Source: Lumbricus rubellus (lineage: Eukaryota > Annelida > Clitellata > Crassiclitellata > Lumbricidae). From it: DNA of 64,000 nucleotides. Under the pieces are notes generated by a model that saw nothing but the letters and a program-made list of their open reading frames with translations, did no database searches and was not told the origin of the DNA. The position numbers were made by a program, and so were the translations under genes. Shown in pieces: positions 1-64,000 of the stretch; the stretch's first letter is position 1, and each line of letters starts with the position of its first letter. The stretch is from contig OX243819.1 of assembly GCA_945859605.1 (NCBI GenBank), forward strand, positions 3,112,537 through 3,176,536, in the 5' to 3' direction.

Positions 1-1150
1 TCCAGAATAAATTCGCCCCCGGAGAGTATATTTACTTCAGAAAATTTCTTCCAATACAGAGTTTTTAGCCACAGGAAGACTCTGTTTCGGGGAGAGCTTA
101 TTTCCTGACACCTGTCTAAGGTTACAGCTAGTTCACGAGGGGTGCATCAAGTCAGAAGAATCGGCCAGAGTCTTGGCAATTCTCTGACGTGTCCCCAACT
201 CCAGAGATAATAGAGGGATGTCCTTTGTCCGGTTGTCATGGAGACAGAGGACAGAAGGCAGGACAGAAGACAGTAAAGGCCAAGGACTCGGCTGGTAATA
301 TTTCAATAATTAATAACCTGGAAATGAAATACGACGATGCATGTGGAAACCGGGAAACCGATCACAATGCACTTCGTAATGTCGTCCCATAACACAGTTA
401 CGAAGGAAAGATTAACAACAATAATAATGCTCTGACTTTAGAATTAGTGACGTTGGCTTCTATGCAGTGGATAGGCCGTCAACCATTGTACAACTAAATA
501 ACAATTATTATCTAGTCGTACATCAATGCTTTAGAGATTAATATATTCTAAAGCATTTGAATTGGGACGATGAAGAAGCGAATGGCCAGTACCAATGCAG
601 AGACAGCAGGCTGGTCAAATTAATAAATTATAAACTCTTTTATGCCAGACGACACAGCATTTATCTTGGATCGATCAATGCGATAAAATACAGCTGCATT
701 TTGAAATAATCTTTCTTACACAGCTTAGAAGTACATGTATAAGTCTCATCCGCTCAGGTACAATTATAATGCAGTGGCCAAATATAAACTTAATTATTGT
801 ACGCGACTTCACCGTTACTACACAGTAACCATGCACATTGCACAATCGTACGAGGATCGGTCCCGCCCTCGCCCCGCTGCAGCAGGCTGACCACTGTGGC
901 AAATCGGCCACCTTGTTACACAAGAGCCTTAGAGGCGAGTTCATTGATGTTTTGTCTGTATCAACGCAGTGACATGATTGTGTTGGCCATAACATTATAA
1001 TATTTTAAAGGCATCAATGTCGCAGGAAATGACTTTGGCAAATACTGTGGCAGCGTGACTCATGCGACATAATATTTTTGTTACGCAAGGGGGTCGGGAC
1101 TTTAATAAATTAATAAGCCAACCTCCCTATATTGATTTAGAGGACTGTTA
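1..1150. other. non-coding, nothing recognised
   Basis: Both strands were read. Short open frames exist but none resembles a known domain or carries convincing splice signals. Upstream exons of the channel gene, including its start codon, may lie here or before the window, but I cannot identify them. Confidence 0.5.
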
Positions 1151-1179
1151 CAGTTGGCGTTTAGTCTGATTTTCACACT

Positions 1180-1210
1180 TCGTCGTCGTTGTCATCATCA
1201 TCATCCTCAG

Positions 1211-1245
<35 letters not shown>

Positions 1246-1377
1246 CAATCACAATCATCATAATCATAATCATCATCATGATCATGATCATAATCATCAT
1301 CGTCATCAACATCGTCATAATCATGATCACAATCGTCGTCGTCGTCGCCGCTGCCGCCATCACCGTCATCGTCATCG

Positions 1378-1472
<95 letters not shown>

Positions 1473-1537
1473 TTCATCATCATCATCATCATCATAATCA
1501 TCGTCATCATCATCATCATCATCGTCATCATCATCAT

Positions 1538-1571
<34 letters not shown>

Positions 1572-1630
1572 GTCATCATCATCATAATCATCATCATCAT
1601 GATCATGATCACAATCATAATCATCTCATC
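1180..1630. repeat. (TCA)n/(CAT)n trinucleotide microsatellite
   Basis: About 450 bases of almost pure TCA/TGA triplets, with CAA, CGT and TAA interruptions. The long open frames here (poly-His, poly-Ile, poly-Met) are artefacts of the repeat. It ends just before the LINE remnant. Confidence 0.97.
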
Positions 1631-1659
1631 ATCCTACTTCACCCGAGGAACTAAAAGGT

Positions 1660-3590
1660 TTGAGCCACTTGATCCGCGACAGTCATAGCTGTGGTGTTGA
1701 CGATATCAATCCCCATATTGCTCACTCTTGTGAACTTGTCTTCATAGCCGAGTGGTTCTCTGCTAATAGGCTCTTCTTAAACATAGGTAAAACTAACTTT
1801 CTGCTCTTTCGAACTAATAAAAAAAGATGCGCCCCCAGAGTGATTCATTGCAACTGTCTATTAATGATACCTCCATAGCGCAGGTTAGCTCCACTAAATT
1901 TCGTGGTGTGTACATACACCTCACATGGAATGATCATATTAAACATATCTATGCAAAAATTGCAAAAAATGTTAGTAGGCCTATCCTTCGTCGAGCCTCC
2001 CATATACTCCCTTTCAATATTCGAGTTAAATAATTATTGTACTATTCATTAATATGTCCTTATCTCTCGTATTGTAAGTTAGTTTGGGCATTCACATGAT
2101 TATAAATCGAGGCTCAATAAATTAATACTTCTTCAAAAACGTGCAATACGTATCGTATAGCTGGAGTTAAGCCTTTTACTCACTCAACTTCATTATTCCA
2201 ATAATTTAATTTATTAACCTTCGCCACACGTATGGGGGTCAAATCGACCCCCAGGGGTATATTTTCATCTGTAACTTTCTAAAATGTGGGCACCAAAAAG
2301 TTTCCTTTGGTGACTTTTCCTAAAAATTCCTCCTTGTCAAAATGGTATGAGTGACGTCATACGTTGACGCTTAGTTCTGACGCTGTGACGTCATTTTGGT
2401 GAGATCTTAGAGTGAAATTCATGTCCATATCATTAGTGTCCATACAATGAGGTGTATCTCTGCTTCTACGCAAGGTATCTTGAAGATTATTTTTTTGTTT
2501 CCAATGTTTTAGGGGTCAGGGAATCCACTCCAGCTACTGACAAATGCCTGACCTTGACGGAAGACCTTGAAATTCAAGGTCACATGATTTTTTACATGAC
2601 CATACCTATCTCTGCTACTATACCTGTTAGAACAACGAAGTTTTTTGTTTTCTATGGTTATTTGGTACAAGGAACTCAACAAAATATAAACAAACAAAAA
2701 TGGCTGTTCCAGTTCAGATAGGTAAGGTCACGTGCATAATCACGTGGCCTTGAATTTCTGAAAACAAATATTCAAGATAGCATGTGAAGAAACAGAGATA
2801 CACCTGAAAAATCATGTGACCTTGAATTTCAAGGTCATCCGTGAAGGTCACGCATTTTGCAGTAGCTGCAATGAATTCCCTGACCCATAAAACATTAGAA
2901 ACGAAACAAAAATTATCAAATTCCATGCCCAGGAACAGGTATACCTTGGGGGTCATTTGGACCCCCAAGCATAGAAGACGTAGTTTTTTTGGTCGCGTAT
3001 GGCGAAGGTTAAAGTTTCACCAAAATTAATAATGACTTTCCAGATAGGGGTCTTTATGTATCGGTTCACCCATGATCTTCTACCCCTTAACTTTACAGGG
3101 TATACCTCCAACAAGGTTCTGATATTTATACACTATTACTCTACTATAAAAACTCATCTCTCTATCGTGCCATATCCGCTCGATTAAACTCAAGAAGATT
3201 CCATATTAAATAGCCTACACTGGACCCGGTGTATGGAACTCGATCCCTATTCAGCAGGCATCAAGTTTACTAAGGGATAAGACACTGCTAAGTGACTATT
3301 TGATTAATGACTGCGAAGATGTTTAACCTTGTAAGCACTGTTTTTTATGTATGTGTGTTAATTAAGTTTTCTACATTAATTGTCATTTCGTTCTGTGTTT
3401 TTAGACTACTGTTCAATTCACGATATCAACCGTTTAGCCATCAGTTAAAATTGCACATGTAAATAGGTGTCCCTGTTAGCGGGATATTCATCCTTATAAG
3501 GCCTTCCTTGTTGCCATCCGATATTATGTGAAGCATTTTGTACTATGACTATTGTTTATGGCTGATGGTTACAATAAATGAATTGGAAAA
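1660..3590 (+). pseudogene. non-LTR retrotransposon (LINE) reverse-transcriptase remnant, split by a MITE
   Basis: Frames from 1660 to about 2200 read like the end of a LINE reverse transcriptase: 'EWFSANRLFLNIGKTNF', then 'SSTKFRGVYIHLTWNDHIKHI', then a line resembling 'LIYPYLSYC'. After the 2218-3010 insertion the same protein resumes with 'FMYRFTHDLLPLNF' and a 'GPGVWNSIP'-like stretch near 3215. The 3' end is an AATAAATGAATTGG-type tail near 3585. Several stops and frame changes show it is dead. The clade (CR1/jockey-like) is a guess. Confidence 0.75.
2218..3010. mobile_element. piggyBac-like MITE with TTAA target duplication
   Basis: The element is bounded by TTAA at 2214-2217 and 3011-3014. 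Its ends are inverted copies: 'CCTTCGCCACACG' on the left and, read in reverse, 'CCTTCGCCATACGCG' on the right, each followed by a run of the type GGGGGTCNNNTNGACCCCC. Inside are inverted copies of 'ATGTGACCTTGAATTT'. No transposase is visible, so it is non-autonomous. It interrupts the LINE and is therefore younger. Confidence 0.8.
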
Positions 3591-3685
3591 CAAATTGAAG
3601 TAAACGGATTCGCTCTTAATGACTATACTTAATTATCTATTTTAACTGAAATCATTTTGTCTAAATTTATGATGATAATGTTTAG

Positions 3686-3853
3686 GTTGGTTTGGATCTG
3701 TTTGCTCCTCATGTCGCTGGGTCTCTTCATTTACATGATCATTACAAAAGTTAACCAGATGACCGCTTTTCAGAAGAACGTCAACATCGATGTTCTTTAC
3801 AACAAAACCATTCAGTTTCCAACAGTTACCATCTGCAATCAAAATCCATTCAG
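3686..3853 (+). CDS. exon: DEG/ENaC channel first transmembrane segment
   Basis: The open frame runs from 3657. The likely acceptor is TTTAG ending at 3685, but its pyrimidine tract is poor, so the 5' edge is uncertain. The protein has a hydrophobic helix 'WICLLLMSLGLFIYMIITKV', then a beta-strand region ending 'FPTVTICNQNPFR'. This 'FPxVTICNxNPxR' signature directly after TM1 is diagnostic of the amiloride-sensitive sodium-channel (ASC) family, which includes ASIC, FaNaC and degenerins. The N-terminal cytoplasmic part with the HG motif is not seen. The donor GTAAAG at 3854 splits the final Arg codon, and the next exon completes it. Confidence 0.85.
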
Positions 3854-4745
3854 GTAAAGTCTTTGTTTGTTTCGGTAGCCTACATTAAGCTTACTTAAAG
3901 CGTTCGTCTAATGCGCCTCAGCGCATGAGAATATGACAGGTCTATCCCCAGCTACACAAATAAATTTTGCGTATACCGTTGATGGCTTCTTTAATAGATT
4001 TACATATTATTAATCAGCCTATGCATCTAATATGGCTCGTTGGCTACACGGAAACCTAAGTTGTCGTGGCTCTCATTGCCAGCGGAGAGCGGTGATTGGT
4101 AATTATCTCATCTGGTCAATTCATCGAAGCTGAGCGGCGTCGATGTCATAATTATTATTACGATGATCGCTGTATGGCTAGCCTATAATTGCAATCGCGT
4201 AGCCTACAACTATACATTTAACAAAAATTAAACCTTGCTGTACAACAATGTACAATGCACAACTGCACATGGCGATCTGATTCTAAGCTTCCTATAAAAA
4301 CATTAAACAACTACCATTGACTCTTCCTCCTGAGGCGATCATGATTCTCCGCTCTTCTTCCACATGAGATGCGGCTGTTACCTAGGGTTGACTCGTCAAT
4401 GTTTTACACGCTCCTTAAAACGTTTTTGCTTCACCGTGGTTGGACTGGGATTGCTTCTGAGTGGATTTCTTAAAGAGCGCTATATAATTTCTTGAAATAA
4501 AAGAATGAATGAATGATCCCCATAATTAGTTCTTACTTTATCTCCACTTTGTACTCCTTCTCCTGCTGTTCAGTCTCTTCTGGTGTCGTTATATAGACGT
4601 CTTACACTTTTTCTCTAAGGAGTAGGTAGGAAACAGAGATAGAAAAATTCAGATGTAGGAGGATTGGGAAAAACAAAGTATGACCGTCCATACTGTTATT
4701 TAAGCAGAAAATAATGTGAAATAATCCGTTTCAATTTTTGTTCAG
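3854..4745 (+). other. intron, no gene recognised
   Basis: AT-rich intron of 892 bases. Near 4470-4515 is a short-repeat tail (AGAGCGCTATATAA, then GAATGAATGAATGA) resembling the 3' end of the SINE-type repeats elsewhere in the window. Confidence 0.6.
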
Positions 4746-4828
4746 ACTGACCGCTTTGCATGAAAGTGGTTTGTATGACTTGATCATGTCCCACTACGGT
4801 CGAAAGTCATCGAAAACGAACGACACTG
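4746..4828 (+). CDS. exon: DEG/ENaC ectodomain start
   Basis: It follows TTGTTCAG and ends before GTAAGA. It continues the channel frame as 'LTALHESGLYDLIMSHYGRK', the stretch after the NPFR motif that leads into the finger region of DEG/ENaC ectodomains. It begins by completing the split Arg codon and ends in phase 1. It is the last exon I can assign to the channel core; everything downstream is an added module. Confidence 0.75.
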
Positions 4829-5041
4829 GTAAGATGGTTTTAGACTATAGAAACATGGCAACATGCAGACGCTTTTGACAACTTAATTTTCTTCTTAATG
4901 CGCGTATCTGTAATAGGGTCTGCGTAGTAGTAGGCTATAGATGAACATTATTGTAACTCCTACTAAATACAGGATTCAGCTTCTTATTACTTAGCTTCTA
5001 AAAATTAAAACTTGTTTGCTTGTCTTTCCTTCTGCCTACAG

Positions 5042-5332
5042 TTAATTTTGATGAATATCTTCTCTACTCTGGGATCTGCGTCATTCCGAATGCATTCACT
5101 ACTAGAAACATTCTTGTGGGAGAAGCGACGCGATCTGTCTGTCGGAGTTTGTGTTCGAGCATGTTTGATACACAATGCAGCTCGTTCCTATTCAACCGAA
5201 TCAATCGTACATGCATCATCAGCTCCTACACGGGCGAATGGCTGCCACGCTCCACTGCATCAGACTCGGCTGCTGTTAACTGCTCAGACAAAGATAATGG
5301 AAACGAATTCTATAGACGGAAACGATACCTCA
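5042..5332 (+). CDS. exon: PAN/apple module
   Basis: A 97-codon, phase 1-1 exon between CTGCCTACAG and GTAAGATAA. The cysteine layout ('GICVIPN', 'VCRSLC', 'TQCSSFLFN', 'RTCIIS', 'NCSD') matches PAN/apple modules, which bind proteins or carbohydrate on the cell surface. Aromatic 'FLFN' before 'TC' is typical. The end is basic ('FYRRKRYLS'), which could suit proteolytic cleavage, though that is only inference. Confidence 0.75.
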
Positions 5333-7421
5333 GTAAGATAATTATTATTATTTCATTCAGTTGCTTTTTACTAAGTTCCTAGCCTGCTGCAAAAGCAAAG
5401 CTGCGCTTAATATTTGCGATGTCAGTCTGACTTCTAAATGATTATGCTGCAGAATTGGACCATTTAATTGGGTATAAGGTAATGGTAACTGTGAGCTCAT
5501 TCCCTCGATTTTTTATTTTTCCACCTTAAATTTACATGCTGTAAAATTAATTATTTTGGTCAATTTCTTAAAGTCAAAAATTTTCTCAATTTCATTGCTG
5601 AACGATATGCTTTAAGACTTCAATAAATATCATCTGCCAATTGTTTAATTTTTTACTTTAAAAACTGTAATTAGGCCTATAGCAGTTTAGGCTGTCATTT
5701 AAATGAAATTGCTCAATCATTTCAGTATTTATCTTCTTCTTTTCTCTTCTCCGTCCGGTCGCGCCGACGATGAGGTCCTTTACAATGTCATGACGTTAAT
5801 CGTCAAATAAAAGTTTCTCGGTCCATTCCTCTCCTGGTACGGTAAGGAGGCCGTTGGGTTCTATCGGACCTCTTCCGCCCTTAGGTGTCCTTCCAGCACC
5901 TGCCTCCTGCGTTGGCCAGCTGTTTCAGGGTTCTTGGTGAGCCTGTCCACCTCGCGTGACGCCCTAGGAGGTCTTTCGGCCGAGGCCTTCTTCCCTGATG
6001 GCATTGCCTCACCAAAGCATTCCCCTACTTGGCTGTTCACCCTCCCACCGCTCTGAGCTACATGTTGGACGTTGGGGTCAGTATTTATAGTTGTGGCTTA
6101 AGACTTCAAAATCCCATTGTGCGGTTTTTTAAAAAGATTTTCATGCCGTTATATTAGCATTTTAGGCTGCCATCTTAACAACAAAAAAGTGGCTAAAACT
6201 GCAAAAATTTACGATGATATTTATTAAATATTTCTGAAATATTGAGGAGCGATATAAGAACCTCCATGCATACTTAGAGGGGACAGTCCCTGGCAACCCC
6301 AACCCCTAAGTCTGTGCCAAGGGTTTAGACATGCGTTACCACAGTGACAAAACAGCAAAGAACAAAGCAGAAGTCGGTGGCAAAAGTTGTGAGGGACCAT
6401 CCCAAGCTTCTCGTCGGAAGTTGGAGGAACCGTCTTAAGCCGTGGGTTTCATAGGGTGGTTGCGCCTATGCCGGGGGATGGTGAGGTTCAACCCCTGACC
6501 GTCCCTCGTTGTCCCACTCCCCCAAAGTCTACGCCCATCGTGTAGACATGCGTTTCCACAGTAACGAAACGGTTAGAATAAAAGAGTAGGCTAATTGAGC
6601 AGAACCTAACTGAATCCTTTGTACATATAATGATACATTGTCATAGCCTAATTTCTGGCACATTTGACTGCAAATGACCTGGCATTTTGCATTTTGAAAG
6701 GCAGAAACATTCACACCAGACACGAAAATAAGCCTACTGAAAGAAAGTCAAAACTCAAGAATCACATAATAATATCATCACCAAAAATCAGTCTATATTG
6801 AAATGGCTATTAGCAGCAGTCGGTGGCAAAAGTTGGGAGGAACCGTCCCAAGTCTCACGTCGAAAGTTGCCTATATTTATGTTTGATGAACTTCATTAGC
6901 TTCTTCTCCGTGCTCACATGCAATCTACAGGGTGGTCCAGCATGAATGAACCAAATTTGAATGCACATGACTCCCACAATTTTTGGCATTAAGTATAAAT
7001 ACATTCCAAACACTGGTGGAGTTAGGCCTACATGTATCTGCATTCAAAGTTTGTTCATTTATGGTGGACCACGCTGTAAGATCCTCACTCTGATCCTCAA
7101 GGCTCAGCGGCGTCTTGCACGATATATAAATTAAGACCGACGTTATACTTCGGCAACTTCGGCCTCATTCATCTTCTGCAGGGTATTTGCCCCTCTGCCC
7201 CTTCTCCACGGGTGTGGGCGTAAGAACAGAAACTCTGCTTTTGTACAGAAATATGGGCCTGTAAGTGCATGCCGTAAATTATTCGGAATTTATTTATTTT
7301 TGAGGTCGGAGGAAATTACATCAATTAAGTTTTAAACAAGCAATCGCCATGACCAATCATGACCAATTGACCATGAATACTGGATAACCGTTAATATTTT
7401 TTCCGTTTTTGGCAATTCCAG
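5333..7421 (+). other. intron with dispersed repeats
   Basis: About 2.1 kb. 5740-6080 is a CT-rich low-copy block I cannot identify. A repeat with GTAGACATGCGTTNCCACAGT and AGTCGGTGGCAAAAGTTG occurs as partial copies near 6310-6450, 6530-6580 and 6815-6870. A TA-flanked MITE lies at 6928-7076. No exon was recognised. Confidence 0.6.
6928..7076. mobile_element. short Tc1/mariner-type MITE
   Basis: A 149-bp element between TA dinucleotides at 6926-6927 and 7077-7078. The termini are inverted copies: 'CAGGGTGGTCCAGCATGAAT' and, reversed, 'CAGCGTGGTCCACCATAAAT', followed by 'GAAC.AA.TTTGAATGCA' on both sides. No coding capacity. Confidence 0.7.
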
Positions 7422-7556
7422 AGCTACATGAATTCATCTGCAATTTCGAAGACAACCTTTGTCCTCTTGTCAACGATACGACAGCAACTGAGACCTGGTC
7501 TTTGGTTCAACCCTCGATGCTGACAACAATCGCCGTCGACAACACTCTCAACATAG
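7422..7556 (+). CDS. exon: MAM domain, N-terminal half (first MAM)
   Basis: A 45-codon phase 1-1 exon with acceptor ATTCCAG and donor GTAATT. It reads 'FICNFEDNLCPLVNDTTATE' followed by 'TWSLVQPS', the classic opening of MAM (meprin/A5/PTPmu) domains with 'C.FED.LC' and a Trp ten or more residues later. It pairs with the next exon to give a full adhesion-type MAM domain. Confidence 0.85.
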
Positions 7557-7945
7557 GTAATTTAAATGTAACTATGGATAATCTTAATTGTAGGCTAATT
7601 TGACTTGATAATACAAAATGTGGAAGAGGATTTTTGGTGCTCATTTGAGTCTTTCTTGGTAATGGCAGTGTTTCAAGAGTTTGAATCTTCGATCCTACAG
7701 TAGGTTAGTCAAGAATGAAGTGAATTTGAACGCACCAACTTTGGGGAGGAAATAGGCATAAACCCTATAATGTAGTGAACACCATGAATTGTTTAGTTGA
7801 TGTAACAGACTTGTTATCTGAGACCCTCCTCTGCTGTTCCTTTTCTATGCAAACGGTCTTTTCTCGGGGAAACTTGCACATTGGATGATTCTCACAAGCA
7901 TTACAATTAGACTTTTCTGATGATCTGTGTGTCTGCTGTTTGCAG

Positions 7946-8287
7946 GAAGCGGTCATTTTCAGCAGATGCTAACGACCGACCAGCGTCTCGGTTACTTTGG
8001 TCGCCTTCAGTCGCCTTACATGAACACAACCGGTCAGTGCGTTGAACTCTTCTACTGGATGGATGCGTCCGTTGATGTGTCTGTCCTCTCAATCATCGTC
8101 GTCTCTGAAGAGAAGGACGAACAGACGGTCGCGAGAACCTTCGGACAACCAGTGGCCGGATGGAATCGCATGTTCACTCAGTTGCCCAGCGGAGTCTATC
8201 AGATTGTCATTGAGGGAAAGAGGGGAGACGTCAACTACACAGGATTGGCTGTCGATGACATCATCGTACAACAATGCCAGAAATTTG
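7946..8287 (+). CDS. exon: MAM domain, C-terminal half (first MAM)
   Basis: A 114-codon exon with acceptor TTTGCAG and donor GTAACG, phase 1-1. It includes 'LQSPYMNTTGQCVELFYWM', a 'W.R..TQLPSGVYQIVIEG' core and the ending 'YTGLAVDDIIVQQC', all standard MAM C-terminal features ('C..F.Y.M', 'W', 'G..G.IA.DDI....C'). Confidence 0.88.
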
Positions 8288-9325
8288 GTAACGACGACGC
8301 CAGATTTATTCAGCCTAAATATCTTATTGATGTAGTACGAGGTAGTTCGATTAGATCCGATTAGATTAGTGAAATCCTTATACATTCTCTATTTTTGTCC
8401 ACTTAGGCACTACATCTAGTGATGTCAGCGTCTAAGTCTCATTTGGTGGTGATGTTGTTGAGAAATTTGGTAACGACTACGCCAGATTTATTCTGTCTGG
8501 AGCTGACATGGGAGGAGGCGGAAGAACTGGCGATGGATAGAGACGAGTGGAGGAGATGCGTCGCCCGGTGTGCAGACATGCACAGGAAGGACTAAGTCTA
8601 AGTAAGTAAGTAAGTTGTTGAGCTGCCAATCTATAATATTAGGGCCTATGCCCTATAGTTAGGTTATCACTACACGTTGTTGCGCGGAAAACATTTTCCA
8701 CGTGAATTTCGGGCTGCCAACCTTCCCGTATTCGCCGGGACACGGGGCGCCTCTGTGCGCCCCGTGTCCCGGATTGATCTCAAATTGTCCCGGTATTTGT
8801 GGTACAGATACACTTCACAAAATGCTGTTATTTTGCACACTAAACTCCGCAAGTTGTGTTTTGCGTGCTGTGCTCTACATTAAATCTGTTGTTGGCTCAA
8901 CTTGGCTGAACATCGAATTTTGGACAGCTCTTGGTTCAAGTCGTCAAGTCTTGAAAACTTTACAAACCACTGACACTCGATCAGAAGCGTATTAAAGTGT
9001 CCTATGTAGGCCTACTGTTAGTCCTTTCTAATGCTTTTTGAGAGATGTCGTGCTGATTTCTACGACTTTGTAACATGCAATTATAATTTATGTGGACAGT
9101 GTAAATTGGCTATAAATAACTGCGGGTGTTCCGGAATGAGCCCTACATGAATCTAATTAAAATTAAAAACTTAAAGTTAAAAGCAAGATTTTGTGCAATT
9201 TTCATTTATTGTCAGAAAACAATGGTTTGCAATTTTTTCATTGATTACATTTTTACAATTATACATGTAATGCAGAGAAAGACAAATTGTTAGCACTAAG
9301 TCTTGTTGCTGCTTCACATTTGTAG
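8288..9325 (+). other. intron with a LINE 3'-end fragment
   Basis: 8490-8617 reads 'ELTWEEAEELAMDRDEWRRC' and so on, the usual last residues of a LINE ORF2, followed by a (TAAG)n tail at 8600-8615. The rest is AT-rich with no recognised feature. Confidence 0.65.
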
Positions 9326-9598
9326 ATGCTGAACGCAAATGTCGTGTAAATTCGATGGGCAGCGGTTACTTTGGGACGATGAGTCGATCTGCTTCGGGTG
9401 AGTCTTGTCTGATGTGGGCGGAAGTAGGACGAGCATATGGACCCCAATTGCCCCAGCCCAACATCAAAGAGAGTCGAAACTACTGCAGGAACATCCTCGG
9501 ACTCTCCGCCTGGTCTCAGCCTTCCTGTCTCGTTGCTACCACCGTCGCATCTTCAGCCACACAGATCAGAGAGGCATCCTGCAATATCAGATATTGTG
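9326..9598 (+). CDS. exon: kringle module
   Basis: A 91-codon phase 1-1 exon after TTTGTAG with donor GTTAGT. It has six cysteines in kringle order: KC, ESC, NYC, PSC, ASC, YC. Diagnostic pieces are 'GYFGTMSRSASGESCLMW', 'NYCRN' and the final 'CNIRYC'. Kringles bind lysine or carbohydrate-type ligands in extracellular proteins; they also occur in ROR kinases. A kringle inside a channel ectodomain is unusual. Confidence 0.82.
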
Positions 9599-11220
9599 GT
9601 TAGTAAATGAGGAGTTGATTACATCGTTGAGCTCAACTTTAGCCTACTCATTGTTTCGTCATTGCTTAAATGAATTTTGACCGGTTCTCATCTAATCCAA
9701 AAGTGGTGCTGGGCAGAGGCGAAGAGCTTAAATTTACACGGCAGTGCCGAACACCACAGAGGCGGGGTGGGAACGGGGCAGAGTGAGGCGGTGTGTGGCG
9801 GAATGGCGTGGAGGGAGAGGCGAGGTGGGGAAAAGTGGGGGTGCGGGGCGAAGAGTGTATGTATGTGTGGTTGGGACAAGGGGCTGGGTGGGGTTCCGGA
9901 GTAGGGTGAGAGCGGAGTGGGATGGAAAGGGCGAAAAGCCGAAATTTCGGTCAACGCCGAACACTCCAGAGGAGAAAAACAAAAATTTCCTGGGCAACGC
10001 CAGGTATCGCAGTGAGTATACACGGTGATTCATTAAAAAACGTCCCATACATATTTCACTGTAACTCCATCAAATGTCATGCTATGTGAAAGAAATTTTA
10101 AAGGAAGACAAAGGAGTTATTTCTAAACATTCGGAAAGTTAAAGTTTATGTTCATATTGACCTCCTTTGGCAGCTACGCATGCGCGAAGACGAGTACGCC
10201 ACTGTTTGACTGATTAATCAATGATGCGCTGATCCATCTCGTCCCATGTCTCCACAATTCGACTTCGCAACTCACTGACATCACATATTCGAGATCTCTT
10301 GCATGACACTTCATATCTTACAGTCCACTGGATTTGAATCAGGGCTGTTGGGTGGCCACAAAGTAGGCGGGATGAAATCAAGTGTTTCAGTTTCCAGTAA
10401 CGCAACAGTGTCCCGTGCTCTGTGCGCAGGAGCGCTATCCTGCTGAAAGATGAAATACTCATCGGTAATGTCACGAATGTCTGGTAAAAGGCCCTGTTTT
10501 AGTAGAACATCTCTGTAATATTGTTCATTGACCTCAACATATGGTTCGATTAAATGGATATGTTCGTACGACCGTGTGCATAGACCCCGACAGATACCAT
10601 AAGGGATTTGCTGAAAATTGGTCGATTCCGCAAAAGACAATTTACTGGAACGTCCCTCTTCTGTGTACCGGCAGATGCGTGATTGTGAACATTCTGATTG
10701 TTATTGGGTGATGCCACAGTAAACAATTTCTCACTAGGAGGCTAAACCAGATGAAATTGACCAGGTTTGCATGATACAACCCCAGTGACTGACAGGAACG
10801 TTGAAATCTTGCTTATTTCTCGAGATTATCGTGACGTCATTAGTTTCGTCATCCGCGTTACGTCATTATAGCTCTGAACGTGACATAATTTATATAGCAC
10901 TTGGCCGGATCATCAAATTTCATTATTCTGAAATTTCATTAAATTTGATGGTCATCCACATGAGTTATGCCAACTTATGTGTGGGACGTTTTTTTATGAA
11001 TCACCGTGTAATCATAATAATGAGAATGCCTAATACAGCGCGTTGTAAATTAGGCCTACCTACAGCACCTCACGTACATAAAGCGTTTTATGTACCTCAA
11101 GTTTGAGAATCTTGATGCCGTCTTGTTGCAGTTTTGTTGTGTGTTCCTACTTGCCGTTACCATTGCATATGATCGCGTATAGGCCTACATGAATCACGCT
11201 CTTTCTGTTGTTCTCGTCAG
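9599..11220 (+). other. intron holding a mariner remnant and a G-rich tract
   Basis: 9690-10018 is purine- and G-rich (runs such as GTGGGGAAAAGTGGGGGTGCG) with no protein similarity. 10021-11008 is a mariner element, described separately. 11009-11220 runs up to the next acceptor. Confidence 0.6.
10021..11008 (-). mobile_element. internally deleted Tc1/mariner (DD37D-like) transposon with broken transposase
   Basis: TA lies at 10019-10020 and 11009-11010. The ends are inverted copies of 'CACGGTGATTCATNAAAAAA' followed by CGTCCCA. On the minus strand, 10311-10640 encodes a transposase C-terminal core: 'YFIFQQDSAPAHRA' and 'WPPNSPDSNPVD'. I count 37 residues between the two aspartates, as in the maT-like DD37D group. 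The protein continues in another frame (10214-10320), ending 'RLRACVAAKGG', so there is a frameshift. The N-terminal two thirds are missing. Confidence 0.82.
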
Positions 11221-11337
11221 ATTGCAGAGTGCAGAGTTACTTTCGGTGTCGTGTCGGGCTGTGTCTCCCAATGCAACTGACGTGCAACGGTCTTTCTGAA
11301 TGCAGCGATGGAAGCGACGAAGATCCGGATCTTTGCG
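11221..11337 (+). CDS. exon: LDL-receptor class A module
   Basis: A 39-codon phase 1-1 exon with acceptor TCTCGTCAG and a weak donor GTATCC. It reads as a complete LDLa repeat with six cysteines (DC, RC, LC, TC, EC, LC) and the calcium-binding motif 'CSDGSDEDP'. LDLa repeats bind calcium and basic ligands. Confidence 0.88.
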
Positions 11338-11949
11338 GTATCCTATAATTATAGGCTACCTTGAATTTTGCAATTGTGGCGTTGACTCAATCTGTAACAA
11401 AAACAACAATAATATTGTTACGTGGTGTTTAGACGTAACTGTGTCTAAAAAAACTGTGACTTCCAAAATTTGATTATCCGTCAGGAAGGCAATCACACAT
11501 AGGTGACAGGTCTTACATGGTAACTGAATGTTCGATTAGCCGTTCTCCACATTTAAAGTAATAGATAAATCTGTGTATCATTATGAACACTGAAATGGTA
11601 GCATGAAATGTTATTCTGCAGATTGTAATTCTTGTGAGCATTGACAAGGAAACAGTCGTTTGACAAATGTGATGCGATATGGCAAATTCAGGCTAATATC
11701 GCACGACAGCATTTTGAGATAGGCCTACTGGTCGATTTGAGTGTAATGGGGTCAGAGATCGATTTTTACTTCTGGCATTTTCGGTTAGTACAAAATAATC
11801 CACTGTAAGGCTTAAAGCTGGGGCTTAGCGACAGGTGGCTAAGGTGATTAACCACTGATAGATAATATTCAGAATATAGGCGAAATAGGTTCATGTGCAA
11901 TTGTGCATACTACTTGGATATAAATGGTTAGATTTTAATGTGATTTCAG
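11338..11949 (+). other. intron, nothing recognised
   Basis: About 610 bases of AT-rich sequence without open frames of note or a recognisable mobile element. Confidence 0.6.
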
Positions 11950-12108
11950 CGGAGAAGAGAAGTGTCAGCTGTGACTTTGAAGACCCTTATTTGTGCGGAT
12001 ACGAAACCCCGCGATTGGGTCGACTATCGTGGGAGCGTAGAAGAGCCAGCGACACGGATGACATCAGCTCGCCTGGGCCAGAAGCAGATGCAAGTCGATC
12101 CGTCAAGG
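11950..12108 (+). CDS. exon: MAM domain, N-terminal half (second MAM)
   Basis: A 53-codon phase 1-1 exon with acceptor GATTTCAG and donor GTTCGT. It includes 'SCDFEDPYLCGYETPR' and 'LSWERRRAS', the MAM opening with the Cys pair and Trp, then an acidic Ser-rich linker 'DTDDISSPGPEADA' typical of the variable loop before the second half. Confidence 0.85.
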
Positions 12109-13431
12109 GTTCGTTAGTTTCTTTTCTTTCACACTCACTTATTCTCTTTATTTTATAGCACGTGCGGACACATTTGCAACAGTTCATAAAGAAGCGAATA
12201 AGTTTGTTTTCATTTATATATTTTAGCACCACTTGGAAGCTAATGAAAGGCTACTAGGATAGGGATTTTGTTTATTCATAAACCTAAGGACATTGAGTAG
12301 AGAGCTTGACCGGGCGCTATAGCAAATGCGAAAAAATCTTAATAAATAAAATTCATAAACGTTGCGTCGCCACAGTTGTTTTTACAACAGAAGTTCTTAA
12401 CCTTTTCCGCTCACGACACACCTAAACAGCTGGCAGCAAAGCACGCAATAGTCAATATCGTTGTGGAAAAGGCTTAGCATCTATTTGTGAAATGCAGATA
12501 CAACTTGTTTTAAACGGAGACAGGGCCGGATTAAAAAATGTGGGGGCCCTGTTCGAATTTTTTTGGGATCTTCGTCCAAAAAATCTGATGACCTTTTTAA
12601 GTGTCGTTTGGTCGAAATTTCTTTAGAATACACCGATTTTCCCTGCCAAAATAGCTGACGAAATGTTCTAGTTCGTTGGTAGATTTTGTTTAAAACATAC
12701 CAAATTTATCCTAAAGAAAAATTCGTTTCCGCATGTGTGGGGCCCCCTAAAGTGTGGGGGCCCGGTTCGGTCGAACATGTTGAACATGCCTTTATCCGGC
12801 CCTGAACGGAGTTTGCGCACTTGGTGTCGATTTAGAAGTCCTATAGAGCACACGCATAGCTGATTGACCGCACGAACTCACCCAAGCTTCATCTCTTATA
12901 ATCTCTCCGCATGTCGTTCACTCAAAACATTTTGTTTTTCATAAATCCTATCCTGATTCATCCACTTCTCCCCACATCCATCGGAATTTCAACCCTAAAC
13001 ATCACCCACTTTATGGGTCCGTCTGTCAGCCTGCCTGACTTTCCGGATCTTGATCCTCTGCTTACGGATTCGTGTTTTGTGTCTTGGAATAAGCTTGCTC
13101 CCGCGACATAATTTTGTGGGCGCTGTAGAAACCTCGAGGTTACGATTGCGATTAGAAGGCGAAAATGTCGGCGGTTGATGCGTCTGCTTTATTTTGGTAA
13201 TCAGTAGCCTATAGCCTAATAATACCAACTTTACGTAACTATAGCCTACACACGAGGAAGAGGAGAAAGAGTATGTCAGATTATAAATAATTTTTACAAT
13301 AGTAGGCCAGCTATTTGTAGATCTAAATCCCCAATATAAACCATCTGTTGTGTATAATAATTATTATGCTATAGGCCCACGTCAGGTATTATTATACCTT
13401 CTATGAGAACGTTTTTAATTGCTGATGATAG
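12109..13431 (+). other. intron with a hAT MITE
   Basis: Contains the MITE at 12521-12804. The remainder shows no exon or transposon I recognise. Confidence 0.6.
12521..12804. mobile_element. hAT-type MITE
   Basis: 284 bp with termini 'CAGGGCCGGAT' and 'ATCCGGCCCTG'. It is flanked by AACGGAGA (12513-12520) and AACGGAGT (12805-12812), an 8-bp duplication with one change. Subterminal 'GGGGGCCC' occurs on both sides. No transposase. Confidence 0.8.
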
Positions 13432-13818
13432 GATTTTACATGATTGTCAACTCTCCCCTTGGCAACATGGGCGACAGGATGCAGTTTATATCTCCACTCG
13501 TCACCATCTCTCAGCCAACCCAGCTGCAATTCTTTTACTACATGCCGTCCAAGCAATCGAGCGATGGAGGGTCACTGCTTCAATTCTTCCAGTTCTCAAC
13601 GTTGAAGATTCCTGTTCAACTGCTGTTCGAAACCAATATGACTGCTGACAGTAATTGGCAAAAGGCAGTCGTCTGTCTTCCGTCTGGTTCGTACTACTTG
13701 ACATTCCAAGCAACGATGGGAAATCCTCTTGAGTCGTACATAGCCATCGATAACATACGAGTTTCAACGAACGAACCGTGCATAGCTGTCTACAACGTAA
13801 CCAACAGCAATGAGAATG
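13432..13818 (+). CDS. exon: MAM domain, C-terminal half (second MAM)
   Basis: A 129-codon phase 1-1 exon; acceptor GATGATAG, donor GTAGGC. 'GDRMQFISPLVTISQPTQL' and 'FFYYMPS' are followed by 'NWQKAVVCLPSGSYYLTFQA' and the closing 'SYIAIDNIRVS' with 'C'. It completes the MAM opened at 11950-12108. Confidence 0.85.
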
Positions 13819-15371
13819 GTAGGCATCGAATCGTTTGTTGTAATTTACAGACAGGGGAAAGAGAATAGAGCAAAGTACTGGAAGCTCAGAGGACATATAC
13901 ATATATCTCGCCAGATGATGTCAGCATCAAATGACGACATCAATGAGTCACCGCCCCGAACTCCGGGCTGACAGGCCATTTGCCGCCAAAATGTGCCACA
14001 AATATACAAATAATTTGCTCCAAAGGTCAACGCCAACAATAATAATAAGCTACATATCATAGGATGAGTTACATTTTAATTGCATGGAACTGTGCTATAG
14101 AACCACACCGCACAGGAATGTTTAATAATATCTAATAGAAGGTACCTAATAAAGGTAAAATACTGTTCGTTCAATGTATGCATTGCAGTAGGCCTAGGTC
14201 TCTGTTCCGTAGTTAAGCTTTTTGTTGTTTTTTCATAATTTGCTTGCGACTCAGCAGCTTCGAGCTTTTCAGTTTCTCCTTATTTTGTTGTGTTTTTTCT
14301 TCCGTTTTCTAGCATAAGTTTCTTGATTGTGCTTTGTCACTTTTGTCAATCACTATGTTGATTTTGCAAAGATTTCGTCATGGCCACATCAAATCGTCAA
14401 CTCAATATAGGCTATTAGTTGGTGTACCTAGACAGCGGGGTTATTTTATCCCTTTAAGGCCTCTCATTTTTGTAACCAATGAGCAAGATGCAGGCCCGCC
14501 GACAGAAATTCCGGGCCCCTGGGCTGAGCAGTCACGGGCCCCTAAACTATCTTCATGCTTTTTGACCACAAAATTTCAATAAAAATAAATAGAAATTACA
14601 ATAGTGTGGGTACGAATTAACGATAATGCATTATGATCCATGATGTGCCATGAGGTCCTGTATGCACTTTGGTGTTGGGGGAGTTTCTCACTTCCAATCG
14701 GTCAGTGGGTCCCTGGACATGAAAAATCACCGAGGTGCTTGTCCGCCATGACGGCACGAATGACGTAATTGACAAATCCAATATGGCCGCCGTCGGCCAT
14801 ATTGGAAAATTCATCATCTTCATTTCTTACAGCATATGCACGTGCAATACCTCTAATGGTACTGATTCAGGTATGCAGAATTCATTTATAATATTGTTTT
14901 TGTCATCACGGGTCATCTTGAGGTCATAATGTCATGTTCAAGGTCATTTTTTCATCTTTTTCATTTCTTACAGCTTATGCACGTGTAATACCTCTAATGG
15001 TACTAATTCAGGCATGTAGAATTCATTTCTGATATTGCTTTTGTCATCAGAGGTCATCTTAAGGTTCTAGAGGTCAAGGTCAAGGTCACCGAGTTTCATC
15101 GTTTTCATTTATTACAGCAAATGCATGTGTAATACCTCTAAAGTTACTGATTCAGGTATATAGAATTCATTTCTGATACTGTTGTTATCATCCGGGATCA
15201 TCTGAAGGTTATAAGGTCATGGCCAAGGTCATTTGTTGCATCAATGATGTCGATTATAGCTTGAATGAATGCAGAAGTATAAACAGCTGTTATAGCTTTA
15301 ATTGAACAAACGTAGCTAATTATGACATGTTAGAAGTCAATGCTGCTTTAATATGTCATTTTCAGTGCATC

Positions 15372-17704
15372 AAAAAGGTTGTCTTCAAAATATAACCACA
15401 AATTTTTGTTTTGGATGTGTGCAAGCAAGTTTGTGTCCTTCCTTTTTTGCAGGAAGAGTTTTGTTTTCACTTCCTATGACAAAATATGGCGCTGATATTT
15501 GCAGCAGCATGGCAACCACAGCGTCGAGTGTCACACTTGTTGAACTGTTGCATATTGTGGGCAGACTTCGTGACAAGAATGCAGACATTTTGATGGAAGC
15601 AGTGCATCGAAGCGCTCCTTACATCTGCGATTTAATATGGCTCTATTTTTGATTCGTGTTCATTGTGTGTTGCAAGTAGCTGGCATGGCCACCCTGTCCA
15701 CCAGGAAGGTTCCTCTTTGTATGTGACCTTTGATACCCAGTTATTGAAGAATGTAGAGCATCAATTCCGACAGTGGATGTGATATAGTTGTCTAATAAAC
15801 AGATCGAATATTTCTGAACAACAACAGCAGTAACAGTAGCGGCGAGAGTGGCATTCATCATGATGGTTTCTCTTCAGGGTCAGTCTTCCAATCATCGCAT
15901 GGGTCCCCGATGTTCCGTGAAGAATTTCGAGTCCCTGGAATACACCCAAACTTCCAGTCAAGAGCGGTTCCTCAACCATGTCCATCTCAATGGGCAGACT
16001 TCCATCCATCGCATGAGACCTCGAAGCCTATTATCATCATCATCAATATCATAGGGCTCAATGCCTGTAAGAGTCCGACGCCACTCTCTGTCTGAGTCTG
16101 TCTCGCGTCATGCTGCCCAGCTTCAACTGGTCCGGTCAGCAGGTCTGCTCCATACCATAAACATCTTGGAGCAGCTAGACCACCTTGTCTGATTGAAGAG
16201 AATCGTGGGAAAGAGGCATGAAGGACAACGTGGGTCAATGCCCGCATGTGTCTCATGCTCTCCCCCCGACTCTCTCCACTGGTCTGTCCTAACCGGCCTA
16301 GCGGTTCATTATTTGTTGGACCAGATCCGAGTATCATGCAGAGAGCCTCAAGAGTCTTCTGCATAGAACCCTCATCGCTGAGGGTCAGTGCGCTTGAATT
16401 ACCTCGGGACGAACCATAATGACGCCCCCTCGCCGGGCCGAACGACGACGACGATGCACCACTTGACCTTTCGACCTTGAGCGCAGACGATTATCTCCGA
16501 AGAACCTTCGACGATCAGACCTTTCCAAGGTCTGGAAACTCCTCAAACCCAAGCAACACAGGTCGTTTCCCATCAAGTGGAGGCGGCTTCGACTCTCGAC
16601 GACCAGAATCAGATGTTGGACGTGGATCGGTGGAGCGACCATGCAGCAACACTGAAGTTACCGTTGTTCGTAAATCTGGAAAACTCGAGACTGGAATCTA
16701 TCCAACGAGGTCTGCAATCTTCGAAGCATGGCCAATGGCCATGGCAGAGCAGCAGAAAAGGAAAACGACGGAACGAAATTGTCGGATCCAGCCGGGTGGC
16801 AAACAACGACGATGACGACGGATACTGAGTCAGATGTCGAGCCAGCTCCTCAAAGGCAGAAGAAGGCCATCGACGTGCTGCGGGCACATCTCGAGCGGCG
16901 CATGGAGGGCAGACCAACCACCACCAGTAGTGGCACAGCCTACGCCAGCCTCAGCATGGCACCTCGAGGACAATGAGGCGATTGGAAACCGTTACGAGGC
17001 AGTGCACGGAACAACGTTTAGACAGCTTCAGGAAGTGAAAGGAACTAGATCGAAGATCTTTTTCCGTTCGATAACGGAGACTGACGTTCAAGGACAAGGC
17101 TGGTCCGACTTCCGGCATGAGAAGGAGACCCCGGAAGTAGCCGACCAGCAGAAGCAACGATGTCTTTCTGGATTGACCGTCGGCGGACTTCAACAAAAGC
17201 AAAACGATCAACGGCTGAAAGAAACGAAGTTCTGTCTACAGGACGTAACTCGTAGAAACAGAGAACCAATCAGAGATGGCGGTGCAGTAACAATGGAAAC
17301 AAACAACAGCACCTCGTGGAAGTGTCAATCGTCGTCAGGAGTTGCCTTCGAAGTAAGAATACATCCGGTTGACTCTTCAGTCTTCACACATGTCAGCAGA
17401 CTACTCGATGCGATTTGCTCACAAGATTCGATTTCCAGCCACAAGATCGGATTCAGTTTGACCTTCATCTGTCAAGACTTCCGAACTTCAGTGCATCGAA
17501 TCGTGCAAGTTGGACCACTCTTTTCACCCGTGCGACGGTGGAACCCGAACCGGACTCGCCCTCTTCCCATTCACTGCCTGACCTTTACAGAAGATCAAAC
17601 TATGCTGTTTCTACCCATTCGTTGACATTGCGACGCCCTCCTCCACCGACACTGGCTTCCCATCCTCAGAGTATCGACTGACGAAGAATCATTTGGCTGC
17701 CGTA
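15372..17704. other. unassigned core of the foldback element
   Basis: GC is higher than the surroundings. The longest + frame is 16834-17625 (263 codons), overlapped by other frames at 16477-16815 and 16577-16828. Frequent changes of the best-looking frame suggest either a broken gene or a captured transcript. I see no catalytic motif and assign no function. Confidence 0.35.
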
Positions 17705-18172
17705 GTGATGCACGGAAAAATGACATATTAAAGCAGCATTGACTTCTAACATGTCATAATTAGCTACGTTTGTTCAATTAAAGCTATAACAGCTGTTTAT
17801 ACTTCGGCATTCATTCAAGCTATAATCGACATCATTGATGCAACAAGTGACCTTGGCCATGACCTTATAACCTTCAGATGATCCCGGATGATAAAAACAA
17901 TATCAGAAATGAACTCTATATACCTGAATCAGTAACTTTAGAGCAGGGGTGTCAAACCTTTTTGAGTGGCGGGCCAGTGTGAACATCTTCCGACAAGTGG
18001 CGGGCCAGGGTGTCGAAGCTCCTGAGCAAAATTAGGTAGTGATCTGAGAGGGACTTCCGGGCTTGGTCAGCCAATCCCAGAACATTTTCAATAATATAAG
18101 TTTTAAGTAACTTTCATAATTTGTTTTAACAGACAACCAACCGGAAACCATAGATACACTGATTTTATGTTG

Positions 18173-18404
18173 CGGGGCGCGGTGGTGAACGTAGCAGGTA
18201 TGTTCGTCGCCTTGCAGCCGAAAGGTTGCAGGTTCGAATCCACCTCAAGTCCCTGCGTAGGGACCTTGGGCAAGTCCTTCACTCTCAACTATTGCTCAGT
18301 GCTTCGGCGTGAAACTCTGATGCGGTGTTCGCACTGTGGTCGGGAGCGCCTCTGAGTAGTGCGCTTGAAGGGGGGAAATAACAAGTGCACACACAAACAA
18401 TACA
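18173..18404 (+). repeat. tRNA-derived SINE inside composite copy 1
   Basis: The head contains a box-B-like 'GGTTCGAATCCACCTC' preceded by 'GCGCGGTGGT'. The body is shared with the SINE at 24598-24815 ('GACCTTGGGCAAGTCCTTC', 'GCTTCGGCGTGAAACTC', 'GGGAGCGCCTCTGAG'). Confidence 0.75.
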
Positions 18405-18414
18405 CAGTCTACAC

Positions 18415-18746
18415 CAGTGGTTCCCAACCTTTGTTGACTCATGGGGCCACTTTTTCCAAGTTGGAGGACAGGATGGCCACTTTTTCTTAGTTGAAGGACA
18501 TTATAGGGGGGGGGACAAGGCTAAAATTTAATATAAAATTGTTGCAATTGGTTTAAAATAGAATGTTTGATGTTATTTATAGATGCAAAAATAACATAAT
18601 TTTTAATATAAAAATAATTGTGTTCCATCCTGTCCAAATTTTCAATGTTTTCATATAGTTATGTTTGCTAATTATTTGAGAGATGAGGGCCATTTTAGGC
18701 CTGGCGGGCCACTTTTGGCCCGCGGGTCACGGTTTGGGAACCGCTG
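18415..18746. mobile_element. nested hAT MITE in composite copy 1
   Basis: Ends 'CAGTGGTTCCCAACC' and 'GGTTTGGGAACCGCTG'. The duplication GTCTACAC is at 18407-18414 and 18747-18754. 332 bp, no coding capacity. Confidence 0.88.
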
Positions 18747-19839
18747 GTCTACACAGAGCTGTGAGTCTGTAAGAATAAGCCTCTATGCATTTGGCGCTGA
18801 CTGCAAAATATAAAAAGGTGAACTTTTATCCTATAATTTTGTAATCTTTAGGGAAGTCTTCGCGGGCCAGAAATAAATCGTCGGCGGGCCAGAAATGGCC
18901 CGCGGGCCAGCTCTTTGACATCCCTGCTTTAGAGGTATTACACATGCATTTGCTGTAATAAATGAAAACGATGAAACTCGGTGACCTTGACCTTGACCTC
19001 TAGAACCTTAAGATGACCTCTGATGACAAAATCAATATCAGAAATGAATTCTACATACATGAATTAGTACCATTATAGGTATTACACGTGCATAAGCTGT
19101 AAGAAATGAAAAAGATGAAAAATGACCTTGAACATGACATTATGACCTCAAGATGAACCCTGATGACAAAAACAATATTATAAGTGAATTCTGCATACCT
19201 GAATCAGTACCATTAGAGGTATTGCACGTGCATGTGCTGTAAGAAATGAAGAAGATGAATTTTCCAATATGGCCGACGGCGGCCATATTGGATTTGTCAA
19301 TTACGTCATTCGTGCCGTCATGGCGGACAAGCACCTCGGTGATTTTTCATGTCCAGGGACCCACTGACCGATTGGAAGTGAGAAACTCCCCCAACACCAA
19401 AGTGCATACGGGACCTCATGGCACATCAAGGACTATTATATATAGGCCTACATTTATGATTTTAAACAGTTCTTGATGTTAAGAATTTAATTTTCAAATA
19501 ATTATATGGTAATCAAAAACCAGCCTTTCTGGATTTAACTGCAGCAAAATCGTTTATAAAATTATCCTGGTATAGTTCTCCATTTTATTACCCTAAAAAT
19601 GCGGTTAGAAAAGGTCTTTCTTCATCGCTTGGAAAATTGTCCAGGTGTCTTGCAAGATCGTTTCTTATAATATTATAGTAGCCTATTATAATTAGGCTAC
19701 ACTGTCTGAATCCTTTGTGTAAGTGCGGGCCTTGGCGGTAGAGTGCCGAGATCGAAACCAGTCCAGGCCTATTTACAGCTCTAGTCCTATTTAATTTCAG
19801 CATTTTCATAAGTCTTGTTTATAATGTCATCTTTTAGAA

Positions 19840-20823
19840 CAGGGGTGTCAAACCTTTTTGAGTGGCGGGCCAGTGTGAACATCTTCCGACAAGTGGCGGG
19901 CCAGGGTGTCGAAGCTCCTGAGCAAAATTAGGTAGTGATCTGAGAGGGACTTCCGGGCTTGGTCAGCCAATCCCAGAACATTTTCAATAATATAAGTTTT
20001 AAGTAACTTTCATAATTTGTTTTAACAGACAACCAACCGGAAACCATAGATACACTGATTTTATGTTGCGGGGCGCGGTGGTGAACGTAGCAGGTATGTT
20101 CGTCGCCTTGCAGCCGAAAGGTTGCAGGTTCGAATCCACCTCAAGTCCCTGCGTAGGGACCTTGGGCAAGTCCTTCACTCTCAACTATTGCTCAGTGCTT
20201 CGGCGTGAAACTCTGATGCGGTGTTCGCACTGTGGTCGGGAGCGCCTCTGAGTAGTGCGCTTGAAGGGGGGAAATAACAAGTGCACACACAAACAATACA
20301 CAGTCTACACCAGTGGTTCCCAACCTTTGTTGACTCATGGGGCCACTTTTTCCAAGTTGGAGGACAGGATGGCCACTTTTTCTTAGTTGAAGGACATTAT
20401 AGGGGGGGGGGACAAGGCTAAAATTTAATATAAAATTGTTGCAATTGGTTTAAAATAGAATGTTTGATGTTATTTATAGATGCAAAAATAACATAATTTT
20501 TAATATAAAAATAATTGTGTTCCATCCTGTCCAAATTTTCAATGTTTTCATATAGTTATGTTTGCTAATTATTTGAGAGATGAGGGCCATTTTAGGCCTG
20601 GCGGGCCACTTTTGGCCCGCGGGTCACGGTTTGGGAACCGCTGGTCTACACAGAGCTGTGAGTCTGTAAGAATAAGCCTCTATGCATTTGGCGCTGACTG
20701 CAAAATATAAAAAGGTGAACTTTTATCCTATAATTTTGTAATCTTTAGGGAAGTCTTCGCGGGCCAGAAATAAATCGTCGGCGGGCCAGAAATGGCCCGC
20801 GGGCCAGCTCTTTGACATCCCTG
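19840..20823. mobile_element. composite hAT-like element, copy 2
   Basis: 984 bp; the same ends as copy 1. The duplication TTTTAGAA is at 19832-19839 and 20824-20831. It contains the same SINE and a nested MITE at 20311-20643 with the same GTCTACAC duplication. The only length difference I see is one base in a G run. It inserted into the outer hAT element. Confidence 0.88.
20311..20643. mobile_element. nested hAT MITE in composite copy 2
   Basis: Counterpart of 18415-18746, with identical ends and the same flanking GTCTACAC. It was therefore inherited with the composite rather than inserted separately. Confidence 0.85.
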
Positions 20824-22339
20824 TTTTAGAATAACGATGACAACACCACAAATTTCAATTTCATTTATTCGGTTATGATCACTAGAATCAACCGATATGA
20901 TTTATTTATTATAGAGTCTATAGGACTAGCTGATTACAGGCTCTGAATTATCTTCTTTGATATTTCGATTTGAAATAGCCTAGTGTGCGACTACCAACTT
21001 TTGCCTTTTCAAACTTTTTCGCTTGTTCTTTTCGTTTTTGTGCTCCATATTTTGTGTGTGTATTCCATCGTTACAAAAGAAATTTATCTTTTATTGATTT
21101 GTTCATGCTTATGATTGAAAAAGAACAATGGATAATTTTGTAGAAGAGCGTTCTGAGCGTTCTGAGACGGAAGAGTATGTTTTAGTTGACAAAAACCCTG
21201 ATAATTAGGCCTAAGGTAATGTACTGTAACAGATGCTTGAAAGTTGAAACTTAAGAAGCTGTTGTAATGTGACGGTAATATTAGGCTAAATCATAAACTT
21301 TGCATAGACTACATGTAAGTTCAACATATGAAACATATGAAAATTTTAAATTCAGTTGAGCCCGGGCCCCTCCGGGCCCCTAAAAGTCGCCGGGCCCCTG
21401 GGCATTTGTCCCCCTTGCCCATCCCCCTCTCGGCGGGCCTGGCAAGATGTGTAACCTGTCATGTATACTTTGGTTGAAAATAAAAATATTTGATTGATTG
21501 ATTGATCTAGATGTCTGCGTAAAATGTCATATGCCAAAGGATTGATTAATTATTTATGCGCAGCTGTGCTATATTGTATGTCGGCACAGACATCCACGCA
21601 CAGGAAACTTGAATTGTTGAAATGTCGATCTATATCCAATCCGCTGGCAGGAGAGGCGTACATTAGGCTACGTTGCTCGGCGTTTGTGCTAATTTCTTTT
21701 CTTTTGGCTCAGCAGAGTTAAAGTTCAGTGGTGGCGCCTGACACTTTTTGTAGCCAGGGCAGAGTCATACAAGTAACCAGGGCAGAGGGCGAGTAGCGTG
21801 CTCGGTAGTAGGCCTACGCAGTGTTTAATCTAGTTCCTCTGCTTGAGGGGCGGATTCGGGTTTCTAGAGTGTGAAAGTCTGGCTTCTAGAGGGGGCGAAA
21901 GAGTCCGCTTTGGTCGTACATTTTGTGCGGACATCTTGGTCGCCAAAATTTTCAGAAGACCTTTTGTTAGTCATTTGGAAATCACCCACCCGACACTATA
22001 ATTAGGCCTAGGGTTGGATGGTCAGAGGATCAGATGGGCGAAGTCATAAAACCGAACACGTTTTGACATTTGGAAAGCAAATCTTATAAGTCTCATAGAC
22101 TAATATCACTGATTAGTGATTATAGTGAAGCATTGCAATCCTATTTCGTTCGAGTAGCATTTCGAAAGCAAAAAGTTAGGCAAATAGGCCTAAAGTAACT
22201 GAGTCCGGAATATAAATCTATTGTTTACGCAAATGCTTACGCTGGTAGCGCTTCATTTGAAAAAAATAAAGTGACAGTTGGGCATAGGCTATATGCTGTT
22301 AGTTGAATATGGCAATGTGAATAAACAGCCACAGAACTT

Positions 22340-22575
22340 TTCCCTGATAGAACATTTGCCCTGCAACACCTTTTCCCATGCCAGTATTTTCCTTCCAGTT
22401 CCCTGCCGGATTTTTTCCCTGCCAGAACTTTTGCCACAACTTTTCCTTACCAGGACTCATAATTGCCATGCGAGAATTTTGCCCTACCAGAATTTTTCCC
22501 TGCCAAAATGTTTGCCTTCCAGAACTTTTGTCTGCCAGATTTTTGCCCTATACCATAATTTTTGCCCTGCCATGC
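22340..22575. repeat. degenerate minisatellite
   Basis: About a dozen imperfect copies of a unit of roughly 20 bases, consensus near TTTTGCCCTNCCAGAAC, with frequent GCCAGAA/TTTTCCCTGCC variants. No function apparent. Confidence 0.75.
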
Positions 22576-22849
22576 CCTGGCGTAGCGCCGCCACTGCTAA
22601 AGTTTGACATAAACCGCAGTTGATGTATTTTCTGATGTGCCTAAAAATGCGTGAAAATAATAATTGACTCTTCAAAAGATTTTTGTTTGCTTCGACCAAT
22701 ATTTGGGGGGTTTCTACATTGAGAAGTCAGCATAACGATGGTATCGGGTGTAGGAAAGCCTTAATGTATGTTGTATTGTTGTTGCTCATGTATTATAGGC
22801 CTATGTGTGATGAATCTGATGATGTGGTTTGCATGTTCTGCATCCTTAG

Positions 22850-22957
22850 GAACAACGTCTGTTAATTGTACATTTGCGATGAGCGACGTTTGTGGCTACA
22901 CTCTGCTTTCAACTATAACCAGCTTGGGTCTCTCGTACAAGCTTGCACCTCCATCAG
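22850..22957 (+). CDS. exon: MAM domain, N-terminal half (third MAM)
   Basis: A 36-codon phase 1-1 exon; acceptor ATCCTTAG, donor GTGGGT. 'VNCTFAMSDVCGYTLLST' is a MAM opening with the Cys pair. The next exon in order is a CUB module, not a MAM C-half. The next MAM C-half is at 44219, and phases would permit either a direct splice or a MAM interrupted by CUB. Confidence 0.7.
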
Positions 22958-23362
22958 GTGGGTCTCACTTAGCCTATAAGTTTGTTGAAAAGGCTACATA
23001 AGAAAATGTGCAATGGATAACATACGCCATTTCTATCAAATGGTCAACTAACCTGTAGCCTACCTTCAACCATGAATTTGTTCTAACCACGCATGTCGAA
23101 TAGTTAATGGATTGTCTGTGTCTCTGACTGTTTTGTCTTGAAGAGTAGCCATACAAATTCGTTTCTGCGATTCTCAGTCTCGAATGACAAGCAAAATAGG
23201 ATTTAAATTCTTGCTGATCCTGATTTTGCCTAAGACAATCGTATTCCTGGTTGTCGATAACCATGATGTATCGGGCAATCTAGAGTTCGCAGCAAGAAGT
23301 TTGTACCGCTTCAGTGACTGTTTATTTTTGAGATATACATGTATGCTGCGTTGTGGTTTTAG
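22958..23362 (+). other. intron, nothing recognised
   Basis: About 400 bases. I looked specifically for a MAM C-terminal half here and found none. Confidence 0.6.
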
Positions 23363-23544
23363 GCAAACTGGATTCGGATAAATGTACCCAGGTGTATGAA
23401 GACGAAACGGGTTTCATCGCCCTCAAGACGAACCGGTTGTCTGGTTGTACCAACCAAACGATCGAGATGATTCGAGCTCCCATCGGAAGCTTAATAACAA
23501 TCACCTTCTCCTTCTTAAATCTGTCCGGAGAAGAATACCTAGAG
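23363..23544 (+). CDS. exon: CUB-like module, first part
   Basis: Acceptor GGTTTTAG, donor GTACAT, starting in phase 1 and ending in phase 0. It includes 'KCTQVYEDETGFIALKTNR', 'GCTNQTIEMIRAPIGSLITI' and 'TFSFLNLSGEEYLE'. The pattern 'C...G.I......C.W.I..P.G..I.L.F..F.L....YLEV' is that of CUB domains, but the aromatic after the second Cys is replaced. Confidence 0.68.
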
Positions 23545-23815
23545 GTACATGTAGCTTATCAACATGAATCATTGTCTTTGCGCGTTAAGCAGTTGTCACC
23601 TCAACCAGTCAGAAGATAGCTGCAATTTAACGAATATTTGTGTACATTCCCGTTGAAGTTTGGATTTCGATTTCTCTGACCTCTCGCATATCGCCCAGGC
23701 TTTCCAACTGATGCAGGCCCTATAATTATGACATTAGTTGCATATAAATTGAAACGGCCCTACATTTTTTTTGTATCACGCAACTTAATATGCTGAAAGG
23801 CTTTGTTGCGTTCAG

Positions 23816-23996
23816 GTGCAAAGCTATGATGATCAGAAAGGCGAATGGACAACTCAGATGACAATCCAAGTATCCAAGAAGAAAAGCTCAACTCCGACGA
23901 CCGCATTGAGGCTGATTGCCTATAATATCCAATCTGATATGGTGGATTCTGTAAAGTACAACGTCACCTACAGAATATACCCGCCTAAGAACACAG
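23816..23996 (+). CDS. exon: CUB-like module, second part
   Basis: Starts in phase 0 after GTTCAG and ends in phase 1 before GTAGGC. 'VQSYDDQKGEW' continues the CUB 'L.V.D' strand, and the exon ends 'SVKYNVTYRIYPP', like the final strand of a CUB domain. Together the two exons are 363 bases, a symmetric 1-1 cassette with one internal phase-0 intron. Confidence 0.68.
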
Positions 23997-25361
23997 GTAG
24001 GCTATACAACTTGATGCACAGTGCAAACATTGCACACTGCGAATACTGAGACCGGCTGCATTGTCGAATTTACAAACAAGCTTAGAGCCTTTCCGTGTCA
24101 GGTGTTTCAATTGCTTGAAACAGAAACCACGCCATTCATAGAGTTTTAACCCGATGCTAGGTATAGGATCCGATCAGATATCTTCGTCTCGCCATCTCTC
24201 TTTCTTTCCCAGAATCATTTTTTCTTTCCCCACTCGTATTCGTTGCCTGTCGGAACACAGTTTTCAGGTCGTTCCGAATAATACTGGAAACTATGAAACG
24301 GTTCATGAATAAATAATGGCGGACGCCTTCTTGCTAATCGAGACGGGATTGCCTCTGCCTCTGATTCATGGACGTAACTTTTCACAGTTATTGGTGGTGA
24401 CTATTCCTCTGCTGATTGTGCACAGTGTAGGCCCTACACAGGCGTAAATTTCTATTACAATAGTGGTGTCCTGCTCCCACCACTTATAAAGTGGTGATGA
24501 TAGTCACACCACTTTTTGGTCCTGCAACGAAAGATATTTTATTGCATGAAAGCTGTCTACCATTAAGCTATTCACGAATACCTGACATACATCTTGTGTG
24601 AGGCGCGGTGGTGTAGTGGTGGCGTCGTTGCCTTGGAGCCGGAAGGTTCAAGGTTCGAATCCACCTCGCCGCGTAAGGACCTTGAGCAAGTCCTTCACTC
24701 ACAATTGCTCAGCGCTTCGGCGTGAAACTCCGATGCAGTGTCCGCTCTGCATTCGGGAGCGCCTCTGAGAAGATAGCTTGAAAGGGCGCTATGACAAGTG
24801 CACATACAAACAAATCTCAGTGGCGGCAATGCTGAAAATAGAGTTCTACCTTCCTCTCCCTTCTCTCAAAAACAGTGGGTGGTCTCTCATTGGCCCTGCA
24901 CTGGATAACCAGCTTTCTCCTTCGACGCGTTCCTCCTTATTGACTGGTGGGGGCAAGTGCCTCCTTTCGTGAGATCTATCTCAAAATCACTTTTGTTCTC
25001 TCTTTGTCGAATACACTGATTGAGGGCTGATTGGTGCGCACTGTGAGAGGCGCTATATAAATGTATAGATACAATACAATTCTTGCACTGTTTGCTTCTT
25101 GTAGATGTAGGCCTACAACATACATGCCATTTCTCCAATCCAGCTGTTGACTCGGAATACGCTAGATAAGCCTTTTAAAAATTATTCCATTGGCGCTCCT
25201 CTACATAGTCTACACACAACACTTTCTTCAACAATTTTATTTTATTTTTCTGTCAAGTTTAGTCTACTTATAAGCATCTATTAAATCGAATTTAGTAGCC
25301 TATATCGAGCTATAAGATAACTGATCTGACCTCTGTGTCTCGTCCCTTTCTGAAGTCCGAC
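23997..25361 (+). other. intron 5' part, SINE-bearing
   Basis: Holds a tRNA-type SINE at 24598-24815 and a related 3' tail (GAGAGGCGCTATATAAATG) near 25045-25065. No exon found. The intron continues as Polinton 1. Confidence 0.6.
24598..24815 (+). repeat. tRNA-derived SINE
   Basis: Starts 'GAGGCGCGGTGGTGTAGTGG' (box-A-like) and has 'GGTTCGAATCC' (box B). The non-tRNA body follows ('GCTTCGGCGTGAAACTCCG'). The same family occurs at 18173 and in composite copy 2. No clover-leaf with matching arms could be drawn, so it is not a functional tRNA gene. Confidence 0.8.
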
Positions 25362-25553
25362 AGTAGAACAGGAAGAAGGCATTTGACTCATTTGACCGAA
25401 ATAGCCTTGAGCTCGGACAATTTGACCAGTATAGCCTTGAGCTCGGACAATTTGACCAGTACAGCCTTGACCTTCGCCCATTTGACCAGTACAAGCCTAA
25501 AAAAACTGAGTGCCCGCGCAGTTTGACCAATATAGCCTTACTTTTTCAAATTC
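25362..25553 (+). repeat. Polinton 1 left terminal inverted repeat
   Basis: 192 bp matching the inverse of 42852-43045. The only length difference I see is 7 against 9 As in one run. Inside are two to three copies of a unit of about 30 bp: 'GCCTTGAGCTCGGACAATTT' plus GACCAGTATA. Confidence 0.95.
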
Positions 25554-25835
25554 ATGGAATATCCAACTCGGCTTAAGGATAAGATATTCCAATATAAAAT
25601 GGTTTACCCGGAGAAAACTAAAACTGAATTACGAAAAATCGCCAGGCAGCTCGGCTTGGTTGGAAATACAACAAGACTGCTGAGATCGGAGTTGATTGTT
25701 GTAATTGACGTCCACAACCGCGAATGCTACGACGATGAATGCCTATGCAAGTATCCGCGGCCGGATCGTCAACAAGGGCCACGCGAGACCATCGTCGTTC
25801 GTCGTCGGCGCAATGGCAACTCACCCCCCGTGTGA
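25554..25835 (+). CDS. small subterminal ORF with SAP-like motif (relic of the POLB N-terminus)
   Basis: 93 codons. The first 16 or so residues ('MEYPTRLKDKIFQYKM') match the start of the opposite-end frame at 42768 ('MEYTTRHKDKISQYKM'), and 'KTELRKIARQLGLVG' is SAP-like ('LRELAKxxG'). The inverted repeat of the element therefore once extended into a coding region. The C-terminus is Arg/Pro-rich and unlike anything I know. It may be a non-functional copy made by terminal-repeat conversion rather than a gene. Confidence 0.45.
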   Translation: MEYPTRLKDKIFQYKMVYPEKTKTELRKIARQLGLVGNTTRLLRSELIVVIDVHNRECYDDECLCKYPRPDRQQGPRETIVVRRRRNGNSPPV

Positions 25836-26039
25836 TGGGAGGGCATGAGCGGACTACGACGTAGATATGGGATTACAATATCGCAAACGATTTTACACCG
25901 TTGGTTTATAATCGTGTTTGGATCAACTTCTCGCGATGGAAATTTCCCGCAGTATTGACGATGAGCTATTAGGCCCACAGTCTTTTCATTCACTTTCGTT
26001 ATCGATATCAAACACGACATAGGCTATTTTCATAGTCGT

Positions 26040-26300
26040 CTCTTCATCATCGTAGTCATCATCATCATCATCAACCCGATTTCTCGTCGTCATCTTCAAC
26101 ATCACCACCACCACCACCACCACCATCGTCATCATCATCATAGTCGTCATCATCATCAACATCATCGTAGTCATCATCATCATCATAGTCGTCTCTTCAT
26201 CGTCGTAGTCATCATCATCAACCTGATTTGTCGTCGTCATCTCTTCATCATCGTCGCCACCACCACCACCACCGTCATCATCAACAACATCATCGTCGTT
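26040..26300. repeat. (TCA)n/(ACC)n microsatellite inside Polinton 1
   Basis: Trinucleotide runs with the motif TCGTAGTCATCATCATCA repeated several times and a (CAC)n block near 26105-26125. It fills the gap between the left terminus and the integrase stop. 26300-26611 holds nothing I recognise. Confidence 0.9.
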
Positions 26301-26611
26301 GTCGTTGGTAGGAGAGAGACGGTCAAGCTCTGTACAAAATTTCGCAGATCGGCATTCAGTAGAAAATTTTCATGTCACGCCTTAGTCGAATAGATTTCAA
26401 AAACGTCCCTGTCACGTTTTATCGAAAAGTGTGACTGGTCCCTCGGTCACACTGTATCTAGTTATAGTCTGACGTCATAGGACCGCCCTCCCCCCATAGC
26501 CACTCACAGTCAAGTGATAGAACGCAATAATGGTGGGATTTACCAGTTTCGATATTAATTATCGCAAGTAGTAGGGAATGTTGGCGTCTGGCGTATTTTA
26601 TCAAAATCGTT

Positions 26612-27547
26612 TCACAATGTTACCAAGTCTTCATTTTCGATCCACGAGTTGAACGAGGCTGGGTAGCCCAACCACTTCACGAGACATTTCTTCCCGCGTT
26701 TCCTAATCACTTTTTCGATTCTAAATATTTCTTGAGTTGTTTTCTGTAGCTCCTGCTCATAGAATGACCCCTGTATTTCCTCAGAATTAGAATCAGTGAT
26801 TTTGTAAGTTGGCGGATCTGTATATTGAACTTGAGATACTACAAAAACCTCCTCCACCCATCTAGTCGTATAACCCTTTTCAAAAATGTTCTTCTTCCTA
26901 GTTATTCTGACTCGATCGCCGATTGTAAACTTTGGTGTAATAGGCTCTGAAATCTCATCGCCGTATAAATTCATAAATACAGTCTTTTCGTTCACTTTCA
27001 TACTAGCCTTCGTGGGGGTCATTTTGATCGAAGAATGTCTCGTGTCATTATAATTACTAACCATCTCATCTAATACATCGATATATCTTCTTGTTGAATT
27101 AGCCGTAAAGTATTTGAACATCTTCTCTTTCATCGTACGCACCCATCTTTCTACGATACAAGATTTTCCCTCGTTCTCGGTAGAATACAACTCAACTAAA
27201 TTCTTCACATTTTTATTATAAAATTCTTTCCCTTTGTCGCACCAAACTTTCGATGGCTGTCGACCGCCTCCGAGTATCTTCGCGAACCCATCGGCTGTAG
27301 ACTCGCCACTCTTGTCATGTACTGGAACGATCCATCCGTATTTCGAAAACACATCTATGACGGTCAATAGAAATTTCACGCCATCATTATCTCCGGCGAA
27401 GGCTTGCATGTCGATTAGGTCAGCCGCCCAAATCTGGTCAATCCCGCCAACGCGGACCCGCCTCGTCCTAAAATTTCTCACTACTGGTTTGTGTAATTCA
27501 TTCGCTAATTGATTAGTCCATTTCAGGTCCTGCTGTAATTCGGGGCT
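26612..27547 (-). CDS. INT: Polinton integrase (rve, DDE) with C-terminal chromodomain; no ATG
   Basis: A retroviral-type integrase that would insert the linear element DNA with 6-bp duplications. Core residues: 'WAADLIDMQ' (first Asp), 'VWCDKGKEF' (second Asp), 'CIVERWVRTMK' (Glu). The C-terminus is a chromodomain ('FRIEKVIRKRG..CLVKWLGY...SWI'), which could steer insertion to marked chromatin. The frame has no ATG: the first possible codon after the upstream stop lies within the PLA2 gene, and the sequence 'LQQDLKWTNQLANELHKPVV' is encoded upstream of any start-like codon. Coordinates given begin at the codon entered after a -1 slip at 27547-27553. The usual N-terminal zinc/helical domain of Polinton integrases is absent. 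Product of the inferred fusion with PLA2: about 484 residues. Confidence 0.9.
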   Translation of the reverse strand, partial: SPELQQDLKWTNQLANELHKPVVRNFRTRRVRVGGIDQIWAADLIDMQAFAGDNDGVKFLLTVIDVFSKYGWIVPVHDKSGESTADGFAKILGGGRQPSKVWCDKGKEFYNKNVKNLVELYSTENEGKSCIVERWVRTMKEKMFKYFTANSTRRYIDVLDEMVSNYNDTRHSSIKMTPTKASMKVNEKTVFMNLYGDEISEPITPKFTIGDRVRITRKKNIFEKGYTTRWVEEVFVVSQVQYTDPPTYKITDSNSEEIQGSFYEQELQKTTQEIFRIEKVIRKRGKKCLVKWLGYPASFNSWIENEDLVTL

Positions 27548-28065
27548 TTTTTTAAACCCAAACCTAGGCTTGTTTTAGCTGACAAGATGGGTTTGACTAT
27601 CGCCCTCTCTACGCGTTCCCGCAAGCTTGGATTAGGTATATTATTCAACTGGTTTATCATTACTCTATCAGCGACATTCCTAGAAGCCGTATCAGTGTGT
27701 TGATTGTATGCCAGGTCGTGAATATATGCCGCGCTATCTACCCTGTTTATAGGTTTGCTCCAATCTTTGGGGGTTTCGTTGGGATTCAGACGCAAATCTA
27801 GTCTAGTACCGGGACCTGTAAACTGATGGCCTGGCAAATGTAATTCGCCCGGAAATTTAGCCCAAGGTAATTTAATGTTGCTAGTGGCAGCGTTCAGCGA
27901 ACTAACTAGATCCCCACCTTGCGCAACAGCGGACGCCTTCACGAATTGAGTTTTTGTTTTCCCGCATACGACGCAAACACCTCTGAGCATCGATCTCCCA
28001 TTATTAGCCACGGCGTTCTGCACATCTGTCGTCTGGGTCTGTTTTTTACATTTTACGCAATACAT
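27523..28065 (-). CDS. PLA2-like virion protein with zinc ribbon
   Basis: 180 codons from the ATG at 28065. That start is chosen because it matches element 2 and directly follows a short divergent promoter; the open frame itself runs further upstream, into the ATPase gene. Residues 1-45 hold a zinc ribbon ('CVKC...CVVC', DUF5679-like). Then comes a parvovirus-type phospholipase A2 fold: 'LPGHQFTGPGTRLDLRL' (calcium loop) and 'AAYIHDLAY' with the catalytic His-Asp. Similar domains in parvoviral VP1 break endosomal membranes during entry, and the same role is inferred here. It is followed in the -1 frame by integrase. Confidence 0.85.
   Translation of the reverse strand: MYCVKCKKQTQTTDVQNAVANNGRSMLRGVCVVCGKTKTQFVKASAVAQGGDLVSSLNAATSNIKLPWAKFPGELHLPGHQFTGPGTRLDLRLNPNETPKDWSKPINRVDSAAYIHDLAYNQHTDTASRNVADRVMINQLNNIPNPSLRERVERAIVKPILSAKTSLGLGLKKAPNYSRT
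27547..27553 (-). promoter_or_regulatory. putative -1 ribosomal frameshift site, A AAA AAA
   Basis: Read on the minus strand in the PLA2 frame the codons are TTA AAA AAA GCC, giving the slippery heptamer A AAA AAA. A -1 slip here enters the integrase frame directly. The zero frame ends only eight codons later, at 27523. I did not establish a downstream stem or pseudoknot. The equivalent site is conserved in element 2. Confidence 0.6.
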
Positions 28066-28093
28066 TTCGTTTTTAATAATATATATTTTTAAA
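28066..28093. promoter_or_regulatory. divergent AT-rich promoter between PLA2-INT and ATPase
   Basis: Only 28 bases separate the two start codons. The sequence is TCGTTTTTAATAATATATATTTTTAA-like, with back-to-back TATA-type words. Element 2 has a 20-base equivalent at 62183-62202. Confidence 0.55.
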
Positions 28094-28882
28094 ATGGAGA
28101 TTAGAGATATGAGTTGGGGCACAGCGCTCTCGAAAAGATTCAACAATCCGTTGTTACCCAGAAGCATACGCGGTTTGATAGTTGGGAAATCGGCGTGTGG
28201 AAAAACGACGCTTCTTCTCAATCTTTTACTCAGGCCAGACTGGTTGGATTATAATAACTTGCAGGTATTCGGTACTTCTCTGTTTCAACCGGAATATCGC
28301 ATTATTAAAAAAGCATACGAAGAAAAATTACCGAAAGCAGCGATCGTTCGGTTGTTCGAGCACCGAGATGAAATCGTGGGTCTAAATGCGTCACCAGACC
28401 TTGTTATGGAGGAAATGGCAAAAAACTCAGAAGCTAAATCTGATATAATTGCCAAGTTCTTTGAGAGCGCCGACGATGTACCAGACCCGAGAGATTTGAG
28501 TGCCGAAAAGAAGAACCTGATGATTTTTGACGATCTTCAATTGGAAAAACAAAACAAATGTGAAACGTATTACAATCGGGGGAGGCATAGTAATGTAGAT
28601 TGTTTTTACCTCGCCCAGAATTATTTCAAATTACCGCGCCAAACAATCAGAGAAAATGCAAACTTTATTTGCCTGTTCAAACAAGACCTGAAAAATTGTA
28701 ATCATATTTACAACGATCACGTGAGTACAGACATGTCGAAAGATGAATTTCGAAAACTATGCAAAACAGTATGGGAGCAACCTCATGGTTTCGTGGTTTT
28801 AGACCTGACTAGCGACAAGTACAATGGTAAATACCGATGCGGACTCGACGAATTTTATATAATCGAGGATCCGCCATTGTAA
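28094..28882 (+). CDS. ATP: genome-packaging ATPase (FtsK/HerA-type, A32-like)
   Basis: 262 codons, the usual size for Polinton ATPases. Walker A is 'GLIVGKSACGKTTLL' near residues 28-42 and Walker B 'LMIFDDLQ' near 147-154. A later 'ENANFICLF' strand matches the sensor region of A32-like packaging enzymes. The protein would pump element DNA into capsids. The frame is intact, unlike the copy in element 2. It heads a run of eight + strand virion genes with short gaps. Confidence 0.92.
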   Translation: MEIRDMSWGTALSKRFNNPLLPRSIRGLIVGKSACGKTTLLLNLLLRPDWLDYNNLQVFGTSLFQPEYRIIKKAYEEKLPKAAIVRLFEHRDEIVGLNASPDLVMEEMAKNSEAKSDIIAKFFESADDVPDPRDLSAEKKNLMIFDDLQLEKQNKCETYYNRGRHSNVDCFYLAQNYFKLPRQTIRENANFICLFKQDLKNCNHIYNDHVSTDMSKDEFRKLCKTVWEQPHGFVVLDLTSDKYNGKYRCGLDEFYIIEDPPL

Positions 28883-28902
28883 AATTGTATTGTATAGTAA
28901 AT

Positions 28903-29697
28903 ATGGAATCATCGCTTCTCAAACAGATATCGGAAAACACGGAAAAGACGGCCTGCAACACGGAACCAAAAACATCATTTTCCATTTTTCTCAGCGAAAA
29001 GAGCACGCGAATCAGAACGAAGTTTAATCCACTACTCGAACTGGAGAAGAATAAGAAATATGAAATGGGCTTAGTTGCCCTCGAGACGTACTATTCTTTT
29101 CCAAATATCGACGCGACAAACAACGTCTTTCGGTATTCGCCGAATCGCGACTCACAGTGGGTAAACATTGAAGTACCAGAGGGCTGCTATGAAATAACGG
29201 ATATCAACGAATATATACAGAGAGTGATGAAGGGGAATGGGCATTACGACGGAGTAAATGGAAATTACTGTATCTCAATAGCGCCAAACACCAATACTCT
29301 GAGGTCTGTGGTGAATATAGAAGCAGATTATATGGTTGACTTTACGCCAAAGAATTCGATCGGAAAGGTTCTAGGTTTCAACAGATGGATCTATTCGGCG
29401 GGATACAACGAATCGGAGGACTTGGTAAATATAATGAGTGTAAGCAGCCTGAGAGTGACCAGCGACATTATCGGGTCTTCGTACACTAACGGAACATCGG
29501 AAAACGTGATATATTCTTTTTTCCCAAACGTAGGCCCCGGTTACAAGATTATCGAAGTGCCGCATAATTTGATATATCTCCCGATTTTGCTGTCTACAAT
29601 TTCAACGATGGAAACGAGGCTCACAGACCAACACGGGAACCTACTAAATCTCCGAGGTGAAGAATTAGCGATTCGGTTTCACATCAGGGAAGTTTGA
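28903..29697 (+). CDS. minor capsid (penton-like) protein
   Basis: About 264 codons from the ATG at 28903 ('MESSLLKQISENTEKTACNT'). The open frame continues upstream but that part is not conserved in element 2. The conserved block 'FSIFLSEKSTRIRTKFNPLL' followed by 'YEMGLVALETYYSFPNID', and the C-terminal 'LNLRGEELAIRFHIREV', recur in element 2. Position after the ATPase and size fit the single-jelly-roll penton-like protein of Polintons and adintoviruses. That identity rests on family knowledge, not on a motif I can prove. Confidence 0.72.
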   Translation: MESSLLKQISENTEKTACNTEPKTSFSIFLSEKSTRIRTKFNPLLELEKNKKYEMGLVALETYYSFPNIDATNNVFRYSPNRDSQWVNIEVPEGCYEITDINEYIQRVMKGNGHYDGVNGNYCISIAPNTNTLRSVVNIEADYMVDFTPKNSIGKVLGFNRWIYSAGYNESEDLVNIMSVSSLRVTSDIIGSSYTNGTSENVIYSFFPNVGPGYKIIEVPHNLIYLPILLSTISTMETRLTDQHGNLLNLRGEELAIRFHIREV

Positions 29698-29721
29698 AAG
29701 TTTTTGTAATTTATTAATAAA

Positions 29722-30318
29722 ATGAATCGTTACACGGGCGTAAAAGTTAATATTTCAGAAGCGCAGCAAGACAAAATTAAAAGATCACTTCAAGCGGGGA
29801 GCGGCGTGAGTATCAAACTATCACACGATGATTTGACTGGCGAACACGTTTTGGCTCTCACCCAGGCGCAAATCAATAAAATGGCGGCTGCCTACCAAAA
29901 AGGAACTGGTATGATTATTAAAATGAGTAAAACGCAATTGGAGAACAACAAGAAAGTCGAAGGTGGATTCATAGGCGCTATACTTCCGTTTCTAGCGACA
30001 GCGGGACGGTTCCTTCTTGGTAGCGTACTGCCTAGTCTAGCACAGGGCGCATTAGGTGGGTTAGGTGCTGCAGCCGGATCGAAACTTGTCGATAAAATCA
30101 GCGGTTCGGGTGTAATGTATGTCAAGAAAGGCGACATGGCGTGCAAAATAAGAGCGGCCGGATCCGGTTTGTACTTGTCTCCGTGGCAAAAAGGCGCATC
30201 GATAATGGGATCCGGGCTTTACATGAAAACAGGGTCGGGCTATGTGAGTGGCGAAGGACTTTTGCTCGGCCCCAACTCGCCGTTTCGAAACATTCCGATT
30301 CTTGGCATGATATTATAA
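29722..30318 (+). CDS. X-like virion protein, hydrophobic, probable protease substrate
   Basis: 198 codons. The N-terminus (1-75) is basic and conserved ('VKVNISEAQQDKIK'). Residues 81-117 are a Gly/Ala-rich hydrophobic segment. The C-terminal third is punctuated by Gly-Ser-Gly. Three sites fit the adenain rule (M/I/L)XGX|G, or nearly: ISGS|G at 126-130, IMGS|G at 161-165 and VSGE|G at 175-179. It is conserved in element 2 at the same relative places. It resembles the hydrophobic X/core proteins of adintoviruses; a membrane-active or DNA-associated role is inference. Confidence 0.65.
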   Translation: MNRYTGVKVNISEAQQDKIKRSLQAGSGVSIKLSHDDLTGEHVLALTQAQINKMAAAYQKGTGMIIKMSKTQLENNKKVEGGFIGAILPFLATAGRFLLGSVLPSLAQGALGGLGAAAGSKLVDKISGSGVMYVKKGDMACKIRAAGSGLYLSPWQKGASIMGSGLYMKTGSGYVSGEGLLLGPNSPFRNIPILGMIL

Positions 30319-30333
30319 ATTATCATATGTAAA

Positions 30334-30732
30334 ATGTCGAGACCAATACACAAATTTGGAACTAAACCAACTAGACCGGTAGAGGTTAGAACGCAGCCCG
30401 TTTCAGTCTTTTGGAAGATTACGAGCGGTGCTACTCGCGTCCCAGTAAGACAACTAGGAGGTCTGCGATGGGAGATTTTTGCGCAAAATGATATTACGAT
30501 CCAACCAAAGGCGGCAAATACGCTAAGGCTTGGACTGGGTGTAGAAATGGCGGCAGGACTTTGCCTCGTTTCCCTCAGACAGGCTATCAAAGAACGCCGC
30601 TGCAGTCTACTAGACGGGGTGATTTCAGAAGATGTGATTGATGATATCATAGTTTCCATTCAAAACAACTCCGATTCGGCGGTGACGATAAACGAAGGAG
30701 ATTCGCTATGCTGTGTAAACTATCAACGGTAA
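30334..30732 (+). CDS. dUTPase-fold-like protein without the catalytic motif
   Basis: 132 codons, 15 bases after the preceding gene. The second half, 'GVISEDVIDDIIVSIQNNSD' and 'VTINEGDSLCCVNY', parallels dUTPase motifs 3-4 ('GVID.DY.G.I.V...N.S...F.I..GDRIAQ'), and 'LRWEIFAQNDITIQPK' resembles motif 1. The essential Asp of motif 3 is Ser, and the Tyr and Gly are missing; the ORF also lacks a motif-5 glycine-rich tail. It is likely a repurposed trimeric beta-barrel, perhaps a capsid cement protein or decoy, rather than an enzyme. Confidence 0.6.
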   Translation: MSRPIHKFGTKPTRPVEVRTQPVSVFWKITSGATRVPVRQLGGLRWEIFAQNDITIQPKAANTLRLGLGVEMAAGLCLVSLRQAIKERRCSLLDGVISEDVIDDIIVSIQNNSDSAVTINEGDSLCCVNYQR

Positions 30733-30761
30733 AAAAATATATATTGCTAATAAATAAAAGA

Positions 30762-31460
30762 ATGGAATACGAAGGCATCAAACTCTATCCAAACCTAACA
30801 AATATAACACCCTCCGCGCCGGAAGGTGAAATACAAATAGCCGCGGGGTCTGCACAAACGTATCGTCTTCAGAAGATTAGCGAAATCAAAAAGGAGATCG
30901 AGCAAGAACGCGACAAAAGAGCAGCGTTGAGTAAAAAGTACCATAGAAGTGTGAGCGTAATCGGCGTAGTAGACAACGTCCTCATGGCGATCACGATGGG
31001 GCTCGGAATTTCGGGAATCGGTGTACTAGCCACCATAATTGCAACCCCCATCGCTATTGCTATGGAAGGGACGGCGCTAGGTGCGGGGCTATTGAGTATA
31101 ATTGGCAGCCGAATCTGTAAAAAGCTCGCCCTGAAGGCGGAGAAGCATGAAAGGATCAAAACGCTAGCTGATGCGAAGCTCAACACGATCAGCGACCATA
31201 TTTCAAAAGCACTCGTGGATGATCACATTTCAGACGAGGAATATTCTCTGATTCTAAGTGAGATTGAAAAATTCAATGGCATGAAAGAAGAAATCAAAAG
31301 TAAGTCGAAAGTTGCGGTAGCCGCGATGGATGAGGAAACGAAACAATCACTCATCGATCGGGGAAGAGAAGAGGTCAGGCAGTCCTTTCAAAGCATGTTT
31401 GAGAAAAATACCGAATCTGTGAAAAAGACGACTAACGTGAACATGTACGAAATCATGTAG
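30762..31460 (+). CDS. predicted membrane-hairpin protein, element 1 only
   Basis: 232 codons from the ATG at 30762. An earlier in-frame ATG at 30708 overlaps the previous gene, so this start is preferred. Residues about 45-70 are a charged coiled coil ('KISEIKKEIEQERDKRAALS'). Residues about 80-140 are two glycine-rich hydrophobic stretches ('VLMAITMGLGISGIGVLATI', 'GTALGAGLLSIIG') separated by a short turn. The C-terminal half is charged and helical. No enzyme motif. Element 2 has no counterpart: there the dUTPase-like gene directly adjoins the next conserved gene. A membrane-remodelling or lytic role is possible but unproven. Confidence 0.65.
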   Translation: MEYEGIKLYPNLTNITPSAPEGEIQIAAGSAQTYRLQKISEIKKEIEQERDKRAALSKKYHRSVSVIGVVDNVLMAITMGLGISGIGVLATIIATPIAIAMEGTALGAGLLSIIGSRICKKLALKAEKHERIKTLADAKLNTISDHISKALVDDHISDEEYSLILSEIEKFNGMKEEIKSKSKVAVAAMDEETKQSLIDRGREEVRQSFQSMFEKNTESVKKTTNVNMYEIM

Positions 31461-31534
31461 ACTTGTAGAGTTTTGTAGAGCTATGTAGACCTATGTCGCT
31501 ATGTCTGAAAATACGTCTAACTTGTGTTTTTACA

Positions 31535-31606
31535 CATGTCGAAAAACATGTAGAAAAACACATCGAAAAACATGTTGAAAAACACGTCGGAAAACATGTC
31601 GAAAAA
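31535..31606 (+). repeat. six-copy 12-bp tandem repeat upstream of the conserved 300-aa gene
   Basis: Unit CATGTCGAAAAA with variants CATGTAGAAAAA and CACGTCGGAAAA; each has a 4-bp palindromic core (CATG or CACG) followed by an A tract. A looser set of GTAGA/GCTATGT words precedes it (31461-31505). A similar-period repeat occupies the same place in element 2. Confidence 0.85.
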
Positions 31607-31626
31607 CATTAAATTTTTTATTAAAA

Positions 31627-32529
31627 ATGTCGTTTCTAAAGATAGATGACCCGGCGAAAAGAAATTTCATAGTCGAAGAGTTTCTGAAATCCAAGAAGAA
31701 TATTCAACAGAACTTTTTATCGGAGAGATTGGGAGATTCGGGGCTGCAACAAGAACTAACCAAGCTGTACAAGCCTATCGTCGATTCGCAATCCGCAATT
31801 TCCAAAGAGCAGAATGTCTTACTATCCGCCATCAAAGAAAACTCGATAGCTACTACAAACGCGCTACAAACGCTTCCCGCGTCGTTGAAGGTTCAATTTC
31901 CTCAGTATCCCTCGATAGAAGCGTATAGCGACGATCCGACCGAGGATATTAGAACTTTAGAATTAGGCGAAGTAGCTACCAAGTACCTTCATCAATACGC
32001 CTCCGATAGAAAAATTGTAGACACGACGTTCGGAATACGATCAAAAAATGGTCAATTCTACATCGGCGATTCTCCGATTTCTATTCAAGGAGACGATGTG
32101 ACGGTTGGAAATAAGACGTATAGCGGAACACCGGGGCTTTGGGAGTTGTTGACGATGAAACAGCCGAACGCGTCGATATACGATAATAATGATATAGTCG
32201 ATTACGGCGAGATTCTACTCGCGACGGATGCTATCAGACAGGCAAAAAATCCTAACAAACCCAAAGCATCTGCGAGCGCCAAATATCAGGGAATTATCAA
32301 GCTGATATGGGACAATAGGCCTCGTAATGTGGTGGGTAAAGGCGTGGGCGGTGTAATTGTTATTTCCGAAGATCCAAACGTGTTAGCGAAACAGCTAGAA
32401 CTACGATTTCAAAGCTTCAAAGCAGGTAATACCGGCGTGAGAAACGAGATCGTGGCGATGTGCGACGCGTTATTGAGGCAAGAAGTGCTGAGTAGAGATG
32501 CTTACAAAAATATAATGATGACATTGTAA
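31627..32529 (+). CDS. conserved Polinton protein of unknown role (about 300 aa)
   Basis: 300 codons with an element 2 homologue of 299. Conserved pieces: 'DPAKRNFIVEEFLKSKKNI', 'LYKPIVDSQSAISKEQN', 'YSGTPGLWELLTMKQPN' and the C-terminal 'FKAGNTGVRNEIV'. The N-terminal half is helical and probably coiled-coil; the 'GTPGLWELL' block is the signature of a family widespread in animal Polintons (I believe annotated DUF8207). Its place among virion genes suggests a structural or assembly function; no catalytic residues are evident. Confidence 0.75.
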   Translation: MSFLKIDDPAKRNFIVEEFLKSKKNIQQNFLSERLGDSGLQQELTKLYKPIVDSQSAISKEQNVLLSAIKENSIATTNALQTLPASLKVQFPQYPSIEAYSDDPTEDIRTLELGEVATKYLHQYASDRKIVDTTFGIRSKNGQFYIGDSPISIQGDDVTVGNKTYSGTPGLWELLTMKQPNASIYDNNDIVDYGEILLATDAIRQAKNPNKPKASASAKYQGIIKLIWDNRPRNVVGKGVGGVIVISEDPNVLAKQLELRFQSFKAGNTGVRNEIVAMCDALLRQEVLSRDAYKNIMMTL

Positions 32530-32541
32530 AATGCAGAAAAA

Positions 32542-33000
32542 ATGCAAGTCATTAATAGAAGGAGGTATAGAAAACAATACGTTATCGGAGGATCGGGAAT
32601 ATTCGATACAATTTCGGGATTTTTCAAACGACTAGTAACGTCGAACACCGCCAAACAATTAGCAACGACCGCTCTCAGCGCGAGTAAAGACGTGGCGAAA
32701 GAAATTGGGAAAAAGGCCATCGATGTTGGGAAAACAACCGCAATCGACGCCGGCAAACGATTAGTGGACAAAGCAGTGGCCAAACTGTTTACTCCTGCTC
32801 CTACTCCTCAGAAACAGGCTGTTACGCCAGAAACTAGACAAATTTTAGAGCGGCTGAGTGGCGTCGGGTCGAGCCCAAATATCCCGAATATCCCGAATAT
32901 TAATAATCTGATGATGGGGGAGGGCCTGAAGAAGAACGGCGTCATGTCGATACAAGATCTAGTACGCTCGCTGAACGGCGCCGGAATGAAGGTCGCGTAA
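32542..33000 (+). CDS. pVI-like membrane-lytic/minor capsid protein
   Basis: 152 codons. A basic start ('RRRYRKQYVIGG') is followed by the amphipathic segment 'GIFDTISGFFKRLVTS' and a Lys/Ala-rich helix. The N-terminal IGGS|G and the C-terminal LNGA|G fit the adenain rule (M/I/L)XGX|G, as adenovirus pVI is cut at both ends. The conserved tail 'SIQDLVRSLNGAGMKVA' is also in element 2 and would release a short peptide comparable to the pVI-derived protease cofactor. It sits just before the major capsid gene. Assignment is by layout and motif, not overall similarity. Confidence 0.62.
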   Translation: MQVINRRRYRKQYVIGGSGIFDTISGFFKRLVTSNTAKQLATTALSASKDVAKEIGKKAIDVGKTTAIDAGKRLVDKAVAKLFTPAPTPQKQAVTPETRQILERLSGVGSSPNIPNIPNINNLMMGEGLKKNGVMSIQDLVRSLNGAGMKVA

Positions 33001-33034
33001 AAAATATATTATCGCGTAGTAAAAAGTAGTAAAA

Positions 33035-34339
33035 ATGCAATCATCTGATATTCTGAGATTTACCGAACAACCATTGAGCGATGAAAGCGTCGAACGCTAC
33101 GAATGGTACGAGTATGAGCCGATATCGGGGGCGAATCTAAACACCTCCGGCGAGATTAGAATAAACATCGAACTTCAAGATCTATTTTGCCATCCATCAG
33201 AATCTTACCTGTTGTTCGAGGGTAGATTGATGAAGGCGACCAACCCCGGCACCTTCTACGTCAATGCCGATGAAGCAACTCTTACGAATAATGGGCTCAT
33301 GCATCTTTTCAGTCAAATTTCGTATTCCCTGTCGAATCAGGAAATTGAATCGTTATTTCACCCAGGCCAAGCAACGACGATGCTGGGATTACTCAAATAC
33401 CCGAATGATTTTCAACTAGCTCAAGGTCTGAATCAGTTGTGGTACAAGGACAGCGGGGCGACGGCTGATAGCGTGAATAATCTAGGTTTCGCCGTGAGAC
33501 AGTCGTATATAATTCAAAAACCAAATGCCAAAGGTACTTTTAGCTTTGTAGTTCCATTGAAGCATATTTTCGGATTTTGCGATGATTACGACAAGGTTGT
33601 TTTTGGTGTGAAACATACGCTAACTCTGGTTCGTAAAGCCGATGATGACGCAATTTTTAGATCAGCCGCCGCGGGCGCATTGGTCGCAGGGAAAGTGAGA
33701 GTAGATAAAATCTCGTGGTTCATGCCGCACGTTATTCCCGCGGATATGGAGAAGATGCAATTGTACAAAACTATCGAATCGAAAGCGTCGCTGCCAGTTG
33801 CGTACAGAGCCCGTCAATGCGATACCACCTCCGTCGCACAGTCGACTAATTTTAGCTGGAGACTTAGCGTCAAGACATTACCTGAGAAGCCTAGGTACAT
33901 CATCTTGGGTTTTCAAACCGACAAAAGCGGCGATCAAGAACAAAATCCATCAGTTTTCAATCATTGCGATCTGAAGAACATGTTCGTGATGATGAACCAG
34001 GACCGATATCCGGTTGTCGACTACAACCTATCATTTCCGAATCAACAATTCGCGCGGGCGTACCGAGCAGCAGCCGCGTTCAGTGAAAAATACTATGGAA
34101 TGGACGAACTAATGACGCAATGCAATATCACGCCCTCGGACTTCAAAGATCTGTTTCCGATTATGGTGTTTGACGTGAGCAAGCAATCCGAGCGTCTGAA
34201 GTCATCGGTGGTCGATATCCAGATCAAAGGCACGTTCAATACGGCGCCGCCAGCTAATACGGAAGCGTACGCAGTGGTGATTTCAGACAAGTTACTGAGG
34301 TTTCAATCGGACGGACAGAAAATGAGCGTGGTATATTGA
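33035..34339 (+). CDS. major capsid protein (double jelly-roll, hexon-like)
   Basis: 434 codons, the typical length of the Polinton PY/MCP family. The start 'MQSSDILRFTEQPLSDESVE' and the blocks 'GQATTMLGLLKYPNDFQLAQ', 'LKHIFGFCDDYDKV' and 'KISWFMPHVIPADMEKM' are shared with element 2. Trimers of this protein would form the icosahedral shell; Polinton MCPs are modelled as tandem jelly rolls. The frame is fully open here, whereas the element 2 gene is disrupted. It converges with the first fibre gene, 65 bases downstream. Confidence 0.9.
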   Translation: MQSSDILRFTEQPLSDESVERYEWYEYEPISGANLNTSGEIRINIELQDLFCHPSESYLLFEGRLMKATNPGTFYVNADEATLTNNGLMHLFSQISYSLSNQEIESLFHPGQATTMLGLLKYPNDFQLAQGLNQLWYKDSGATADSVNNLGFAVRQSYIIQKPNAKGTFSFVVPLKHIFGFCDDYDKVVFGVKHTLTLVRKADDDAIFRSAAAGALVAGKVRVDKISWFMPHVIPADMEKMQLYKTIESKASLPVAYRARQCDTTSVAQSTNFSWRLSVKTLPEKPRYIILGFQTDKSGDQEQNPSVFNHCDLKNMFVMMNQDRYPVVDYNLSFPNQQFARAYRAAAAFSEKYYGMDELMTQCNITPSDFKDLFPIMVFDVSKQSERLKSSVVDIQIKGTFNTAPPANTEAYAVVISDKLLRFQSDGQKMSVVY

Positions 34340-34404
34340 AGTTCATGATAGAACGGTCGCTGAAGTGTAGTACTCAAATTCAAAACTTGATTCGGTTTTG
34401 AATT

Positions 34405-35139
34405 CTAAGGTCGTAACCATGCCGCTGAAAATTCGCGAACAAAAATATTTACCGGATCAAACGAACTAATAAATATCTCGAGATAATCAGTATTAGTTAA
34501 TCGAACTAGGCTAGTGCCCGACACAAATTTTTTCGACCCGGCCTTACCCCCGCCGCCGACAATCAGCTCGTTCACGCCTCCACTTTTGTACAAGCCAACA
34601 GTTTCGTTATATTTACCACTACTGTCGCGTATTTCCAAACACGCCGCAACCATGTAACAGCCGGCTTTCCGAGGAAGGAAACGGTTCGAATTGACTAGAC
34701 AATTATCCGGATCGAATTTTACAGCTCCAAATGATACTTGCGTTATTGTGTTAGCGATGATAGCCTGAGCCGAGAGGGCGTAAACACTAAACGCCGGGCC
34801 AAATGCGACCTCAGCAGTGGGTGTAGGCGCTATCGAAGCAATTCGTTCGTCCACGTATTTTTTATTCGTCAAATGATTATCGTTTGACGGAACGCCCGTG
34901 TGATTCGTAATCAAATCTATAGCTTGTCCCCAACTTAGCGCTTCATCCATTCCCGCGTCCGGATTATTCGTTATTGGCAGGCCTTTGATGCAGTTGCCAT
35001 TCATATTTAGATTCCCAGTCGCCGGATTTGCCCCATCCAGCCTTAGAAAAGTACTGTTTACTTGGGACAGCGTAACGCCCCCTGCAATTATTCTTTGAGT
35101 AGATCCTGAATCTGTATGTCCAAATTTATCAACAGGCAT
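34405..35139 (-). CDS. fibre-like protein with C1q-like head (copy 1)
   Basis: 244 codons. The N-terminus 'MPVDKFGHTDSGSTQR' is invariant among all four fibre genes in the window. Then come phage-tail-fibre-like repeats ('LRLDGANPATGNLNMNG', 'HLTNKKYVDE'). The C-terminal 130 residues have C1q/TNF-type jelly-roll features ('FGPAFSVYALSAQAI', 'FLPRKAGCYMVAACLE', 'NIFVREFSAAWLRP'). A trimeric receptor-binding spike is inferred, the N-terminal anchor playing the part of the penton-binding tail of adenovirus fibre. Confidence 0.72.
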   Translation of the reverse strand: MPVDKFGHTDSGSTQRIIAGGVTLSQVNSTFLRLDGANPATGNLNMNGNCIKGLPITNNPDAGMDEALSWGQAIDLITNHTGVPSNDNHLTNKKYVDERIASIAPTPTAEVAFGPAFSVYALSAQAIIANTITQVSFGAVKFDPDNCLVNSNRFLPRKAGCYMVAACLEIRDSSGKYNETVGLYKSGGVNELIVGGGGKAGSKKFVSGTSLVRLTNTDYLEIFISSFDPVNIFVREFSAAWLRP

Positions 35140-35164
35140 TTTGAATATAATAATTTTTATTAAT

Positions 35165-35896
35165 TCAGGGTCGTAAGAATGCCGCCGAAAAGTCCCTACA
35201 CAAAATGTTCGTAGCGATGGATGAAAAGGCGTGTATGTTGACGTAATCGAACTCGTCTAGAAAAACTATGTTACTACCGATTGAATGGTTTTGCGAACCT
35301 TTCGTACTCCCTCCACCCGCAATTTGCATGTACGACGCCCCATTTTTATACAGGTGGACGGTGCCATACGCGGTATTACTATTGTTACAAAATTCTATGT
35401 ACGCCGAAACGATATAGTACCCGGCTTTACTAGGGAAGAAAGAAGTCGTTCCGATACCCTGTTCAATACCGTGTTTTGCGGTACCACATCTTATTACGTC
35501 AAAAGTAACTGCTGTGTGAGTTCTAGCGAGTATAGCCTGTTGAGTTGAACTGTAAGCGCTAACGGCGGGTCCTACTACTGCCGCCACTTTCGAAGTAAGT
35601 TGTTCATCGACGTATTTCTTATTCGTCAAATGATTACTGTCGGTCGGGACGTCGTCGTGATTCTGCAGTAAATCTATTACTTGCCCCCGACTCACAGCCT
35701 CATCTATTCCCGCTTCCAGAGTATTCGTTGTAGACAGACCTCTAATAGTATGACCACTCATATTTAGGCCGCCAGTCGCCGGGTTTGCTCCATCCAGCCT
35801 TAGAAAAGTACTGTTTACTTGACTTTCAGTAACTCCTCCAGCAATTACTCTCTGCGTAGATCCTGAATCTGTATGTCCAAATTTATCAACAGGCAT
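35165..35896 (-). CDS. fibre-like protein with C1q-like head (copy 2)
   Basis: 243 codons, a tandem paralogue of the previous gene with a 25-base gap. The anchor and repeat region are near-identical, while the head is clearly divergent ('GPAVSAYSSTQQAILA', 'FFPSKAGYYIVSAYIEFCNN', 'NILCRDFSAAFLRP'). Two fibres with different heads in one element would allow alternative attachment, as in adenoviruses with two fibres. An AT-rich tract precedes the ATG. Confidence 0.72.
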   Translation of the reverse strand: MPVDKFGHTDSGSTQRVIAGGVTESQVNSTFLRLDGANPATGGLNMSGHTIRGLSTTNTLEAGIDEAVSRGQVIDLLQNHDDVPTDSNHLTNKKYVDEQLTSKVAAVVGPAVSAYSSTQQAILARTHTAVTFDVIRCGTAKHGIEQGIGTTSFFPSKAGYYIVSAYIEFCNNSNTAYGTVHLYKNGASYMQIAGGGSTKGSQNHSIGSNIVFLDEFDYVNIHAFSSIATNILCRDFSAAFLRP

Positions 35897-35918
35897 TTTT
35901 TACATCTGAATATAATTT

Positions 35919-36353
35919 TTAATGCAGGCTGTTGATAACTTCTTGAAAATTCACCCCATCTTTACATGTTTTTTTCAGGACGTACAGGCACAAATGACCG
36001 CAAAACACTTCGTTGTCGGGCTGTACGCGTTCGCTATTGTAGTACACAGGACTCTGTAAATACTTCAGCAGTTCAGTAGGAGGGGGCAGGCCATAGCTGT
36101 CGAAATATATTTTATCCTTGCCGTTCTTTGAAAAAGCGACCCAATGTGTCCCGGATCCGTTCGAGTCATCTAGATTTAGAATGCCACACTCGTTCCGGTT
36201 AGGTTTCTTTGGGAGCTCATCTCGGACAAAAACACCCCTGAAGTTTGGAATATTTAGTTTATTCACGGTATCAATCAACTGGATGTTGGACAGCGGAGAA
36301 TTTGGTTGCACGATGCCTTCGACATTTATGTTTTTGTATGTTTCAAAGCTCAT
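35919..36353 (-). CDS. PRO: adenain-like cysteine protease
   Basis: 144 codons. The catalytic triad is readable: His in 'GSGTHWVAF', Asp in 'IYFDSYGLPPP', Cys in 'EVFCGHLCLYVLK', with the Gln-equivalent region before the Cys. This is the adenovirus/Polinton maturation protease (C5/Ulp1-like fold). Its likely substrates are the X-like and pVI-like proteins. Its start overlaps the end of the HNH gene by 11 bases. Confidence 0.92.
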   Translation of the reverse strand: MSFETYKNINVEGIVQPNSPLSNIQLIDTVNKLNIPNFRGVFVRDELPKKPNRNECGILNLDDSNGSGTHWVAFSKNGKDKIYFDSYGLPPPTELLKYLQSPVYYNSERVQPDNEVFCGHLCLYVLKKTCKDGVNFQEVINSLH

Positions 36354-37074
36354 TTTCTAAATGTTTCAAAAAGTGATGAGCTTTTACTTCCTGCATCAAA
36401 TATGACCAACGATCTATTTTGCTCGCTTTTTGCAAATTTTTCAGCGGTAGCAAAGGGCGTAAATTCACCCAATTCATGGCTCTATGGAGTTCTTCTTCAT
36501 CGAGTAAGTTGAACGAAGATAGGGGTAGAACATGGTCGATGTGCCAATAGGATCCGTAATTTTCCATGGTCATTTCTTCATCAAATTGAAACTGAATCCA
36601 TTTGGTGAATATTTCAAAGTCAATACCAACAAGTTGTCGTGTCGTTTGTGATTTCGATTTGCCTCTTAGTGCGTCGCCAAGCCTACAGCGCATATTTGTT
36701 AGTAATTTAAACTCCGGGTCATTCTGCCTTCGGGTTGTAATATACGCTTTTTGATATTTATTTCGAGCTTCTGCGTTGGCTAGATAATATTTATGTCTGC
36801 AATTTTTGCATTCATTCGCCTTTCCATCTTTTTGAAATCGATTGTCGTTGTATTCCGATATGTTCTGATTTACCTTACACCGACTGCAAACTTTTGTATC
36901 TTTTGTCTCCCTAATTTCCTGTCTTGCGTATTTGTATGCAAGCTCTTTCACTTTGGCATTTTTACAAACTTTGCAGCTCGGATAATACCCTCCCTTCTGT
37001 GAGTTATCTTTGTGAAATTCGTCCAAGCTTTTTTCTATTTTGCATTTAGAACACACTTTTTTTGCCGCATCCAT
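36343..37074 (-). CDS. HNH endonuclease with two zinc knuckles, element 1 only
   Basis: 243 codons. Two N-terminal zinc motifs of the type CxxC...CxxC ('VCSKCKIEKSLDEF' with 'CKVCK', and 'VCSRCKVN' with 'CKNCRHKY') precede a linker helix and a C-terminal HNH-like core 'YWHIDHVLPLSSFNL' and 'NWVNLRPLLPLKNLQKAS'. Such proteins occur in phages, giant viruses and some Polintons. It lies between protease and polymerase in element 1, a slot with only 16 bases in element 2, which suggests gain or loss of a mobile endonuclease. Role in recombination or homing is inferred. Confidence 0.8.
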   Translation of the reverse strand: MDAAKKVCSKCKIEKSLDEFHKDNSQKGGYYPSCKVCKNAKVKELAYKYARQEIRETKDTKVCSRCKVNQNISEYNDNRFQKDGKANECKNCRHKYYLANAEARNKYQKAYITTRRQNDPEFKLLTNMRCRLGDALRGKSKSQTTRQLVGIDFEIFTKWIQFQFDEEMTMENYGSYWHIDHVLPLSSFNLLDEEELHRAMNWVNLRPLLPLKNLQKASKIDRWSYLMQEVKAHHFLKHLENEL

Positions 37075-37090
37075 TTTATATTAGTGTAAA

Positions 37091-40000
37091 TTATTCTTTA
37101 TTTTGTTTAGTTTTCAGCGTGTAGTGCCCATAGGCTAGGGTATGGATCCCGTCGTCCATTATTACTCTTTTGTCGTCGTCGGCAGACAGAGCTATTTTAT
37201 TTACTTCTTCGGTGTAAATTTCATGGCGGTAGGATCGAATGACGTTCATCGCTCTCGACTGCTGTCTTTTCGTAAACACGCAGTCTTTGTAATCTGCGTG
37301 AGTGATTGATTTCTTGACGACGTTCTTTTTCACGCCTTTACATTTCTTGTAGTCTTCACCCGCCATTTTGTAAGAGTACAACTTGGATCGCAGACCGACA
37401 AATTCTTCAATCTGTTTTCCCGCGGCCTCGTCTTTGAACATACCAACCACTTTTTTATTTACACCCGTTTCTATACCCGACGGGTGATCGCTCGGATAGT
37501 CTGAAGTATCGAACATACTTTGGACGTCGGGGGAAATATCTTTGTAGAAGTCTTCCGTTTTAATTTCATACGCCAAAGAATCAGTATCGGTGAATAATAG
37601 CTTGGCCCTATCTCCGTACTTGACCTTGATGTAATTATAATGAAAATCATACATGAGCGTCTTACTAACGTCCAATATACACATCCCTAGATATATCGGC
37701 TTGTTGTAAAACAACTTGGTCTTTTTCATGTGAACGGCGATGAGGTTTTCGTCGAAAATCGTTCGTCTGTCGTAATTGGTTTTCGCGGCTAGCTTGATGG
37801 CTTCCTTCTCACCACTCACCAATCGTATGTCAACCCGATTCTCGATAGCTTCCATTGTTTTACCGAAAACGCTATTGTTCATCAGTTTGAAAAAGTCTTT
37901 CTCAAAATCGTTCGTAGCTTTCGTTCTCAGGCTGGTATTCAGATCGATATACCTTTTCAGCCAGGCACTTTCCACGAATTTTATTCCTCGATGTATTTTT
38001 ACGATTTTCAATCCGAGACTTTCATACAATTTTAAATTTTCGTAATGAACGACGTACTTTACTTTGTCATTCAAGTTTGGAATGAGTTTCGCCACATTTG
38101 ATCCCGCGGGTTTTACACTCTCAGGGGCTAGAGGATAATCATTGTGCAGGTCGTGCAATTCCTCTGGATATTCTAAGTCGACTTCTAACACACATCCCAC
38201 TCCATCTCGTTCGGTAATGTTTTTCCAATCATTCAATTCGTCATCGTTCATCCATTCAAACCCGTGAGTCGGTAGCGGCTTGCTCATCGCCCATCCGTAC
38301 AAGTTGTTCGCGTCCAAGTATGGAATGAATACTGAATGCTGGGTGGGATTGAAAGCTTCCCCCATGTACTCGTTGTTCGCTTTCGCGTATCGATGTGAAA
38401 TCATGCTGACGCCTCCTCGTATTCCCTGCCTGATCATCAGCAACATATCGTAGTCACTCAACAACTCCAACTCTACACCAGTCGTCTTCAACGCCGCATC
38501 CCATGCAAGTCCTGGGCTAGTGTAGTACCACGCGGGATCTAGGTTGTAGTGCTTCATACAGACGTCTCTGAAGTTTTCGAACACATCCGCTAATAATAGA
38601 ACATCCGATAAATTGTACAAGTCGTGATATTGGCGTAATGTTTTGCATTCAAATTTGTCCCATACCGTTTTCGCGTGCGCGTAATCTTTTCCACTAATAC
38701 CCGAATCGATTAGTTTTGAATAGAAGGCATGTTTCGGCGGCAATTCGGTTTCGTTTAATCTTTCAACACCGTCGACGTAATCATACGGGTAAACGCCTTT
38801 TCTGAGTAAAAGATCCAGCTTCTCACCTTCAAAAAATTTCCCTAAATTCTTGCACTGTTCTTTCTGAAGATTTTTCGATAACACGTCGAGACTCTGGGGC
38901 ATGAATCTAAGACTATCGATGAAACGTAATTCACGTTTGACTTCTCTCTCTTTTCCATCTGCATCTACAAACTTATCGACGACGACCTCTCTGCTGAATG
39001 AGATATACTTTTCTTCGTTGCAGGGAATGCATTTGATTTTCTCGCCGTGTTCACCTCGTAATTTCTTGATAAATAAATGGCTGTCATAACCAGTCAAATT
39101 GTGAAATACGACGGGGAAGAACTTGGGGACTTTGAATTTCAGATTACAAAGGTTGTGAGCGGCACCTCTAAATTTTCCAGTCAAATGACAGTGATCTCGT
39201 ACTCGTTTTTCATCGTCTATAAATTCTCCCCCGCATATATGGCAAACAGTAGCCGAGTCGAAAAGCTCCTGCTCTTTCTTTCCGAATATCATTTTCTTTG
39301 GGAATTTGAACTGGTTATATATTCGTTTCACATTTTCTTCGAGACTGTCTATGAATTTCTGAGCGACATCATCGTCTTCGTTTTCAGCTGTAAACCTCAC
39401 AGGCTCTTGAGAATAAACATCATCGTCGAAGCATTTCATGTGGTAACAAAACGAGCTGGGTGTATGTTTTTGATACTTGTTGGTGTAAGACGTGCTAGGA
39501 ACGGGCTGGCATGTGCCGATAGGTTTGATGAACGACTCAAAATCGGCAAAGTACACAAACGGTACGCGCATCTTTCTATAGTGATGTGTAAAACTTAGCA
39601 TAGTCCCAGGTTCCGGAAGTTCTATTCGTTGGGCGTCCTGCTGCGAACAGTACTCAGTATGTTTGCGAAGCGATTCTACCTTTCTAAAACCGATTAAACA
39701 TCTTCTGCAATAGTGCATTGAATTATGAGATTTTTCTGTTCGTAGTGCCAGCAATCTGTTGAAATTCCTGATCCAACAATAATGCTTCTTTTCTCCATCA
39801 GAAATGAGTAATAGATCTACACACCTATCATTCTCATGCTTTGATATATATAGTGGGAATACATTCACTTCTTTCTCGTAACCAAAAACATTAACACTAA
39901 TATTATTATTTCCCTCAAACTTACTCAGCACATTAGCATCCGCTGCTACTGGGAATTCGATACCAGACCAATTGAGTTCCTCAGACTGTCTAATTAATTC

Positions 40001-40475
40001 TTTCGTAATTCTTTCTGTATTTTTGTCGACTGGGTTTACAGCTCTCGTTACGCACCACTTGAAGCATTCATCGTCTTCGTTCTTCATATTAATAATAGCC
40101 TTTTTATTCGCTAAATAATCTGGAAGTGGAATATAAGAACTACCTTTCAATGGTTTATATGTCACTGTATCGATATCCAACTTCAAAACGGTTTTGAATC
40201 TCCAATTACTCCCCCGCATCTGAAAACTTGCCATGCTCTCCTTAATTTTATCCGCTGCGTTGGTATATATTTCCCTCACATCGGTTGCTTCTAAAATAAT
40301 ATCACTCTTTGATTTGAAATTAGGCTCAGCCGTTACTACTTCGCCGGTTTTCATATCTACTTTCTCCATTTCGCACATGAGATCGAATTGAACTTTTACC
40401 CCGCGATTTTTCCCTAGCAGCCTAACTACATGCGGTCTTACAGCCTTGAGAAAAGTTGCAACATCGATCCCGTTG
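37091..40475 (-). pseudogene. POLB: protein-primed family-B DNA polymerase, main part, cut by a transposon
   Basis: The frame is open to 40576, but its first 35 or so codons come from the inserted transposon; genuine POLB starts at the insertion boundary, 40475. Visible motifs: C2H2 finger ('HYCRRC...HTEYC'), exonuclease 'VYFADFESF', an endonuclease-VII-like zinc insert ('CHICGG...RDHCHLTGKFRG'), 'LLLADVFENF', polymerase A 'YLDANNLYGW', B 'LMNNSVFGKT' and C 'LFTDTDSLAYE'. It replicates the element by protein priming in the family. The N-terminal part lies at 42284-42768. Frames on both sides agree once the insert and one target copy are discounted, so the gene was intact when hit. Confidence 0.92.
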
Positions 40476-42283
40476 GCATATAGGCATTCCGTACCCGATT
40501 TCGTAGCATTGTCAGCCTTAAGCGCCTTTTCATTGGCCGATCTCATATTATGAATATTCATAACCAGTGACATCATTAAGCACGTTTTGTTTACAGACTT
40601 TGCGTTGGCGATATCAATAATCTTAGGCTACTATGTTTAATAACTCGCAGCCTTTGCGTCCATTAGGCCTAGTAGGCTATTATGGCAGTTACCTGCCATG
40701 ATTTAAAAAGTGCTTTAATAAATAGATAGCCTACACCAAACAGTTTTGCATAGCCTATAATGGGATAAAGCTGCGTTGCGTGATATATTATTGTGCGGAT
40801 ATGCTTTGTAATTAAACTGTTTTTAGCTTAATGTAGCCTATTGCAGGCTGTTCAGCTAGTATAGTTAAGATTTATGTATTCTGTAATCTGAGTTCCTGCA
40901 AACTGTTTCAACTGTAACCGATTGCGGTCTTTCAATCGGATTGTTGAATAGACGATAATTATTATTATACTGCCTCACCCAAACATTTAAACACCCGATT
41001 TTAGTTTAATATTTGTATTTAAAATGTAAGCAAATGGCAGGTAGGTCAAGCTGTAAATGTTGGGACTTCCCTATGTCTGAATCGTGACAAGTTGTCATGA
41101 TATTATTAGACTATAGCTTGCGGCCTGTCAACCGTATTATTGAAGAAGGATAATATTATTTATTGATGAGCAATGATAACAGAGTAACACTGATGTTTTT
41201 AGCAAATGCCTTTCTATTATGTGAAGCCACAAGGCTACTTGCATTCATATTAATGCTTTTATTGGTAGGCCTACCTAGGCTATTCAGAATTTAGCAGTAA
41301 CGTTCACTCTTACATGACTGTTTTAAGGAATTTTTAGAACTGCATAACGCCACCACCCTTCTTTCCTTTCCATCCTCCGTGGTAAATTACTTCCAATCGG
41401 AGGACAATGCCATTTTTTGCTAGTTTTTTTAACTGTACAGAAGTGTTTCTACAAATCTATATCTGTCAGGAAGTCATAACGTGGAATTAGAAGGTCTGTG
41501 AACTAGGCCTAATGTGGATGCAAAGGGTTCTGATTCATAATTCAAAATAATCAAATTTGAACAATTTGAATGCAGATAACCGTCACACATCTTTAAAAAG
41601 CGTATTTAGGCCTATATGCAATTGCGCATAGACTACACATAGGTTTAAATTTAGGATGATTTTCACTAGAACTGAGATTGACATGAATTACTGTACTTAA
41701 GCTCGAAATAATACTGGTTGTCGAACAGTAGGCATGGAAGATGAGACAGTTCACGAAAACTGAATAAACCTAGAGCATTTAAAGTTACAAATTGGAATGT
41801 GTAGGACACTAATTTCAACTGGTGCGAATTTAGGCAACTGAAATCTAGTAAAATCTAATGTAATGACTTCTGTAGCGCAGTTTTGATTTTTGGTATCGCA
41901 GGAGGCGGTTGATTCAACGAAGCAGACGCCTGATGCATCACATATAGGCCTATAGCTGTTGACCACAGCGTATTATTGAAGCGATGAGTTGGTGGATGAC
42001 ATATTCGCTGGCACGCACGTAACAACGCGTAACCTTTGCATTTTATTTTTGCTCTGATTAGAAGTCTACCTTCACACTTTCGATTACTTCACTATCGAAT
42101 GGAAACTCCTTATAACTTTAAGCGCACCGCAATCTGCCATTTTTCCAACAACAGCAGCGACAACAGCGCACGAGAAGGCACGAAACACGTCATTGGTTAT
42201 GAATATTCATAAGCTGGAACCGGCCAATGAAAAAGCGTTATGGCTTGCAATGATACCAAATCGGGTACGGAATGCCTATATGC
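40476..42283. mobile_element. MULE-like non-autonomous transposon inside POLB
   Basis: 1,808 bp with a perfect 9-bp duplication ATCCCGTTG at 40467-40475 and 42284-42292. Inverted repeats of about 96 bp start GCATATAGGCATTCCGTACC; later both have 'CATTGGCC' and 'TATGAATATTCATAACC'. A 9-bp duplication with long inverted repeats is typical of Mutator-like elements. The interior has no transposase and, unlike the rest of the Polinton, contains several TAGGCCTA words. Confidence 0.85.
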
Positions 42284-42768
42284 ATCCCGTTGTCGCCATC
42301 GATCGTGTATCTTTTTGTAAACCCTTTGATGGCCGTCGCAGTCTCTCGAAGTTTGAACCTATGAATGGGCGGTTTTATTTGAGGGGGTAACTCACTAATC
42401 TCGCGAGTCAGCCAATCCGAAAAAACTATTTTATTTTTCCCCATGTTCAAAAATTTCCAAGTAGTAGTCAAGAATGCCGTAAGTTCCGCTTTTGCTAATC
42501 TCGAGTATCCTCGCACACCTCTCTTTTTCGCAATTTCTCGCAATTCTCGCACAGTGGCGGGAGTATGCGCTTGTGCTTTGTTGACCTGAGCCCGAGCGCC
42601 TAGTCGATCTCCCTGCGATATGAACGCTATGAGTTCCGCTTTTCGCAAACTCGAGTATCCTCTTTGTCCTCTCTGTTTAGGAATTTGTCGTAATTCTTTC
42701 AGATTATACGATGAGTAGTCCATTTTATATTGGGATATCTTGTCTTTATGCCGAGTTGTATATTCCAT
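42284..42768 (-). pseudogene. POLB: POLB N-terminal part with two SAP-like motifs
   Basis: Opens at the ATG 42768. It has two copies of a SAP/LEM-like helix-extended-helix: 'LKELRQIPKQRGQRGYSS' with 'LRKAELIAFI' at about residues 23-50, and 'VRELREIAKKRGVRGYSR' with 'LAKAELTAFL' at about 73-100. These are followed by a region also found in element 2's POLB ('DWL', 'LRETATAIKGFTKRYT'). SAP motifs bind AT-rich DNA, so these may tether polymerase to termini. The open frame runs 46 bases into the transposon before stopping. In element 2 no SAP motif is fused to POLB; a separate small SAP gene lies beside it. Confidence 0.8.
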
Positions 42769-42851
42769 TTTTTCAGTTATTTTGTATACGCCGGAGAAAT
42801 TTTTTTTACTTTTTTACTTTTTTACTTTTTTACTTTTTTACGACAGACGCC
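42769..42851. repeat. T-rich tandem repeat inside right terminus
   Basis: About five copies of TTTTTTAC at 42805-42842. It separates the right inverted repeat from the POLB start, where the left end has no such insert. Confidence 0.75.
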
Positions 42852-43045
42852 GAATTTGAAAAAGTAAGGCTATATTGGTCAAACTGCGCGGGCACTCAGT
42901 TTTTTTTTAGGCTTGTACTGGTCAAATGGGCGAAGGTCAAGGCTGTACTGGTCAAATTGTCCGAGCTCAAGGCTATACTGGTCAAATTGTCCGAGCTCAA
43001 GGCTATTTCGGTCAAATGAGTCAAATGCCTTCTTCCTGTTCTACT
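42852..43045 (-). repeat. Polinton 1 right terminal inverted repeat
   Basis: 194 bp, the inverse of the left terminus. Just inside, 42805-42842 holds about five copies of a (TTTTTTAC)-type unit absent from the left end. Confidence 0.95.
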
Positions 43046-43051
43046 TCCGAC

Positions 43052-44218
43052 ACCGAATACTATGCTTTTATGCACATGGGCCTATAAAATTATGATGTGC
43101 TTGCATCATTTATAAATTAAGCTTATAATAATTATTATCATAAAGTGCCTTAATAGATCTGATCTACGAGGCTGGTCGCTCTTCGAGAGGGCTGATACAT
43201 TGCGCGTCACATTGAGTGTTCTAGCAAAATAGTAAATGCTTGTTCGTGTTTCAATAACTGAATGCCTATTCTATAAAATTATATAATATAGCCTACTTGA
43301 CTAATTATTTTGCGTTGCAAATTATTGTCATAGACCCTATGACCAATCGTCCATATGGCCAAAATATCGAAACTCTGTTGAACATTAAGGCCTAGCCTAC
43401 TTTAAGCGTCATGTTGAATAAAAATTAATTAATCAGGATTCAAATATTAGAAAGTTCGTGGCCCAACAATTTTATTTTAGCATTCAAATTAGTAAAATGT
43501 CAAATAAAATAAGGACCATCACCCAGTCTGTTGGGATACTGACATCAGTGCAGAAGAAGTCTGACTAGAAAACTGTTTACTCAATTTCTGCTATTCATTC
43601 ATTCGGTCATTCATATAGCGCTTCTTCAAGTAAAAAACTACTCAGAGGCGCTCCCGACTTCAGCGCGCCCAAAACGAACAGTTTTAAGTTTAGTAAGATA
43701 CGATCCTGGTAGAGTCCCAGGGTGTAGGCGCAGCTCAAAAGAAAGGCTATTCCAGACCACCGGATATTATGTTAAGTCTCTTCTAAAAATTGCTTTATAT
43801 TTCTGTCCCAGAAATCATAGCACTGCATTGTCCGTAGGGCGTATGCCATAGATAATTTTTTTTTATTTTGTGGGCATTTGTGAGAAAGTTTTCTTATTGA
43901 AACGGCCGGGAGGAATATCCAGATGAGATGTGGGGGGAAAAGTCCGTTGGAAATTGCCCGGGTCGACCTTGAAACTGGTCAGTATTGGAAACGCGTTTGA
44001 AAAGTCATTCATCGGTGCCAAAGCTCATTCGAAAATAGCCAGTGAGAGCACGTTGAGACAATGGTGGCCAATGATGGGAAAAGTAAACATCGTTGGTATA
44101 ATAGCCTACTGTTCTGATGCCTGTTCTGTTACGTGAATAGGCTATTAATGTACGCACTTTCTTAAATGAAAGAAGTATCTTGCCTGGATCATTGTTCATG
44201 ATCGGTATTTCATTGTAG
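43052..44218 (+). other. intron after Polinton 1
   Basis: AT-rich. 43610-43690 matches the tail of the SINE family in inverse orientation (CTACTCAGAGGCGCTCCCG). I looked for a MAM N-terminal half upstream of the exon at 44219 and found none. Confidence 0.6.
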
Positions 44219-44587
44219 ACATGCTGCTGTCGTTGCACGTGAATGGAGGACAGATGGGCGTCGGTGAACAGATGGCCAGACTGATGTCTCCTGTATTCCA
44301 GTTGAGCAAAGAGAAGACGTCTTGTCTCGTCCTTCAATTCAAAGCCCTGTCTGAGCTCAGAGTCATGCTCGGATACGTGAAGAGCGACGGTAGATACGAG
44401 GAGAGATTGGTCCATCGCAATCTGAAGCCAATGTCTTCCGCCGATTTCTTTACTCTTCAAAGAGACGTTGGTGGTTTTACGGTCGAAGGACAACAGTTCG
44501 TCCTCGTCTTTGAGTCGAAAGGTCAACAACTGAACGGAAATTTGCTCATCATCAGCGAAATACAACTTCAGGAGAACCAGTGCAACT
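44219..44587 (+). CDS. exon: MAM domain, C-terminal half (third MAM)
   Basis: A 123-codon phase 1-1 exon; acceptor CATTGTAG, donor GTACGA. 'ARLMSPVFQLSKEKTSCLVL' and 'QFKALSELRVMLGYVKSDG' followed by 'NLLIISEIQLQENQC' are MAM C-half features. Its N-half partner is probably the exon at 22850, with the CUB exons and all of Polinton 1 between them. Confidence 0.75.
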
Positions 44588-44917
44588 GTACGAATCTATC
44601 TTCTGTAATCTGTAGGCTATAATTATATCAAGCACTTTATGCAGCATGTCTTAGTTGACTGACGATTTGGTTACAAAATCCGTTAACGATTGCATTGAAT
44701 AAGACTAAAACTTACAAACAGAGACCCATTAACCTTTACCCCTCGAATAAATTTTCCGCGCCAACCCACCCAGCTCGGAATAAAATTGACGTTATTTCCG
44801 ATATTGCATATTTTCTCCAAGGCGGTGGCAAAGATTGAGACAGACAGACAGGTAGCGTGTAGCTTATATGAGTGGTGCCTTGTATCGTTTGGGGTATATG
44901 ACAGATAGACAGACAGT

Positions 44918-44957
<40 letters not shown>

Positions 44958-45046
44958 GCGTGTAGGTTGTATGAATGGTGCGTTGTATAGTCATCCTCAT
45001 AATCCTGAGGAAGTCAGACACCTAGGAACTAGCACACACACACACA

Positions 45047-45093
<47 letters not shown>

Positions 45094-45723
45094 ACACACA
45101 CACACATATGTATATATGTATTTATATACTACAGATCTTACAACTGGCCTGTAACTGGAGCAAGCTGAATTGCTCTTGCTATGTAGGACTATAGACACAT
45201 TATATATATATATATATATTTCAATATATATTTATATTATACACTACAGCCACTGACCTACATGTTTCTAAATATCCCAGTACATAATTCGTTGGTTTAT
45301 GGCAACCTTTGGTCTACTTAATACACACTCAGATTAGTCATAGACATTTGTCCGCTTATACCGGCCAGCCGAGTGCAAGCCGGTTTATTGTATGTCCGCT
45401 GGTAGCGGACACCCGAGCGGTAAAGGTTAACAGACTGTATAGGCTTGCATGAGTAAGAGACTGAAGAGTTGCTGTGATAAATTATATAATTAGCTCAACA
45501 TCGGATTTGATATTCTTTTGTGGTCGATAGGATAAGTAGGCTAATTGGCACGACTGAGGCGTTCAAGAGACAAACACGCAGATAGACAATTCAAACGGAC
45601 AGACAAAGAGACACAGATAGACACATACACCCATGCAGAGAGAAATACAATTTATGTAGGCCTAGTGTAAATTCTGTTCGTTTTAGTGACTAATGGGACG
45701 AATGCTATAATTAATATTTTCAG
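44588..45723 (+). other. intron with microsatellites
   Basis: A (GACA)n run near 44905-44958, (CA)n near 45032-45107 and (TA)n near 45201-45219. No exon or transposon recognised. Confidence 0.8.
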
Positions 45724-45852
45724 TTTCCCCCACCGACGTCGCTTGGAACGGATTCTGCAACTTTTCATCGACCGATGGCTCATGTCCTTTGGTGGACCAA
45801 TCAGAGTCCGGGTACAGCTGGTCGCCAGCTATTCCCAATTCATCCAGCTCAC
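45724..45852 (+). CDS. exon: MAM domain, N-terminal half (fourth MAM)
   Basis: A 43-codon phase 1-1 exon; acceptor ATTTTCAG, donor GTAAGC. 'GFCNFSSTDGSCPLVDQSES' and 'GYSWSP' form the MAM opening with its Cys pair and Trp. Confidence 0.82.
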
Positions 45853-46793
45853 GTAAGCGGTCAAAGTATACAATAATTACAGTAAAACCGCTCAGATTTA
45901 ATGCTCTTTGAACAGAAAAACAGACACTTCGATCAGTGCATAAGACCGAGCTCTTCACGACATTAAGCAAGCCTAGTGTATGTCACTATGTCAGCCAGAA
46001 TATTGTTATGTCTGTACAATTTTTGAAGTCCGCTCTGAATTGTCCGGCTCTAAATTATTTAACTACAATAAATATAGACAGCAAATAAAGAAATAAAGTT
46101 ACACTTGTTCGCTCCGAATTGTCCGCTTCGAAATGTCCGCTCCGAATTGTCCGGCTCCGAATTGAATCCAACATAAAAACTTAAATTTTTTTCTGCTTTT
46201 GCTTCAAGACAATCGTCGTGGCAGCCTCTAAATATAGCTGGCCAATAAGAACAATCGCTGTCACCAATGACTTCATTTTGCTATTGACCTGTGCAGACTA
46301 TGAACCTCTCGCCAGAAGTTGGTTCTGTTAAGTCTGTTATGGTTTTCAAGTCTCAGCTAGAAACTCATTTTGTCCTGAATTCAATTTCCCCGTGAGTAGC
46401 CAGGAATTTATGATGGGGGGAGTTTAATGGCTGGACGCCCTTTCTGACACCATCCCATGAGCCCAACAGTATTACAGTAGGCCTAAATATATTAAATAAT
46501 AAAAAGGAAATAAAGTAAAAAAGAAAAGAAAACAGTTGTTTTGTTTTTTCTTATTTAAGTGGATAAATAACCTTTTAAAAACTTTCCTAACCAATGGGGG
46601 TTTAACCCCTCTTGTCTGCGCCACTGCTTAGGTGTGATCTTGGATATCCCATTTGGATATCGACCGCATTCACCCTAGAATTTGGCTGGCAGAGCGATTT
46701 TTTTAATAGTAGCGACTATCGAATTATGCTTTGACATTATTTCAAGTTTATAACATACAAGTCCTTTTGACGACTAAACAGAATCGACGACAG
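45853..46793 (+). other. intron with degenerate repeat
   Basis: 46028-46165 holds several imperfect copies of GCTCCGAATTGTCCG. Nothing else recognised. Confidence 0.7.
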
Positions 46794-47150
46794 TCCTTCG
46801 CAGTGAATTCGACGGCTACACAACAGGAGAAGTGTCCAGATTACTTTCTCCCCCTTACACTTCGACCACCGAGCAGCCATGTCTTCTGCTCTCAGCCACA
46901 TTCAACTCCACCAATATCCGTCTTAGTTTCTCTCTACTACCAACAAACAACACGGATCCTCTGCCTCCGCCAGAGGTCGTCCAGACAGCTTCCCCGACCG
47001 GATACAATATGCAGCTGTACTACATTCATCTACCGGTTGGAGTTCCAGTTATGCTGGAGATCACAGCGTCTCAGTTCTACTCCGGATCGATGCAATATTC
47101 GGCTGTCTTCATTCAACGCATTGAACCGAATTCATACAAAGTCCAGCCGA
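46794..47150 (+). CDS. exon: MAM domain, C-terminal half (fourth MAM)
   Basis: A 119-codon phase 1-1 exon; acceptor CGACGACAG, donor GTAAGA. 'SRLLSPPYTSTTEQPCLLLS' and 'ATFNSTNIRLSFSLL' are followed by 'GYNMQLYYIHLPVGVPVMLE' and 'SMQYSAVFIQRIE'. The final Cys of MAM is not visible and the hydrophobic core is slightly atypical. Confidence 0.75.
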
Positions 47151-48681
47151 GTAAGATCAAAACATTGATAAAGACCTTTTAACGCAAGTTGTTGCCACAG
47201 CTAGGAATCGATTGGATAGTCAGAGAATAAAATGGAAATAATTACCCTCGGATTACTAGGGTGGATGTTACCCATTCCCCTAGGATTTTTCCATCTCAAA
47301 CATACCGTATTTACACACATTTTTAGTTTAAAATTATCTCTTACCATTCAAAAAGCTATGCCCGATTTACCAGGGTGGTGGACACTGGTGGTGGACAGGC
47401 CTAACCTTAGTCATTTAGTGTATCGACTGTGTTGTCATATCCATAATTTATTTCGAAGGGAAGCAAATCATGCCATTCTATAGGGGGGGATATGATGATA
47501 CATTTCCATTCCCCTTAATTTGTCTTTTGATAACCAGAATAAATAAATGAAAATGTGTGAAACTAGATGATATTTTATCACAGCGCAAGCCAATATTTCT
47601 GGGTAAACGTTTTCTACAGCTACCCGGTACCGGTATAGAACTTATAGGTCCATTAGCTGAAACAAATATTGAAGATAAATTGAGAAATGCTGATATAAAT
47701 GATGATGACAGTAATCGTGATCGTAATCATGAATTTATATAGCGCCACGTAAATAAGAATTCGTCAGATGCGCTCCCGTCCTGCATGACGGATCCAGACC
47801 ACAGTGGTAGAGAATGGTCTACAAACGTGTTGCATAGGCCTATTCAGTTTTAATTTTACATAGGTGAGTGATAAGACTTTATAATAGCCTACTATTCGTT
47901 CAGGAATTTCGAGTCAGTGAAAAAAATGATTTCTTGCAAATATCAATTGCAGCCAGACTGCAAAATAAAATGTATTATAAATAGCTGTAGGTGAGTGAAA
48001 AGACTTTATATGCTATTCGTTTTGGAATTTTGAGCCAGTGAAAAAATTAGTTCTTACAAATATAAATTGTAGCCAGACGACAAAATAAATATAATATTAT
48101 TATAAATAGTCTAAATTCAGCCAATTAGGCCTATACTGTTGTAGCGGGTTAGATAAGCTTAGTTGTACGTAGCCTACGCTTGGCTTGGGGGGGGGATCCA
48201 CAAAATGTAGGCCTACGAGATGCAGTGGGAGGGAAGTCTGAGTTCCGTTCATAATAATTTTATTTAGAAGGTTTCTTATCAGTGTCATAATAATCACAAC
48301 TCAACCCGATTGTTTCAATAGAGAATATCATTATCAGAAATAGTTAGGGCCTATTGCTAGACAAAATAATGCATTCATTGGTAATGATGTATTAGTTTGC
48401 ACGGAAGCGTGCACTTCAATAATAACGCCAATTTAGGCCTATTATACGGCGCCGTTAGGCCCTACACGGTCATAGCGCTACAAGGGCGCCTCACAAACGG
48501 CTGTCATTATTTTTCGTTCAATACCTAAGTATTGAAGTAGGCCTACATAATTATATGTAGGCCTAGGCCTACTATAGGCCTAGGTCATAGGCCTACGTAT
48601 GAAAGTTTTAGGCATGCAAATTTTAATGTAGACCTTTAACATACATGTAATTTGATAAAAGTAATACTCTTCATATTTCAG
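47151..48681 (+). other. intron with tandem duplication and SINE tail
   Basis: 47736-47790 resembles a SINE tail (TATATAGCGCC...GATGCGCTCCCG). 47861-47989 and 47990-48115 are two diverged tandem copies of a block of about 125 bp starting AGGTGAGTGA.AAGACTTTAT. TAGGCCTA words cluster at 48535-48600. Confidence 0.7.
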
Positions 48682-48780
48682 AGGTTGCGGAGTCTATCAA
48701 CTGCTCAAAGCCCTTCATTTCGTGTGGATATCAAATTGAATCGCGATGGGAAGAGTCTGTGCTTAAGGATAGCAGAAACA
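48682..48780 (+). CDS. exon: MAM domain, N-terminal half (fifth MAM)
   Basis: A 33-codon phase 1-1 exon; acceptor ATATTTCAG, donor GTAAGA. 'INCSKPFISCGYQIESRWEE' is a MAM opening (Cys pair, Trp). No C-half follows before Polinton 2, so the gene must continue beyond it or be broken here. Confidence 0.75.
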
Positions 48781-49970
48781 GTAAGAGAGATTGGATCTAT
48801 TATCTATCGATGTTCTCTATGCAGCTGACCCTTAGGAGTTCTAAATCGATTTGCTGAAATGAGGGGATTTCCACCTTATAACTGGCATTATTACAGCCTA
48901 AGAGACGACTGAAGTTCCGCCCGATCATATCGTCTATAATAGTTATCACCACCGCTATAACCTAATAGTTATTGTTATTCGTTGTCTAGTCTTCTCTTGT
49001 TTCTGCGATTTGTTGAACATTGTTATTAACATTGTCAGTCCATTAGAGCAGTGGTTCCCAAACTTCAGTAGGCCGCGGACCGGCAATAATTTAACTTAGG
49101 CCTTAATACCGATGATTAACATTAAAAAAGCTTGAAACTGACTGCAGTCATCGATGTAGTAAATTTAGAATAAATTTAAATTGTTTGAATTCGCTATCTG
49201 GCAAGTTATAGGCCTAATAAGGCGTGTTTATTTATTTCAATTTTTTTAACATTTAGACAGAAATTTGAACAAATTTTGGACAACAATTCAAATAATTTCA
49301 CAATTTCAAACAAATACATTAATAATTTCTGTTTATTTTTTTATTTTTTAACTCTTCTCCACGGATCGGCGATCATACTTCCGCGGACCGGTGCCGGCCC
49401 GCGGACCACCACTTTGGGAACCACTGCATTAGAGGATGATAAATGTTGCTGTGCGGCTAGAAATGTTACAAAAACTGTAGATTATTATTACTTTTGTGAG
49501 ATGTTTATTTCGTCCCTTTTATTAGACACTAGCTGGGGTATGCGGCGTTACCCCGGAATTTTAAGATTCGCCCCGTTCCAGACAAATGCCTTACTTCCCC
49601 ACCTTCAATTCGCCCAATTCGCTCCCTCCATCCATCCCTCTCAGTAGATGTATATTTTGCCCTTTGGATGTCTTTTATTATTTCCTGAGGGGGGTGCTCG
49701 GTAGTGCAGTGGATAGCTCGGTAGTACCGTGGTTAGTAGTCTTTTATTATTTCCCCCTGATTCCTCCTCTTCTCCTTTGGGGTATTTTATTATTTTTCCT
49801 GATGCATAATTAATTACTTAGCTACCTTTTAAGAAATCTGATATTGAAGATAAATTAAGTTTAAATGGTGCTAAAGGATAATCTGGGGGTGTTTTCCATT
49901 GAAGAAACAATCAGCTAATAAACCAGTTAAAAGTCTTGGTCTTTTGTATAAGCTACAAAGCAGTTAAAAA
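48781..49970 (+). other. intron, hAT MITE, unassigned flank of Polinton 2
   Basis: A MITE lies at 49049-49426. 49440-49970 is AT-rich with some CT-rich stretches; the left end of Polinton 2 must be near or within it, but I could not find an inverted repeat or duplication. Confidence 0.5.
49049..49426. mobile_element. hAT MITE
   Basis: 378 bp. Ends 'CAGTGGTTCCCAAACTT' and 'AAAGTGGTGG...'-type inverse ending 'TTTGGGAACCACTG'. The exact 8-bp duplication CATTAGAG is at 49041-49048 and 49427-49434. 'GCCGCGGACCGG' and its inverse lie just inside the ends. Confidence 0.88.
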
Positions 49971-51044
49971 TCAAGGTCGTATGAATACTGCCGAAAAGTC
50001 TCTAGCTAATATATTTAGTGCGTTGTGTGAAAAAACGAATATCTCGAGAAAATCGGTGTTGGTTACAAAAACTATGCTACAACCGGTTGAATTGTTATGC
50101 GCAGCTCCCGTACCCCCTCCGCCCGCAATTTGCATGTAATTCGCTCCATTTTTATACAGGTAGACGTTACCATGAGCGGTATTAGTGTCACAAAATTCTA
50201 TATACGTCGAAACCAAATAGTATCCGGCTTTTCCGGGAGTGACACGAGTCAGTCTCGTACTTATGCCAGCATCGGTTTTGAATCTTTCATTATCGAAAGA
50301 AACTCTTGTGTGAGTTTTAGCGTCTATGGCTTGACGAGTGAAAGAATGAATGCTAAGCGCGGGACCGATTGAGATAGAATCTGCATACTGCTTCGTAGCT
50401 GCATCGCTGGCGCTGTTGGGTTTGTGTAGACCTGTAATGTAACCATCATGCATAAAGATGGTTGTATGCACATTTATTTGAGATGAAATATTGTATTGCG
50501 TCGACTTAACCATCTCTAACATGATTTCATTGTTTATTCTAAAACGAAATCCATCCATCGATTGTAATGTAATAGGATTGTTTAACGAACATTGTAGTTT
50601 ATTTCGTATACTACCTAAGAAAATAGTGAATTCTTTATTATCTCCTCTCAAGTCCTTACAACCCATTGAACGCAGACGATCGGAGCCAACGTTTAAGAAT
50701 AGATCACCAGTCATTGTATCACCAGTCTTAGCCACCTTCGATGCAACTTGTTCATTAACGTATTTCTTATTCGTCAAATGATTATCGTTGGACGGAGAAT
50801 AGTCGTGATTCGTTATCAAATCAATGGCTTGACCCCAACTTAAAGCCTCATCCATTGCTGCTGTCAAAGGTTTCGTTGTTGGTAGTCCTTTAATTTTGTG
50901 ACCACCCATTTTTAAATTTCCAGTCGCGATGTTTGCTCCATCCAATCGAAGAAAACTCTCATTTATTTGACTAAGAGTAACACCTCCAGCGATTACTCTT
51001 TGTGATGAACTAACATCGGTGTGACCGAATTTATCGACAGGCAT
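49971..51044 (-). CDS. fibre-like protein with C1q-like head
   Basis: 357 codons. The 'MPVDKFGHTDVSSSQRVI' anchor is followed by 'LRLDGANIATGNLKMGG', a 'KTGDTMTGDLFLNVG' block like phage fibre repeats, 'SASDAATKQYADSI', and a C1q-like head ('IGPALSIHSFTRQAI', 'VTPGKAGYYLVSTYIEF', 'NILARDFSAVFIRP'). It is longer than the element 1 fibres because of the extra central shaft. It is probably a virion spike. Confidence 0.72.
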   Translation of the reverse strand: MPVDKFGHTDVSSSQRVIAGGVTLSQINESFLRLDGANIATGNLKMGGHKIKGLPTTKPLTAAMDEALSWGQAIDLITNHDYSPSNDNHLTNKKYVNEQVASKVAKTGDTMTGDLFLNVGSDRLRSMGCKDLRGDNKEFTIFLGSIRNKLQCSLNNPITLQSMDGFRFRINNEIMLEMVKSTQYNISSQINVHTTIFMHDGYITGLHKPNSASDAATKQYADSISIGPALSIHSFTRQAIDAKTHTRVSFDNERFKTDAGISTRLTRVTPGKAGYYLVSTYIEFCDTNTAHGNVYLYKNGANYMQIAGGGGTGAAHNNSTGCSIVFVTNTDFLEIFVFSHNALNILARDFSAVFIRP

Positions 51045-51074
51045 TTTATATATAATAATAATTTTTAATGCAGA

Positions 51075-52178
51075 TTAGTCATCGTATACATATAATTGCA
51101 TTACCTGAATCCCTCGTGGAGAAAAATCATCCACTTGCGTTGATGTAACTCTGTAATATTGATACGCACCCGTAGGTCTAGTAATATTACAAAATTTCAG
51201 AACAGCCGGTGGATTCGTTGAAGAAGGGTATATGGGTAATTTTTCAAACACTACTCCATCATTGCTAGCGTCAAAATCGAAATTAGATACAGATACGGTT
51301 TTCATTGCAATTCTCCAAATTTTAACTGGCTCAGGACATTTAATTTGTAACCAAGCCATTACTTGACCTGAATTCCAAGCTGTGTTAACATCGTCCTTGA
51401 GATTAGTGAAAGCATGGTAGGCTTTGCTTCCGGATAAACACTCACTGGCACTAGCAACGAATCCTGTCACACTTACATCAGCTTCCAAGGGAGGAATATA
51501 CCCAACACGACACTTTTTCAGAGATTCATCGACGTAATTCTTTGTAGCAGCATCTTGAGCTAAAAGAGGATCGCTTAAATCGTTGATATTATTACTATTC
51601 ATTAGGATATTTTGGTAAACGTCGATTTTTCGATCGTTAGACGCTCTACCGATTCTCATTATATTTTCTACGCCTATTTTGCATAGAAATCCATCCGTCG
51701 ATTGTAATGTAATAGGATTATTTAACGAACATTGTAGTTTATTTCGTATACTACCTAAGAAAAAAGTGAATTCTTTATTTTCTCCTCTCAAGTCCTTACA
51801 ACCCATTGAACGCAGACGATCGGAGCCAACGTTTAAGAATAGATCACCAGTCATTGTATCACCAGTTTTAGACACTTTCGAAGCATCAACGTATTTCTTA
51901 TTCGTTAAATGATTATCGTTGGACGGAGAATCGTTGTGATTCGTTATGAAATCTATGGCTTGCCCCCTACTTAAAGCTTCATCCATTCCGGCAGTCGAAG
52001 TATTCGTTACTGGGAGACCTTTTATCACACATCCATTCATATTTAGATTTCCAGTCGGCAGATTTGTCCCATCCAATCGAAGAAAATTAGCATTTACTTG
52101 GCTAAGAGTAACACCTCCAGCGATTACTCTTCGTGATGTTCCTCCAGCAGCGGTGTGACCAAATTTATCGACAGGCAT
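51075..52178 (-). CDS. fibre-like protein with discoidin (F5/8 C)-like head
   Basis: 367 codons. The same anchor ('MPVDKFGHT') and a shaft almost identical in DNA to the neighbouring gene (51695-51870 against 50565-50740). The last 140 residues are unrelated to C1q: 'GSKAYHAFTNLKDDVNTAWN', 'AWLQIKCPEPVKIWRIAMKT' and 'YQYYRVTSTQVDDFSPRGIQ' match discoidin-type galactose/phospholipid-binding domains. This is a head swap on a fixed shaft. Confidence 0.72.
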   Translation of the reverse strand: MPVDKFGHTAAGGTSRRVIAGGVTLSQVNANFLRLDGTNLPTGNLNMNGCVIKGLPVTNTSTAGMDEALSRGQAIDFITNHNDSPSNDNHLTNKKYVDASKVSKTGDTMTGDLFLNVGSDRLRSMGCKDLRGENKEFTFFLGSIRNKLQCSLNNPITLQSTDGFLCKIGVENIMRIGRASNDRKIDVYQNILMNSNNINDLSDPLLAQDAATKNYVDESLKKCRVGYIPPLEADVSVTGFVASASECLSGSKAYHAFTNLKDDVNTAWNSGQVMAWLQIKCPEPVKIWRIAMKTVSVSNFDFDASNDGVVFEKLPIYPSSTNPPAVLKFCNITRPTGAYQYYRVTSTQVDDFSPRGIQVMQLYVYDD

Positions 52179-52196
52179 TTTATATAATAATAATTT

Positions 52197-52619
52197 TTAA
52201 TGCAAGCCATTTATAACTTCTTGGAAATTCATTCCATCACCCACCATCTTCAATACATACAAACACAAATGACCACAAAATACTTCGTTATCGGGTTGTA
52301 TTCGCTCGCTGTTATATAACACTGGACGGCGTAAATACTTTATCAGTTCTAGAGGGGGAGGAAGGCCGTAACTATCGAAATATATTTTCTCATTACCGCT
52401 CTTTAAGAAAGAGCACCAATGCTGACCGGTTCCTTTAGAATCGTCTAGATTCAATATCCCACATTCAATCCGTCTAGGTTTATTCGGCAGCTCGTCTCGC
52501 ACGAAAACGCCTCTAAAATTCGGAATATTTAGTTTCTTAGCCGCTTCGATTAGATCCACATTCGACAAAGCAATATTCGGTAGCACTACTCCACAAACAT
52601 CGATTTGTTTGACGCTCAT
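52197..52619 (-). CDS. PRO: adenain-like cysteine protease
   Basis: 140 codons. His in 'GTGQHWCSF', Asp in 'IYFDSYGLPPP', Cys in 'EVFCGHLCLYVLK'. Close homologue of the element 1 protease. Expected substrates are the X-like protein (three sites) and the pVI-like protein. The frame is intact, with 16 bases to POLB. Confidence 0.92.
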   Translation of the reverse strand: MSVKQIDVCGVVLPNIALSNVDLIEAAKKLNIPNFRGVFVRDELPNKPRRIECGILNLDDSKGTGQHWCSFLKSGNEKIYFDSYGLPPPLELIKYLRRPVLYNSERIQPDNEVFCGHLCLYVLKMVGDGMNFQEVINGLH

Positions 52620-52635
52620 TTATTTAATATAAACA

Positions 52636-55600
52636 TTAATTAAAAGTTTTCAACGAATAGTGTCCATATGCCAAAGTATGAATGCCATCTTGCATTATTA
52701 CCCGTTTATCGTCGTCTGCAGATAATGCAACTTTATTAATTTCTTCCGTATAAATATCGTGATGATAAGATCTAATAACATTCATCGTTCGTTGTTGTTC
52801 TTTTTTAGTAAATAAGCAGTTTCTATAATCTTCGTGAGTAATAGTTTTCTGGACAACATTCTTCTTAATACCTTTACATTTCTTGTGCTCATCTCCAGCA
52901 GCCATCTGATAAGAATACAACTTTGCTCGCAACCCGATAAATTCTTTTATCTGTTTCCCACTAGTTTCATCCTTGAACATTCCAATAACTTTTTTATTTA
53001 CTCCAACCTCAATACCAGATGGATGATCTTTCGAGTATTCACTCGTGTCGAATCGAGCTTTAATATCTTCTGCGATATCTGAGTAAAAGTCTTCAGTTTT
53101 AATTTCGTATGTCAAAGAATCTGTATCGGTAAATAATAATTTAGCTCTATTTCCGTATTTATCCTTGATGTAATTGTAATGAAATTCATACATCAACGTT
53201 TTGCTCAAGTCTAATATACACATGCCAAGATATATAGGTTTATTATAGTACAATTTAGTTTTTTTCATGTGAACGGCTATTAGATTTTCATCGAAAATAG
53301 TACATCTCTCATAATTAGGTTTAGCGGCTAGTTCAATAGCCCTCTCCTCTTGACACACTAACTCTACATCAACACGATTTTCAATGTTCTCACAAGTTTT
53401 TCCAAAGACACTGTTATTCATTAATTTGAAAAAGTCTTTCTCAAAGTCATTAGTAGCTTTCGTTCTAAGAGCTGTATTTAAATCGATATACTTTTTCAAC
53501 CAATCACTTTCTTCGAATAGTACACCTCTATGCACTTTTGTTATTTTCATGCCTAGGCTCTCATACAGCTTCAGATTTTCGTAGTGTAGCACATACTTCT
53601 TTTTATCGTTTAAGTTTGGAATTAACTTTTTGACTTTGTCAATCTCAATGCTTTCAGGAGCTAACGGAAAATCGTTATGCAGGTCGTGTAACTCTTTAGG
53701 GTATTCCAAATCAACTTCCAATATGCATGGAATACTTCTCCAATTTTTTAATTCATCTTCGTTCAACCATTTGAACCCGTGAGTAGGTAAATTTTTGATC
53801 ATATCCCATCCATATAGATTATTCGCATCCAGGTAAGTGATAAATGTAGAATTTTCGTTACTATTGAAATCGCTCATATATTTATTATTCGCTTTCCCGT
53901 AACGATTTGATATTGTGCTCACTCCTCCTCTCATCCCTTGCCTAAGCATCAGAATCATATCATAATCATTCAATAACTCCAATTTCACGCCTGTCAATTT
54001 TAAAGCGGCATCCCAGGCTAAGCCAGGAGATGTATAATACCATGCAGGGTCAAGCGTATAGTTCTTCATACACACATCTCTAAAGTTTTCGAAAACATCG
54101 GCAAGCAACAGAACATCCGAAACGTTGTATAAATCGTGGTATTCTCTGAATGTTTTGCATCCAAATTCTTTCCATACCGTTTTTGCATGCTCGTAGTCTT
54201 CATCGCTAATATTCGAATCATTTAGCTTAGAATAGAAAGCGGATTTTGGTGGTAGTTCGGTTTCATTAAAGGTAGTAAATGAATCGACGTAGTCATAAGG
54301 ATATATGCCTTTTCTTAGCAAAAGATCGAGCTTCTTTCCAGTATATCGTTTCCCAATATTTTTACACTGGTCTTTGCTTAGGTTCCTCGATAAAGCATCA
54401 AGACTAGAAGCCATAAATTTAAAACTGTCGATAAAACGCAGTTGTCGCTTGACGGTAATCTCTTTTCCCTCTTTATTTACAAACTTATCAACAACGACCT
54501 CTCTGCTAAAAGATATATACTTTTCCTCGTTATTAGGTATGCAATTAATTTTCTCTCCATTATTACCTCTCAGTTTCTTAATGAACAGATGACAATCGTA
54601 CCCGGAAAGATTATGAAACACTACAGGAAAAAACTTGGGGATTTTATAGTCTAAATTACAAATGTTATGAGCAGCCCCTCTAAATTTACCGCTAAGATGA
54701 CAGTGATCTCTCACTCGGTCTTCGCCCAACGGTTTTTCACAGATATGGCATATAGTAGCTCCATCAAAACACTTCTTGTCCTCTTCTGTAAATATCATCT
54801 TCTTAGGGAATTTGAATTGATTATATATTTGTTTTATATTCTCTGTGAGTTTATCTACAAATACTTGGCCAACATCATCATCTTCGCTTTCAGCCGTAAA
54901 CGTCACAGGATCTTGAGAATATACACTATCGTCGAAACATTTTATGTGGTAACAAAAGGAGCTAGGAATAGTATGCTTTTGATATTTATTAGTGTACGAC
55001 AACTCTGGATTTGGTTGGCATGTATCGATCGGTTTTACAAAAGACTCAAAATCTGCGTAGACTATAAACGGAACTCTCATAGAATTGTTATAATTTTTAA
55101 AACTTAACATAGTTCCTTTTTCTGGCATTTCTATTTTTTGTGCGTTATGGTGTTTGCAGTACTCATTATGGTTGTTAAGCGCTTCTGTCGTTGTGAAACC
55201 ATTCATACACCTTTTACAATAGTGCGCTGAATAATGCGAATTTGCTGTTCGGAACGTCATCAATCGGTTAAAATTCTTTATCCAGCAATAATGTTTCCGT
55301 TCTCCGTTGGAAATAAGCAATAGATCTACACAAATATCGCTTTCACAGTTAGACAGATAAAGCGGATAGACATGTTTTTCGTAACCAAATATATTAACAC
55401 TAATATTATTATTTCTCTCAAATTTACCTATCCCATTAGCATCAGTCGCTACCGGAAACTCAATACCACTCCAATTAAGTTTTTTCGATTGTTCTTTCAA
55501 AGCTTTCGTTATTTTTTCCGGATTTTTCACAACTGGATTCAAAGCTCTAGTGATACACCATTTGAAACATTCTTCGTCGTCGTTTTTCATATTTATAATA

Positions 55601-56313
55601 GCCTTTTTATTAGCTAAGAAGCTGGGAAGTGGAATGTAAGAACTACCTCTTAAGGGTGTATATTTTACCGTATTTATATCTAATTTTACAACCGCTTTAA
55701 ATCTCCAATTACTTCCTTGCATCTGAAAACTAGCCATGGACTCCATGATTTTATCCTTTTTTCTGCTGTATATTTCATTCAAGTCGGTTGCTTCTAAAAT
55801 AACTTCTGCCCTCGAAATGAATGGTATATCCTGTGAATTTACTTCTCCAGATTTCATATCTACTCGTTCCATAGTACAAGTAAGAACTAAATTAGTCTTT
55901 GTCTGGCGATTGTTCGACAACAGATGTACTACCTGCGGTCTGACGAAATCAAGAAACGACGAGGCATCCATTCCATTAATTCCATCCATTGTATATTGCT
56001 TGGTAAATCCTTTAATAGCCGACGCTGTTTCTCGAATTTTAATTTTATCAAATATCCTGGAAACAGTTGACTTCAACGATTCGAGTTTTTCATTTACGAC
56101 TTTAGTGTCTCGTTCAGGCACATAACTAAGTAGCCAATCCGCAAAATCATTTATTTTAGCTCTAACCTTATTTTTGTATTTTCTCTTAGGCGCTACTGGC
56201 TTGTACTTACCAGGTGTGGGAGTAAGCGTAGGAACCTTAATGTCAGGAACCGATGAGTCGAGCAAGTGTTCAACATGGTTCATGTTTCTTAAACTACTTT
56301 TCTTTAAATCCAT
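52636..56313 (-). CDS. POLB: protein-primed family-B DNA polymerase, intact
   Basis: 1225 codons. Residues 1-100 are a Lys/Pro-rich extension. Then: C2H2 finger 'HYCKRC...HNEYC' (about 364-386), exonuclease motif 'VYADFESF' (about 418-425), endonuclease-VII-like zinc insert 'CHICEKP...RDHCHLSGKFRG' (about 522-546), 'SDVLLLADVFENFRD' (about 732-746), polymerase motif A 'YLDANNLYGW' (about 827), B 'LMNNSVFGKT' (about 964) and C 'FTDTDS' (about 1061). All key acidic residues are present. It is expected to copy the element from a terminal protein primer. The start is chosen at the first ATG, 22 bases after an AT-rich tract. Confidence 0.95.
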   Translation of the reverse strand: MDLKKSSLRNMNHVEHLLDSSVPDIKVPTLTPTPGKYKPVAPKRKYKNKVRAKINDFADWLLSYVPERDTKVVNEKLESLKSTVSRIFDKIKIRETASAIKGFTKQYTMDGINGMDASSFLDFVRPQVVHLLSNNRQTKTNLVLTCTMERVDMKSGEVNSQDIPFISRAEVILEATDLNEIYSRKKDKIMESMASFQMQGSNWRFKAVVKLDINTVKYTPLRGSSYIPLPSFLANKKAIINMKNDDEECFKWCITRALNPVVKNPEKITKALKEQSKKLNWSGIEFPVATDANGIGKFERNNNISVNIFGYEKHVYPLYLSNCESDICVDLLLISNGERKHYCWIKNFNRLMTFRTANSHYSAHYCKRCMNGFTTTEALNNHNEYCKHHNAQKIEMPEKGTMLSFKNYNNSMRVPFIVYADFESFVKPIDTCQPNPELSYTNKYQKHTIPSSFCYHIKCFDDSVYSQDPVTFTAESEDDDVGQVFVDKLTENIKQIYNQFKFPKKMIFTEEDKKCFDGATICHICEKPLGEDRVRDHCHLSGKFRGAAHNICNLDYKIPKFFPVVFHNLSGYDCHLFIKKLRGNNGEKINCIPNNEEKYISFSREVVVDKFVNKEGKEITVKRQLRFIDSFKFMASSLDALSRNLSKDQCKNIGKRYTGKKLDLLLRKGIYPYDYVDSFTTFNETELPPKSAFYSKLNDSNISDEDYEHAKTVWKEFGCKTFREYHDLYNVSDVLLLADVFENFRDVCMKNYTLDPAWYYTSPGLAWDAALKLTGVKLELLNDYDMILMLRQGMRGGVSTISNRYGKANNKYMSDFNSNENSTFITYLDANNLYGWDMIKNLPTHGFKWLNEDELKNWRSIPCILEVDLEYPKELHDLHNDFPLAPESIEIDKVKKLIPNLNDKKKYVLHYENLKLYESLGMKITKVHRGVLFEESDWLKKYIDLNTALRTKATNDFEKDFFKLMNNSVFGKTCENIENRVDVELVCQEERAIELAAKPNYERCTIFDENLIAVHMKKTKLYYNKPIYLGMCILDLSKTLMYEFHYNYIKDKYGNRAKLLFTDTDSLTYEIKTEDFYSDIAEDIKARFDTSEYSKDHPSGIEVGVNKKVIGMFKDETSGKQIKEFIGLRAKLYSYQMAAGDEHKKCKGIKKNVVQKTITHEDYRNCLFTKKEQQRTMNVIRSYHHDIYTEEINKVALSADDDKRVIMQDGIHTLAYGHYSLKTFN

Positions 56314-56348
56314 TTTATCTTACCACGCAAAAATATTAATACATTATT

Positions 56349-56415
56349 TGTGAGATCGAAGATCCACTTATCTGTGAGATCGAAGATCCACTTATCTGTG
56401 AGATCGAAGATCCAC
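56349..56415. repeat. 25-bp minisatellite, three copies, also present inside the X-like gene
   Basis: Unit TGTGAGATCGAAGATCCACTTATC, three times, between POLB and the next gene. The same words recur within the coding region 60108-60168. Confidence 0.92.
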
Positions 56416-56442
56416 ACTTCAATTTCATACATGTAGGCCTAT

Positions 56443-56772
56443 CTATCTCTCATACACATTAATTTCGTATCTATCTCTCCAGACATTTCCATTATGATAA
56501 GCTATTATGCCAGCACTCTGACCGTACGCCTTAGCAGCTTTATACATCGATGGATACGAGGTAACAACGCCAGTCTCTCGATCTATAATATCTACTCTTC
56601 TCGGTTGTTTCCTGATACTACCCAGCGTGTCATGTCGATATGACACAGACTTGTAGTCCGTCGGAAGAATATTCTTTTCAATCAATACAGCTATCATTTG
56701 AGGTTTGTTGAGATGTGAAGTGCCTGTAACATTGTTATGCTTGGCCAACATTCTAAGCTCTGGTAGCTTCAT
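56443..56772 (-). CDS. small SAP plus NUMOD1-like DNA-binding protein
   Basis: 109 codons. Residues 1-37 are SAP/HeH-like ('LPELRMLAKHNNVTGTSHLN'). Residues about 58-109 resemble NUMOD1-type modules of homing endonucleases: 'VDIIDRETGVVTSYPSMYKA' with 'AAKAYGQSAGIIAYHNG'. No nuclease catalytic domain is attached. It could guide DNA contacts for replication or packaging. No element 1 gene has this combination. Confidence 0.6.
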   Translation of the reverse strand: MKLPELRMLAKHNNVTGTSHLNKPQMIAVLIEKNILPTDYKSVSYRHDTLGSIRKQPRRVDIIDRETGVVTSYPSMYKAAKAYGQSAGIIAYHNGNVWRDRYEINVYER

Positions 56773-56788
56773 AATATATAAGTATTCT

Positions 56789-58091
56789 TTAAATCAATTT
56801 TCCATACACTACACTCATTTTCTGTCCATCCGATTGGAACTGCAGCAACCTATCTGAAATTACGACAGCATACGCTTCGGTGTCGGCTGGCACTGCTGCA
56901 TTGAAAAGAGCCTTAATCTGAATATCAACGACTGACGATTTCAAACGCTCGGATTGTTTGCTTACATCGAAGACGAACAACGGATATAATTCTTTATAAT
57001 CTACAGGTGTTATATTTCCTTGCGTGATCAACTTATCCATACCATAGAATTTTTGACTAAAGGAGGACGCGTCTCTGTACGCTCTGGAGAATTGTTGATT
57101 AGGAAACGACAGGTTATGGTCGCCAGCTGGATATCTTTCTTGATTCATCATCACATATATGTTCTTAAGGTCGCAGTGATTAAATAGCGACGGATTACTT
57201 TCCTGATTACCGCTACGGTCCGTCTGAAATCCTACGATGATATATCTAGGTTTCTCCGGTGATGTTTTAACGCTCAGACGCCAGCTGAAACTTGTTGACT
57301 GGGGAACTGTTATCGTGTCGCATTGACGAGCTCTATACGCAACTGGCAACGTTAATTTCGATTCAATCGTCTTATACAACTGCATTCGTTCCATATCGGA
57401 AGGAATAACGTGTGGAATAAACCATGAAATTTTGTTTATCGCAACTTTTCCAGCAGCTGCAGCTGCAGCGTTATCTCGGAATATTGCATCATCGTCGGCT
57501 TTACGAACTAATGTCAGCGTAAATAATCTTGTCGTAATCATCGCAAAACCCGAAAATATGCTTCAACGGAACAATAAAGCTGAACATTCCTTTAGTGTTT
57601 GGTTTGCGAATGAGAAAGCTTTGTCTAGTGGCAAATCCGGGGTTGTCCGCAATAACAGCAGTCGCTCCAGTGTCTTTATACCACAGCTGATTTAAGACTT
57701 GAGTCAGCTGAAAATCGTTTGGATACGTAAGTAAACCGAGCATCGTTGTAGCTTGACCCGGATGAAATAGCGTTTCGATTTCTTGATTAGATAACTGATA
57801 GGATATTTGACTGAATAGATACATAAGCCCATTATTCGTAAGAGCGACTAAATCGGCATTAACGTATGCGGTGTCATCGGTTTTAATTAGTCTTCCTTCG
57901 AATTGTAGATATGACTCTGCTGGGTGACTGTATAAGTCTTGTAATTCAATATTTATTCTTATTTCACCAGAACTGTTAAGGTTAGTTCTCGCTACAGGTT
58001 CGTACTCGTGCCATTCGTATCGCTCGATACCTTCATCGATCAATGGTTGCTCTGTGAATCTTAGAATATCGGATTGCATTTTATTATACAT
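56789..58091 (-). pseudogene. major capsid protein gene, disrupted by a short deletion
   Basis: Homologous to the 434-codon capsid gene of element 1. The N-terminal frame runs 58091 to about 57530 and ends 'CDDYDKIIYADISS'; the C-terminal frame 57541-56789 resumes at 'LTLVRKADDDAIF'. Comparison with element 1 shows about 14 bases missing near 57520-57530, which shifts the frame. All other conserved blocks ('GQATTMLGLLTYPNDFQL', 'KISWFIPHVIPSDMERM') remain. Either this copy cannot make its own shell or the assembly has an error. Confidence 0.88.
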
Positions 58092-58130
58092 ATATTTTTA
58101 AATAAGAAAATAAACTTAAGCAAAATAAAT

Positions 58131-58487
58131 TTAAACTGCCATTTTCAAACCACCTCCGTTTAAGCGTTTTACGAGATCTTGAATTCTAATAGCTCCTCCC
58201 GTCATTTCTGGATTCGATCTTAGTAATCTAGCTAGAATGACTTTAGTTTCCTGAGTTATCGGCTGCTGAACGGGAGCTTTAGGGAGTATCTTATTGAGTA
58301 ATCGTTTTCCAACGTCGATCGCCTTATCCTTAGCAACACCCCCAATCTCTTTGACAGCTGTGCTCGCAATTTGTTTGGCTGCATTCGATGTCAGTAGCCT
58401 CTTGAGAAATCCTGCAATGGAATCGAATATTCCTGCTCCACCGACAACGTGTACTTTTTTATAACTTCTTCTCGCAACGACCAGCAT
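58131..58487 (-). CDS. pVI-like protein
   Basis: 118 codons, shorter than the element 1 homologue because the central linker is reduced. 'VVGGAGIFDSIAGFLKRLLT' is the amphipathic start. The C-terminal 'RIQDLVKRLNGGGLKMAV' contains LNGG|G, an exact adenain type (M/I/L)XGG|X site at the position of LNGA|G in element 1. Confidence 0.62.
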   Translation of the reverse strand: MLVVARRSYKKVHVVGGAGIFDSIAGFLKRLLTSNAAKQIASTAVKEIGGVAKDKAIDVGKRLLNKILPKAPVQQPITQETKVILARLLRSNPEMTGGAIRIQDLVKRLNGGGLKMAV

Positions 58488-58509
58488 TTCTATATCATCA
58501 ATTTTTAAA

Positions 58510-59409
58510 TTAGATCATCAATTTTTTATATTCATCTTTGGATATCACTCCCTGTCTCAGTAACTCATCCGTCATACCTACAATTTCATTTCTTACACCC
58601 GTATTTCCCGCTTTGTAGCTATATATTCGCAACTCTAATTGTTTTACTAATTCGTTAGGATCTGAAGGAATGGTAATTATTCCGCTTCCTGTTTTACCTC
58701 TTAACTTCATGTAATCGTCCCATATGGGTTTTATTATCTGTTTATATTTTACACTTCTAGACGATTTAGGTTTGTTTGGTTTATTTGGCTGACTCATGGC
58801 ATTCGTTTTAGTTAGAATCTCGGCGTATTCTTCGAGATCACGATTATCATAAATTGAACTGTTTGGACTAGCTAACGTTAACAATTCCCATAATCCTGGA
58901 GTTCCTTGATAAGTTGTGGTTCCAACTGTAATATCATTTCCTTGGATTGAGGCTTCGCTGTCACCGATGTAGAATTTTCCATCTCTTGATCTTAATCCGA
59001 ATGTTGTATCCACAAGTCTTTTATCAGAAGCATATTTTTTAAGGTATTCAACTGCAATATTTCCTAATTCTAACCTTCTAATGTCTTCTACTGGGTCATC
59101 ATCATCGTACGCCTCTATAGACGGATACTGAGGAAATTGAATAGTTTTCAACGAATCTGGAAGTGATTTTAGAGCAAGTGATGTTGCTGCAGAATTATCT
59201 TTTATTGTCGACAGCAAAGCGTTTTGTTCTTTTGAAATTGTCGATTGAGAGTCGACTATTGGTTTGTAGATTTTCGTTAATTCTCGTTGAAGTCCAAGAT
59301 CATCTATTCTCTCTGAGAGAAAGTTTTGTTTAATATTTTTTTTCGTTTTTAAAAACTCTTCGATAATAAAATCTCTTTTTGCAGGATCGCTAATTTTCAG
59401 TAGTGACAT
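58510..59409 (-). CDS. conserved Polinton protein of unknown role (about 300 aa)
   Basis: 299 codons; homologue of 31627-32529 with the same 'DPAKRDFIIEEFLKTKKNI', 'YQGTPGLWELLTLASPN' and 'YKAGNTGVRNEIV' blocks. Open and apparently functional. A tandem repeat lies just upstream, as in element 1. Confidence 0.75.
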   Translation of the reverse strand: MSLLKISDPAKRDFIIEEFLKTKKNIKQNFLSERIDDLGLQRELTKIYKPIVDSQSTISKEQNALLSTIKDNSAATSLALKSLPDSLKTIQFPQYPSIEAYDDDDPVEDIRRLELGNIAVEYLKKYASDKRLVDTTFGLRSRDGKFYIGDSEASIQGNDITVGTTTYQGTPGLWELLTLASPNSSIYDNRDLEEYAEILTKTNAMSQPNKPNKPKSSRSVKYKQIIKPIWDDYMKLRGKTGSGIITIPSDPNELVKQLELRIYSYKAGNTGVRNEIVGMTDELLRQGVISKDEYKKLMI

Positions 59410-59424
59410 TTTTTATTATAATGT

Positions 59425-59472
59425 TTAAAACGTAACGTAAAACGTAAACGTAAAACGTAAACATAAAACGTA
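59425..59472. repeat. ACGTAAA-type tandem repeat upstream of the conserved gene
   Basis: About three and a half copies of a 12-13 bp unit (AAAACGTAAACGT with variants). The ACGT palindrome alternates with A tracts. Same location relative to the gene as the CATG/A-tract array of element 1. Confidence 0.8.
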
Positions 59473-59476
59473 CAAT

Positions 59477-59863
59477 TTATGCATCGTAGTAATTAACATA
59501 ACAAATTGAGTCTTTTTCATTTATAGTAACTGGTGAATCTGAGTTGTTTTGAATTGTAATTATTATATCCTCTGCGTCCTCTAGGACAGTACCATCTTGA
59601 AGACTCAGTCTGAGTTGTTTCAACTTCTGTCTAAGAGAGACTAGACACATTCCACTGGTCATTCGGACTCCAAGGCCTACTTCTACTGTAATATTTGTCT
59701 TTGGTTCAATCGTTATCGCTTGCTGAGCAAAAATCTCATATCTGTCGCCTGCTCGTTGTCTTGCAGGAGCGTGAGTGACCACTTTAGGCAACCAAATTAT
59801 CGTACTCACACGAGGCTTTCGTTTGGTGATAAATTTGTGTATTGGGTGACCGTATCCAGACAT
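59477..59863 (-). CDS. dUTPase-fold-like protein without the catalytic motif
   Basis: 128 codons; homologue of 30334-30732. 'DRYEIFAQQAITIEPKTN', 'GTVLEDAEDIIITIQNNSD' and 'VTINEKDSICYVNY' preserve the barrel-like pattern, while the motif 3 Asp-x-Asp-Tyr-x-Gly is absent. Conservation across two diverged elements without catalytic residues argues for a structural role. Confidence 0.58.
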   Translation of the reverse strand: MSGYGHPIHKFITKRKPRVSTIIWLPKVVTHAPARQRAGDRYEIFAQQAITIEPKTNITVEVGLGVRMTSGMCLVSLRQKLKQLRLSLQDGTVLEDAEDIIITIQNNSDSPVTINEKDSICYVNYYDA

Positions 59864-59879
59864 TTATATAAGAGATTGT

Positions 59880-60542
59880 TTAAAGTAACATTCCAAGAAT
59901 AGGAATATTTTTAAATGGTGAATTGGGACCAAGTATAAGACCTTCACCGCTGATATATCCTGCTCCTCTTTTCATAAACAGACCAGAACCCGATATCGAA
60001 CTACCCTTTTTCCACGGAGATAGAAAAAGACCTTCCCCAGCAGGCACTATCTTACAGCATATTCCTCCTTTCTTAACGTACAGCACGCCAGATCCGCTTA
60101 TCGGGTGTGAGATCGAAGATCCACTTATCGAAGATCCACGTATCTGTGAGATCGAAGATCCACTTATTTTATCGACAATTTTGGAACCAGCTGCAGAACC
60201 CAATCCTGTTAAGGCTCCTGTGGCTAAACTCGGAAGAACACTAGACAGAAGAAACTTTCCGGCTGTTGCTAAGAACGGTAGAATAGCGCCAATAAATCCA
60301 CCTTCGACTCTCGCATTGTCTTCTAATTGCTTTTTACCCATTTTAATTGTCACACCAGTTCCATTCTGATACGCTTTAGTTAACTTGTTAATTTGCCTCT
60401 GGTTTAGAGCTAATACATGCTCACCAGTTATATCTTCATGAGAAAGTCTTATACTCACCCCAGTTCCGACTTGAACAGCTCGCTTAATCTTCTCTTTTTG
60501 CCCTTCAGAAATATTAACTTTGACCTTAGCGTAAGCGCTCAT
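59880..60542 (-). CDS. X-like virion protein with repeat-expanded linker
   Basis: 220 codons, 22 more than in element 1. Adenain-type sites: ISGS|G at about 148-152, ISGS|G at 183-187, ISGE|G at 197-201. The extra residues (about 130-151; 'ISQIRGSSISGSSISH') are encoded by the 56349 minisatellite and lie exactly in the linker before the first site. The hydrophobic middle ('GGFIGAILPFLATAGKFLL') is almost unchanged. Confidence 0.68.
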   Translation of the reverse strand: MSAYAKVKVNISEGQKEKIKRAVQVGTGVSIRLSHEDITGEHVLALNQRQINKLTKAYQNGTGVTIKMGKKQLEDNARVEGGFIGAILPFLATAGKFLLSSVLPSLATGALTGLGSAAGSKIVDKISGSSISQIRGSSISGSSISHPISGSGVLYVKKGGICCKIVPAGEGLFLSPWKKGSSISGSGLFMKRGAGYISGEGLILGPNSPFKNIPILGMLL

Positions 60543-60566
60543 CTTATATTAAATATAAACTTTAAA

Positions 60567-61340
60567 TTAAACCTCTCTTATATGAAATCGTATCGACAAT
60601 TCCTCACCTCTTAAATTAATTAGTTTTCCATTTTGGTCTATTAGTTTTGTTTCCATCGATGAAATAGAGTATAGCGTTATTGGAAGATAAACCAGATTAT
60701 GAGGAGATTCGATTATCTTATAACCAGGCCCGACCGATGGAAAGAAAGAATAAATTATGTTCTCCGTAGTTCCGTTGGCATACGATGATCCTATTATATC
60801 ACTGGTAACACGTAAACTATTCACGCTGTTTATATTGACTATGTGCTCGGATTCGTTATATCCTTCGGAGTATACACGACTCTGAAATCCTAGAACCGTA
60901 CTAATTGAATTTGGTACTGTAAAATCAACTTTATAGTTCTCATCAATTTCCAAAACAGCCTTCAAAGTATTGTTATTTGGTTGCAACTTTATACATTGTC
61001 CATGACCTTCTTCTTTTAAAATTCTCTGTATGTAATCGTTTAAGTCTACGATTTCATAGCAACCGGTTGGAATGTCTAAATCTTTCCACGTTACACCGTT
61101 ATCTGACGAATATACGAATTTATTATTTGTTTCGTCTATATTGGGATAACTGAAGTAAGTTTCAAGATTAACAAGGGCCATTTCATACGTTTTACTTTTG
61201 TCCAGTTCGATTAGTGGATTAAATTTCGTTCGGATTCGTGTGCTCCTTTCGCTCAACAAAATGCAAAAGGATTCTTTAGCTTCTGTGTTGCGTGCAATCG
61301 TTTGAGTATTAGATAAAATTTCGTCAAGAAGGGTTTCCAT
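60567..61340 (-). CDS. minor capsid (penton-like) protein
   Basis: 257 codons; homologue of 28903-29697 ('LSERSTRIRTKFNPLIELDK', 'MALVNLETYFSYPNIDETNN', 'LINLRGEELSIRFHIREV'). Open throughout. 24 bases separate it from the X-like gene. Confidence 0.72.
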   Translation of the reverse strand: METLLDEILSNTQTIARNTEAKESFCILLSERSTRIRTKFNPLIELDKSKTYEMALVNLETYFSYPNIDETNNKFVYSSDNGVTWKDLDIPTGCYEIVDLNDYIQRILKEEGHGQCIKLQPNNNTLKAVLEIDENYKVDFTVPNSISTVLGFQSRVYSEGYNESEHIVNINSVNSLRVTSDIIGSSYANGTTENIIYSFFPSVGPGYKIIESPHNLVYLPITLYSISSMETKLIDQNGKLINLRGEELSIRFHIREV

Positions 61341-61406
61341 TTTAGATAGCTATTTTTAAACCTAGAATATAAAATCTTAAATTTTGTTATCATTTTATTA
61401 TTGCTT

Positions 61407-62182
61407 TTATTTAATGTAAAATGTATCTAATCCAGATCTGTACCTGCCCTTATTTGTTTTACTAGTAAGGTCTATAACCACAAAACCATGCGTTTCATCC
61501 CACGCAGTTTTGCATAGTTTTCGAAATTCTTCAATAGTCATATCATCTACGCCTATATGATCGCTGTAGATAAGATTAATATTTTTAGGTCTTGAGGGAA
61601 TAGACATATAAAGTTAGCATTCTCTCTTATAGTTTGTCTAGGCAGCTTGAAATAATTTTGTGCTAGGTAAAAGCAGTCTACATTACTATGCCTACCTCTT
61701 ATATAATACGATTCACATTTATTCTGCTTCTCTAATTGTAAGTCGTCGAAAATCATGAGATTCTTTTTATCTCGACTTAAGTCTCGTGGATCTGGAACAT
61801 CTTCCGAAGTTTCAAAGAACTTGCAGTCTATATCCGATTTCTTTTCCATGTTTTTAGACATCTCCTCGACTACGGCGGTCGGTGATACATTTAATTTCAT
61901 TATCTCATCGCGATTATCAAAAAGTCTTATAATTGCTTCCTTTGGTAATTTCTCTTCGAATGCTTTCTTTAGTATCTTGTATTCTGGTTGGAAAAGTGAT
62001 TTACCGAAGATCTGTAAGTTATCATAGTCTAACCAACCAGGTCTCAGTAATAAATTAAGTAGTAAAGTTGTTTTACCGCATTGAGACTTACCGACGATCA
62101 AACCTCTGATGCTTCTTGGTAGGAGAGGACTGTTAAAGCGTTTACTTGATTCTTCATTCCACGATAGGTCTTGGACTTCCAT
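61407..62182 (-). pseudogene. ATP: packaging ATPase with a one-base frameshift
   Basis: Walker A 'GLIVGKSQCGKTTLL' and Walker B 'LMIFDDLQ' are intact in the frame 62182 to 61553. After 'ENANFICLFPQDLK' near 61590 the reading changes: the remaining C-terminus ('IGVDDMTIEEFRKLCKTAWD' onwards) is in the next frame (61607-61407). Comparison with element 1 places a single missing base in a run of As. This could be genuine decay or a homopolymer sequencing error. Confidence 0.88.
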
Positions 62183-62202
62183 TTTAATTATATTATATTA
62201 AA
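62183..62202. promoter_or_regulatory. 20-bp divergent promoter between ATPase and PLA2-INT
   Basis: Pure AT (TTTAATTATATTATATTAAA-like) between two ATGs on opposite strands. Matches the 28-bp counterpart in element 1. Confidence 0.55.
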
Positions 62203-62742
62203 ATGGAGCACAGCTCGTATTGCGTAAAATGTAAACGAAAAACTGACTGTAGAGATATTCAACGAGTCGTCAGTAAGAATGGTAGATCTATGCTTAGATG
62301 TATATGCGTTGAATGTGGCGCTAGAAAAACTCAGTTTACTAAAATGTTCACTACTGTACAAGGTGGTGATTTGGTATCAGCTCTCAATTCTGCTACTTCT
62401 AATATTAAACTTCCATGGGCAAAGTACCCGGGTGAAATACATCTTCCAGGACATTCTTTCACGGGTCCAGGAACTCGATTGGATTTGCGATTGAATAGTG
62501 ATGGAACACCAAAAAATTGGAGTAAACCAGTAGACAGAGTTGATGCAGCAGCCTATCGTCATGACCTAGCCTATGCTAAACATACTGATACAGCAGGGAG
62601 AAACGTCGCTGACAGAGCTATGATAGATGAATTAAATAATATACCTAATCCTTCGTTCCGCGAACGAATTGAACGATCTATAGTAAAACCAATATTATCG
62701 ACGAAGACCCATTTTGGAATGGGGTTGAAAAAAAAGCTCTGA
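62203..62742 (+). CDS. PLA2-like virion protein with zinc ribbon
   Basis: 179 codons. Zinc ribbon 'CVKC...CVEC'; PLA2 calcium loop 'LPGHSFTGPGTRLDLRL' and catalytic 'AAYRHDLAY'. The zero-frame stop at 62740 follows the slippery run by one codon. Close homologue of the element 1 gene; zero-frame lengths 180 and 179. Confidence 0.87.
   Translation: MEHSSYCVKCKRKTDCRDIQRVVSKNGRSMLRCICVECGARKTQFTKMFTTVQGGDLVSALNSATSNIKLPWAKYPGEIHLPGHSFTGPGTRLDLRLNSDGTPKNWSKPVDRVDAAAYRHDLAYAKHTDTAGRNVADRAMIDELNNIPNPSFRERIERSIVKPILSTKTHFGMGLKKKL
62730..62736 (+). promoter_or_regulatory. putative -1 ribosomal frameshift site, A AAA AAG
   Basis: In the PLA2 frame the codons are TTG AAA AAA AAG CTC TGA, giving the classical slippery heptamer A AAA AAG two codons before the stop. 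A -1 slip continues straight into the integrase frame, which is open from 62673 and has no ATG. Confidence 0.65.
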
Positions 62743-63659
62743 GATGGACAGACCAACTTGCTGACGAATTGCATAAACCTATAGTCAGGAAGTTCAGGAA
62801 GCGAGTTGTTTATGTGCAGGGAGTGGACAAAGTTTGGGCGGCTGACTTGATTGACATGCAGGCTTATGCTAAATTTAATTCTGGTGTGAAATATTTGTTA
62901 AGCGTCATTGATATATTCTCCAAGTATGCATTTATTCAGCCGTTAAAAGATAAGCGCGGAGAATCTGTGGCAGATGCTTTCGTTAAAATATTTAATACGA
63001 GCAAAAGAAGGGGTGAAAAACTTTGGGTTGATAAGGGAACAGAATTCTATAATAAACAGGTAAAATCATTAGGTATGCAGTTGTACTCAACTGAGAATGA
63101 AGAGAAATCTTGTATCGTAGAAAGATTTAATAGAACAGTGAAAGAGAAAATGTTCAAATATTTTACAGCAAATTCAACTCATAGATATATCGATGTTTTA
63201 GATAATATGGTTAATTTATACAACACCACAAGACATTCTTCCATAAAAATGACTCCTGTTAAAGCGAGTGTTAAAGCAAACGAATGGGTTGTGTGGATGA
63301 ATCTGTATGGTGATGCTGTACCTGAAACTGTTAAACCTAAATTTTCGGTAGGAGATAAAGTAAGAATTTCTAAGAAGAAAAAGACATTCGAGAAAGGTTT
63401 CACTCAAAGGTGGACACAGGAAATTTTTACTATAACACACATTCAATACACAGACCCAATAACCTATAAAATATCTGACTATCATGGAGAAGAAATAAAA
63501 GGGACATTTTATGAGCCTGAGCTACAATCGACAACGCAAGATACATTTAAAATAGAAAAGATTATTAGGAAACGTGGAAACCGATCATTGGTGAAATGGT
63601 TAGGGTATGATGAGTCATTCAATTCATGGATTGATAATAAAGACTTGATATCATTGTGA
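62736..63659 (+). CDS. INT: Polinton integrase with chromodomain; no ATG
   Basis: About 307 residues after the presumed slip. 'WAADLIDMQ', 'LWVDKGTEF' and 'CIVERFNRTVK' carry the D,D,E triad; the C-terminal chromodomain is 'FKIEKIIRKRGNRSLVKWLG' with 'SFNSWI'. The conserved lead-in 'ALRWTDQLADELHKPIV' is upstream of any start-like codon. Inferred PLA2-integrase fusion 485 residues, against 484 in element 1. The frame is intact. Confidence 0.9.
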   Translation, partial: ALRWTDQLADELHKPIVRKFRKRVVYVQGVDKVWAADLIDMQAYAKFNSGVKYLLSVIDIFSKYAFIQPLKDKRGESVADAFVKIFNTSKRRGEKLWVDKGTEFYNKQVKSLGMQLYSTENEEKSCIVERFNRTVKEKMFKYFTANSTHRYIDVLDNMVNLYNTTRHSSIKMTPVKASVKANEWVVWMNLYGDAVPETVKPKFSVGDKVRISKKKKTFEKGFTQRWTQEIFTITHIQYTDPITYKISDYHGEEIKGTFYEPELQSTTQDTFKIEKIIRKRGNRSLVKWLGYDESFNSWIDNKDLISL

Positions 63660-64000
63660 ATTTAACTGATTTATAGCTTCTACAGAGTCATGGCCTTAAT
63701 TATATAATAAACAAAAAAAAATTTAAATTAAAAAAAAAAATAAAAAAAAAATTTAAAAAAAAAATTAAAAAAAAATAAATTAAAAAATTTTAATTCAAAA
63801 AAACTTTTTAAAAAAATTAAATTAAAAAAGTCTTCTTTTTAGAATTGTTAAAACAGCTCTCGTGTACTCAAATACTTTTTCTATGAATAAGAGTACGCTG
63901 TCCTATACAATCTCACGGTATCATTCGTGATACCAAAAGTAGGTCACGAAGACATGTATGCGTGCTGTGCTTTAATGGACGCAGCCGCTGAACCTGCTTT
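63660..64000. other. A/T-only tract and unassigned flank
   Basis: 63708-63830 is almost entirely A and T runs. 63919-63936 is a perfect hairpin, GGTATCA-TTCG-TGATACC. No inverted match to the left side of the element was found, so the right terminus of Polinton 2 lies here or beyond. Confidence 0.55.

Follow-up and report, generated by a model that had tools for sequence, protein, structure and literature searches.

Probable −1 recoding between a zinc-ribbon/PLA2-like protein and an integrase in Polinton/Maverick-type elements of an earthworm genome

The window, a stretch of 64,000 nucleotides from the Lumbricus rubellus genome, contains two related elements, here called element 1 and element 2. 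The mitochondrial COX1 protein of this genome shares 97% identity with its counterpart in Eisenia nordenskioldi and 96% with the one in an Amynthas species, as expected of an earthworm. Near the right-hand end of the window, element 2 carries two overlapping genes that are read in different frames. Their layout is as follows.

62203–62742, plus strand: ORF1, 179 aa, zero frame, with DUF5679 and the PLA2-like domain PF08398
62218–62337, plus strand: DUF5679 zinc ribbon, ORF1 residues 6–45 (41.1 bits, cut-off 27)
62434–62685, plus strand: PLA2-like domain PF08398, ORF1 residues 78–161 (40 bits, cut-off 23.9)
62673–63659, plus strand: ORF2, integrase (rve) with a C-terminal chromodomain-like stretch, −1 frame relative to ORF1
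62673–62742, plus strand: ORF1/ORF2 overlap, 70 bases including the ORF1 stop and 67 without it
62730–62736, plus strand: slippery heptamer A AAA AAG, in the zero-frame phase X XXY YYZ
62740–62742, plus strand: zero-frame stop TGA, overlapping the −1-frame CTG codon at 62739–62741
62744–62746, plus strand: first AUG past the ORF1 stop, in the third frame, opening a six-residue ORF
62856–62858, plus strand: first ATG of the integrase frame, six codons past the AAD motif

The integrase frame is open from 62673 and closes with the stop codon at 63657–63659. At the junction the zero-frame codons read TTG AAA AAA AAG CTC TGA, with TGA as the second codon after the heptamer, and the phase and position of A AAA AAG given in a preliminary description of this DNA were therefore correct. 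The matches of ORF2 to rve (28.7 bits, E 1.6e-6) and to Chromo (19.7 bits, E 8.1e-4) lie under the curated cut-offs of 32.6 and 25.1 bits, respectively. ORF1 contains the stretches TGPG and HDLAY, which we take to be motifs of the PLA2-like domain, and the AAD motif of the integrase is presumed to be the site of the first catalytic Asp. A search of the PDB sequences with ORF1 returned no relative at E up to 0.1.

Judged by its gene content, element 2 is of the Polinton/Maverick type, with a predicted double-jelly-roll capsid protein, a Pox_A32-type ATPase and the integrase. The first two genes, and the element 1 partner of the capsid stretch, are located as follows.

61407–62182, minus strand: packaging-ATPase (Pox_A32) gene, adjoining the ORF1/ORF2 pair; frame broken in the window copy
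56789–57541 and 57501–58091 (span 56789–58091), minus strand: capsid gene of element 2 (PF21738), split over two frames
33035–34339: single 434-aa ORF of element 1, inverted-repeat partner of the element 2 capsid stretch

PF21738 matched consecutive parts of the element 2 capsid at 152.3 and 28.6 bits (cut-off 27), and PF04665 matched the packaging ATPase at 28.8 bits (cut-off 22.8). A 1225-aa ORF of element 2, inspected for a protein-primed DNA polymerase B, had a weak match to Endonuclease_7 alone (20 bits, cut-off 23.6), and no adenovirus-like protease was matched among the ten element ORFs scanned. Repeated, mutually similar ORFs of about 243–367 aa occur in both elements, at 34405–35896 and 49971–52178 (minus strand), and were apparently duplicated within the element; the two in element 2 had no Pfam match at E up to 0.1. 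Element 1 has 144-nt inverted arms that are 100% complementary and 17.4 kb apart, and the perfect complementarity of the arms at its ends (25362–25553 and 42852–43045, 144 + 55 nt) indicates that its insertion was probably recent. For element 2, the interval 43100–64000 holds two weak inverted pairs (35 nt at 74% and 25 nt at 80%), and the window may end before the element does. Elsewhere in the window, 17937–18805 and 19833–20702 are direct repeats with a spacing of 1.9 kb whose reported stretches are 100% identical, and related inverted copies lie around 14630–15362.

The counterpart of the gene pair in element 1 comprises the following features.

27523–28065, minus strand: counterpart of ORF1 of element 2
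27550–27556, minus strand: heptamer T TTA AAA, read from 27556 down to 27550, with A AAA AAA next, in phase
26612–27550, minus strand: integrase from slip to stop, −1 frame

By codon count, the fused product would have 178 + 307 = 485 residues in element 2 and 172 + 312 = 484 in element 1; these lengths, and the overlap coordinates, stood as first described when recounted. The same description had the two elements differing in base composition and in most amino acids. The former is true of the gene pair (GC 0.428 versus 0.366), but the latter is not, since the elements are 72% identical in the amino acids of ORF1, 70% from the conserved Trp of the integrase to its first ATG and 66% in the remainder. 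Synonymous divergence between families 1 and 2, to which the two elements belong, is saturated, and in the Trp-to-first-ATG stretch the families show 12/4/23 differences by integrase codon position.

How surprising is the slippery run? With the codon usage of the gene and the final 12 residues of ORF1 taken as given, the chance of an in-phase heptamer is P 0.74 in element 2; in element 1 it is 0.44 for the last 12 amino acids and 0.10 for the last 8. The heptamer, which had been offered as evidence of selection, is by itself within chance, given the lysines of ORF1. Moreover, little can be read into the lack of synonymous change in the Lys codons of the run, because 29 of the 38 other AAA codons of the pair were equally invariant (70 copies, hand count). 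Chance does not account, however, for the phase that the copies have in common or for the change of the constrained frame. As element 2 is also partly decayed, with its capsid and ATPase genes both broken, this single copy is insufficient and the case rests on other copies.

To obtain family 2, the 787-Mb genome was searched with the element-2 integrase, yielding 132 matches, the best of 3373 candidates. Of the junctions in these best matches, 121 were in the −1 phase, 9 in the other shifted phase and 2 in one frame. The element-1 integrase gave 135 matches for family 1; 40 junctions were read, and 37 of these sampled copies were in the −1 phase. The first 20 had been chosen with odd open-frame lengths over-represented and comprised 17 in the −1 phase, 2 in one frame and 1 other (16/2/2 by an earlier method, which read one locus differently), and the second 20, drawn from across the list, were all in the −1 phase. 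These copy counts rest on the best-scoring matches, not on every genomic copy, and they bear out the earlier statement that the −1 phase is retained in both elements. ORF1 was 185–186 aa long in copies with the other shifted phase versus 177–179 aa in the −1 copies. A third search, which used a one-frame relative as the query and gave 100 matches, favours one-frame copies and was not used for frequencies; of 12 fused-looking copies picked from it, 10 were in one frame and 2 in the −1 phase, and the 8 unfused-looking ones divided into 6 in the −1 phase and 2 other. One-frame copies occur in both families. An assembly error as the source of the frame break was rejected, as the arrangement is common to copies on many contigs.

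The phase was then mapped on trees of the copies. On a tree of 78 family-2 copies, 8 phase changes fell on terminal and none on internal branches; internal branches make up 0.743 of the total length of 2.179, and the chance of no internal change is 0.036. The 8 changes compare with a mean of 7.9 for shuffled labels, the deviating copies being scattered rather than clustered. Larger trees, which include the picked one-frame copies, use a few hundred bases and are supportive only, had 20 terminal and 2 internal changes (117 copies) and 23 terminal and 3 internal changes in small mixed clades (192 copies; internal/terminal lengths 1.263/1.460). In each tree the reconstructed root was in the −1 phase. 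The sampling is sparse, with 192 copies set against thousands of candidates.

The frame of constraint was determined in an alignment of the 70 family-2 −1 copies with long sequence (of 80, 8 other-phase and 2 anchor-less copies were left out), in which changes on internal branches were counted by parsimony and by codon position. Upstream of the run (62676–62724), zero-frame changes were 0/0/27, all at the third position. From the run to the first in-frame ATG (62737–62856), changes were 1/2/37 in the −1 frame, so that 37 of 40 were at the third position. The corresponding counts were 83/23/318 for the remainder of the integrase and 90/42/231 for ORF1. Terminal branches were looser in the run-to-ATG stretch (13/10/46), as expected of inserted, decaying copies. 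This flip of the third-position pattern from the zero to the −1 frame indicated that the selected protein in the spreading lineages changes frame at the run. In family 1, the distance from the anchor to the zero-frame stop is 4 codons in 22 of 39 copies, 10 codons in 12 and 16 codons in 5, and such wandering indicated that past the run the zero frame is no longer constrained.

The preliminary description had drawn selection from the retained phase, the absent ATG and the slippery run. The retention of all three, together with purifying selection that switches frame, upholds that conclusion, but the heptamer alone does not. It had also named a lack of synonymous constraint in the overlap among the findings that would refute it, and upstream of the run such constraint is indeed lacking: zero-frame third positions vary at 0.094 in 62673–62727 versus 0.079 in 62203–62727. 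That comparison is an unfair test, as ribosomes are not required to read the −1 frame ahead of the slip. In this genome, the copies compared give good support to selection for the −1 arrangement.

These data bear directly on the idea that the break is an A-run indel in an ancestral one-frame gene that has been copied passively, the copies being pseudogenes or served in trans. One-frame relatives are indeed known, homopolymers are indel-prone, other phases occur, and the element 2 in the window has further broken genes. However, constraint flanks the run along the internal branches of the −1 copies, and the arrangement is common to two families whose synonymous divergence is saturated. The ATPase gene beside the pair served as a control for decay. 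In 20 long family-2 loci the ATPase was in one frame in 18, and its two breaks, one of them in the element 2 of the window, were private and lay at different places; of these 20 loci, 16 had the PLA2/integrase pair in the −1 phase, 2 had it in the other shifted phase and 2 had it in one frame. Furthermore, passive copying predicts a neutral integrase N terminus or deep one-frame lineages, and neither was seen among the sampled copies. We thus consider passive copying very improbable. Still less credit, close to none, can be given to a small intron that removes the frame break. Although the host is a eukaryote, zero-frame conservation ends at the run and −1 conservation resumes 3 codons (family 2) or about 10 codons (family 1) further on, which would leave no room for an intron at the junction, and this candidate was rejected.

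An in-phase slippery heptamer was found in 116/121 −1 copies of family 2 and in 36/37 of family 1. The family-2 copies carried A AAA AAA (68), A AAA AAG (40), A AAA AAC (8) or none in phase (5); the A AAA AAG singled out in element 2 is thus present and in phase but is a minority form. In family 1, T TTA AAA occurred in 35/37 −1 copies, and one of the 37 had no in-phase heptamer. Most family-2 −1 copies have A runs of 8–9, and these raise the alternative of transcriptional slippage, in which RNA polymerase would slip at these As and some of the mRNAs would code for a one-frame fusion. The run length clearly mutates and the phase differs at the tree tips, both of which would suit that mechanism, and it would fit family 2 nearly as well as ribosomal slippage does. 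It would fit family 1 less, where the run is shorter and sits within T TTA AAA, a canonical ribosomal site that polymerase slip does not need. On balance we regard transcriptional slippage as improbable.

RNA folding downstream of 62736, which had been proposed as a check, gave no convincing stimulator. The z-scores for 60, 90 and 120 bases past the slip were −1.49, −0.82 and 0.02 in element 2, and +0.98, −1.38 and −1.59 in element 1; no clear or common stimulatory structure was found by pseudoknot-free folding within these 60–120 bases in either element. For 60 bases, 9% of the windows of the gene fold as well as element 2 does. The element-2 hairpin begins at 62753, 16 nt past the slip where a stimulatory structure would be expected at 5–9 nt, and is kept in nearly all 70 copies, among which no pair had a compensatory change on both sides.

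Relatives from other sources were then inspected. Among the best 120 of 7102 integrase relatives, PF00665 was present in 116 (hand count) and PF08398 was in the same frame in 7 (P0013, P0014, P0024, P0068, P0077, P0107 and P0116); P0026, P0039, P0075 and P0113 were fused or partly so by eye, and nearly all the remaining ones were integrase-only ORFs of about 270–360 aa. As far as predicted proteins go, the one-frame relatives show that the fused order of parts is that of a real protein. Thirty of the 120 were JGI-only unfused integrases; 29 of these begin with V or L, in the linker or soon after it, and one begins with M inside the core (hand count). This suggests that a missing AUG may be common among relatives, although the listed starts follow the rules of each gene caller. 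Integrases from non-JGI sources are listed with an initial M, which does not necessarily reflect a genuine ATG, and some relatives could have real ATG starts. For ORF1, 120 of 400 similar proteins were listed: 2 read into the integrase, 8 had tails in the other shifted frame, 5 had tails in the −1 frame and 104 were uninformative; P0206, flagged by script as a sixth −1 tail, was rejected by eye. Because ORF1 runs longer in the other phase and is then easier to flag, 8 versus 5 is no fair ratio, yet these predicted tails show that the −1 phase is not universal among ORF1 relatives. Metagenomic P0171, P0201 and P0209 end in a common tail in which the start of the integrase is read in the other shifted frame; they perhaps represent a lineage with a different recoding phase. 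Nine protein pairs compared for phase had no overlap to read. No relative was found in scans of viral contigs, with each piece and with the alignment, or in a prokaryote genome scan, and a single-sequence AlphaFold model of P0014, which is one of the one-frame relatives, had too low a mean pLDDT (37.6) to be of use.

Where could the integrase otherwise start? Over the sequence covered, an integrase-frame ATG ahead of the core was absent in 166/166 −1 copies, including 8 picked from the search with the one-frame query. Plain AUG reinitiation was rejected, as the first AUG that a ribosome would meet past the ORF1 stop is, in both elements, out of frame with the integrase; in element 2, the AUG at 62744 would divert reinitiating ribosomes away from ORF2. 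At 62739–62742, the −1-frame CTG and the zero-frame TGA form CTGA, which is almost invariant in family 2. The most serious rival is accordingly a separate integrase made from CUG, by a non-AUG start or by termination-reinitiation at CUGA, with no fusion. Two codons ahead of the conserved Trp, CTG is present in 125/127 −1 copies of family 2 (GTG in 1, TTG in 1) and in 34/39 copies of family 1, and the TGA of ORF1 is at the same site in all 127 family-2 copies. In addition, metagenomic integrases are called as ORFs of their own, with the V or L beginnings described above. On the other side, the matching codon is CCG in 5/39 family-1 copies, and the four of these whose junctions were read have four different linkers, so that a lineage without the CUG seems to have spread. 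The variable position of the family-1 stop leaves no fixed stop–start overlap, the first AUG past the stop is out of frame, and the in-phase retention of the slippery heptamer would be left unexplained. A separate integrase is therefore judged unlikely, though less so than the other alternatives.

Taken together, these comparisons make it probable that the Polinton/Maverick-type elements of this earthworm use −1 recoding to produce the zinc-ribbon/PLA2-like protein together with the integrase, and the recoding, if so, is probably ribosomal. Most ribosomes would translate ORF1 and terminate at its stop, the default outcome, which would give free PLA2 protein. Some would slip back one base on the run, at A AAA AAR/C in family 2 and at T TTA AAA A in family 1, and would continue into the integrase to make a PLA2-integrase fusion of about 485 residues. 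We infer ribosomal slippage and the synthesis of both products, in a ratio that is itself of importance. As a counter-point, one-frame fusions are present in some other organisms and in a few of the earthworm copies, which indicates that recoding is not indispensable everywhere. We suggest more tentatively, as one possibility, that a Gag-Pol strategy operates in a DNA virus-like transposon, with much free zinc-ribbon/PLA2 protein and little fusion. The integrase might thereby ride on an entry-type protein, perhaps into particles, and one-frame fusions would recur but found no lineages.

Among known proteins, Hydra vulgaris LOC136074287 (P0024) and six metagenomic ones have the same order of PLA2-like part, linker and integrase; the other six relatives with PF08398 listed above also have the zinc ribbon, whereas P0024 is without it. 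LOC136074287 and the metagenomic fusions are in one continuous frame, in contrast to the −1 break in the earthworm. According to the accessible text of PMC8097293, Polinton/Maverick integrase genes likewise lie alongside a packaging ATPase and jelly-roll capsid proteins, and Mavericks encode capsid homologues, particles not having been observed. In that text, however, the integrase is a gene of its own, and neither a PLA2 part nor programmed frameshifting is mentioned. Sf Maverick 1 and 2 of Spodoptera also have a parvovirus-type PLA2 and an integrase with a chromodomain, but their PLA2 is in the capsid-like ORF CAP, apart from INT, and the accessible portion of the article describes no frameshift link (PMC5803895). 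Adintoviruses, which are related animal DNA viruses, have predicted −1 slippery sites too; in the available part of PMC11071296 these are in other genes, Penton and Hexon-protease, and are KnotInFrame predictions only. No description of a PLA2-integrase frameshift arrangement was found in the accessible portions of the Polinton, Maverick, adintovirus and earthworm literature, which included PMC3671162 and PMC10120064 and lay mostly outside subscription journals. We regard the predicted −1 recoded PLA2-integrase as a variation on known Polinton gene organisation that may have been described earlier.

By −1 frameshifting, retroviral Gag-Pol expression yields a structural product and a rarer integrase-bearing fusion from one message. 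The earthworm pair would resemble it in that a structural or entry-type product and a rarer integrase fusion would come from one message. It differs from Gag-Pol in that the element is DNA, the fusion includes neither protease nor reverse transcriptase, and folding revealed no clear downstream structure. Gene callers that split ORF1 and the integrase in these elements may miss the real protein. If true, the recoded fusion would show how the integrase is dosed and possibly packaged, and would give a DNA element a molecular counterpart of retroviral Gag-Pol.
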